Positions 1 through 41,400 of a stretch of 41,400 bases of DNA are shown here, in pieces. The stretch is from Companilactobacillus tucceti DSM 20183 (GTDB lineage Bacteria > Bacillota > Bacilli > Lactobacillales > Lactobacillaceae). Every line of letters begins with the position of its first letter. The stretch's first letter is position 1. The translations under genes and the position numbers were made by a program. Location: assembly GCF_001434665.1 (NCBI RefSeq), contig NZ_AZDG01000022.1:1-41400 (forward strand). The letters are read 5' to 3'. Below the pieces are notes generated by a model. That model was given only the letters and a program-made list of their open reading frames with translations, was not told where the DNA came from and did not search any database.

Positions 1-77
1 AACCGAACGTTTCTATACTGGAGCTCTTTTAATGTGGAGTTATGTCACAACCCCTTTAATTTATTTGATAATTTATA

Positions 78-1889
78 TTACTCTACAGTAACACTCTTAG
101 CAAGGTTTCTTGGTTGGTCAACATTGTTGCCACGTGCCAAACTTGCATAATAAGCAATCAATTGTGCAGGCACAACACTGACGATTGGTGAAATCATTTC
201 ATCAATTTCAGGAACAACCACTTGGTCACCTTTTTCAGCATACTTCTTATTTGAAATAACAAGTACATGAGCACCACGAGCTACAACTTCTTGAATATTA
301 CCACGAGTATGTGCAGCACCAATACCATCATTAATGTAAGCAAATACTGGAGTATCTTTTTCAATCAATGAAATTGTACCATGCTTCAATTCACCAGCAG
401 CAAATCCTTCAGAGTGAATGTATGAAATTTCCTTTAACTTCAAAGCAGCTTCAAGTGAAAGTGCATAATCAATACCACGTCCGATATAGAAGGCATCTTT
501 CTTACCTGTCAAATAATCATCAGCAATATCTTTAAACTTATCTTTTTCATCAACAATTGTTTGAATTGCATTAGCAGCAAGAGCTAATTGTTCTTGTAAG
601 TCTAATTCTTTAGCAGCCTTAACACCTTTGAATTCGCCAACTGCTTTAGCAAGAACAGCTTCAACAGCAATATTAGCTGTATATGCCTTTGTTGAAGCAA
701 CGGCAATTTCAGGCCCAGCGAGAAGCTCCATTGTATATGTAGCTTCACGTGAAAGCGTTGAGTTTGCAACGTTTGTCATTGTTAAACTGTGATATCCAAG
801 TTCATTAACTTTAACAAGAACTTGTCTACTATCAGCAGTTTCACCACTTTGTGACAAGAAGATAAAGAATGGTTTCTTTGAAAGTTTTGGCATATGGTAA
901 CCAAATTCACTGGCAAGTTCAACATCAACTGGAACGTCAGCTAAGTTTTCAAAAATATCTTTACCAACTAAAGCAGCGTGATAACTTGTACCAGCGGCAA
1001 CAATGTATAGACGATCAGCACTAGCAACATCTTCTAGCATTTTTTGATCAACATTGATCTTCTTACCGTCAAAATAGTTAGATGAGATTTTTCTCATAAC
1101 AGCTGGTTGTTCATCGATTTCTTTCAACATGAAAGTATCGTAAGTACCCTTTGAAATATCACTAGCATCAAGTTTTACAATATATGGATCTCTTTGAACT
1201 GCTTTACCATCTAATGTACTAATAGCTACGCTATCTTTCTTTAAGATAACAACTTCACCATCATGGATTTCAACAAACTTATGTGTACTTTCCAACATAG
1301 CCATGGCATCTGAACAAATAACATTAAAGCCATCACCCAAACCAATAAGTAAAGGACTCTTATTCTTAGCTACGAAGATACGATCAGGATTTTCTTTATC
1401 AACTAATGCAAAAGCATATGAACCTTCAATTAGTGACAATGCCTTTCTGAAAGCTGCTTCGGTATCCATATTTTCTTTAACAGCAAAATAATCGATCAGT
1501 TGAACAGCTACTTCAGTATCAGTTTGACTCTTAAATTCAACATCACTTAAATACTTTTCTTTAAGTTCAGCATAGTTTGTTAAAACACCATTATGAACTA
1601 AGTAGAAACGATTATCTGATGAGAAATGAGGATGGGCATTTGCAACTGTTGGTTCACCATGAGTTGCCCAACGAGTATGTCCAATTCCAATTAATCCTTG
1701 AACGTCATCTGAAACTTCATTTTCAAGGTCACTTATTTTACCAACTTCTTTTACAAGAAAGTCTTTGCCGTTTTCATTATTTACGTAGATACCGGCTGAA
1801 TCATATCCACGATATTCAAGTTTTTCAAGTCCGTTTAATAAAATTTTAGTTGTATTTTCATTACCTACAACACCAACAATTCCACACAT
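78..1889 (-). CDS. glmS: Glutamine--fructose-6-phosphate aminotransferase (isomerizing)
   Basis: Makes glucosamine-6-phosphate from fructose-6-phosphate and glutamine, the first committed step to UDP-GlcNAc and peptidoglycan; cytoplasmic. The 603-residue length is normal for the family. Residue 2 is the N-terminal nucleophile Cys (MCGIVGVVGN), followed by a class II glutamine amidotransferase domain to about residue 220 containing GHTRWATHG. Two SIS sugar-isomerase domains follow at about 285-425 and 455-590 (SQSGETADSRQ, SEGFAAGELKHG), and the protein ends in the typical DQPRNLAKSVTVE. It is monocistronic, with its own promoter and a long upstream region carrying GntR-like motifs, and is separated from glmM by a terminator. 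No glmS ribozyme is recognisable in the leader. Family and function are certain. Confidence 0.98.
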   Translation of the reverse strand: MCGIVGVVGNENTTKILLNGLEKLEYRGYDSAGIYVNNENGKDFLVKEVGKISDLENEVSDDVQGLIGIGHTRWATHGEPTVANAHPHFSSDNRFYLVHNGVLTNYAELKEKYLSDVEFKSQTDTEVAVQLIDYFAVKENMDTEAAFRKALSLIEGSYAFALVDKENPDRIFVAKNKSPLLIGLGDGFNVICSDAMAMLESTHKFVEIHDGEVVILKKDSVAISTLDGKAVQRDPYIVKLDASDISKGTYDTFMLKEIDEQPAVMRKISSNYFDGKKINVDQKMLEDVASADRLYIVAAGTSYHAALVGKDIFENLADVPVDVELASEFGYHMPKLSKKPFFIFLSQSGETADSRQVLVKVNELGYHSLTMTNVANSTLSREATYTMELLAGPEIAVASTKAYTANIAVEAVLAKAVGEFKGVKAAKELDLQEQLALAANAIQTIVDEKDKFKDIADDYLTGKKDAFYIGRGIDYALSLEAALKLKEISYIHSEGFAAGELKHGTISLIEKDTPVFAYINDGIGAAHTRGNIQEVVARGAHVLVISNKKYAEKGDQVVVPEIDEMISPIVSVVPAQLIAYYASLARGNNVDQPRNLAKSVTVE

Positions 1890-1907
1890 TGTTTAAAACC
1901 TCTCTAA

Positions 1908-2088
1908 ATCGGTATAGTTTTTATATTTTATATTGGTCTAGCCAATTAACATACGTAGACCATTTGGATAACAAAGCCTAGAATACTAATTAACGTGGTT
2001 TATGTCAACTACTTTTTAATAATTTATACGTATTTTTAGTAAATGGTATACATAATAGATACCAAAATTGGTATTGGTATAAACCGAT
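1908..2088 (-). promoter_or_regulatory. GntR/NagR-like operator motifs upstream of glmS
   Basis: Several sequences resemble the GntR-family amino-sugar operator (palindrome around TGGTATAGACCA). The clearest is ATTGGTATAAACCGAT at 2073-2088; a shortened one is ATTGGTCTAGCCAAT at 1932-1946. Partial sites lie at 1908-1923 (ATCGGTATAG half), around 1957-1964 (AGACCATT half) and as a spaced TGGTAT/ATACCA pair at 2044-2064. Two lie above the predicted promoter and three in the leader. NagR control of glmS is established in some streptococci and lactobacilli; here it is inferred from motifs alone. Confidence 0.45.
1980..2008 (-). promoter_or_regulatory. glmS promoter
   Basis: On the minus strand a perfect -35 (TTGACA, 2003-2008) is followed after 17 bp by TATTCT (1980-1985, 4 of 6 consensus bases). 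This predicts a start near 1973 and a leader of about 80 nt before the glmS ATG. It is the best sigma-A-type promoter in this intergenic region. Confidence 0.6.
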
Positions 2089-2160
2089 TACATTTTCATC
2101 ATGTGATTTTATTTACTTAAAAGTTATATTTTGTAACTGTTTAAACAATTTTCAATACAA

Positions 2161-2196
2161 AAAAAGATCAGAACCTACTTAGGCCTGATCTTTTTT
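2161..2196 (-). terminator. Rho-independent terminator of the cdaA-cdaR-glmM operon
   Basis: A GATCAG/CTGATC stem (2166-2171 with 2185-2190), with an inner CCT/AGG pairing, is flanked by A and T tracts. It begins about 20 bp after the glmM stop on the minus strand. Being symmetrical, it could work in both directions. Confidence 0.8.
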
Positions 2197-2215
2197 GTAA
2201 AACAATTTAATGTAA

Positions 2216-3571
2216 CTAATTTAATTCATTCTTAACTACTTCAACGATTTGATCACAGTAATTATTAACTTTTTCTTCAGTTGAAGCTTCACACATAACT
2301 CTCAATAGTGCTTGTGTGCCACTAGGACGAACGAGAACTCTTCCGTCACCATCCATCTCATCTTCAACAGTTTTAATGATATCTAAAATTGGTTGATGTT
2401 GTTTCCATGAGTTCTTATCTTTTACTGGAATATTAACCAACTTTTGTGGATAAACTTTCACTGGGGCTGCTAATTCTGACAAGCTCTTGCCAGTTTCTTT
2501 CATAACATGTAGTAAATGGATACCTGTTAGCATTCCATCACCAGTATTCATATACTCGTATAACACGACATGACCTGATTGCTCTCCACCGATGTTATAA
2601 CCATTCTCACGGATCTCTTCGACAACGTGACGGTCTCCAACTGCAGTTTGAACATACTTCATGTCATTAGCTTCAATTGCCTTATAAAGGCCTAAATTAC
2701 TCATTACGGTAGTTACAATAGTATCTTTCTTCAAACGTCCACCATCATGAAGATATTTACCTAAAATGAACATGATCTTATCACCATCAACGATATTTCC
2801 TTCTTCGTCAACAGCAATACAACGATCTCCATCTCCATCAAATGCCAAACCGGCAACAGCAGAATCAGATTCCTTAACTTTTTTTGCTAAAGCTTCTGGA
2901 TGTGTAGATCCAACGCCCTTATTAATATTGATTCCATCTGGATGTGAAGCCATAATATCAAAATCAACATCCAAATCAGCAAACAAAGTACTTGCTAAAC
3001 GACTTGTTGAGCCATTTGCTGTATCTAAAACAACATTCATGTCACTAAGATCATCTGATAATGTTTGCTTCAAGAATTGAAGATACTTTTGTGCACCCTC
3101 TGGATAATCAGATACACTACCTAATCCTTCGGCTGAAGGTCTAGGCAAAGTATCTTCTTTTGCATCTAGTAATTCTTCTATTTCATCTTCAACGTCATCA
3201 GGTAATTTATAACCATCTGATCCAAAAAACTTAATTCCGTTATCTTCGGCTGGATTATGTGAAGCTGAAATCATAATACCAGCATCAGCTGAAACAGCTC
3301 TTACAAGATAAGCTACAGCAGGAGTTGTAATAACATCCAAATTCAAGACTTCAATACCTACAGAAAGCAATCCTGAAATCAAACTTTCTTGTAGCATTTG
3401 TCCAGAAATACGTGTATCTCTTGCTACTAAAACACGTGGATGTCCATTTTCATTTTCAGAATGTTGTGTTAAAACATATCCACCACATCTACCTAATTTA
3501 AATGCTAATTCTGGACTTAGTTCTTTATTAGCAATTCCTCTAACTCCATCTGTCCCAAAATATTTTGTCAT
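2216..3571 (-). CDS. glmM: Phosphoglucosamine mutase
   Basis: Converts glucosamine-6-phosphate to glucosamine-1-phosphate for UDP-GlcNAc synthesis. The protein opens with [12 protein letters not shown] and carries the phosphoserine loop [16 protein letters not shown], the metal-binding loop FDGDGDR, the sugar-binding GGEQSGH and the C-terminal phosphate-binding [12 protein letters not shown]. From this ATG it is 451 aa, the usual GlmM length. An in-frame TTG five codons upstream gives a longer frame, but the Shine-Dalgarno-like GGGGGT sits about 7 nt before the ATG, so I chose the ATG. It is the last gene of cdaA-cdaR-glmM; GlmM is known to bind and down-regulate CdaA in Firmicutes. Confidence 0.97.
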
Positions 3572-3589
3572 TTTTGTTACCCCCAACGT

Positions 3590-4672
3590 TTAATTTCCAT
3601 CGTTGTTATCATTATTATTTGTTGAACTATTGTCATTACTATTCGAAGTATCAGTATTTGTTGTGTTTGTGCTTGTATTTGTATTATTCGCACTACTGCT
3701 ATTTGAACTCGATGATGAGCTCTTAACAGTTATTTGCACATCGATAGTATCAGGATCAGTCGAAACGACCTTACTTCCCAAAACATCTTCCAAATTGATT
3801 GTCTTCTTAGTATCACTATTGACATCTGAAACATCAATTGGCACGTCAATAGAATCCCCAATAGCGTTAAGCTGATCTTGAGATCCATAAACTTTGATAG
3901 ACTTAGTAGCCGTGTCAAAGCTATAACTATTATTTGAATTACCATTCTTACTCTTCAGATTTATTGAAACCGTCTTACTAGGAATACTAATTGGAATTTT
4001 AACATGAACCGTCTGTGGATCCAAAGTCACACTTAAAGTTTTACCATTTTTATCCAACGCTTGCACTAAAACTTCTTGATCAAATGTCGATTTAATACCT
4101 TTTGGTAAAACAGCTTCAACAATTACTCGATCAATTTTTTTAATTTCAGCCGCTGCACCGGTTGCTGTTACTGTGTTTGGAGAAATAGAAACTGATCCAG
4201 CTTGATATCCATCTGCCAAATAATTTTTATTAAATTCAGCATTAACCGTAAATGTTTTTGTTTTACGTTTTTGAATATTTACCGTAACGTACTTAGGCTT
4301 TACGGTATAAGCTAGTTCATTATTGAGACCTCTTACCTTAACTTGGACTCTGTGTTGTCCTGTATCATATCCTTTTAAGTTCAAAAATACATTAAAATTT
4401 TGTGTATTTTTAGTGGCCGTTACTAATGCTGATGGTCCCTCAATAGTTATTTTTACACTTTCAGGATAACCAGTAATGTAATAATCGTTAGTATTTGCTT
4501 GTATTTGTAATGGAACAGTCAATGTAGCTTTAGTACTAGCGGTAGCCGTACTAGACTGATTAGAATCTCTAGTCGAGCCAACTCCAGGGGTACTTACCGC
4601 TACGAATAACCAAATAGCACAGCAAAGTGAAATAAAAGCATAAAAATAATTACTATTTATTATCTTTTTCAT
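3590..4672 (-). CDS. cdaR: CdaR (YbbR-domain) regulator of diadenylate cyclase
   Basis: Membrane-anchored regulator of CdaA. From the ATG at 4672 it is 360 aa: one N-terminal membrane segment (about residues 7-27, rich in F, I, L and W), then tandem YbbR beta-rich repeats to about residue 315 (for example the stretch beginning TVPLQIQANTNDYYITGYP). The last 40 or so residues are almost only Ser, Asn, Thr and Asp, a low-complexity hydrophilic tail. An upstream in-frame start would add 28 residues, but those overlap cdaA further, do not look like YbbR, and the good ribosome site (AGGAAGGGGT) precedes 4672. It overlaps the cdaA end by about 20 bp, implying translational coupling. The YbbR domains should lie outside the membrane (known for the family). 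Confidence 0.93.
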   Translation of the reverse strand: MKKIINSNYFYAFISLCCAIWLFVAVSTPGVGSTRDSNQSSTATASTKATLTVPLQIQANTNDYYITGYPESVKITIEGPSALVTATKNTQNFNVFLNLKGYDTGQHRVQVKVRGLNNELAYTVKPKYVTVNIQKRKTKTFTVNAEFNKNYLADGYQAGSVSISPNTVTATGAAAEIKKIDRVIVEAVLPKGIKSTFDQEVLVQALDKNGKTLSVTLDPQTVHVKIPISIPSKTVSINLKSKNGNSNNSYSFDTATKSIKVYGSQDQLNAIGDSIDVPIDVSDVNSDTKKTINLEDVLGSKVVSTDPDTIDVQITVKSSSSSSNSSSANNTNTSTNTTNTDTSNSNDNSSTNNNDNNDGN

Positions 4673-5510
4673 TTTGCTTACCCCTTCCTCGACGAATTGA
4701 GAAAACATCGAACAACGAACGGTTACGCTCATCGCTCGAATCAGATAGTTGAGCATGAAGGTACTTTAGATATTCTTCACGAGTAAGATCCAACATCATG
4801 TGACCATTTCTGGTAATCATTACTCCACCAGTTTCCTCTGAAACGACAATCGTTATAGCATCAGTAACTTCACTGATACCAACAGCTGCACGATGTCTAG
4901 TACCTAGCTCCTTAGGAATTGTATTACTCTCTGATAGAGGTAAATAAGCTGCCGCTACAGAGATCCTATTCTTCCTAACAATAACTGCACCATCATGGAG
5001 CGGCGTGTTAGGAATGAAAATATTTATCAACAAAGCACCGGTTACTTCAGCATCAAGATCAATACCAGTTTCGACGTACTCTTCCAAACCAGTATTCATC
5101 TCTAAAGTAATCAAAGCACCAATTCTTCTTTTACTCATGTACTGAATTGCTTGATCAAGACTCTCAATTAAATGATTTTTTGTTTTTCCCTCTTCATTAC
5201 TGGTCGAGCTAAATAAAGGCAAACGCCCTAAATGCTCCAGTCCACGTCTGATCTCAGGTTGGAAAATTATCACGATAACGATAATTCCCCAATTTATCAG
5301 TTGATCCATTAAAAACGAGACTGTATGTAAATTTAAGACCCAGCTGATAAGTTTAATCAAAAAGATCACAACGATACCCTTAAGCAGTTGAACTGCTTTG
5401 GTACCACGAATCATCGAAAGCACTTTATATAAAACATACCAGACTACCAAAATATCAACTAAATTGGCTAAGTTCTGCCATGTAAGAATATTGCTTGGTA
5501 TAAAATTCAT
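4653..5510 (-). CDS. cdaA: Diadenylate cyclase CdaA (c-di-AMP synthase)
   Basis: Condenses two ATP to cyclic di-AMP, the messenger controlling potassium and osmolyte transport and wall homeostasis. The 285-aa protein has three hydrophobic segments (about residues 15-33, 42-62 and 70-84), then a DisA_N/DAC domain with both catalytic motifs: DGA (173-175) within LHDGAVIVRKNRI and RHR (205-207) within GTRHRAAVGISE. The ATG at 5510 starts the standard MNFIPSNILTWQNL membrane segment. First gene of cdaA-cdaR-glmM, the conserved Firmicutes order. Confidence 0.97.
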   Translation of the reverse strand: MNFIPSNILTWQNLANLVDILVVWYVLYKVLSMIRGTKAVQLLKGIVVIFLIKLISWVLNLHTVSFLMDQLINWGIIVIVIIFQPEIRRGLEHLGRLPLFSSTSNEEGKTKNHLIESLDQAIQYMSKRRIGALITLEMNTGLEEYVETGIDLDAEVTGALLINIFIPNTPLHDGAVIVRKNRISVAAAYLPLSESNTIPKELGTRHRAAVGISEVTDAITIVVSEETGGVMITRNGHMMLDLTREEYLKYLHAQLSDSSDERNRSLFDVFSIRRGRGKQNEKDNK

Positions 5511-5537
5511 TATTTTTACCCCTTATTAGCTGAACTA

Positions 5538-5546
5538 ATTATAACA
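5538..5546 (-). promoter_or_regulatory. Extended -10 promoter of cdaA operon (candidate)
   Basis: The minus strand reads TGTTATAAT (TG-N-TATAAT), a perfect extended -10 about 30 bp before the cdaA ATG. No good -35 lies 16-18 bp upstream, which extended -10 promoters can tolerate. Confidence 0.4.
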
Positions 5547-5548
5547 AA

Positions 5549-5580
5549 CAATAAAAATTATACGATTGAAATTTTTATTG
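5549..5580 (-). terminator. AT-only hairpin at the end of the antiporter gene
   Basis: A perfect 11-bp inverted repeat (5549-5559 with 5570-5580, arms CAATAAAAATT) with a 10-nt loop overlaps the antiporter stop codon. The stem is almost entirely A/T, so it is a weak terminator at best. It sits just upstream of the cdaA promoter candidate. Confidence 0.3.
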
Positions 5581-7704
5581 AATGTCGACATTAATTACCT
5601 CCTCGCTGTAATTAATATTTTGACGTAATTCATTAGCCGTGGATTTGCTTATTCGGCCACGTTCCAACAAGTCCTGAACAAAAGCTCTTTGATAACTCAA
5701 AGCCTTAACTTCCAGACTTGCCCGTTCACTATTGAACTCTGGTGTTCGGTGTTTATTCTTTCCTTGAAGTAGATCTAAGCGTTCTTCATAATGGCGCTGG
5801 AATACATAAATTAAATTATCAGCAATCTCTTCATGATCAGATAAATCTAATTCATACAATTTATCTAAAGCTCTTTGGGCACCGGCAATCGATACCTTTA
5901 AAGCATCCCTATTAAACTGAACGACTTCTTCATGCTTTGTGAATGGAAGGTGAATAATTCTTTTCAAACCTAGGACTGTTCTTCTAAAGTAACCAATAAA
6001 GAATTCAATCGTTGGATTATAGCGATGCTTAACGATTTCCTTTTTATACTTAGCAATCTTTTTAACAGCTATATCATATGCATCTTGAGATATTTCATTC
6101 TTAGAATATAAGTCTTCAATTGCTTCTAATTCACAGTTAAAACAAATATCCCAAAGTTCAGCATCCTTTTTACCCTTAACTCTTTTTTTACTTATTTGAG
6201 CAGGATTATCGGCTTGAACGTTTAAATTATGGATGTTGTATAAATATTCAGCAATAATTGTTGAATAAATTACGTCATTATCTTTAACGTTTTCTTCTTT
6301 TAATTTATTAATAGTCTTTTCAAGAACAAGTTTATTTGCTTGATATTGATTTAATTGAACATTTGTAGTCTCTTCTTCGTCGTCTTCATCATCGTCATCG
6401 TCTAAATCATCATCATTTAAACTGTTACCACGATATGTAACCGGCTCTGAACTCTTAGTTAAGATTGGTATTAAGAATGTAGCTCCTAACAAACTAAAAA
6501 TTATTACTGTACTTGCTATAAACAATAGCAAAGTCCTCGAAGGAAAAGCTCCTCCGCCCTTTATAGTCATCGGAATTGACAAAACAGCAACCATTGTAAC
6601 AGCACCACGAACTCCAGAAATACCTGACATTAAACAATAATCAAATCTTTCCTTTGAAAAAATAACAATTCCTTCATCACTATTTTGAGCCACAGTAGTG
6701 TACAAATAACTCCAAATGAATCTAATAACTACTAACATTATCCAAATAATAAAGGACAATCCAATTGCCATGAAGGTATTTATATTTTCATTGTGAACTA
6801 ATTCTTCCATTGCAAATGGGATCTCGATACCCAAAAGTACAAAGACAATACCATTTAAAATATAGATAACCATATCCCATGTTCTCGACGTAACCAGTCT
6901 GATTTCTGGTGAAAAGTCATTAACTCTTCTGTTTGAAGAAATATTCATAATACCAGCGACAACAACCGCTACAACACCTGAAACATGAAATACATCTTCA
7001 GCAATATAATAAATTACAAATGGAATAGTTATTTGTATTATTGTGTGCAAGATAGAATCGTCCACACCTTGATTTATCAAATACAATCTCAATCCATTAA
7101 ATATCCATATAGCAACGGCACCGAAGAAAGCACCGACAAAAGCGATATATAAGAAATCAACGGTTGCATTTTTTAAAGAAAAAACTCCTGTAACAGTTGC
7201 GGCGACTCCGTATTTAAAGCAAATCAAACCAGAAGCATCGTTTATCAAACTTTCACCACTGAGTAAATGCATTAACTTATCAGGTATTCTGGCCTTTTTT
7301 GCGATAGATTGAACAGCAATCGGGTCTGTTGGTGAAAGAACAGCAACCAAAGTAAAGGCTGTCGCCCATGGCAAAGACGGTATTAGCATCTTTACGATCA
7401 CTCCACCGACCAAAGTTGAAATAATTACTAAAAATATAGCATTTCCAATAATCGGCCCTTTTAATTTCCAAAGTTCTCTTTTAGGAAATCTATTCCCATC
7501 ATTAAATAGAATTGGTGCAATAAAAGCTAACATAAACCACTCAGTATCAACAGAAATTTTGACATGCATAAACAATGCTGCAATAACACCTGCTGAAATT
7601 TGAATTAAACTTGGTGGAACAGATACAAAATAATGGCTAATAATATTAGCCACAATTAGTAACGAAACAATCAAAATAACTGATTCGAGTACCGCCACGG
7701 ACAT
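5575..7704 (-). CDS. CPA1-family Na+(K+)/H+ antiporter
   Basis: Membrane cation/proton exchanger of the NhaP/NhaK type, 709 aa. About 12 hydrophobic segments occupy residues 5-420. Ion-site motifs are visible: SPTDPIAVQSI around 124-134 and GESLINDASGL around 150-160, with the Asn-Asp pair at 155-156. Next comes an acidic run of about 17 residues, nearly all Asp/Glu (about 430-446), and a roughly 260-residue cytosolic helical domain to the C terminus. Such tails regulate pH or nucleotide response in this family; the role here is inferred. It starts 11 bp after murB and is probably cotranscribed with it. Which cation is preferred cannot be read from the sequence. Confidence 0.9.
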   Translation of the reverse strand: MSVAVLESVILIVSLLIVANIISHYFVSVPPSLIQISAGVIAALFMHVKISVDTEWFMLAFIAPILFNDGNRFPKRELWKLKGPIIGNAIFLVIISTLVGGVIVKMLIPSLPWATAFTLVAVLSPTDPIAVQSIAKKARIPDKLMHLLSGESLINDASGLICFKYGVAATVTGVFSLKNATVDFLYIAFVGAFFGAVAIWIFNGLRLYLINQGVDDSILHTIIQITIPFVIYYIAEDVFHVSGVVAVVVAGIMNISSNRRVNDFSPEIRLVTSRTWDMVIYILNGIVFVLLGIEIPFAMEELVHNENINTFMAIGLSFIIWIMLVVIRFIWSYLYTTVAQNSDEGIVIFSKERFDYCLMSGISGVRGAVTMVAVLSIPMTIKGGGAFPSRTLLLFIASTVIIFSLLGATFLIPILTKSSEPVTYRGNSLNDDDLDDDDDEDDEEETTNVQLNQYQANKLVLEKTINKLKEENVKDNDVIYSTIIAEYLYNIHNLNVQADNPAQISKKRVKGKKDAELWDICFNCELEAIEDLYSKNEISQDAYDIAVKKIAKYKKEIVKHRYNPTIEFFIGYFRRTVLGLKRIIHLPFTKHEEVVQFNRDALKVSIAGAQRALDKLYELDLSDHEEIADNLIYVFQRHYEERLDLLQGKNKHRTPEFNSERASLEVKALSYQRAFVQDLLERGRISKSTANELRQNINYSEEVINVDIQ

Positions 7705-7715
7705 CCCCTACCTTT

Positions 7716-8618
7716 TTATAATTTTTTATCTTCTCCGATAATTCTTACTTCAGTATGAAGGTCGACATCGAATTTTTCTTTTATAGTTCTTTGTATCAAA
7801 TGAATTAAATTCATATAATCTGTAGCTGTAGCATGGTTGATATTTACAATAAATCCAGCATGTTTTTTGGAAACTTGAGCGCCACCAATTATCTTACCTT
7901 GTAAGCCAGCCTTAATAATCAAAGGACCAGTAAAATGATTTGGTGGACGTCTGAACACACTACCGCATGATGGGTACTCCAATGGTTGCTTAGAACGACG
8001 CAATTCATTTACTCGATCCATCTCTGCTTGGATTGCTTCTTTATCACCAGAGTTTAATTTAAAGGTTCCACTGATAACAATACCGCCATTTTCTTGAATA
8101 ATACTGTGACGATAATAAAAGTCCATCTCATCATGACTAAAAGTCTTTATTTGACCATTTGGTAAAAGCACTTCAGCAGAGTCAAATACATCCTTAATTT
8201 CGCCACCATAAGCACCAGCATTCATGAAAACAGCGCCACCAACACTACCTGGAATACCAGCGGCAAACTCAATCCCAGTCAAACCGGCTTTTTGAGCTTC
8301 AATGGTTGTATTAATGATAGTTGCACCAGCCTCAGCTGTAACCTCATTATCATGAACAGAAATATTGTGGAAATTAGGCAAAATAATAACGATACCTCGA
8401 ATACCACCATCTTTAATGATCAAATTGCTGGCATTACCTATGACAGTAATCTCAATATCATTTTCACGAGCCGTATTAACGATTTCTACTAATTCTTCAC
8501 GCGTCTTAGGGAAAGCTAATACATCCGCATTACCTCCTGTTTTAGTAAAAGTATACTTGCTAAGAGGTTCATCCATTTTAAATTCAATATTAGGTAATTT
8601 TTCAACTGGAAACTTCAA
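7716..8618 (-). CDS. murB: UDP-N-acetylenolpyruvoylglucosamine reductase
   Basis: FAD- and NADPH-dependent reduction that yields UDP-MurNAc for peptidoglycan. The 300-aa protein has the FAD-binding region ([14 protein letters not shown] around residue 60, [17 protein letters not shown] around 120-136), the active-site [10 protein letters not shown] with the proton-donating Ser, and the C-terminal LHTEVRIIG bearing the catalytic Glu: a type I MurB. Translation starts at TTG (8618), preceded by GGATG at about 7 nt; no ATG in frame fits better. It is divergent from exoA and upstream of the antiporter. Confidence 0.97.
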
Positions 8619-8704
8619 TATTCATCATCCTTTAATGTTACATAAACTACTCTTAATTTTATCACATACTGCAATTCTTAACGAACTAACTAGCACCATG
8701 ACAA

Positions 8705-8713
8705 TGTTATAAT
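8705..8713 (+). promoter_or_regulatory. Extended -10 promoter of exoA (candidate)
   Basis: TGTTATAAT is an extended -10 match. It predicts a start near 8720, leaving only about a dozen leader bases, just enough for the ribosome site GAGGTG at 8721-8726. No -35 is evident. Confidence 0.4.
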
Positions 8714-8731
8714 TATTTGCGAGGTGATACT

Positions 8732-9490
8732 TTGAAACTTATATCATGGAATGTAAATGGCTTACGAGCCGTTGTAAAAAAAGACTTTATAGAAACTTTC
8801 AATACATTAAATGCTGATATTTTCAGTGTACAAGAAACTAAATTGCATCAAGACCAGATTGATCTTGAACTTCCTGGATATCATCAATACTTCTTTGACG
8901 CAATCAGAAAGGGTTACTCTGGAACAGCCGTTTTTACAAAAGAAGAACCTATTAATGTGACCTGTGGATTAGGAATAGAAGATTTAGATACCGAAGGACG
9001 TACCTTGACCCTAGAGTTTCCAAAATTTTATTTGATCAATAGTTATTCACCCAATTCCCAACAGGAATTAAAGAGATTAGATTTCAAACTTTCATATAAT
9101 GATGCATTGCATGATTACATGAAAAAGTTGTCAGAAAAAAAGCCGGTTATCTTATGTGGCGACTTAAATGTTGCCCATAAAGAAATCGACTTAAAAAATG
9201 ACAAGACTAATCATCATAATCCCGGCTTTTCTGATGAAGAACGTCAAAAATTTACTGAATTATTAGATGATGGCTTTGTTGATAGTTTTAGATATCTACA
9301 TCCTGAAGAAGTTAAATATTCATGGTGGAGTTACCGATTTAATGCACGTAAAAACAACTCAGGTTGGCGTATTGACTATTTTGTTGTATCTGAAAATGGC
9401 AAAAATATGATCGATAAGGCCGAAATTTTAAATGATATCTACGGATCGGATCATTGTCCGATCGAATTAGATTTAAACTTGGAGGAATAA
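8732..9490 (+). CDS. exoA: Exodeoxyribonuclease III / AP endonuclease (ExoA type)
   Basis: Class II AP endonuclease with 3'-5' exonuclease activity for base-excision repair. From this start the protein is 252 aa and opens with the family's MKLISWNVNGLR. Mg2+ and catalytic residues are visible in QETKLHQDQ (Glu), GDLNVAHKEIDL (Asp and Asn) and GSDHCPIELDL (Asp-His near the C terminus). I chose TTG at 8732, six bases after GAGGTG; an upstream in-frame TTG at 8717 would put the ribosome site inside the gene. It is followed after 1 bp by an exonuclease gene, so the two form a small repair operon. Confidence 0.95.
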   Translation: MKLISWNVNGLRAVVKKDFIETFNTLNADIFSVQETKLHQDQIDLELPGYHQYFFDAIRKGYSGTAVFTKEEPINVTCGLGIEDLDTEGRTLTLEFPKFYLINSYSPNSQQELKRLDFKLSYNDALHDYMKKLSEKKPVILCGDLNVAHKEIDLKNDKTNHHNPGFSDEERQKFTELLDDGFVDSFRYLHPEEVKYSWWSYRFNARKNNSGWRIDYFVVSENGKNMIDKAEILNDIYGSDHCPIELDLNLEE

Positions 9491-9491
9491 C

Positions 9492-10025
9492 ATGAACTTT
9501 GTTGCAATGGATTTTGAAACTGCAAACGGACATCGAACTAGTGCTTGCTCATTGGCATTAGTTTTGGTTCGTAATAGTCAAATCGTTGACAGTTTTTATA
9601 CTTTAATAAATCCACTAGAAAATTTTAGTCCTAGAAATATTCAAATTCACCATATTAGACCACAAGATGTTCAAGATGCACCAACTTTTGATAAGATTTG
9701 GCCTCATATAAAGCCTCTATTCGATACCTCTCACTTGGTCGTAGCTCATAATGCTAGTTTCGATAACAGCGTATTAAAAAATACTTTGACGAATTTTGGA
9801 ATCCTACCGCCAAAGTATTTAACAATCGATACTGTAAAAACTAGTCGTAAATTTTATCCAGATCTTCCTAATCACAAATTAGATACGGTCTCCAGAAATT
9901 TACAAATTGACCTAGAACATCATCATAATGCGCTAGATGATAGTGTTGCTTGTGCTAAGATCCTGCTAAAAACTGAACAGGATTTTGGTACAGAGCAAAT
10001 AAAAAGAATGGCCAAATTAACTTAA
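9492..10025 (+). CDS. DnaQ-like DEDD 3'-5' exonuclease
   Basis: A 177-aa stand-alone exonuclease domain, like the proofreading epsilon subunit. Exo I is AMDFETAN (Asp and Glu), Exo II is AHNASFDNSVL, and Exo III is HNALDDSVACAKI, giving the DEDDh set. It has no polymerase, helicase or GIY-YIG part. The ribosome site GGAGG lies at the exoA end, so the two genes are cotranscribed. The stop overlaps that of the convergent GNAT gene by 4 nt. Probable role: DNA repair or nucleotide turnover; the substrate is unknown. Confidence 0.9.
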   Translation: MNFVAMDFETANGHRTSACSLALVLVRNSQIVDSFYTLINPLENFSPRNIQIHHIRPQDVQDAPTFDKIWPHIKPLFDTSHLVVAHNASFDNSVLKNTLTNFGILPPKYLTIDTVKTSRKFYPDLPNHKLDTVSRNLQIDLEHHHNALDDSVACAKILLKTEQDFGTEQIKRMAKLT

Positions 10026-10486
10026 GCCATTCTCTTCATAATTAAAGTTTTATCTTTTTCTAACTCTGTTTTGAATCCAAACTTTTCATAAAGGTGGATC
10101 GCAACAGGGTTATTTTTATACACTTCTAAACTAATTTTCTCAATTGGAGCATGTCTAGCCCAATCAATAGCTTCCTCAGTTAAATAAGAAGCTATATTAT
10201 TATTCCAAAAATCTTTTTCAACTACGATGCCATATTCTGATTCAGCATCTGATCTTTTTTCTAATCGGCAAAAACCAACAATTGTATCGTCAAAGACTGC
10301 AACAAAAATTTCATCGAAGTCAGACTCAGAAATTAGGTCTAGTGAGGTTTCTTCGTCAGTAATACTGACGTTTTCTAAGTCCTTATATTCAATAAAATCA
10401 CTTTGCTTACTTGCTCGGGCTAAAAATTCTAATAAAAGTTTAGCGTCACTAGCGACAGCTTCTCTAATTGTTAATTGTTCACTCAT
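10022..10486 (-). CDS. GNAT family N-acetyltransferase
   Basis: A 154-aa single GNAT domain. The acetyl-CoA region is visible around residues 85-110 (EYGIVVEKDFWNNNIASYLTEEAI), and the end of the domain is YKNNPVAIHLYEKFGFKTE. The start ATG overlaps the tsaE stop by 4 nt, so it is translationally coupled to tsaE. A RimI-like role is tempting because tsaE and rimI are often neighbours, but the divergent A-motif and common tsaE-GNAT pairs in lactobacilli do not settle it; the substrate is unknown. Confidence 0.85.
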   Translation of the reverse strand: MSEQLTIREAVASDAKLLLEFLARASKQSDFIEYKDLENVSITDEETSLDLISESDFDEIFVAVFDDTIVGFCRLEKRSDAESEYGIVVEKDFWNNNIASYLTEEAIDWARHAPIEKISLEVYKNNPVAIHLYEKFGFKTELEKDKTLIMKRMA

Positions 10487-10944
10487 ATCAAATCTCCAAA
10501 ATCACGATTCTCATATTTTTGTCCATGAAGTTTTATTTCGATTTTTCGATCATCATCTGATAGACGAGATATATTGATCGACATATGTTCATCCGGAACT
10601 TCATCTTTTATAAATTGTGGCCACTCCACAATTGTAATTCCATCACCATTGAAATATTCATCAAAGCCTAAGTCCTCATCCGGACTACTCTCTAGTCGAT
10701 ATGCATCCATGTGATAAAGAGGGATTTTTCCATCTTGATATTCTCTAATCAAAGTGAAAGTTGGACTTTTGACATTTTTCTTGATTTCTAAGCCTCTAGC
10801 CAATCCTCTTGTTAAAGTTGTTTTACCTACACCTAGGTCTCCGTTCATTAAAATGACATCGCCAACTTTTAAATGTTTGCTTAACTTTTGTCCTAGAGCT
10901 TCTGTTTCTTCATAAGAATGTGTTTCTAATTGATATTTGATCAT
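10483..10944 (-). CDS. tsaE: tRNA threonylcarbamoyladenosine biosynthesis ATPase
   Basis: ATPase that works with TsaB and TsaD to put t6A at position 37 of ANN-decoding tRNAs. The 153-aa protein has a P-loop GDLGVGKTTLTRGLA (Lys41), the family's KSPTFTLIREY, the DAYRLES motif and IVEWPQF. Length and motifs are typical. It sits between pta and a GNAT gene; the ribosome site GAGGT precedes the ATG. TsaB and TsaD are not in the window. Confidence 0.96.
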   Translation of the reverse strand: MIKYQLETHSYEETEALGQKLSKHLKVGDVILMNGDLGVGKTTLTRGLARGLEIKKNVKSPTFTLIREYQDGKIPLYHMDAYRLESSPDEDLGFDEYFNGDGITIVEWPQFIKDEVPDEHMSINISRLSDDDRKIEIKLHGQKYENRDFGDLI

Positions 10945-10963
10945 GTTTTACCTCAAAATTTTT

Positions 10964-11932
10964 TTATAAGGCAAGTGCTGCTGTCAAAATAGCTGTCTTA
11001 TAGACATCTTCTTCGTTGCATCCACGAGAAAGATCAGAAATTGGTTTGTTCAAACCTTGCAAAATAGGTCCAATAGCTTCAAATCCACCAAATCTTTGAG
11101 CAATCTTATAACCAATGTTACCTGATTGTAGTTCTGGGAAAATAAAGACATTTGCATGACCAGCAACTTTTGAACCTGGTGCCTTTTGTGCACCAACACT
11201 TGGTACAAATGAAGCATCAAATTGTAACTCACCATCTAGTTCAACTTCTGGATCTAATTTATGAGCAATTTCTGTAGCTTCGGCAACCTTAGTAACTTCG
11301 TCACTCTTAGCACTACCTTTAGTTGAGAAACTAAGCATAGCAACTTTAGGGTCAATGTCAAATAATTTAGCTGTTTTAGCTGTTTGTACAGCAATTTCAG
11401 CCAATTCTTGTGCATTAGGGTTGATATTGATGGCACAATCACCAAACATATATCTTTCATCACCCTTTTGCATAATGAATGATCCACTGATACGTGATGA
11501 TCCTGGAGCTGTCTTAACGATTTGTAGTGCTGGACGAACTGTATCACCTGTTGAGTGTACAGAACCTGAAACCATACCATCGGCTTTACCCATATAAACT
11601 AGCATTGTTCCAAAGTAGTTATTATCTTTAAGCATTTTTTCTGCTTGTTCTTTAGTATTCTTACCCTTACGACGTTCAACAAATGATTCAACCATAGCAT
11701 CAAAATCAGCATATGTTTCTGGATCAATAATTGTAATATCTTTAAGATCTGCAGAATATTCACTAGCTACTTTAGCAATTTCGTCTTTTTTACCAATCAA
11801 AATTGGTTTTAAAACGCTTTCATTGTGGAGACGCAAAGCAGCTCTTAAGATTCTAGGTTCATTCCCCTCTGGGAAGACAATTGTAAAGTTTTTCCCATCA
11901 ATTTTGTTCTTTAGACTATCAAATAAATCCAT
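10964..11932 (-). CDS. pta: Phosphate acetyltransferase
   Basis: Interconverts acetyl-CoA and acetyl-phosphate, linking pyruvate catabolism to acetate and ATP. The short 322-aa form without the N-terminal regulatory domain is usual in Gram-positive bacteria. The PTA_PTB fold is recognisable from FPEGNEPRILRAA near the N terminus, MVSGSVHSTGDTVRPALQ at about 120-137, and FPELQSGNIGYKIAQR near the C terminus. The start codon overlaps the ung stop by 1 nt (TAATG), with the ribosome site GGAGGAG inside ung, so the two are coupled. Confidence 0.97.
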   Translation of the reverse strand: MDLFDSLKNKIDGKNFTIVFPEGNEPRILRAALRLHNESVLKPILIGKKDEIAKVASEYSADLKDITIIDPETYADFDAMVESFVERRKGKNTKEQAEKMLKDNNYFGTMLVYMGKADGMVSGSVHSTGDTVRPALQIVKTAPGSSRISGSFIMQKGDERYMFGDCAININPNAQELAEIAVQTAKTAKLFDIDPKVAMLSFSTKGSAKSDEVTKVAEATEIAHKLDPEVELDGELQFDASFVPSVGAQKAPGSKVAGHANVFIFPELQSGNIGYKIAQRFGGFEAIGPILQGLNKPISDLSRGCNEEDVYKTAILTAALAL

Positions 11933-12627
11933 TATTTCTCCTCCATTTCATCGACAACCTCTGGTAATTGCCAATTGATTACCCTTTCATTATAGTGTAA
12001 AAGCGCTTCATTTGCTTTAGAAAATGGTCGAGAACCAAAAAAGCCGTAATTTGCGGAGAATGGACTTGGATGTGTAGAGGAAATAATTGTGTTTTTATTT
12101 TGGTCGATCAAAGGGATTTTACTCTTTGCAGCGTTACCCCAAAGTATGAATACGACACCGCCACGTTCTGATAAAGCGTGGATCGCGTAATCAGTTAATT
12201 TCTCCCAGCCTTTGTTTTTATGAGAATTTGCTTGTCCTCTTCTGACAGTTAAAACAGAGTTTAATAATAAAACTCCTTGTTGAGCCCAAGATTTTAAATA
12301 ACCATGATTAACTGGCTTATATCCTAAATCACTTTCCAATTCCTTATAAATATTACGTAATGATGGTGGGATCGTTACACCTGGTGCAACGGCAAAACTA
12401 CAGCCAATGGCCTGATTAGGTTCGTGATATGGATCTTGACCCAAAATGACTACCTTTGTATCAGAAAATGATGTCCACTTGAAAGCCTGATAAATGTTAT
12501 TCATATTTGGATATATGGTCTGTGTGGTATACTCTTCTTTCAAAAAGTTATGTAACTGATGGTAATATGGCTGATTAAATTGGTCATCTAAAACCTTTTG
12601 CCAATCATCATTAATAAAATTTCTCAA
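11932..12627 (-). CDS. ung: Uracil-DNA glycosylase
   Basis: Removes uracil from DNA (family 1 UDG). In the 231-aa protein the water-activating loop GQDPYHEP (Asp65), the [13 protein letters not shown]-type region ([17 protein letters not shown]), LLLNSVLTV, the WG motif (FILWGNAAK) and the DNA-intercalating loop [13 protein letters not shown] are all present. Translation begins at TTG (12627), with AGGTG about 5 nt before it. First gene of an ung-pta-tsaE-GNAT series whose members overlap or nearly touch; the order is conserved in many lactobacilli. Confidence 0.97.
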
Positions 12628-12710
12628 CTTTACACCTGCTATCTAAATAATATATTTTTACAAAATATGGTAATATGCACATATAAGTACAACAATTTGG
12701 AGGGAATCGT

Positions 12711-13595
12711 ATGATTAAGCTAATTGCGTCGGATATGGACGGTACCTTGTTGAACGACAAGATGGAAGTCTCTGATCGTAATCTTCAAGCCATTAAAGAT
12801 GCACAAGAAAATGGTATTGAATTTTTAATTGCTACCGGTAGAGGAATCGGTGAAGCAAAACCATTTTTAAGAGGAAAAGTTACTCCAGGATACATCACAC
12901 TTAACGGAGCTGAAGTTTTTGATGATAAGGAAAAATTAGTTTCAAGTAATCCTCTATCAATCGACTCTAAAAATAAAATCACAACTATCCTACGCAACGA
13001 TAATATTTATTTTGAACTTATCACTAACAAGGGAATATTTTCCGAAAATATCGACCTCCGTATATCTAGTTTAGCCGACTTGCTACTGAAATTAAATCCC
13101 GGAACAACTAGAGAAGATGCTTTAATGCAAACTAAGGAAAAAGTTAAAGATGTTCCAATGACTTACGTTGACAGCTTTGATGAAATTATTGCTGATCCTA
13201 GCTATGAAATAATGAAGATAATTGCTTATGATCCAGGTGAAGCAAAGGTCTTAGGACCCGTGATGGACAAAATTGACAATCTGTCCGATGTTGTAGTAAC
13301 ATCTTCGGCACCAAATGATATTGAAATAAATAGTATTGATGCACAAAAAGGAATTGCCTTACTGGAATATGCTAAAACACGCGGTATCAAGCAATCCGAA
13401 ACCATGGCAATCGGTGATAACTTAAATGATGCCTCAATGATAAAATCAGCTGGTACTGGAGTAGCAATGAAAAATGCCATTCCAAGTATTACCGAAATGG
13501 CTGATGAATATACCGATACTAATGTAAATGATGGAGTAGCAAAAGCAATTGAGAAGGTAATTGCTGATAATAAAAAAAATATAGGACAAATATAA
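12711..13595 (+). CDS. Cof-type HAD-IIB sugar-phosphate phosphatase
   Basis: Cytoplasmic HAD phosphatase, 294 aa. Motif I is ASDMDGTLLND (nucleophile and acid Asp at about residues 8 and 10), motif II is IATGRG, the motif III Lys lies in the DAQKGIALLEYAK region, and motif IV is MAIGDNLNDASMIKSAG. The cap domain between motifs II and III is of the C2B type, as in Cof/YidA/YxeH proteins, which dephosphorylate sugar phosphates or pyridoxal phosphate; the true substrate is unknown. The ribosome site GGAGGG precedes ATG 12711. It is divergent from ung and overlaps the next gene by 1 nt. Confidence 0.93.
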   Translation: MIKLIASDMDGTLLNDKMEVSDRNLQAIKDAQENGIEFLIATGRGIGEAKPFLRGKVTPGYITLNGAEVFDDKEKLVSSNPLSIDSKNKITTILRNDNIYFELITNKGIFSENIDLRISSLADLLLKLNPGTTREDALMQTKEKVKDVPMTYVDSFDEIIADPSYEIMKIIAYDPGEAKVLGPVMDKIDNLSDVVVTSSAPNDIEINSIDAQKGIALLEYAKTRGIKQSETMAIGDNLNDASMIKSAGTGVAMKNAIPSITEMADEYTDTNVNDGVAKAIEKVIADNKKNIGQI

Positions 13596-14137
13596 TGGAA
13601 TTATTTATTCGCAAAGCAGATTTAATGGACGGTAACGTCTTAGTAATTGCAAATCAGAATAAAGAGACTATCTTTATTGCTTCGCGCGACAAGGAGAATC
13701 CTTTATTGATTCAATTATTTAATCGATTGAATACCAAAATCGGTGAAATTAAGTTAAAAAATAGTTTCCTAAAAATTTATGCAATTGAAATCAATGGTGA
13801 AGAAGTTGCCACAATTAATGCTGTCCCAGTGATAGATATGAAATACGTTCACATTGGTAAAATAAATTGGAATATAACTGGAAATATAATTATGTCCAAC
13901 TACCACATTACCAAGGGAAGTAAAGAAATTATGCAAGTTCAACCAACCATTTTAAGTTTGGGACATCCCGGATTGGAGCTTGATATAGGTGAAATGGACC
14001 ACGCTCCGATCTGTACTTTGATTGCAATATTTTTGGATAAATATGTTCGTATTCCAAACTTCAAACCAGATAAAACTCTAAACTTAGGATTCAAGTCTAA
14101 AATTAAATTCAATAATTTTAAAAAACTAGAACGCTAA
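13595..14137 (+). CDS. Hypothetical protein, LURP-one/tubby-like fold suspected
   Basis: A 180-aa protein with no signal peptide or clear membrane span. The alternating short beta-strand pattern, the IGEIKLKNSFLKIYAIEINGE stretch (about residues 48-68), the central WNITGNIIMSNYHI and the late hydrophobic helix APICTLIAIFLDKYV resemble LURP-one-related (tubby C-terminal-like) proteins, which bacteria often carry as small uncharacterised genes. This is a pattern-level resemblance, not a confirmed assignment. The ATG overlaps the HAD stop by 1 nt (TAATG), so production is coupled to the phosphatase. No catalytic motif is seen. Confidence 0.75.
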   Translation: MELFIRKADLMDGNVLVIANQNKETIFIASRDKENPLLIQLFNRLNTKIGEIKLKNSFLKIYAIEINGEEVATINAVPVIDMKYVHIGKINWNITGNIIMSNYHITKGSKEIMQVQPTILSLGHPGLELDIGEMDHAPICTLIAIFLDKYVRIPNFKPDKTLNLGFKSKIKFNNFKKLER

Positions 14138-14176
14138 AAATAGCCAGTAGTCCAAGATAGGATTACTGGCTATTTT
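14136..14176. terminator. Bidirectional terminator between convergent genes
   Basis: A 15-bp stem (core ATAGCCAGTAGTCC with GGATTACTGGCTAT, one G-U pair) and a 6-nt loop, with A and T tracts on both sides. It can end the HAD/LURP operon on the plus strand and the GNAT gene on the minus strand. Confidence 0.88.
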
Positions 14177-14185
14177 CTTAATGTT

Positions 14186-14755
14186 TTATTTTGTAGTTAA
14201 ATCATATTGCATATGATCATATAAATGACTACCAATATATAATTGGCCTACTTTTTTAAATCCAACTTTTTTATATACATGTTGTGCAGGTGCATTGTCT
14301 ACATCAACATTCAAACTAAGAATTTTTTCTCCACGTTTACGGATAACTTCAATAAATTCGATTAAGGTTTTTGTACCAATTCCTTGATTTTGGAATTTTG
14401 GAGCAACAGCAAATGAATCCAAGTACCATTCTCCAGGCCATGCTTCTTTATCAGTAAATAATGAAGTTTCTTTGATTCCATGCTTTTTCATAATTTTATG
14501 TAGTGGTACATCAATGGTATCTTCTAGTTTTTCAGGATAACCAATAGCAATGGCCGCAACTTCCCCATCGATTTCATTTACCAAAATATGATTTAATCCA
14601 TAACGATAATTTGGCAAGAAAAATCCTTCACGAATAATACTTTCCATTGTTTCGTCGCCATACTCTTTAAAAATATCCATTTCCATCTCATCAAATATCT
14701 GGAAAAGAGTTGGTAATATCTGATCTACATCCTCTTCTTTTGCATATCTAAACAT
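14186..14755 (-). CDS. GNAT family N-acetyltransferase
   Basis: A 189-aa GNAT protein. Acetyl-CoA motif A is visible as LDSFAVAPKFQNQGIGTKTL around residues 112-131 (Q-x-x-G-I-G), and motif B as DNAPAQHVYKKVGFKKVG. The N-terminal half is longer than in minimal GNATs. The ribosome site GAGGTGAAAT precedes the ATG. It is a single gene between two terminators; the substrate is unknown. Confidence 0.87.
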   Translation of the reverse strand: MFRYAKEEDVDQILPTLFQIFDEMEMDIFKEYGDETMESIIREGFFLPNYRYGLNHILVNEIDGEVAAIAIGYPEKLEDTIDVPLHKIMKKHGIKETSLFTDKEAWPGEWYLDSFAVAPKFQNQGIGTKTLIEFIEVIRKRGEKILSLNVDVDNAPAQHVYKKVGFKKVGQLYIGSHLYDHMQYDLTTK

Positions 14756-14800
14756 TATTTCACCTCGTTAAACATCATACATTATCTTTCCCGATCCCGC

Positions 14801-14842
14801 AAAAAAAGCATTAACCTGGTAAATTTGGGATCAAGTTAATGC
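14801..14842 (-). terminator. Terminator of the tetR gene
   Basis: Minus-strand stem GCATTAAC/GTTAATGC (14808-14815 with 14835-14842) followed by seven T residues. It lies about 115 bp past the tetR stop and upstream of the GNAT start. Confidence 0.65.
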
Positions 14843-14957
14843 ATGAAAAATCGTTCATATTTATTTTGACGAGCTTTGCTCAATTAATATACTAGGCTCA
14901 TATCAATGTAAATGATATATACACTTTCTGAAAAATGTCGAATTAATTGGCACTATG

Positions 14958-15452
14958 TCAAGCAAGTCCAACTACTCTAACCAGCTCAATATAATTAAAT
15001 AACTTTACTAAAATAACTTCCTTTGGTTCTTTCAATCCATTATCTAGCCAATCCATTAGGATAAATAAAAATCCTCCAACTAAATATGAACCTTGCTCCT
15101 CATTACAAAGTTCAAACTGTTGAAAGGATTTTTTGAGTAAATTTAAAAAATATGTGCGTCGAATTTTGGTTTTCATTAAATTGTATAGGTTAAGACATAA
15201 GATTTTTTCAGTTGAAATAAAATCAACTAATTCATATACTTGTTCATCCATTGACTCCATAACAAGACGTTTAGCCAGTAAGGTTTCAATATAAGAATCA
15301 AATACATCATTTAAATCATCAAAATGATAATAAATCGTCCCACGCTTTACTCCCGAAGAACGAATCAAATCAGCCATGGTATATTTATAGACCAATTTTT
15401 TAGACAATTGATTTCCTAAAACTTCTAATAAGTAACTTGCAGTTTTATTCAA
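14958..15452 (-). CDS. TetR/AcrR family transcriptional regulator
   Basis: A 164-aa regulator. The N-terminal TetR helix-turn-helix spans about residues 8-55 and is clear in YTMADLIRSSGVKRGTIYYHF. The C-terminal ligand half is short (about 110 residues) and unlike well-known TetR classes; the small DhaS-like type with a TetR_C region is closest. It starts at TTG (15452), with GAGG about 7 nt upstream. It follows nox on the same strand after about 100 bp and may regulate nox or itself; no palindromic operator is convincing. Confidence 0.88.
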   Translation of the reverse strand: MNKTASYLLEVLGNQLSKKLVYKYTMADLIRSSGVKRGTIYYHFDDLNDVFDSYIETLLAKRLVMESMDEQVYELVDFISTEKILCLNLYNLMKTKIRRTYFLNLLKKSFQQFELCNEEQGSYLVGGFLFILMDWLDNGLKEPKEVILVKLFNYIELVRVVGLA

Positions 15453-15553
15453 GAAACTACCTCATGACTTCTTTTAGTAATATCTTACCAAATAGATAGG
15501 AAATTTCATATAAATATTTCGTAAAATCCAAACATATATCTAAACTATGCTAA

Positions 15554-16909
15554 TTATGTACGTGAATAGCCATTTTCTTGATCGACCGCTTTTTGACCAG
15601 CTAAGTTTAAATAGTCAAAAGTATTATTGAAATTTGGTGAAAATAACATATCCAATAATGCCAACTGATCAATCGTTCCGCCATTTTGAATCAATGCTGA
15701 AATGGTATTAGCCGATTGAGATACATCATGTCGACTCATTAACTGTGCTCCTAAAATTTTACGACTATTACGATCATAATTTAAAATAACAGTTACTTTA
15801 TGTGCATCCGGCATAAAATCAGGACGGTAAGAACCTTCGTATATTACACTAGAAACATTTAGATTTGCTTTTTTGGCATCTTTAATTGTAAGTCCTGTTG
15901 TAGCAACGGTTTCATTAAAGACTAGCATACCAGTAGTCGATTGTGTTCCAATTGATCTAACACGACGATCAAAGATATTAATTCCAGCTAAGGTTCCCTG
16001 ACGGACCGCATGTGATGCCAATGGTGAATATGCATTTGATTTTGTCGGGTTATAATGAACGACCGCCGCATCCCCGGCAGCTAAAACATCAGGATTTGAT
16101 GTATACATATACTCATCTGTAATGATTGCCCCATTTTCTTCCATATCAACTTGACCTTGAAGTAAATCAGTTTGTGGAATTATGCCAGCACTTATTGCTG
16201 CCATATCAACGACATATTCTTCATCTTTTGTTTTAACTAATAATTTTCCATCTTCAGTATCAGAAAATGATTTCACAGCTGCATTGGTAATAACTTTTAC
16301 ACCATTTTCCATCATTTTTTGTTTAACGGCTTTAGAAAGTAGTGGTTCTACATATTTATCTAATAAGTATGGTGATTGCTGAAATAATAAAACTTCATGG
16401 CCTGATTTAATATATCCTTCAGCTAGCTCAACACCTACATATCCACCACCAATTACTGCTATTCTACGTTTATCTAATGTAGATCTGCACAAATCTCGTG
16501 CTTGATTATAAGTTTTACACAATAAGACTTTTGGATTCTCAATTCCACTAATTGTTGGTATTGCTGTGATTGAACCCGTAGCAACAATTAATTTGTCATA
16601 TTGTACAGATTCCATTTCTCTGGTATTTAAATCTTGAATCAACATGGAATGTTTTGAGACATCAAGGCTAACGACGTCATGATTCATTTCCATGTCAACA
16701 CCTTGTTGTTCAAAATCTTCAGGTTCAGCATATAGGGCATCAGAAAGTGTATTAACAGTTCCCTCAATATGTAAATATGTTGCGCAAGACAAATAAGAGA
16801 TACTGCTTTGACGTTCATATACAGTTATTTTTGCATCAGGATAGTTCTTTAAAATCTCCCTTACAGCGGCTATTCCCGCATGAGTGCACCCAATAACAAT
16901 AACTTTCAT
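15554..16909 (-). CDS. nox: NADH oxidase / FAD-dependent pyridine nucleotide-disulfide oxidoreductase
   Basis: Flavoprotein of the NADH oxidase/NADH peroxidase/CoA-disulfide reductase group; the 451-aa length fits water-forming NADH oxidase, which regenerates NAD+ using O2. Seen: the N-terminal FAD loop VIGCTHAGIAAV; the redox-active Cys42 in SYLSCATYLH; the NAD-binding IGGGYVGVELAEGY at about 153-166; the second FAD motif NPDVLAAGDAAVV; and a C-terminal dimerisation domain. Cys42 in this context is diagnostic of the Nox/Npx group; NADH peroxidase cannot be excluded by eye. It has its own good promoter and is divergent from the EAL gene. Confidence 0.92.
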   Translation of the reverse strand: MKVIVIGCTHAGIAAVREILKNYPDAKITVYERQSSISYLSCATYLHIEGTVNTLSDALYAEPEDFEQQGVDMEMNHDVVSLDVSKHSMLIQDLNTREMESVQYDKLIVATGSITAIPTISGIENPKVLLCKTYNQARDLCRSTLDKRRIAVIGGGYVGVELAEGYIKSGHEVLLFQQSPYLLDKYVEPLLSKAVKQKMMENGVKVITNAAVKSFSDTEDGKLLVKTKDEEYVVDMAAISAGIIPQTDLLQGQVDMEENGAIITDEYMYTSNPDVLAAGDAAVVHYNPTKSNAYSPLASHAVRQGTLAGINIFDRRVRSIGTQSTTGMLVFNETVATTGLTIKDAKKANLNVSSVIYEGSYRPDFMPDAHKVTVILNYDRNSRKILGAQLMSRHDVSQSANTISALIQNGGTIDQLALLDMLFSPNFNNTFDYLNLAGQKAVDQENGYSRT

Positions 16910-16948
16910 AAAATACCCCTTTCTTTCTGCTTGGTGTTATCATAGTAT

Positions 16949-16976
16949 ATTATAGTGTTATATTTAGGTATGTAAA
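16949..16976 (-). promoter_or_regulatory. nox promoter, overlapping a possible EAL-gene promoter
   Basis: The minus strand reads TTTACA (16971-16976), 16 bp, TATAAT (16949-16954), about 40 bp before the nox ATG. On the plus strand TTATCA (16937-16942), 16 bp, TATATT (16959-16964) could serve the divergent EAL gene. If both work they overlap and may compete. Confidence 0.6.
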
Positions 16977-17003
16977 TAATTATATTAAATGGAGGAATTG
17001 TTA

Positions 17004-17696
17004 TTGGAGTCACTTTATCGTTATTTTGTTCAACCGCAAATAGATACTAATACAAATACAATCATTGGATACGAACTATTAATGAAGGAACTTACAGAGG
17101 AAGGTTGGCGTTTGCCTAAGTCATTTTCAGCGATTGATCCACAAATCACTGCTGATCTTCTTATTGAAACAACTAAGGTACTGTCAGACAAAGTTCGTCG
17201 CTTATCAGTGAATGTTAGTCGTGAACAATTAATGACCACAACGATTTCCGAGGCAATAATCCAAAGTCAAAAGCAAATTTATCCAACCAAGTTAGTAGTC
17301 GAATTAACAGAAGATGAGAGCCCTACTAAATACTCAAATGAAGAAGTAAAAGAAAAATTGAATTATTTTCTTGATAGAGGTATGCAAGTATCTCTTGATG
17401 ATGTAGGCACTGGAATAAATCACTTCCATAATATAAGTGATTTATTACCAATAGCTTCAGAATTAAAGTTTGCTTTGCAAAACTTCAGTAAAAAGTTTAT
17501 TGATAAGAGTATGCAACAAAAAATTCATTTTTGGCACGCAATGAGTAAAGAATATGGATTACGTCTTGTCGTAGAAGGCGTTGAGGACAAGGATGATCAT
17601 AAACTCATCGGCAAACTAGGAGTTAATCTTAAGCAAGGTTATTATTACAGCAAACCTCAACTATTGAAGTTACCAAATGATTGTTGTTTATATTAA
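17004..17696 (+). CDS. EAL-domain protein (putative c-di-GMP phosphodiesterase)
   Basis: A stand-alone EAL domain of 230 aa with no sensor or GGDEF part. The signature EAL is ELL (Glu24 in GYELLMKE). Equivalents of the usual catalytic and metal residues remain: Asn70 (SVNVS), Glu100 (VVELTEDE), Asp132-Asp133 (LDDVGTG for DDFGTG), Lys155 (ELKFAL for IKID), Glu191 (EGVE) and Gln211 (KQGYYYSKP). The Asp that normally follows Lys is replaced, so activity is uncertain: a diverged phosphodiesterase or a c-di-GMP-binding protein. I chose TTG at 17004, eight bases after GGAGG; an ATG at 16989 overlaps that ribosome site. No c-di-GMP synthase is in the window. Confidence 0.83.
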   Translation: MESLYRYFVQPQIDTNTNTIIGYELLMKELTEEGWRLPKSFSAIDPQITADLLIETTKVLSDKVRRLSVNVSREQLMTTTISEAIIQSQKQIYPTKLVVELTEDESPTKYSNEEVKEKLNYFLDRGMQVSLDDVGTGINHFHNISDLLPIASELKFALQNFSKKFIDKSMQQKIHFWHAMSKEYGLRLVVEGVEDKDDHKLIGKLGVNLKQGYYYSKPQLLKLPNDCCLY

Positions 17697-17702
17697 ATAT
17701 TA

Positions 17703-17742
17703 AAAAAATAGCAGTAATCCAACTGGATTACTGCTATTTTGG
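17703..17742. terminator. Bidirectional terminator between EAL gene and smpB
   Basis: A perfect 16-bp stem (17706-17721 with 17726-17741) with a 4-nt loop, A tract on the left and T tract on the right. It serves both the plus-strand EAL gene and the minus-strand secG-esterase-rnr-smpB group. Confidence 0.93.
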
Positions 17743-17744
17743 AT

Positions 17745-18215
17745 TTAATAAGCATTTTTCATTACACGTTGGATCTCACGTTCTTGATCACGACGTTTAA
17801 TTGTTTCACGCTTATCATATTGTTTTTTACCTTCAGCAATGCCTATTAAAACTTTAGCAAAACCGTGCTTCAAGTAAACTTTCAAAGGAACAACTGTTAT
17901 CCCTTTTTCTTGAATTGTAGAACTAATCTTTCTTATTTCCTTACGATGTAAAAGTAACTTACGATTTCTTAAAGGGTCATGATTAAACTGATTCCCTTGA
18001 TCATAAATACTTATGTTAACATTCTCCAACCACAATTCACCATTTCTGGCTTGAACGAATCCGTCTCGAATGTTAATTTTACTGGCACGAACTGACTTTA
18101 TTTCTGTACCTGTTAAACTTATTCCAGCTTCATAGGTATCAAGAATATTATAATCATGACGAGCTTTACGATTATTTGCCACTTCATTAGCAGCTTTTGC
18201 ACGATGTTTTCTCAT
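17745..18215 (-). CDS. smpB: SsrA-binding protein
   Basis: Binds tmRNA and carries it to stalled ribosomes for trans-translation. The 156-aa protein has the standard start ([18 protein letters not shown]), the [18 protein letters not shown] core and the basic C-terminal tail [20 protein letters not shown] that mimics the missing mRNA. It lies 6 bp after rnr, the usual Firmicutes arrangement. The tmRNA gene itself is not in the window. Confidence 0.98.
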
Positions 18216-18221
18216 TATTTA

Positions 18222-20534
18222 TCACCGTCTTTCGTATTTACCGCGTCTCTTACCGTGTCCTTTACCATTATTATTATTTCCATGGTGATTTCTATGACCA
18301 CGATTTGAGTTAGAGCGACGTTTCTTAAATTCAGCTTCACGTTTTTCAACTTGCTCTTGTTCTTCTTTATTCAAAACTCTCTCAAAGTCGATCTGTCTAT
18401 GTTCAACATCTGCTCTGATAAGTTTTACTTTGATAGGTTGTCCAACTTTAAAAGTCTTACCTGTTCCACGACCATGCATGGACATGCTCTTTTCATCATA
18501 TTCATAAAAATCATCTTTCATATTAGAAATATGAATCAAACCTTCAACAGTATTATCCAATTGAATAAACATACCAAAACTTGTAACTGAACTTACAACT
18601 GCATCAAATTCTTGGCCTACTTGATCAGCCATATATTCTGTCTTCTTCAAATCATCAACAGCACGTTCTGCATCGATCGACTTTCTCTCACGTCCTGATG
18701 AATGTTCAGCAATCTCGCTAAGTTTTGATCCCCACTTAGCTTGTTCATCATCAGTAAATCCATTTTCAGCATAACTATGGATCATACGGTGAACTATTAA
18801 GTCAGGATAACGACGGATTGGTGAAGTAAAGTGAGTATAATACTTAGCTGCTAAACCAAAATGTCCTAATGGATTATCTGAATATCTAGCTTGCTGCATA
18901 CTTCTCAAAAGCATAATTGTTACAACTGCTTCCTCAGGTGTACCAATTACCTTTGAAAGAACACCTTGGAACATCTTAGGAGTAATTTCTTTTAGATTAC
19001 CCTTTACATCAACACCCATTGCTGCAACAAATTCAAAGAAATTCTTAACCTTTTCATCATCAGGTTTTTCATGGACACGATACAAGAATGGAACATGTTT
19101 TAAGCTATAATGTTCAGCTACTGTTTCATTGGCGGCCAACATAAATGACTCGATCATTCGTTCTGAAGTACCACGTTCTCTTAGCTTGATATCAATTGGC
19201 TTACCATTTTCGTCAACGATAATTTGTGCTTCAGTTTCTTCAAAGTCAATAGCACCACGAAGATGACGTTTATTAAATAAGATTTTATGTAATTCAGCCA
19301 TATCAGAAATTGTCGGAGCTAAATCCTTATATTCAGCTAATAGATCTGGATCGCCATCTAAAATCTTATTTACATTGTTATACGTCATACGGTATTTAGA
19401 CTGAATAACACTAGGGTAAATTTCATGTTTTACAACATTTCCTTCACCATCAATTTCCATATCACAAGTTAATGCTAATCTATCTTCTCCAGGGTTCAAT
19501 GAACATATACCATTTGATAATCTGAACGGTAACATTGGAATAACACGATCAACTAGATAAGTACTTGTTCCACGTTCATAAGCTTCCTTATCAAGAGCAG
19601 AACCCTCAGTAACGTAATGAGTTACATCAGCAATATGAACTTCTAGATGATAGTTACCATTGGAAAGTTTTTCGACACCAACGGCATCATCAAAGTCTTT
19701 TGAATCATCCCCATCAATAGTAATAACCATATTGTCAGTTAGATCTTTTCTACCAACACGATCACTATCTAAAACATGATCTGGAATAGATTCAGCCTGT
19801 TCTAAAACTTCACTAGGAAATTCAGGATTAATATCGTTATCAACAACGATAGACATGATGTCAACTCCAGGATCATTCTTGTTCCCAAGAATTTCTAGAG
19901 CTGTTCCTTCCATACTTTGCGGGTGCTTGTCATTTGGATACTCATCAATTGAAACTTGAACCATATCACCCATTTGTGGATGTAGACCCTTATCAGAGAT
20001 AAAAATCATATATGAAGCAATTTTCTTTTCGTGACTTTTTACATAACCAAAATGACCAGATTTTTCAACCTGAGCATCACTATATGGGTAGAACTCACCC
20101 ACTACCTTAGTAAGTGAACGTTCCACAATTTTAATAATTTCACCTTCAGGTCCCTTATCGATCCAAGGATTAGAAGGTTTTGTGATTTTTACTTCAACGG
20201 TATCGCCATTAACGGCATGCAAAGTATTATCACGGGTAACAAAAGCATCTGGTTCTACTTCATCATATCTAACAAATCCAAATCCCTTATCATTACCCTT
20301 AAAAGTTCCTTCAAGAACTTTATCTTGTTGTGTCATCTTAAACTCATCTTTATTAGTTAAGGTAATTTTACCTTCACCTTCAAGTACAGCTAATGATTTA
20401 ACAACACGTTTAAAAGCTGAAGATCCATGTAATCTTAACGCATCTTCAATTTTTTCAGATGTATATCGTTTATCAGGATTACTTCTGAAAAACTCCAATA
20501 TATCTGCTATTAATTTCTCTTCTTTATCAGGCAT
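18222..20534 (-). CDS. rnr: Ribonuclease R
   Basis: Processive 3'-5' exoribonuclease that degrades structured RNA and helps trans-translation. About 770 aa: N-terminal winged-helix region (residues 1-70), cold-shock OB folds, the catalytic RNB domain with DGDDSKDFDDAVGV (metal-binding Asp residues), HFTSPIRRYPDLIVHR near its end, an S1 domain (VVSSVTSFGMFIQLDNTVEG) and a basic, Asn/His-rich tail. I chose the ATG at 20534, with GAGG upstream that overlaps the esterase stop; an in-frame TTG four codons earlier is less likely. Part of secG-esterase-rnr-smpB. Confidence 0.96.
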   Translation of the reverse strand: MPDKEEKLIADILEFFRSNPDKRYTSEKIEDALRLHGSSAFKRVVKSLAVLEGEGKITLTNKDEFKMTQQDKVLEGTFKGNDKGFGFVRYDEVEPDAFVTRDNTLHAVNGDTVEVKITKPSNPWIDKGPEGEIIKIVERSLTKVVGEFYPYSDAQVEKSGHFGYVKSHEKKIASYMIFISDKGLHPQMGDMVQVSIDEYPNDKHPQSMEGTALEILGNKNDPGVDIMSIVVDNDINPEFPSEVLEQAESIPDHVLDSDRVGRKDLTDNMVITIDGDDSKDFDDAVGVEKLSNGNYHLEVHIADVTHYVTEGSALDKEAYERGTSTYLVDRVIPMLPFRLSNGICSLNPGEDRLALTCDMEIDGEGNVVKHEIYPSVIQSKYRMTYNNVNKILDGDPDLLAEYKDLAPTISDMAELHKILFNKRHLRGAIDFEETEAQIIVDENGKPIDIKLRERGTSERMIESFMLAANETVAEHYSLKHVPFLYRVHEKPDDEKVKNFFEFVAAMGVDVKGNLKEITPKMFQGVLSKVIGTPEEAVVTIMLLRSMQQARYSDNPLGHFGLAAKYYTHFTSPIRRYPDLIVHRMIHSYAENGFTDDEQAKWGSKLSEIAEHSSGRERKSIDAERAVDDLKKTEYMADQVGQEFDAVVSSVTSFGMFIQLDNTVEGLIHISNMKDDFYEYDEKSMSMHGRGTGKTFKVGQPIKVKLIRADVEHRQIDFERVLNKEEQEQVEKREAEFKKRRSNSNRGHRNHHGNNNNGKGHGKRRGKYERR

Positions 20535-20542
20535 TTCTATCC

Positions 20543-21277
20543 TCAATTGTTTTCTAAAAATTTCAATAAATCACTTTCTAATTGTTTATGTGCATGATTT
20601 ATCGTTAAGACGTGTCCAGCCTCATACCAATGTAATTCTGACTTCTTTACATCTTTAGCTACCAATTCAGCCTTATCAGGATCAACCAATTCATCGGTCG
20701 TCCCTTGTCCAATAAAATAAGGTTTCTTTAATTCTGGAAGCTCGTTAGAAACAGTATCTGCTGTTTTATTAATATTTGTCAACATTAAATCTATTTTTGA
20801 ACCTACTACACGCATTTTTTGTGCTATTTCGACTTCATCAAGATCATGTATTTCATAAACTTTTCTAGCATAAGTTAGGAAGGCTTTTTTTACATTCTTA
20901 TATGTATCTGCATATAGTGGTGATCCGAACACACCACCAAGTTTAACTTCAGGACAATTTTCAAGCGCCTTTGTAGCAAAAATAGCTCCTAAAGATAAAC
21001 CGAATATATAAAACTCATCTTTACCTTCTTGCTTTAAAAATTCAATTGCATCGAGCACTTGTTGCCACCAAATATCAGGATGACCTTTTTCTAAAATATC
21101 TAATGGCTCGCTTGTACCATGTCCAGCAAACATAGGTGCATAAACTGAATAATCATTACGTTCAAACATTCTTCCCATCAAACGCATATCATTAGGAGTC
21201 CCACTAAAGGAATGTAACAATATAATTGCTTTTTTTCCTTTATTAAAGAAAAACGGTTTTGGTTGTAGTATCTTCAT
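20543..21277 (-). CDS. Carboxylesterase (Est30-like alpha/beta hydrolase)
   Basis: Cytoplasmic serine hydrolase, 244 aa. The oxyanion HSFSGTP follows the first strand, the nucleophile elbow is GLSLG (Ser95), the acid lies in GQGTTDELVDP and the His in YEAGHVLTI, giving a full triad. This matches the Est30 monoacylglycerol/carboxylesterase family found between secG and rnr in many Firmicutes. The physiological ester is unknown. The end abuts the rnr ribosome site. Confidence 0.92.
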   Translation of the reverse strand: MKILQPKPFFFNKGKKAIILLHSFSGTPNDMRLMGRMFERNDYSVYAPMFAGHGTSEPLDILEKGHPDIWWQQVLDAIEFLKQEGKDEFYIFGLSLGAIFATKALENCPEVKLGGVFGSPLYADTYKNVKKAFLTYARKVYEIHDLDEVEIAQKMRVVGSKIDLMLTNINKTADTVSNELPELKKPYFIGQGTTDELVDPDKAELVAKDVKKSELHWYEAGHVLTINHAHKQLESDLLKFLENN

Positions 21278-21300
21278 AACATTCTTCCCTTCCTGATAAT

Positions 21301-21328
21301 AAAAAACCTCCTGAGATTCATCAGGAGG
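21301..21328 (-). terminator. Terminator between secG and the esterase gene
   Basis: Minus strand: an 8-bp stem CCTCCTGA/TCAGGAGG with a 6-nt loop and six T residues, directly after the secG stop. It may only partly stop transcription, since no strong promoter is obvious before the esterase gene. Confidence 0.82.
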
Positions 21329-21337
21329 ATACGTTTT

Positions 21338-21574
21338 TTAATGAGATGACAAGTATACCAATACTAATGAAAATACAAAAAATAGCACTAGTAAAACATA
21401 AGTAACCTTAACCATTACGGCTTCAAATCCGCGTTTTTTTTGCTTGGTGAACAAATCGCCGCCACCACCGGACAATGCGTTCAAAGCATCTTGTTGCTTA
21501 CTTGGTTGCATTAATACCGCGATGATTATAAGTACCGAAACAATAATTAAGGCTATTTCAATAACGTTATACAC
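21338..21574 (-). CDS. secG: Preprotein translocase subunit SecG
   Basis: Small membrane subunit of the SecYEG channel. From GTG 21574 it is 78 aa, the normal size, with two membrane helices (about residues 3-22 and 53-75) joined by the conserved MQPSKQQDALNALSGGGGDLF segment. A longer in-frame reading from 21616 adds 14 non-conserved residues and encloses the ribosome site GGAGG, which lies 10 nt before the GTG, so I chose the GTG. Confidence 0.93.
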   Translation of the reverse strand: MYNVIEIALIIVSVLIIIAVLMQPSKQQDALNALSGGGGDLFTKQKKRGFEAVMVKVTYVLLVLFFVFSLVLVYLSSH

Positions 21575-21658
21575 CTTATAAAAACCTCCGTTCATGGTGT
21601 TTAAAGCTGAAATCACTTCTAAAACAATAACATAATTACCGTCAAAATTCTAGTCCAA

Positions 21659-23188
21659 TCAATTAATCAGCTCTTCAAGTATCCTCTTTATTTTAGCACG
21701 TTTAGAGGCGTTGACCATAGTAACCAACCTGTCGCCAGCTTTAATTACAGTATCACCACGCGGAATTATCTGACTTTCTCCACGATAAATGGCAATGATC
21801 AAAATATCTTTTGGAAATGGAATATCACGGATATATTTTCCTTCGATCGGACTACCTTCAAAGACAGAAATTTCTAATCGATCATTAAACTTACTAGCCT
21901 TGTTTAAAAAGCTGTTATCGATATTTAAACGTTCCTTCAATGATTCATAAATTGGAGCACCATTTAATAGATCAACAACTAGATAGGCAATCAAAGAAAT
22001 AACCGCTAAAGGCATCAAATGTTTCAATGAACCTACCATTTCAGTAACCAGAATAATTGCAGTAAAAGGAGCCTTACCTATACAAGCAAAATATCCAGCC
22101 ATAGCAAAGATAATCAAATTACTTTCAAATGCTAAAGGCAAAAAGCCTAAATCATGCATAAACACTGCGTAAATAGCACCGATTATTGCACCTAGATTTA
22201 AAATCGGCAAGAATATTCCACCAGGTAGACCTGATCCATAAGAAATCATAGAAAAAACAAATCTCAAAACAAAAAGACCAACTAGCATCGTCAGACCAAT
22301 TCCTAATTTAGGAAGATTGATAATAATCCCGTTTCCCCCACCAATAAACATAGGGTAAAGCATTCCTACCGGAATGATCAAAATAAGTGGAACTATCCCT
22401 TGTAAATTTCTTGGGATCCTAGTTTTTGAATAAATTTTAGGCATTGAAAGTAGGACAACTTGATACAGCCTCCCTAACAGTCCTAAAACTATCCCTAGTA
22501 ATAATAGATGCCAATAGTATTTAACAGGCATACTGAACTTGTATGGAACATCTAAAACAGGTCTTAGCCCAAAGACATATAATGCGACCATATTTGAACT
22601 AACCGCACTCGCCAAAGCTGTTACCCAAACTAATGGTGAAAAGTTATGATAAACCTCTTCAAGAATGAACATCGCTCCAGCAATTGGAGCATTAAAAGCA
22701 GCTGCAAGTCCCCCAGCAGCACCACTAGCAATCAAAACTCTCTGAAAAGCTCCATTTTCATGTGTCATTTCACTAAAGCCCTGCCCAACAGCAGCACCTA
22801 GTTGAATAGATGGGCCTTCGCGTCCAAGAAATAACCCAGGACCAATACCCATAATACCGCCGACAAATTTCTTCCATAGTATTGGCCACCAATTCAATTT
22901 CATTTCTCCAGATAATTGTGCTTCAACTTGCGGTATACCTGAACCAGAAATATTAGGTTCTGATTTTAAAAGAATACTAATAAAGATCCCTACTGCAGCC
23001 AATAAAATCACCAATGAAACTACAATAAGGTAATTGGACCTAGCAGCCGTATAAACGCCTTGAAATACAACTAATAATTTTGCAATAGACCAGCGAAATG
23101 CACTGACAACTAAACCAGATAATAAGCCGACAATTATTCCGCCCAAAGTTAACTTAAGCTTGTCGTTATCAGCTACTAAGATTTTCAT
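21659..23188 (-). CDS. clcA: ClC-type H+/Cl- antiporter with C-terminal TrkA-C domain
   Basis: Integral membrane chloride transporter, 509 aa. ClC signatures: GSGIPQVEAQL (selectivity-filter Ser), GREGPSIQLGAAVGQG with the gating Glu, and GLPGGIFLPIL. An internal proton-pathway Glu is plausible in MFILEEVYHNF, so an exchanger rather than a channel is likely. The last 75 residues form a TrkA-C/RCK-C domain (EGSPIEGKYIRDI, GDTVIKAGDRLV) that may bind a small ligand. I chose ATG 23188 (MKILVADNDKLK), preceded by GGGGTG; an upstream start would add 28 residues lacking family features. Acid-stress or volume control is inferred. Confidence 0.93.
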   Translation of the reverse strand: MKILVADNDKLKLTLGGIIVGLLSGLVVSAFRWSIAKLLVVFQGVYTAARSNYLIVVSLVILLAAVGIFISILLKSEPNISGSGIPQVEAQLSGEMKLNWWPILWKKFVGGIMGIGPGLFLGREGPSIQLGAAVGQGFSEMTHENGAFQRVLIASGAAGGLAAAFNAPIAGAMFILEEVYHNFSPLVWVTALASAVSSNMVALYVFGLRPVLDVPYKFSMPVKYYWHLLLLGIVLGLLGRLYQVVLLSMPKIYSKTRIPRNLQGIVPLILIIPVGMLYPMFIGGGNGIIINLPKLGIGLTMLVGLFVLRFVFSMISYGSGLPGGIFLPILNLGAIIGAIYAVFMHDLGFLPLAFESNLIIFAMAGYFACIGKAPFTAIILVTEMVGSLKHLMPLAVISLIAYLVVDLLNGAPIYESLKERLNIDNSFLNKASKFNDRLEISVFEGSPIEGKYIRDIPFPKDILIIAIYRGESQIIPRGDTVIKAGDRLVTMVNASKRAKIKRILEELIN

Positions 23189-23229
23189 AAATTTCACCCC
23201 GTAATTAAAAGTATAACTCAAAATTTGTG

Positions 23230-23258
23230 AAAAAAAAAAGACTGTCTTTCGACAGTCT
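23230..23258 (-). terminator. Terminator of the glycolytic operon (after eno)
   Basis: Minus strand: an 8-bp stem AGACTGTC/GACAGTCT closed by a GAAA tetraloop and followed by nine T residues, 15 bp after the eno stop. Confidence 0.95.
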
Positions 23259-23272
23259 AATTGAAATATCAA

Positions 23273-24577
<1,305 letters not shown>

Positions 24578-24655
24578 TTAAAAATCTCCTTTTTGATTTT
24601 AATACAGGCTAATTTTAACCTTTTTATTAACTAAAATAAATATCTTATTTGTTAA

Positions 24656-25408
24656 TTATTTTTGAAAGTTAACTAATGCTAAGAATGATTCAGGGTCCAT
24701 GCTGGCACCACCAACAAGTCCACCATCAATATCTTCTTTAGACATTAATTCTTTAACGTTTGCAGGTTTAACTGAACCACCATAAAGGATACGTACCTTA
24801 TCAGCAGTATCAGCATCATACAAACTAGCAATCTTTTCACGGATTACGTGAACCATTTCTTGTGCTTGATCAGCAGTAGCAGTCTTACCAGTACCGATAG
24901 CCCAGATTGGTTCGTAAGCGATAACTGATTTAGCTAAATCTTCAGCAGAAATGCCTTTAACAGCAGCTTCGATTTGACCAGTTACCCAGTCTTCAGCCTT
25001 GCCAGCTTCACGTTGTTCAAGAGTTTCACCACAGCAGATGATAGGTAGCATGTTGTTCTTAAGAATAGCATGTGCCTTCTTGTTAATATCTTCGTCAGTT
25101 TCACCGAAGTATTGACGTCTTTCTGAGTGACCAATAATTACATAGTCAAGACCCATATCTGAAAGTGCCTTTGGTGAAGTTTCACCAGTAAATGCACCGG
25201 CGTCTTCAAAGTAGCAGTTTTCAGCAGCTGTCTTAAGAGGTTCGTCTTTTGAGAACCATGTAAGAGCGTTTAAATCAATAGCAGGAGCACCAATAATAGC
25301 TTCTACGCCAGATTCTGGCAACTTGCCTTTGATAGCTTCTAGAAATTCTTGGGTTTCTTGAGGATTTTTGTTCATCTTCCAGTTACCCGCAATAATAGGT
25401 GTACGCAT
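24656..25408 (-). CDS. tpiA: Triosephosphate isomerase
   Basis: Interconverts dihydroxyacetone phosphate and glyceraldehyde-3-phosphate. The 250-aa protein has GNWKMNK (Asn and Lys), [11 protein letters not shown] (electrophilic His), [14 protein letters not shown] (catalytic Glu and flexible loop 6) and the phosphate-binding [11 protein letters not shown] and GGLVGGASM. The gap to eno is about 80 bp, AT-rich and without a clear terminator. Confidence 0.99.
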
Positions 25409-25427
25409 AAATTAAATTCTCCTTAAA

Positions 25428-26642
25428 TTATTTATCAGAAATTGAATCAATACCAGGTAATACTTTACCTTCTAGATATTCAAGAGAAGCACCACCACCA
25501 GTTGAGATGTGTGTTAGCTTATCAGCAATACCTAAACTCTTAGCAGCAGCAGTTGAATCACCACCACCAACGATTGTTGTAGCATCAGCTAAGTCACCAA
25601 GTGCACGACCAACTTCTAGTGTACCTTCAGCAAACTTGCTCATTTCAAATGCACCCATAGGTCCATTCCATACAACTGTCTTAGCACCCTTCAAAGTATC
25701 TTTGAACAATGCAATTGACTTAGGTCCGATATCAAGAGCCATTTCGTCAGCAGGGATATCAACACCATCAGTAGTTGTAGCATCAGCATCATTTGAGAAT
25801 TCTTTTGCAACGATATGGTCTACAGGAAGAACAATCTTGTCGCCTGCTTTTTGAAGGAGGTCTTTAGCAAGTTCAACTTTGTCTTCTTCGAATAATGACT
25901 TACCGATCTTGTGGCCTTGAGCAGCCAAGAATGTATAAGCCATTCCACCACCGATAATGATGTGATCTGATTTTGGAATCAAGTGTTCAATAACACCGAT
26001 CTTATCTGAAACCTTTGCACCACCAAGAATTGTTACAAATGGGTGTACAGGATTATCAACAGCGTTACCTAAGAACTTGATTTCTTTTTCCATTAAGTAT
26101 CCAGCAGCAACTGGCTTACCAGCAGCCTTCATAGCTGTTGAGATACCAACGTTTGAGGCATGGCTTCTGTGAGCTGTACCAAAAGCGTCGTTGATAAATA
26201 CGTCACCAAGTGATGCCCAGTATTCACCAAGTTTTGGATCATTCTTGCTTTCACGTTTACCAAAATCGTTATCGATATCTTGGAAACGAGTGTTTTCCAT
26301 CAATAGAATGTCACCATCATTTAATTCGTTGATAGCATCTTCAAGTTCTTTACCTTCGTTAGTTGGTACGAACTTAACTGATAGTCCACTTAGTTCTTGT
26401 AATTTTTCAGCAACTGGCTTCAATGACAAAGCTTTCTTGTCTTCATCACTCTTAATTCTGCCCAAGTGAGAAAGTAAGATAACCTTACCACCTTGTTCAG
26501 CTACATATTTGATTGTTGGAATTGCGGCAACGATACGGTTTGTATCTCCGACAACACCATCTTTGATTGGAACATTGAAATCTACACGCATTAAGACCTT
26601 TTTGTCTTTTACATCAACGTCAGAAACAATAAGTTTGGCCAT
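25428..26642 (-). CDS. pgk: Phosphoglycerate kinase
   Basis: Makes ATP from 1,3-bisphosphoglycerate. The 404-aa protein has the signature [12 protein letters not shown], the substrate-binding HLGR and RAHASN-like region ([10 protein letters not shown]), and the C-terminal nucleotide domain with [11 protein letters not shown] and [13 protein letters not shown]. The ribosome site GGAGG precedes the ATG. A terminator-like hairpin separates it from gap, so part of its expression must come from readthrough, RNA processing or an unseen promoter. Confidence 0.99.
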
Positions 26643-26667
26643 TATAAATCCTCCAAATAATTATCTT

Positions 26668-26701
26668 AAAAAAATAGCGGAAGGAGTTTACCTCCCTCCG
26701 C
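26668..26701 (-). terminator. Intra-operon terminator or stability hairpin between gap and pgk
   Basis: Minus strand: a 10-bp stem (GCGGAGGGAG with CTCCTTCCGC, one G-U) and a 5-nt loop, followed by TATTTTTTT. The G-U pair forms only in the minus-strand RNA, consistent with use in this direction. It should release much of the transcript after gap. Confidence 0.85.
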
Positions 26702-26750
26702 CAATTTAAATCACTAAATTAGTCTGTTTTTTTGCTAGAAACTAATTAAA

Positions 26751-27767
26751 TTAGTTTAATGTAGCAAATTTTTCAAGTGTACGAACCATTTGTGCAGTAA
26801 ATCCTGATTCGTTGTCATACCAAGCAACAGTCTTTACAACTTGGGCGTCACCTGAACCAACGATTTGTGTTTGTGTTGGGTCAAATACTGAACCGAATGA
26901 AGTACCAATGATATCTGATGAAACAATTTCGTCATCGTTGTAACCGAATGAAGGATTGTTGTCAGTATACTTCTTAACAGCAGCATTAACTTGGTCAACT
27001 GTAACTTCTTTGTCAAGAGTTGCAACTAATTCTGTAACTGAACCTGTGATAACTGGAACACGTTGTGCATGTCCATCAAGCTTACCTTTAAGTTCAGGAA
27101 CAACAAGACCAAGAGCCTTAGCAGCACCAGTTGAATGAGGGATGATGTTTGCAGCAGCAGCACGTGCAGCACGAACATTACCTTTACGTTCTGGACCATC
27201 TTGAAGTTTTTGTGTAGCTGTGTATGCGTGAATTGTTGTCATTGTACCAGCTTTGATACCGAATTCTTTGTTAACGGCATTAGCTAATGGTGCAAGACAG
27301 TTAGTTGTACATGAACCAGCTGAAGCGATCTTAACGTCATTTGTAAGAATATCATCGTTAACACCATAAACAACTGTAGGCATGTCACCTGATGGAGCTG
27401 AGATCAATACACGTTTTGCACCGGCATCAAGATGAGCTTGTGCCTTTTCTTGTGATGTGTAGAAACCAGTACATTCAAGAACGATGTCAACACCGTCATT
27501 TGCAACCCATTTAAGGTCTGCAGCGTTCATTTCAGCATATACAGGGATTGTCTTACCATCAACGATGATAGCATTTTCTGTAGCACTGATTGAATCAGCC
27601 TTAAAGTTACCATGGGCTGTATCATATTTTAATAGGTGTGCAAGCATTGCAGGTGATGTCAAATCGTTGATTGCAACAACTTCCAAATCTGTGTCGATTG
27701 AAGCAATACGACGAAATGCCAAACGACCGATACGTCCAAATCCATTAATACCAACTTTTGTAGTCAT
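26751..27767 (-). CDS. gap: Glyceraldehyde-3-phosphate dehydrogenase (NAD)
   Basis: Oxidative phosphorylation of glyceraldehyde-3-phosphate. The 338-aa protein has the Rossmann start [16 protein letters not shown], the catalytic Cys153 in [12 protein letters not shown], the base His in [10 protein letters not shown], and the end motif [15 protein letters not shown]. First enzyme gene after cggR. An AAACTAATT palindrome (26739-26757) overlaps its stop codon, with the main terminator about 50 bp further on. Confidence 0.99.
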
Positions 27768-27802
27768 ACAAAAATTCCTCCTTCAGGAAATTAAAACTAA
27801 TA

Positions 27803-28849
27803 TTATTTTAAAGGGTTATCCCTTAAAATCAACTCTGAGGCACCCTCATCTGTTATTAAAACAGTATGAGTTGGTGCATTGTTCATATATGATTTAATCG
27901 CATCGGCCTTCTTTTGACCACCAGCAATCGCTATCACATATTTTATTTTATCAAGGTCCCGAACATGAAGTCCAATCCTAGGTACCTTGTAGACAAGTTG
28001 GCCTCTTTGATCAAAGAAATCTCCAAATGCCTCGGATACAGCATTGCTGTCTAAGACATTCATTTTCTCCTCAGGAGATAAATTCCTTCGATCGGCCATA
28101 ATACTTGCCGTTCCAATGCTGTGAATAACAACATTACTCTTATATATTAAATCAAGAACTGATTTAATTGAAGACTCTTTTTGCAATGATTCAAAGCTTT
28201 CAGCACTTATATCTTCTGGAAGGTATAAAGCACGATACTGACCATGTGTCTTTAATGCCATTTCGGCACAAACACTATTTGCTTGAATCATTACTGACTC
28301 ACCTAATCCTCCACGAGCTGGTAAAAATAACAGCTTACGATTCTTAGATAAGTTAGATGAAAGATTTTGAGCAACTCGTGCCATAGTAGTACCACCTGTT
28401 ACGGAAACAATACTTTTGCCTTCAGGTAAGATCGAACCAAGCAATTGATTAAGTCTTCGTCCAAAGGAATCTATAACTCCGTGTTGTTTATCAGCATTAC
28501 CTGGCAAAACAATACAACGTGCGATTCCAAGTTTTTGACTTAACTTTTTTTCTATCAGTGCAGTTCCTTGATAACCTGCAAGAACTTTTCCAAGTTGTCT
28601 TGCAACATGACTTCCCTTTTCGGTAAGAGACATCCCCGATTTAGATGAAAGAATCAATCCTTGATTTCTTAATAAATCGGTTTCTGTTCTCAAACTGCGT
28701 TCGGTAACGTCAAGGTCATCGGCTAACACTCTACGCCCAACAGGTTCCATTAATGAAATACTCTGAAGAATTTTAAATCGCTTTTCCAGAGTCTTAATGA
28801 AGTCTGGAGCAATTAGATCAAGCAATTCTAAATCTTCATTATTAGTCAT
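27803..28849 (-). CDS. cggR: Central glycolytic genes regulator CggR (SorC/DeoR family)
   Basis: Represses the gap operon and is released by fructose-1,6-bisphosphate (known for B. subtilis CggR). The 348-aa protein has an N-terminal winged helix-turn-helix (about residues 25-75, RRVLADDLDVTERSLRTETD) and a C-terminal sugar-phosphate-binding domain with VTGGTTMARVAQNL, LLFLPARGGLG and the late YVIAIAGGQKKADAIKSYM. Position directly before gap and the matching operator in its own leader confirm the assignment. Confidence 0.97.
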   Translation of the reverse strand: MTNNEDLELLDLIAPDFIKTLEKRFKILQSISLMEPVGRRVLADDLDVTERSLRTETDLLRNQGLILSSKSGMSLTEKGSHVARQLGKVLAGYQGTALIEKKLSQKLGIARCIVLPGNADKQHGVIDSFGRRLNQLLGSILPEGKSIVSVTGGTTMARVAQNLSSNLSKNRKLLFLPARGGLGESVMIQANSVCAEMALKTHGQYRALYLPEDISAESFESLQKESSIKSVLDLIYKSNVVIHSIGTASIMADRRNLSPEEKMNVLDSNAVSEAFGDFFDQRGQLVYKVPRIGLHVRDLDKIKYVIAIAGGQKKADAIKSYMNNAPTHTVLITDEGASELILRDNPLK

Positions 28850-28865
28850 TTGATATACTCCATGG

Positions 28866-28901
28866 GACTTAATCCGTCCCTGTATGTCTATTTACGACCC
28901 A
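28866..28901 (-). promoter_or_regulatory. CggR operator
   Basis: On the minus strand: TGGGTC, 6 bp, AGAC, 4 bp, AGGGAC, 6 bp, AGTC. This reproduces the spacing of the B. subtilis CggR operator (two direct CGGGAC-N6-TGTC units separated by N4), with small base changes in each unit. It lies about 50 bp downstream of the predicted start point and just upstream of the cggR ribosome site, so bound CggR would block elongation. Confidence 0.88.
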
Positions 28902-28957
28902 TGTACTTAAAAAATAAAAGCCCGGATGACCAAAGTCATCTCTTAAGCACACTGATT

Positions 28958-28985
28958 ATTATATACGGTATTATTATTTTTTCAA
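28958..28985 (-). promoter_or_regulatory. Promoter of the cggR-gap operon, with leader hairpin
   Basis: TTGAAA (28980-28985), a 16-bp spacer and a perfect TATAAT (28958-28963) on the minus strand. The predicted leader is about 100 nt; it holds a GATGAC/GTCATC hairpin (28925-28940) near its 5' end and then the CggR operator. Confidence 0.75.
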
Positions 28986-29067
28986 GACTTAAGCTCCAAA
29001 AAATTCCAATGATTACGCTTTCTTAGCAATTTACTTTTCGTTAATTAATGAGATAATATTTAAGTAT

Positions 29068-29139
29068 GCGCTGTTAGTGTAATGGATAGCACATAGGATT
29101 CCGGTTCCTGGGATGCGGGTTCGACTCCCGCATGGCGCA
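29068..29139 (+). tRNA. tRNA-Arg (anticodon CCG)
   Basis: A 72-nt cloverleaf. The acceptor pairs GCGCTGT with ATGGCGC (two G-U pairs), the D stem is GTGT/GCAC, and the anticodon stem TAGGA/TCCTG encloses TTCCGGT with anticodon CCG at 29101-29103. The T arm is GCGGG-TTCGACT-CCCGC, and the discriminator base is A. The 3' CCA is not encoded. It reads CGG arginine codons, rare in such an AT-rich genome. Confidence 0.97.
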
Positions 29140-29165
29140 TAGTATCTACTTATAGTAGTAGAAAC

Positions 29166-29204
29166 AAGGTCAAAACTCACATAAAAAGGGTTTTGGCCTT
29201 TTAT
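29166..29204 (+). terminator. Terminator after tRNA-Arg
   Basis: An 11-bp stem AAGGTCAAAAC/GTTTTGGCCTT (one G-U) with a 13-nt loop, followed by a short T-rich stretch. Confidence 0.75.
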
Positions 29205-29240
29205 AATAATCACTTTTAATTTAGGGGGGGATTCTTCTAT

Positions 29241-30311
29241 ATGAAAGAAGAAGTTACTGATATAGGAGATTATATGAAGGTCTTTGCTTGCACGGCCGTT
29301 ATGATGCAATCTGTACTTAGTATGGTTTTAGCCACAAGCCCTAGCCAAAACTATCAAATAACGATTGGTATTATATATAACCTAGTAAAATTCACAGCAC
29401 CAGTCTTTATATTTGGAATCCTATATTCAACGACTAGAAATTCAAAGAAAAAATATTTGCCATATTTAAAGACACAATGGTCGGCACTATTTATACCAAC
29501 TATTATTTGGACATCGATCTATCTACTCGTATTTCCAAAACTTCAGCAAGTTAATTCATATCATAATATAGGTGGCTTTATCTGGCAGTTTGTTAATGGA
29601 AACGCTGCTCCACATTTATGGTACAACACGATGATGTTGCAATTTATCATGTTAATGCCAATTTTTTGGATTTTAGCAGATTTTATTAAAAAGAATAGGA
29701 ATTACACTTTTATGATAGTCGCAGTATCAACTGTTGGTTACTTTATCTGGATATACTTTTATGATTTAACAGTATTTAATGGTGTTCATAATCAAGATTG
29801 GTACCTATTGGACAGAATATTTATAAGTTTTATTATCTATGGAATATTAGGTACTTTAGCTTGGGTCAAACGAGTACAACTAGAAAAAATCATCAAAGTA
29901 ATTTGGCCATTTTTAATTCTTTCATTCATTGTCGTATTTGCGTGGACAAATAGAGAATTATTCTCATTTGGTTTTCCGATTCATTTAAGCAATGCCCCCT
30001 ACTATAAACCATCAATGACTATTTATTCATTAGTAATAATTGGACTAATAATAACTATCGCTATCAAGCAAATAAATAGTTCCTCTAAAAATTTACCTTT
30101 AATACATTTTTTGGCAACATATGCTTATCGTGCTTATCTTTCTAATGTTTTTTGGCTTCAAATCATTTGGCAATTTGGTGGAAAAAACATTGCCTATATC
30201 AATCCTTTATTAGGAATAATTACCTGTTACTTATTAACATGGATCTTATCTTTTAGTTCTGCATATATTTTTCATATAATTTGGAGTAAAGCAAAAAGAG
30301 TGGTGCTTTAA
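29241..30311 (+). CDS. Membrane acyltransferase (acyltransferase-3 family)
   Basis: A 356-aa polytopic protein with about ten hydrophobic segments over its whole length. The layout fits acyltransferase-3/OafA-like membrane enzymes that O-acetylate or succinylate surface glycans: an early motif region ending in the short loop ARNSKKKYLPYLK-like (TRNSKKKYLPYLK), then NAAPHLWYNTMMLQF, the usual position of a W-H/W-Y catalytic loop. The canonical N-terminal His is not evident, so activity and substrate are open. The ribosome site is a GGGGGGG run about 10 nt before the ATG. It follows tRNA-Arg; the terminator hairpin starts inside the last codons. Confidence 0.75.
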   Translation: MKEEVTDIGDYMKVFACTAVMMQSVLSMVLATSPSQNYQITIGIIYNLVKFTAPVFIFGILYSTTRNSKKKYLPYLKTQWSALFIPTIIWTSIYLLVFPKLQQVNSYHNIGGFIWQFVNGNAAPHLWYNTMMLQFIMLMPIFWILADFIKKNRNYTFMIVAVSTVGYFIWIYFYDLTVFNGVHNQDWYLLDRIFISFIIYGILGTLAWVKRVQLEKIIKVIWPFLILSFIVVFAWTNRELFSFGFPIHLSNAPYYKPSMTIYSLVIIGLIITIAIKQINSSSKNLPLIHFLATYAYRAYLSNVFWLQIIWQFGGKNIAYINPLLGIITCYLLTWILSFSSAYIFHIIWSKAKRVVL

Positions 30312-30326
30312 GCATCACTCTTTTTT
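30297..30326. terminator. Bidirectional terminator overlapping the acyltransferase stop codon
   Basis: Stem AGAGTGGTGC/GCATCACTCT (30297-30306 with 30312-30321) with the stop codon TAA in the loop, then a T tract; an A tract on the left lets it also serve kduD on the minus strand. The coding sequence itself contributes the left arm. Confidence 0.85.
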
Positions 30327-30386
30327 GGATGATATTTTTATTTTAAAGAATCCGCATATCTTTAAAATTAATAACTAAACTCTTTT

Positions 30387-31202
30387 TTAACGTACTAAGT
30401 ATCCACCATCAACTGCTAAGATGTGTCCACTTACGTAGTTTGAAGCTTTACTTGCTAAGAATACTGCAACTCCCATCAATTCTGATGGTTCTGCCCAGTG
30501 TCCTGCAGGAATTCTATCAAGGATTTCTTGATTACGAGCTTTGTCAGCACGAATTGGTGCTGTATTAGCTGTCTTGATATAACCTGGTGCAATCGCATTA
30601 ACTTGAATATTGTATGCACCTAATTCACTAGCAAATGATTTTGTTAGTCCTGCTACACCATGTTTTGAAGCTGTGTATGATGGAATGAATTTTCCACCTT
30701 GGAATGACAACATTGAACCGATATTGATGATCTTACCTGATTTTTGTTTTGCCATTTCTTTAGCAGCGGCCATTGACATATGGTATACAGCGTTCAAATT
30801 AATATTAATAACTTGGTCCCAATCTGAATCTTTTGATTCAAGCAATGGGTTACGACGAATCATACCAGCATTATTGATCAAAATATCGATGTGCCCAAAT
30901 GTGTCGATAGCTTTTTGAATAACTTCTTCAGGAACGCCATCTTTTGTTAAATCAACGTCAGCAAATTCTACTTTATGTCCACGTTTTTCGATCATGCTAC
31001 GTGTTTCATCCCATTCAGCTTTACCAAATGTAGGAATAAAGATATCTGCTCCAGCTTCAGCTAATGCAACAGCATATCCTTGTCCCAAACCTGTATTACC
31101 ACCTGTAATAACAGCAACTTTTCCTGTTAAATCGAAAAAGTTCATCTTGAATTGGTCTAGTGCTTCTTCATTTTTCTTAATTTCTTCTGGTGATTGTGCC
31201 AT
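30387..31202 (-). CDS. kduD: 2-dehydro-3-deoxy-D-gluconate 5-dehydrogenase (KduD-like SDR)
   Basis: Short-chain dehydrogenase, 271 aa, expected to reduce 3-deoxy-D-glycero-2,5-hexodiulosonate to 2-keto-3-deoxygluconate in uronate breakdown. Seen: the cofactor loop TGGNTGLGQGYA (about residues 33-44), NNAG (110-113), catalytic Ser163 (NIGSM) and Tyr176/Lys180 (SYTASK), and the C-terminal SNYVSGHILAVDGGYL. The neighbouring kduI supports KduD over other SDRs. The ribosome site GGAG lies 10 nt before the ATG; the gap to kduI is 33 bp, so they form an operon. No KDG kinase or aldolase is nearby. Confidence 0.9.
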   Translation of the reverse strand: MAQSPEEIKKNEEALDQFKMNFFDLTGKVAVITGGNTGLGQGYAVALAEAGADIFIPTFGKAEWDETRSMIEKRGHKVEFADVDLTKDGVPEEVIQKAIDTFGHIDILINNAGMIRRNPLLESKDSDWDQVININLNAVYHMSMAAAKEMAKQKSGKIINIGSMLSFQGGKFIPSYTASKHGVAGLTKSFASELGAYNIQVNAIAPGYIKTANTAPIRADKARNQEILDRIPAGHWAEPSELMGVAVFLASKASNYVSGHILAVDGGYLVR

Positions 31203-31235
31203 TGTTATTCGCTCCTATTCGAGTAAGTTTTTTTA

Positions 31236-32081
31236 TTATCTTAATTCGTCCATTGCAACTGCATCCATATCATCATATGTTTGGTTTTCACCACACATAG
31301 CCCAGATAAATGCATAATTTGTTGTACCAACACCACAGTGAATTGACCAACTTGGGTTAATAACTGCTTGTTCTTGTGACATAACGATATGTTTAGATTC
31401 ATCAGGTTTACCCATGAAATGGAAGACTCTTGTATCAGGAGCACCAAATTCAAGATACATATAAACTTCCATTCTTCTTGCATGTGTATGTGCAGGCATT
31501 GTATTCCATGATGAACCTGGTTCTAGAACTGTGTAGCCCATTTGTAATTGGCAAGTATCCATTTGTGATGCATCGATATATTTGTAAATAGTTCTCTTAT
31601 TCATATGTTCTTGGTCACCAATTGGCATCTTAAGTGCATTAGCAAATGGCAACTTCTTATTTGGATAAGTCTTGTGAGCTGGAGTTGAAACTACATAGAA
31701 CTTAGCAGGATCTGTGGCATCATCTGATGCAAATACCACATGTTCTGTTCCCTTTCCAATGTAGTAACCATCATGTTTAACCATTTCCTCTTTTTTACCA
31801 TCAATAGTAATGGATCCCTTACCACCAATATTGATAACACCCAATTCACGGCGTTCCAAGAAGTACTTAACACCTAATTCTTTATCCAACTTAATTTCTA
31901 GTGGATCTGAAGCTGGTGTAACACCACCAAAGATCATACGATCGTTATATGTATAAGTTAGAAGAATATCTCCTGGTGTGAACAATTTTTCCATCAAGAA
32001 TTGATCACGTAATTCGTCTGTTGAATAGTGCTCAATATCCTTAGGACTGTGTGTATAATTTGTTTCCATTGAAAATGACAT
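31236..32081 (-). CDS. kduI: 5-dehydro-4-deoxy-D-glucuronate isomerase
   Basis: Zinc isomerase that turns unsaturated-uronate-derived 5-keto-4-deoxyuronate into the KduD substrate; a step in pectin or glycosaminoglycan use. 281 aa, a double cupin fold. The metal site is intact: His198 and His200 in PAHTHARRMEVY, Glu205, and His248 in SWSIHCGVG. The ATG at 32081 has a good ribosome site (GGAGG); a second Met four residues on is less well placed. First gene of kduI-kduD, divergent from an AraC regulator; its promoter overlaps a cre-like site. Confidence 0.95.
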   Translation of the reverse strand: MSFSMETNYTHSPKDIEHYSTDELRDQFLMEKLFTPGDILLTYTYNDRMIFGGVTPASDPLEIKLDKELGVKYFLERRELGVINIGGKGSITIDGKKEEMVKHDGYYIGKGTEHVVFASDDATDPAKFYVVSTPAHKTYPNKKLPFANALKMPIGDQEHMNKRTIYKYIDASQMDTCQLQMGYTVLEPGSSWNTMPAHTHARRMEVYMYLEFGAPDTRVFHFMGKPDESKHIVMSQEQAVINPSWSIHCGVGTTNYAFIWAMCGENQTYDDMDAVAMDELR

Positions 32082-32140
32082 TTGAAACCTCCTTGTTTCT
32101 TATAAAGAAATTAAATATCTCATCTGTAAACCACATCTAT

Positions 32141-32178
32141 AATATATCTCATCGCTAATATTTTTTCAACCGTTTTCA
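32141..32178 (-). promoter_or_regulatory. kduI promoter with overlapping cre site
   Basis: Minus strand: TTGAAA (32164-32169), 17 bp, TATATT (32141-32146). The -35 lies within TGAAAACGGTTGAA (32165-32178), a near match to the CcpA site consensus, with one deviation in the second half. Binding there would block the promoter, giving carbon catabolite repression. Confidence 0.55.
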
Positions 32179-32245
32179 TTGATTAGTTCAAATATCCTTT
32201 AAAGGGTGTCAATTAAGTGGTTATTGGCCTAAAATTTCTAGATCT

Positions 32246-32264
32246 GTACCTTAATTTAAGGTAC
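32246..32264. promoter_or_regulatory. 19-bp palindrome in the kduI-araC intergenic region
   Basis: A perfect palindrome (GTACCTTAA, central T, TTAAGGTAC) with no T tract after it, so more an operator than a terminator. It lies about 80 bp above the kduI promoter and 70 bp above the araC promoter. The rest of this 389-bp stretch (32082-32470) shows only the two promoters and the cre site. Confidence 0.4.
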
Positions 32265-32329
32265 ATTATTTAATACTGCTTATTAACTTTAAAACATAGA
32301 TGTAATTTAAGCGCGTGATTAACGCCAAC

Positions 32330-32358
32330 TTTACACTGCGTGTGTATTCGCTTACAAT
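32330..32358 (+). promoter_or_regulatory. Promoter of the araC-family gene
   Basis: TTTACA (32330-32335), a 17-bp spacer and TACAAT (32353-32358). This predicts a leader of about 105 nt before the ATG at 32471. Confidence 0.6.
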
Positions 32359-32470
32359 ATCAATACATTTAGCTCTAATTTTTAAACGATCATAAATAGA
32401 TAAAAAAGTATTTAATATACATAATCAGCCAAAACAGTGACTTTAAAATAAGACAGGAGGATATTTCTCA

Positions 32471-33457
32471 ATGAACGAAAAACTAGATAATTTTCTTTTT
32501 CATGAGACCAAGATCGAAAAGGCTCAGAGGAAAAACCATAAGTTTATATCAGACTTCCCCGACACTGCCCTAATAAGACACGACCAACAAATGAAGTTCA
32601 ACAATTCTTTTTTCTTCAAGAAAAAATCCATCTTTATAAATAAGCACAACCGCTATGCCGATTACCCACTACATTCACACGATTTTTTTGAAATAAACTA
32701 CATTTACTCAGGTCACTGTACACAAGTCATAAATGGACAAGAAGTTAATTTAAATAAAGGTGATTTGTTGATATTAGATATCAATAGTAAACACTCCATA
32801 AAATCACTAGGTAAGCATGATATTTTGATAAATATCCTCTTTCAAAATAAAGAAGTTAACTTAAGTTGGCTCGATTCTTTAAAATCAAATCAGAGTGTTC
32901 TCTTTAACTTCTTACTAAATACTTCAATGAATAAATCAAGTAAAAATCAATATCTACTTTTTAGAAATAATCAGTCTTTAACTATTCAACCAGAAATAAA
33001 GGAAATTTTATCTGAATACTTCTTTCCACTTGATTTTTCGGGAACTATTATTAGCTCTTATTTAGATATTCTATTAACAAAACTTTTGAGACAATATAAT
33101 CCTGAAATGATAAAGAACAACAAAATAACCAAAGATTCAACGTTGAGGCAAGTCTTTAGTGAGATAGAAAAGAATTCTAAAACATTAACACTGAATAACT
33201 TGGCTGAATCAATGAATTACAACAAAAACTACTTAAGTAACTTAATAAAGAATGAAACGGGATTTACTTTTACCGAATTATTGAATAAGCAAAAAATATT
33301 GAAGGCTCACCTAGCTGTTGTATCTACAAATAGATCTATTCAAGATATTATTGGCGAAGTCGGATATTCAAATCGAAATTACTTCTATAAGATATATTTT
33401 GAGAACTACGATGAGTTGCCTAGTGAGACTCGGAAGAATTTGAAGTTGATGGAATGA
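32471..33457 (+). CDS. AraC family transcriptional regulator with N-terminal cupin
   Basis: A 328-aa regulator. A cupin sensor domain covers about residues 55-130 (HSHDFFEINYIYSGH, then KGDLLILDINSKHSI). The C-terminal double helix-turn-helix covers about 225-325: LTLNNLAESMNYNKNYLSNL, then SIQDIIGEVGYSNRNYFYKI, the classic second-helix signature. The strong ribosome site AGGAGG precedes the ATG. Divergent placement suggests it controls kduI-kduD in response to a uronate intermediate (inference). Confidence 0.92.
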   Translation: MNEKLDNFLFHETKIEKAQRKNHKFISDFPDTALIRHDQQMKFNNSFFFKKKSIFINKHNRYADYPLHSHDFFEINYIYSGHCTQVINGQEVNLNKGDLLILDINSKHSIKSLGKHDILINILFQNKEVNLSWLDSLKSNQSVLFNFLLNTSMNKSSKNQYLLFRNNQSLTIQPEIKEILSEYFFPLDFSGTIISSYLDILLTKLLRQYNPEMIKNNKITKDSTLRQVFSEIEKNSKTLTLNNLAESMNYNKNYLSNLIKNETGFTFTELLNKQKILKAHLAVVSTNRSIQDIIGEVGYSNRNYFYKIYFENYDELPSETRKNLKLME

Positions 33458-33473
33458 AATTGTCTGTGATATT

Positions 33474-33710
33474 GCTTTTTTATGATTAAAGAAATCCATT
33501 CCATCAACACAAAATAGGTCTTCTCCTTTTGTTTTTCCTCAGCTTGCTACTAAACGCGCAACCTAACACAGCTTTTTCTGATTAAAGCAAACAATTCCAT
33601 CAATCCAAAATCAGATTTCTCCTTTTATTTTTCTCAAACTTGCTACTAAACGCGCAACCTAACACGGTCAGCTTTTTCCGTTTAAAACTAACAGCCCCAT
33701 CAATCCATTC
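33474..33710. repeat. Two and a half tandem repeat units of about 97-100 bp
   Basis: Unit 1 (33474-33570) and unit 2 (33571-33670) are about four fifths identical by eye, each beginning GCTTTTT and ending in an identical 27-bp block (33543-33569 and 33639-33665; core CTACTAAACGCGCAACC). A third partial unit begins at 33671 and runs into the hairpin at 33692. No open frame of note crosses them. Confidence 0.85.
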
Positions 33711-33765
33711 GGATTGATGGGGCTGTTTGCTTTAATACTCGAAAGCTGACCGTGTTAGGTTGCGC
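33652..33765. terminator. Long nested hairpin between convergent genes
   Basis: The outer arms are a perfect 22-bp inverted repeat (33652-33673 with 33744-33765; core CAACCTAACACGGTCAG). The inner stem is a perfect 15 bp (33692-33706 with 33711-33725) with an ATTC loop; the connecting parts also match imperfectly. The inner hairpin is a likely terminator for araC (plus) and pepD (minus). The right outer arm is an inverted copy of the tandem repeat block. Confidence 0.8.
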
Positions 33766-33772
33766 TCTCTAT

Positions 33773-35182
33773 TTAACCATTTAAATCAAAGCTCAATTTC
33801 ATCTTTGGTGAACCTACTTCGATCATTTGTCCAAATAGCTTGATTGATCTGTCATATGATTCTTTAGCTAATTCTTCATTAGCTTTTGTCAATAATGCTG
33901 GAATATCATTTGATTTTGCGGCTTCTTCATCGGTAGCAATTTGAATATTTCTAAATTTAGCTACTGCTTCTAATTCAAATGTATTACGTGCATCTTGATA
34001 TAGATCATAATCGTAATCACCTAATAAGCCCATGGCATGGCTGATCCAATATACATACTTAGGATCAAATGAAACTGTTGTATCACGATATGTTGCAGGT
34101 GTGTCATTTACATTTGTATAGAATGGTACAATTGCTCCAAATGTATTTACACCGAATAGTAACCATTGAACGGCAGCAAATTCCTTAGGAACGTCATTTC
34201 TGATTTGAAGAATATGAAGACTGTGGTTACGGTTCATTCCGATTGGACGGAACATCTTCTTTTCTTCTTCTGTTCCCATCTTGCCATAAGGGTCATATGG
34301 TGTGTTCTCATAGTGAGAACTCAATGCAAATTTAACATCTTCGATTGAGAGTTTCTTATTTGCATGACAAATGAATGGAAGATCTTGATCTCTTGGATCT
34401 TGTTCAACATCTGGTGTAAAGAGTTTTTGAATATACCATGCACGAGGATTGTTATATTCTGAATCTCTAACTGTTGAGCTACCAAAGATATGGCGTAAGT
34501 TATATTTACCAGTATCTGGGTTCATATGATACTTTTCAATTAGATCTTTTAATCCAGTTGAACTCATTGTGTCATCTGAATCAAAATCAAAGTCATCAAT
34601 GTTCATTCTATTAGGTGCAACAACATAGGCATCGTCAGGAATTCTTACGGCAGCCCAGTTATGTCCACCAATTGTTTCTAACCACCAAATTTCATCTTTA
34701 TCAGCAAATGAAATTCCATTTGGTTCATAAGTTCCATATTTTTCTAGTAATGCTCCAAGATGTTTAACACCTTCACGAGCGCTGTGAATGAATGGCAAAG
34801 TGATAACTTCAAGGTCCTCTTCGCCAAGTCCTTCCATATTATATGGATCTACTCCCAAAATTCTTGAGTTAGTTGTAATTGTTTCTGTTGCTGACATAGA
34901 AACATTTTCACTGTTGATACCTGATGAACCCCATTGTCCTTCAACAAGATTTGATCTAGGCGTCAAAGTAACTTTCAATGGATTATCTGGTAATTCCACT
35001 TCTAGTCCTGTAATAACTGACTTATAGATTTTTGGCTGTTCTTCAGGTTTAACAACGATAAATCTTTGAGGTTCGATTGAACCATGAGCATCGTTATCTC
35101 TACAGATCATTGTTGATCCGTCAATTGTTGCATCTTTACCTACTAACATTGCTGTACATGAACCACGAAATACTTTCTTCAT
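33773..35182 (-). CDS. pepD: C69 family dipeptidase (PepD type)
   Basis: Ntn-hydrolase dipeptidase of broad specificity, 469 aa. The catalytic Cys is residue 9 in FRGSCTAMLVGKDATIDGS, exposed after removal of a short leader, as known for family C69. Also seen are CRDND, a conserved early motif, and a long C-terminal domain typical of lactobacillus PepD. I chose ATG 35182; an in-frame TTG six codons earlier would place the ribosome site GAGGAG inside the gene. Last gene of the peptide operon, about 90 bp after pepQ1. Confidence 0.95.
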   Translation of the reverse strand: MKKVFRGSCTAMLVGKDATIDGSTMICRDNDAHGSIEPQRFIVVKPEEQPKIYKSVITGLEVELPDNPLKVTLTPRSNLVEGQWGSSGINSENVSMSATETITTNSRILGVDPYNMEGLGEEDLEVITLPFIHSAREGVKHLGALLEKYGTYEPNGISFADKDEIWWLETIGGHNWAAVRIPDDAYVVAPNRMNIDDFDFDSDDTMSSTGLKDLIEKYHMNPDTGKYNLRHIFGSSTVRDSEYNNPRAWYIQKLFTPDVEQDPRDQDLPFICHANKKLSIEDVKFALSSHYENTPYDPYGKMGTEEEKKMFRPIGMNRNHSLHILQIRNDVPKEFAAVQWLLFGVNTFGAIVPFYTNVNDTPATYRDTTVSFDPKYVYWISHAMGLLGDYDYDLYQDARNTFELEAVAKFRNIQIATDEEAAKSNDIPALLTKANEELAKESYDRSIKLFGQMIEVGSPKMKLSFDLNG

Positions 35183-35274
35183 AACTAATTCACTCCTCAA
35201 ATAAATTGTTAAATAGTATTTTTAAAAGTAATAAATAAGTAATTATTTTCCCGATGAATCTTAATTAAATAATT

Positions 35275-36345
35275 CTAAAGCTCGATCAAATCATGAGGGA
35301 TATCGATCATATTTTCGTATCCGTCATCTGTTAGAACAACTTGATCTTCAATTCTTACACCACCCCAGTTAGGGATGTAAATACCAGGTTCAATTGTTAC
35401 AACTGTATTTGCTTCCAAAACATCATCGTACTCTTCAGCAAGATATGGTGTTTCATGAACAAATAGTCCAATAGAATGTCCGATCTTGTTATATGTCAAA
35501 GGAACATATTCTGTACCCTTAAGCGGTTTGATTGATTCTGGATAAACATCTTTACAGTTAACGCCTGCTTTCATAATACCTTCAGCAGCTTCAAGACTTT
35601 GTCTTACATAGTCGTAAACTTCTTTTTGTTTTGGAGTTGCTTTACCAACAACAACAGTTCTTGTCATATCTGACATGTAGCCGTTATATTGGCAACCAAA
35701 GTCCATTAATACGAAGTCTCCATATTCAACGGCCTTTTTTGAAGGAATACCATGAAGCAATGAAGTTGTTGCACCTGAAATCAAGATATTACCATAAGGT
35801 TGTGTGTCGGCACCTTCTTCAACCATGTAAAGTGATAGCTTAGCTGCAAGTTCCTTTTCAGTAGCTCCAACCTTGATATCCTTTAAGATACGTCTGAAAG
35901 CACGACAAGCAATATCACATGCAATTGTTAAATATTCAATTTCCTTAGGTGATTTAACAACACGCATTCTGTCGATAACTCCACCAGCTTGAATTAGATT
36001 TGCATCCAATTTTGTCTTGAAGTCATGATACATATCATAAGTCATGTAGTCATCTTCAAAGGCAACTGTTTTAATACCTTCAGCTTTAACTACATCGGCA
36101 ACTGAGTCACCAACTGTTCTTCCTGGAAGACGCCAATTAATAATGTCATAATCTGGAATTTCAATTTCTGCTTGTTCTGTGTATCTAGGATCTGTAAAGA
36201 AGAATTGTTTGTCTTTTGTAAGTAGCATGTAGGAGTCGTCTCCTGTCCAGCCACTAGCAAATCTAATATTTACACGTTTTGCAATATAAAACGCATCAAT
36301 ATTCTCATCTTCCATATACTTGCGAATCTTTGATTCATTCATCAT
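35275..36345 (-). CDS. M24B Xaa-Pro peptidase, first copy
   Basis: Cleaves X-Pro dipeptides (prolidase) or N-terminal X-Pro bonds (aminopeptidase P); the 356-aa length fits both. An N-terminal creatinase-like domain (1-125) is followed by the pita-bread domain, with metal ligands in VLMDFGCQYNGYMSDMTRT (two Asp), KIGHSIGLFVHE (His), TIEPGIYIP (Glu) and VRIEDQVV (Glu). All five ligands are present. It sits between the POT transporter and pepD. It is clearly different from the second copy at 38671, so the pair may divide substrates. Confidence 0.93.
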   Translation of the reverse strand: MMNESKIRKYMEDENIDAFYIAKRVNIRFASGWTGDDSYMLLTKDKQFFFTDPRYTEQAEIEIPDYDIINWRLPGRTVGDSVADVVKAEGIKTVAFEDDYMTYDMYHDFKTKLDANLIQAGGVIDRMRVVKSPKEIEYLTIACDIACRAFRRILKDIKVGATEKELAAKLSLYMVEEGADTQPYGNILISGATTSLLHGIPSKKAVEYGDFVLMDFGCQYNGYMSDMTRTVVVGKATPKQKEVYDYVRQSLEAAEGIMKAGVNCKDVYPESIKPLKGTEYVPLTYNKIGHSIGLFVHETPYLAEEYDDVLEANTVVTIEPGIYIPNWGGVRIEDQVVLTDDGYENMIDIPHDLIEL

Positions 36346-36385
36346 AATTCACTTTCCCTCGTTTCTTTAAGCTATTAAATATCCG

Positions 36386-37738
36386 TTAGTCTTTTTCAAG
36401 TTTGTCTAGTTTTCTACTTGAAATCCAAAGAATTACACCTAAACCAATAATGATAACGGCCAAAATTCCGTAACCTGATTGGAATTTACCTGGATTAGAA
36501 GTCTTCAATAGTGCGTAAACATTTGGATATAGTAATGTTGCAAAGAATACGGCGATAGGCCAGAATCCAAGTAACATACCCATAAGTTTAGAAGGAGCTA
36601 GCTTAGTAATAAATGAGTTACCTAGTGGTGAGAATACCATTTCACCAACTGACATAAGAATACCAACAAGAACGATCCATAGTAGGTTTGTGTGACCTTT
36701 ACCGATCATATCGGCAAAAATCATAGCAACATATGAGATACCAATGAAGATCATACCTAGTGATGTCTTCTTGAACATACTCATATCACCTTGTGGACGT
36801 GCTGCAAGTTTTGTCCATAATTTACCAAGAACTGGTCCTAAAACAATACATGTCAAAGCATTAACTGAATCAAAGTATGATGTTGGAACATTAAAGTTAC
36901 CAATCATCCAATTAGCACGGTTCAAGAATCCTGCACCGTCACCATGTCCGAAGTAGTAATAAACTGGCATATAAGCTAAGTACCAAACCATCCAGAAGAC
37001 GATTGAGAAAATAGTAACCAAGATAATAGCTACAACACGTTTTTTATCTCCGGCTGAAAGTGGAGCATTTTCTTCTTTTTCTTTAGCTTCTGTTTCTTTA
37101 AATTGACGTTGGTCAACCTTAAATGGTTTCTTACCTGCATCACCAAGTGATTTTTGATTTAGTAAGAACACAATTGCGTCAAGGAAGATGAATAGTGAAC
37201 AAACTAAGAAAACGTTGTTAAATCCAATAATAGGAATAAGTAAAACAATAAATGTAGTACCAGTAAATGATCCGATATTAACGAATGTATATTGAACTGA
37301 GAAAGCTTCATTCAATTCCTCTTCGTCATCGAAAAGTAATCCTGTAATACCAGAAAGATTACCTTTAAACATACCTGTACCAACTGAAACAAGAATGATC
37401 ATGGCCCATACCAATCCAATTGAAGTTGCTCTCCAAGTGAATAAGTATCCAATGGCCATCAAAATCATACCTGATGGAACCAATATTCTTGGACTGATCC
37501 AATAATCGGCTAAATATCCACCAATAACAGGTGCAATATAAGTCATAGCAACGAATACGGCTGCCATTGAAGCAGCTTTAACATCAGTCAATCCAAGTCC
37601 ACCTTTACCAACAGTAGTAGCAATCCAAATTGCTAACATATATTTAACTGTATAAAAGGCAACACGTTCAAATGTGAATCCTAATGAACAAATATAAAAA
37701 CCAAATGGTTTCTTCTTCTTAATAGGTGCTGCGTCCAT
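36386..37738 (-). CDS. POT/PTR2-family peptide transporter, divergent
   Basis: Proton-coupled di/tripeptide importer of the POT (MFS) family, 450 aa with about 12-14 membrane segments. POT features: GTGMFKGNLSG (usual GxGxxKPNI region with its Lys), YTFVNIGSFTG (PTR2 motif FYxxINxG) and SVGEMVFSPLG (TM10 Glu). The ExxER motif of TM1 reads FTFERVAFY, so the first Glu is Phe, and a following conserved Arg position is Lys. A charged loop near residues 200-230 is the usual central linker. Flanked on both sides by proline peptidases, so import of proline-containing peptides is likely (inference). Confidence 0.88.
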   Translation of the reverse strand: MDAAPIKKKKPFGFYICSLGFTFERVAFYTVKYMLAIWIATTVGKGGLGLTDVKAASMAAVFVAMTYIAPVIGGYLADYWISPRILVPSGMILMAIGYLFTWRATSIGLVWAMIILVSVGTGMFKGNLSGITGLLFDDEEELNEAFSVQYTFVNIGSFTGTTFIVLLIPIIGFNNVFLVCSLFIFLDAIVFLLNQKSLGDAGKKPFKVDQRQFKETEAKEKEENAPLSAGDKKRVVAIILVTIFSIVFWMVWYLAYMPVYYYFGHGDGAGFLNRANWMIGNFNVPTSYFDSVNALTCIVLGPVLGKLWTKLAARPQGDMSMFKKTSLGMIFIGISYVAMIFADMIGKGHTNLLWIVLVGILMSVGEMVFSPLGNSFITKLAPSKLMGMLLGFWPIAVFFATLLYPNVYALLKTSNPGKFQSGYGILAVIIIGLGVILWISSRKLDKLEKD

Positions 37739-37767
37739 AGTATTTCCCTCTCTCTTTTTAAAAATAA

Positions 37768-38649
37768 CTAGTCGTGGTTATCCAACCAGTCTGTAAGTAT
37801 CCTTGCATATTTGTCATGTTCTTCAACGAATGGCATATGACGACTATGCTGGAATAATTCCCATCTTGAATTAGGAATCCCGTCGTACATTGTTTTTGCA
37901 ATGAATGGTGTACAAAGATCATTAGTTCCACTTGTGATAAGAGTTGGAGTTGTAATGTCTTTCATTTGATCCATGTAGTTATAGTCGTGTAGCGTACCTT
38001 CTGGTGAGTACTCATTTGGACCCCATCCTACGATATAGCTTTCAGTACCAGCTACTTTCTTACGACGTAATGGTTCAGGAGAATCAGCCGTTGGTGTAGC
38101 TGCAGCATGCATCTCCATGAAACGATCATTAGCTGCCACATACTTAGGCTCATCGTAATTTCCGGTTGCTTCAGCTTGTGCGATGGCATCTTGATCTTCT
38201 TGTGACATATGACTGATCATTCTATGTTGCTCAGATGCCCACAATTTTGCTGAAGGTAATGTACCTGATAAGATAAGACTCTTTACACCCTTAGGCTTGT
38301 AGTCACACATGTAAATGAAAGTTAACATTCCACCCCATGATTGACCTAACAGATGAATTTCATCTAGCCCAAGATACTTTCTAAGTTCAATCAGTTCTTC
38401 AGCCCATGTTTGTTTTGTCCAAAGCGATGGGTTTGAAGGAACTGCTGACTTACCACAACCTAGTTGATCGTACATGATCAATTGACGACCATTTACAGCA
38501 ATGTCATCTAGTAGTTCAAAATAATTGTGAGTTGATCCAGGGCCTCCATGAAGTAATACCAAAGGTGCCTTACCATTGCCTTTTTCACCAACAATACGGT
38601 AGTAAGTCTTGTAGCCTTTATACGGCATATAGCCTTCTTCGACTTTCAT
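37768..38649 (-). CDS. pip: Proline iminopeptidase (S33 alpha/beta hydrolase)
   Basis: Releases N-terminal proline from peptides. The 293-aa protein has the oxyanion LLHGGPGSTHNYF (about residues 32-44), YDQLGCGKS, the nucleophile GQSWGGM (Ser104), the acid Asp in TSGTNDLCTP and the His in FQHSRHMPFVEEH. HGGPG and GQSWGG are characteristic of S33 iminopeptidases. The ribosome site GAGGAGG is strong. It lies 21 bp after the second Xaa-Pro peptidase and 29 bp before the transporter gene. Confidence 0.95.
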   Translation of the reverse strand: MKVEEGYMPYKGYKTYYRIVGEKGNGKAPLVLLHGGPGSTHNYFELLDDIAVNGRQLIMYDQLGCGKSAVPSNPSLWTKQTWAEELIELRKYLGLDEIHLLGQSWGGMLTFIYMCDYKPKGVKSLILSGTLPSAKLWASEQHRMISHMSQEDQDAIAQAEATGNYDEPKYVAANDRFMEMHAAATPTADSPEPLRRKKVAGTESYIVGWGPNEYSPEGTLHDYNYMDQMKDITTPTLITSGTNDLCTPFIAKTMYDGIPNSRWELFQHSRHMPFVEEHDKYARILTDWLDNHD

Positions 38650-38670
38650 GAATATTGAACCTCCTCTTTT

Positions 38671-39750
38671 TTATTGAATAATTTCTAAGTCGTCTGGATA
38701 TTTATTCAAGTTTTCGTATCCATCTTCAGTAACGATTACCAAATCTTCAATACGAACTCCAACTTCACCAGGAATATAAACACCAGGTTCAATTGAGAAA
38801 ATGTTTCCTACTTCACAAACATTGTGGTTAGCAGTTGAAACGTCACCTGTTTCATGATCTTCGATACCGATAAAGTGTCCAAGACGATGTGTGAAGTATT
38901 CTCCATAACCTTTTTCAGTAATGTAATCTCTAGCAGCTGCATCAAGTGTAGCTAATTCAACACCTGGTTTGATAAGTGCCATTGCACGTCTCTTACCTTC
39001 TAGAATTGTTTCGTATACATCACGAGATTTGTCAGACACTTCTTTGTAGAAGAATGTACGTGTCATATCTGAACAATATGAATCTCTTACACAACCAATA
39101 TCAACAACAATACTGTCGCCTGGTTTTAATCTTGAGTCGTCTGGTTCTTGATGGTGTGGGTCTGCTCCGTTTGCACCATAAGCAATGATAGGATCGAATG
39201 AATAGCCTGAGTCACCTAATTCTTTGTATTTTTCACCAAGTCTTTCAGTGATTTCGATTTCTGTTAAATCTTTTGAAAGTTCATGCTTAACAAAATCGGT
39301 AGCCAATTCATTGTCAGCTTGTGCCTTACGCATAAGGTCTTTTTCTTCTTCATCTTTGATTGCACGTGCATCATCAATGATTTCAGATCCGTTGCCTAAT
39401 TTAGCATTTGGTACAAGTTCCATTAAGTGAAGTAAGAAGTGTGATGGCCAGTTCTTATCAATTCCAAATGAACCATTAACATCACAGTAATCTAGTACTT
39501 TCTTAACGCCATCATCAATATCATCGATGAATACTTTTTCAATTCCAATATCTTCTGTAATTGGGAATAACTTGTTTACAACAAGTGTATTCTTACCGTC
39601 AGCTCTAATTACTAAAACAAGTAATCTTTCGCCTGGATGGATCCATAATCCAGTAAGATAGAAAATTGCTGTAGGATCTGAGATCAATAATTGATCATAT
39701 CCCTCTTCCTTCATCTTGTTGGTAATGTTCTGAACACGACTATCTTTCAT
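38671..39750 (-). CDS. pepQ: M24B Xaa-Pro dipeptidase, second copy
   Basis: Prolidase-type metallopeptidase, 359 aa. The creatinase-like N domain is followed by metal ligands in IVVDIGCVRDSYCSDMTRT (two Asp), HRLGHFIGIEDHE (His), FSIEPGVYIPGEVGVRIEDLV (two Glu). AYGANGADPHHQP-like residues (YGANGADPHHQEP) match PepQ prolidases better than the first copy does. First gene of the operon pepQ-pip-POT-M24-pepD; a G-rich ribosome site (GGGGG) precedes the ATG. Confidence 0.94.
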   Translation of the reverse strand: MKDSRVQNITNKMKEEGYDQLLISDPTAIFYLTGLWIHPGERLLVLVIRADGKNTLVVNKLFPITEDIGIEKVFIDDIDDGVKKVLDYCDVNGSFGIDKNWPSHFLLHLMELVPNAKLGNGSEIIDDARAIKDEEEKDLMRKAQADNELATDFVKHELSKDLTEIEITERLGEKYKELGDSGYSFDPIIAYGANGADPHHQEPDDSRLKPGDSIVVDIGCVRDSYCSDMTRTFFYKEVSDKSRDVYETILEGKRRAMALIKPGVELATLDAAARDYITEKGYGEYFTHRLGHFIGIEDHETGDVSTANHNVCEVGNIFSIEPGVYIPGEVGVRIEDLVIVTEDGYENLNKYPDDLEIIQ

Positions 39751-39795
39751 TTCTTAGTGCCCCCTTTTTTATTTTAAGCATTATCAAGCACAAAA

Positions 39796-39813
39796 TTGTT
39801 AATATTTTCACAA
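39796..39813. promoter_or_regulatory. Rex-like operator upstream of the peptide operon
   Basis: TTGTTAATATTTTCACAA fits the Rex redox-repressor pattern (TTGTGAA or TTGTTAA, four bases, then TTCACAA or TTAACAA). It lies 46 bp before the pepQ ATG, overlapping a weak minus-strand promoter (TTGAAA at 39818-39823, AACAAT at 39795-39800). The match is by eye only. Confidence 0.4.
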
Positions 39814-39848
39814 ATAATTTCAAAAAAAAGTAAACCCACTATAGGGCC

Positions 39849-39862
39849 TGATAACGCTTTCG
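39849..39862 (-). promoter_or_regulatory. cre-like CcpA site upstream of the peptide operon
   Basis: Minus strand CGAAAGCGTTATCA differs from the consensus TGWAARCGYTWWCW only at its first base. It is about 100 bp before pepQ and upstream of the weak promoter, a position compatible with activation or repression. Confidence 0.5.
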
Positions 39863-40125
39863 TAATTTCAGTGTACTACATTGCTATAAATATTCAAAGC
39901 TAATTTATTAAAATTTTTATCTAATTTTTAAGTTACTTTTTTTATAAAATGTGTTCACCACAGATACTACACAAGTATATTCTCAGAGTACACAATCTAA
40001 CACCTTGATACATAAGCGATTTGTCTAAAAAAGCTAAAAAAGAGTTAAATACGCTATTCATTAAACGGAAATAAATTTAAGTAAAAATTACATGCTTGTT
40101 CATGTATATATTCGATAATCAAAAT

Positions 40126-40171
40126 AAAAAAGTTATCATTCAAATTTTAGGTTTTAAACGATAACTTTTTT
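40126..40171 (-). terminator. Orphan terminator hairpin, probably minus strand
   Basis: A 19-nt arm pair (40126-40144 with 40153-40171) with an 8-nt loop and A/T tracts on both sides. Two positions are A-C or C-A mismatches on the plus strand but G-U pairs on the minus strand, so it is better formed in a minus-strand RNA. No coding gene lies within 300 bp on either side. Confidence 0.65.
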
Positions 40172-40393
40172 ATGTGATTTTCTCACAATATGTACATTCT
40201 ATTTAAATATATTTTTTTCATAATCAAACTGCACGGATATATTCAACGATTCGGATACTCTATGTTGAAAGTGAATCTATTACTATCTTCTAGCAAAACT
40301 GGTGTGACGGGTTAAATTGCTAATATCTACATACTTTTTTGACAAGTTTCTACTTATTATAATGTTTAAATTCTAAATAGATTAAATGTTGCC

Positions 40394-40563
40394 GTCTCTG
40401 GGTACAATAAATGCTTACGCTGTGGGGATCGATTGGAGCCTCGGTCTCCAATCTCGATTTTGAACTTCGCAAAGTACGCGAATTTCAAAACTCGTCCCGT
40501 TGTGTAAGGGATAAATCACTAACACAACCTTCACTGCTATCAGCATTTATTGTACCCAGAGAC
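40394..40563. ncRNA. Cloverleaf-like structured element (candidate small RNA or MITE-like repeat)
   Basis: The outer arms form a perfect 22-bp inverted repeat (40394-40415 with 40542-40563; core CTGGGTACAATAAATG). Inside it a weaker stem joins 40419-40427 to 40529-40537 (six Watson-Crick pairs, two G-U on the plus strand, one mismatch). Three hairpins follow: 40431-40453 (8 bp, GATTGGAG/CTCCAATC), 40458-40490 (12 of 13 pairs, 7-nt loop) and 40499-40528 (7 bp, GTTGTGT/ACACAAC). A TATAAT on the plus strand at 40358-40363 and a promoter-like sequence on the minus strand at 40583-40611 both flank it, so the strand is unsettled. I recognise no known RNA family and no target-site duplication. Confidence 0.6.
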
Positions 40564-40582
40564 TCATCTACCTGATATTTTT

Positions 40583-40611
40583 AATATAGTAGAATCAAAA
40601 ATCACATCCAA
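40583..40611 (-). promoter_or_regulatory. Minus-strand promoter candidate beside the cloverleaf element
   Basis: TTGGAT (40606-40611), a 17-bp spacer and TATATT (40583-40588). The predicted start is about 40576-40570, just outside the closing stem, so a transcript would begin with the element and could end at the hairpin at 40126, roughly 450 nt. Confidence 0.4.
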
Positions 40612-41064
40612 TTACTAATTCGTAGTAACAATATCACAGTTAAAAATTTTAGTATCAGATTTACAGTCCAAGCCACTTATGTATATAACATATTTTCTCT
40701 TCTTAAAGATTAATTCTTTGATTTTTTAATGTTAACGTTTCAATTATTAAAAATTTCAATAAACATTCGATTATTTTTAGATTGATAGATATAATTTTCA
40801 CATTTACTTTTTTCATCTTATAGTACTCTTATCACACTATTTAGTATCTAAAAGGTTATCGATAATCAATCATCGATTCACTTTATATACTCATTTATTT
40901 TTGTTAAATAATTGAAACTCAATATTTGAGCGTTGATATATCAAGTATTTAACGATTGTTAAAAAATGATATTGCATTTTATCTACTTTTGCGATACTCT
41001 CTACAATTCAGTTTCCTTGATTATCATATTTCAATTGATTTGATCATCTTCAATACGCAATATT

Positions 41065-41121
41065 GCATTTACATATTAATAGTGAAATAATTATCAATTG
41101 TAGAAAGCATTTACATATTAA
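41065..41121 (+). repeat. 15-bp direct repeats upstream of adh
   Basis: GCATTTACATATTAA occurs at 41065-41079 and again at 41107-41121 (42-bp period, four helical turns). A shorter related block, ATATTGCATTT, occurs near 40969 and 41061. They lie within 80 bp of the adh start, so they are candidate activator sites or promoter duplications. Confidence 0.6.
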
Positions 41122-41142
41122 AAACTGAGGAGAGATTTACGT

Positions 41143-41400
41143 ATGAAAATTAAAGCTGCTGTAGTTGATAAAGTTAATGATCCATTCGTTATTAAAGATG
41201 ATGTTGAACTAGCTGACCTTCAAGATGATGGTCTTCAAGTTAAAGTCGTTGCTTCTGGTATTTGCCACTCTGATGAAGCTCTTAGAAAAGGTGACGCTGC
41301 CTTTAGTTTCCCTGTTGTCCTTGGACATGAGGGTTCTGGTATCGTTGAAAAAGTTGGTAAGAATGTTGAGAACTTTAAAGTCGGTGACCACATTATCATG
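41143..41400 (+). CDS. Zinc-dependent alcohol dehydrogenase, N-terminal part
   Basis: The first 86 codons of a medium-chain (MDR) alcohol dehydrogenase; the gene runs off the window. The N-terminal catalytic domain shows the first catalytic zinc ligand in SGICHSDEALR (Cys) and the second in LGHEGSGIVEKVG (His with the adjacent Glu), then VGDHIIM. The related zinc enzymes reduce aldehydes with NAD(P)H; the exact substrate class cannot be told from this part. The ribosome site GAGGAG lies 10 nt before the ATG. A long AT-rich upstream region with direct repeats suggests regulated expression. Confidence 0.9.
   Translation, partial: MKIKAAVVDKVNDPFVIKDDVELADLQDDGLQVKVVASGICHSDEALRKGDAAFSFPVVLGHEGSGIVEKVGKNVENFKVGDHIIM

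Follow-up and report, generated by a model that had tools for sequence, protein, structure and literature searches.

A cloverleaf-forming repeat of Companilactobacillus tucceti and related Lactobacillaceae, probably a mobile or formerly mobile DNA element

The window analyzed here, a stretch of 41,400 nucleotides of Companilactobacillus tucceti DSM 20183, contains an element of 170 nt (40394-40563) for which a cloverleaf-like fold had been predicted from the nucleotide sequence. The original prediction left two possibilities, a structured RNA or a short non-autonomous transposable element. This raises the question of whether the cloverleaf is kept as an RNA or as a DNA structure, and how it came to lie at this locus. 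The reading favored here, with moderate confidence, is that the element represents one copy of a non-autonomous DNA cloverleaf repeat that is mobile or once was. Its parts are the following.

40390-40393, plus strand: TGCC, the start of the conserved 5' terminal box (consensus approximately TGCCGCCTCCRG) at the outer end, from the flanks of 116 copies; homology starts here in many copies
40394-40415, plus strand: 5' arm of the outer stem, variable among copies and perfectly paired with 40542-40563, from the fold; complementary in 189 of 194 copies
40419-40427, plus strand: 5' strand of the second stem with the conserved motif GCTGTGGGG, carrying both G-T pairs, from the fold and the conservation in alignment A1
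40431-40453, plus strand: hairpin 1, a covarying stem with conserved top AGCC/GGTCT, from fold and covariation
40455-40494, plus strand: hairpin 2, a covarying stem in which a central C-T mismatch is commonly kept, from fold and covariation
40499-40528, plus strand: hairpin 3, with TGTAA and TAACA largely conserved, from fold and covariation
40529-40537, plus strand: 3' strand of the second stem, within CCTTCACTGC, from the fold
40542-40563, plus strand: 3' arm of the outer stem, from the fold and flank comparison; the usual CTAG/CTAA end box after it is degenerate here (ACTCATC)
40396-40561, plus strand: extent of the R1 covariance-model match (155 bits); R1 was built from 49 sequences, among them the window copy

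The two outer arms are exact reverse complements over 22 bp, and the RNA minimum-energy fold of the 170 nt consists of 65 pairs in the outer stem, the second stem and three hairpins, which bears out the predicted architecture. For the plus-strand RNA, an energy of -81.1 kcal/mol was obtained, compared to -35.9 (sd 3.7) for shuffled sequences (z -12.1), and none of 200 shuffles was as good; as had been supposed, such a cloverleaf is not expected of random AT-rich DNA. The minus strand of the window copy folds equally well (-82.4, z -11.2), and with energy parameters for single-stranded DNA a z of -12.9 was obtained. Exactly two G-T pairs are present in this fold, 40425-40531 and 40426-40530, both in the second stem where they had been noted.

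The element is flanked by the gene for an M24 peptidase (38671-39750, minus strand) and by a plus-strand gene with its ATG at 41143. No open reading frame of at least 60 aa is listed between the two, in agreement with the predicted absence of coding capacity. The 5' box conserved in the family starts at 40390 and thus slightly outside the 170 nt originally delimited. When 40225-40623 was compared to the loci L114, L115 and L116, about 3-4 kb of these three close relatives was found to be missing where the window cloverleaf lies. In G018, the relative for which the genes of this segment were named, the counterpart between the peptidase gene and the next gene codes for a GH88 hydrolase, an MFS transporter and a TIM-barrel protein. 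Because the three relatives carry about 3-4 kb of other DNA at this position, the window locus is unusable as an empty site. At 33477-33765 of the window, a second palindromic repeat was observed, with 55-nt arms (GCGCAACC...GGTTGCGC), 4 nt spacing and 85% complementarity, which overlaps two 93-nt direct repeats. A sequence resembling this second repeat lies near a cloverleaf at L118:10498-10728, and the L118 segments akin to it match many places in G018 and G005.

By BLASTN, 13 copies of the element, including that of the window, were identified in its own genome at E below 1e-6, and matches were obtained in 17 of 100 relatives, the own genome included; the multiple copies for which a BLASTN check had been proposed are thus present. 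An exact-pattern scan of named genomes gave 34 stretches, all from Companilactobacillus species. The covariance model R1 was built from 49 diverse copies (alignment A1). Over 11 stretches of the own genome it gave 25 matches, 7 of which are weaker wrong-strand matches at the same places, which leaves 18 distinct places (at least 18 in the genome). Within the genus, R1 matched 34 of 36 genomes (E <= 0.001), with a best E below 1e-30 in 14, and no match at this threshold was obtained in G007 and G034. At least 79 candidates each were counted in G002, G005, G006, G009, G010, G021 and G029, and the numbers vary widely from species to species; since both strands of a copy can be counted and part of the candidates was scored, the numbers of R1 matches are neither exact nor complete.

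In the family Lactobacillaceae, scanned with stricter filters than the genus and with 11 instead of 79 candidates scored per genome, R1 matched 68 of 251 genomes (E <= 1e-4) from 12 of 40 genera, its own included, of which the own genus and four others were inspected at the level of the sequences. The best match lies below 1e-20 in 29 of the 251 genomes, from five genera. R1 scores up to 42 bits when a true copy is read on the opposite, wrong strand, so that the genomes with the weakest matches may hold only other palindromes. The repeat is present in at least five genera: in the loci of the four other genera, the layout of the cloverleaf is the same as in Companilactobacillus, and the words of its junctions and loops recur with variation (GGGGACCG, AGCC/GGTCT, CTCG, CGTCC, TGTAA, TAACA and TTCAC).

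A known RNA family was rejected, as had been anticipated in the original prediction, since Rfam 15 gave no match at the window element, even at E up to 5, and none at the cloverleaf copies of 30 further loci, some of which lack a copy. Rfam matches in the scanned loci were otherwise confined to tRNAs (window, L333) and a PyrR site (L332). An origin from plasmids or phages was also rejected, because BLASTN against 72,556 plasmid and 50,697 phage records gave no match to the element; an exact search of viral contigs with one 38-base core string gave no match either.

Common to the copies are the core and two end boxes, approximately TGCCGCCTCCRG and CYTCCGGCTAGTTTATT. The arms between end box and core change in sequence from copy to copy and keep their complementarity. 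A complementarity score of at least 20, with G-T and A-C treated alike in the scoring, was reached in 189 of 194 copies versus 308 of 1924 mis-paired controls in which arms from different copies were combined; these 194 copies, like the 247 copies described below, were gathered mostly around BLAST or HMM hits and are not a random sample. Because the arm sequence changes from copy to copy, these perfectly paired arms do not correspond to the terminal repeats that a classical MITE would have.

RNAalifold identified 50 pairs in alignment A1, 45 of them with two-sided changes. In alignment A2, with 38 copies from the four other genera, two-sided changes are present in 47 of the 50 pairs, which was equalled by none of 500 shuffles, 89.5% of the pairing cells pair (65.1% in shuffled alignments), and a covariation score of 0.596 was obtained, compared to 0.169 for shuffled and 0.067-0.107 for slid alignments; these figures lean towards R1, because A2 was fitted to this model. 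The stems thus show the compensatory changes that are looked for in structured RNAs. However, two-sided changes are not specific for RNA, since a DNA palindrome would give the same.

In the stems of functional RNAs, G-U pairs are tolerated and A-C pairs are not. For control, tRNAs were counted, with 6 in a first set and 43 in a second. The 43 distinct tRNAs of the collected loci, mainly from the own genome, contain 902 Watson-Crick pairs, 64 G-T and no A-C. For the arms of the repeat (positions 3-19 from the core, 189 copies), 2956 Watson-Crick pairs, 27 G-T, 69 A-C and 87 other mismatches were counted, and for the core stems of 194 copies 7759, 250, 236 and 312, respectively, with 91 of the 250 G-T cells in a single T-G pair. 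Arms and core stems together have 305 A-C and 277 G-T. In the other genera, A-C was found 67 times versus 34 times for G-T. Between co-directional genes, one strand is expected to be transcribed; the 15 solo copies in this position have 24 A-C and 16 G-T with the common T-G pair set aside, which holds 6 more G-T. The consensuses of 13 clusters (247 copies, 83 of them in one cluster, with arms readable in 9 of the 13) still have 35 A-C and 19 G-T, with 59 others, which speaks against mere decay after insertion; some of the A-C and G-T cells arise from misaligned diverged copies (others: 312 in the core stems, 59 in the consensuses).

The purging of A-C expected of a structured regulatory RNA was thus not found in the stems of the cloverleaf. 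Since A-C is about as common as G-T, and the tRNAs have 0 A-C against 64 G-T, the covariation does not point to RNA; its interpretation as selection on an RNA was not supported and was given up. By this measure, the stems behave as a DNA palindrome would. The two G-U pairs of the window copy, which had been taken to argue for an RNA, lose this meaning when the other copies are considered. The A-C excess in the arms, which is G-T on the complementary strand, may reflect a strand preference or a mutation bias. Template switching from arm to arm is a mechanism for the fast correction of arms. Strong correction of this kind would hide selection on an RNA, so that an added RNA role is compatible with the balance of G-T and A-C.

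Copies are unevenly distributed among the gaps between genes. In 37 loci, mostly chosen for holding copies and with genes taken from simple ORF calls, the element is present in 26 of the 93 gaps between convergent genes, in 38 of the 407 between co-directional genes and in 10 of the 88 between divergent genes (chi-square p = 6e-6). With the start of the element estimated as core minus 38, it lies -10 to +25 nt from the stop codon in 33 of 59 cases with a same-strand upstream gene, and otherwise in 3 of 37; a separate count gave the same trend. This location behind genes is in keeping with insertion at sites of least harm. It would also be expected of an RNA element of the 3' UTR, transcribed with the upstream gene, which shields or processes the 3' end of the mRNA or aids termination, the covariation being due to selection on the RNA. 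Such a role is possible but doubtful. It is further favored by the strong covariation, by some orthologous copies that were kept with conserved cores, and by L178 and L179, where on inspection the cloverleaf lies between the stop codon of a thioredoxin-like gene and its terminator. However, on the sense strand A-C equals G-T in frequency in the arms, in the core, in the copies of other genera and in the solo copies between co-directional genes, unlike in the tRNAs; the upstream gene is on the opposite strand in 37 of 96 cases; several copies sit, as judged by inspection, behind a terminator-like hairpin; and most relatives lack a cloverleaf at the orthologous thioredoxin-like gene. This gene, identified by its WCGPC motif, was inspected in 30 of the 36 genomes, with a cloverleaf within about 50 nt past the stop codon in three (L178, L179 and L180) and a weak R1 match farther on in a fourth (L203, 46.6 bits); most of the other relatives have, on inspection, only a terminator-like hairpin. 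In L181 (G002), a remnant of a cloverleaf was seen by eye, with the core gone and the arms abutting, which suggests loss by deletion across the hairpins. Behind the thioredoxin-like gene in L193 (G019) and L195 (G020), long segments look structured by eye, one with a cloverleaf-like layout; R1 gave no match at these two loci at E <= 0.001.

In 21 of 22 gaps with two copies, the copies are in convergent orientation, four of them between divergent genes; solo copies are also numerous. Convergent doubles were identified in other genera as well (for example, L319, L329 and L336), in addition to a direct double in L340. The arms differ between the two members of a pair, and in two related pairs of G029 the cloverleaves align and the spacer does not.

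Presence and absence at orthologous sites were observed. In G029, a segment of 332 nt with a cloverleaf is bordered by GGTA at either end, and G010 and G006 lack this segment at the identical position. A convergent pair that the own genome carries is missing from G018, where the flanks are too diverged to fix the junction. The earlier suggestion of a short non-autonomous transposable element is, in kind, largely borne out by the many copies, by this presence and absence, and by the one insertion with a short duplication. A tail of about 130 nt in the G029 insert has no repeats in the collected loci, and comparisons of spacers and tails among copies did not reveal one fixed mobile unit; this insert is the only clean insertion with a duplication that was found. 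Target duplications around pairs showed no excess over shuffled controls in the 20 usable of 80 pairs: 14 have none, four have 2 bp, one has 3 bp and one has 6 bp (0.0 expected for 6 bp). Site 1 in G010 was not counted as an empty site, since it looks like a deletion scar in which part of one arm remains.

Species may carry copies of different subfamilies at one and the same site, and among 13 site pairs compared the arms are unlike in about half. Some orthologous copies have persisted with better conservation than the DNA downstream of them. In L042/L043 the core is 96% identical, the arms 88 and 96% and the downstream sequence 41%; the values for L135/L136 are 87% for the core, 88 and 76% for the arms and 28% downstream. 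The arms of L047/L123 agree to 81 and 84% and differ, on inspection, by paired changes, and the core at 72% is no closer than in random copies (mean 71%, 25 random pairs).

Several copies in G002 are carried within units bounded by 22-bp terminal repeats, GGTTCTTTCTNAANTTTGGTTA, and at one such unit (L175) an 8-bp direct repeat was found. In L317 of G006 (1327-3153), the gene for an ISL3-family transposase of 608 aa is flanked by the 22-bp ends of these cloverleaf-carrying MITEs; a further pair of such ends was observed outside the transposase gene. A second type of terminal end was identified in G006 and G010. Judging from these sequences, a minority of copies is moved as cargo of MITEs with ISL3-type ends. 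The whole repeat could accordingly be a classical MITE, that is, an insertion sequence that has lost its interior, retains its terminal inverted repeats and is moved in trans by the DDE transposase of a resident element, with the cloverleaf being incidental. The units in G002 and G006, the direct repeat and the many dispersed copies without coding capacity would agree with this explanation. It is nevertheless improbable: the ISL3-type ends (65 in G002, 22 in G006 and 2 in G000, at two per unit) are fewer than the cloverleaf matches, none of them was seen at the window copy, R1 does not match the ISL3 element, and two G029 copies match dozens of places in G010 over about 190-215 nt, a length that barely exceeds that of the cloverleaf.

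RAYTs belong to the Y1 transposase family. Y1 transposases (PF01797) were identified in 18 of the 36 genus genomes, with no match in the copy-rich genomes G000, G002 and G006. Mobilization of the RAYT/IS200 type was rejected as a general explanation, because Y1 transposases do not track copy number. A partner enzyme for the repeat was not found in this analysis.

Highly improbable is the view that the copies are old inserts with no present function and no mobility, in which the arms stay complementary through template switching in replication alone. The balanced counts of G-T and A-C and the core-deleted copies (L181, and site 1 in G010) would fit such neutral palindromes. However, the own genus and four others have similar bases in junctions and loops, for which arm correction alone is an insufficient explanation, and the match numbers differ widely between species.

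As a mobile or formerly mobile DNA repeat, the element would be a unit of about 170-200 nt that is still spreading, or formerly spread, across the genomes of Lactobacillaceae and probably settles often immediately 3' of stop codons. What is conserved would be a cloverleaf formable in DNA, either in single strands, when DNA is replicated or transferred, or by cruciform extrusion, and this DNA hairpin would be the form that matters. It would consist of two short terminal boxes and an outer stem of free sequence with kept complementarity, and the conserved nucleotides of junctions and loops look like a possible recognition surface. A putative structure-reading recombinase may have mobilized the cloverleaf. 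The complementarity of the arms may be held by purifying selection on the hairpin, by arm-to-arm template switching, or by both. A bolder and rather doubtful extension is a new kind of mobile DNA with ends recognized by their shape and not by their sequence: cloverleaves with sequence-free outer stems, set as a convergent pair, would bracket arbitrary DNA, and a putative structure-reading recombinase of lactobacilli would move such units to the 3' ends of genes. Were this true, base-pair covariation of textbook grade would exist without RNA function.

The repeat is an abundant part of several lactobacillus genomes and is absent from Rfam 15. Covariation, normally strong evidence for a functional RNA, occurs here alongside a balance of G-T and A-C that points to DNA. 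Two matters are testable now, namely which enzyme reads the folded-DNA repeat and what share of the RNAs predicted from covariation are DNA hairpins.

In the literature, no paper on this cloverleaf repeat was found among the matches listed, subscription journals lying mostly outside the coverage. In integrons, attC sites have a conserved structure with free stem sequence, extra-helical bases and conserved end boxes (GTTRRRY/RYYYAAC), and one folded DNA strand is read and recombined by the tyrosine integrase. By analogy, the cloverleaf repeat may be likened to attC in its kept structure, free stem sequence and conserved end boxes. It differs in the boxes themselves, which are TGCCGCC and GGCTAG and not GTTRRRY; on inspection, the attC boxes GTTRRRY/RYYYAAC were not found at the shared ends, TGCCGCCTCCRG and CCGGCTAG.

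REP/BIME elements and REPINs are described as palindromic extragenic repeats in alternating or inverted pairs, with REPs of 20-40 bp (PMC3116915, PMC3733652). A similar inverted arrangement of two units is present in the cloverleaf repeat (21 of 22 convergent), in addition to many solo copies. In contrast to that system, the copy-rich genomes named above are without a match to the Y1 domain.

A catalogue of bacterial stem-loop repeats with a common fold, published in 2008, includes Lac-1 from Lactobacillus johnsonii, and in the passages on these repeats neither Companilactobacillus nor the other genera found here are seen (PMC2267715). The likeness of Lac-1 to the cloverleaf repeat is one of catalogue description, the Lac-1 sequence being uncompared (PMC2267715). 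For the Bacillus cereus group, bcr1-bcr3 are described as dispersed intergenic repeats of high copy number, likened to MITEs and frequently forming part of UTRs or of the spaces inside operons (PMC3446304), and for bcr1 a length of 147-167 bp and a predicted common structure are given (PMC2267715). By these descriptions, with the sequences uncompared, bcr1-bcr3 resemble the cloverleaf repeat in being dispersed and of high copy number, and bcr1 also in its length and predicted structure (PMC3446304, PMC2267715). The cloverleaf repeat, as far as these accounts go, is distinguished by an outer stem that changes and yet stays paired, by its presence in several genera and by convergent doubles.

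In Streptococcus pneumoniae, BOX, RUP and SPRITE are reported as short structured repeats, over-represented between convergent genes, with SPRITE close to the 3' ends of genes; they are given as almost entirely absent from other streptococci, and the terminal repeats of BOX and RUP, which pair with each other, are presented as structures of the transcribed form (PMC3049150). As portrayed there, they are like the cloverleaf repeat in being structured and enriched between convergent genes, and SPRITE also in lying near 3' ends. Unlike them, the cloverleaf repeat spans genera, and its stems were judged by the balance of G-T and A-C.
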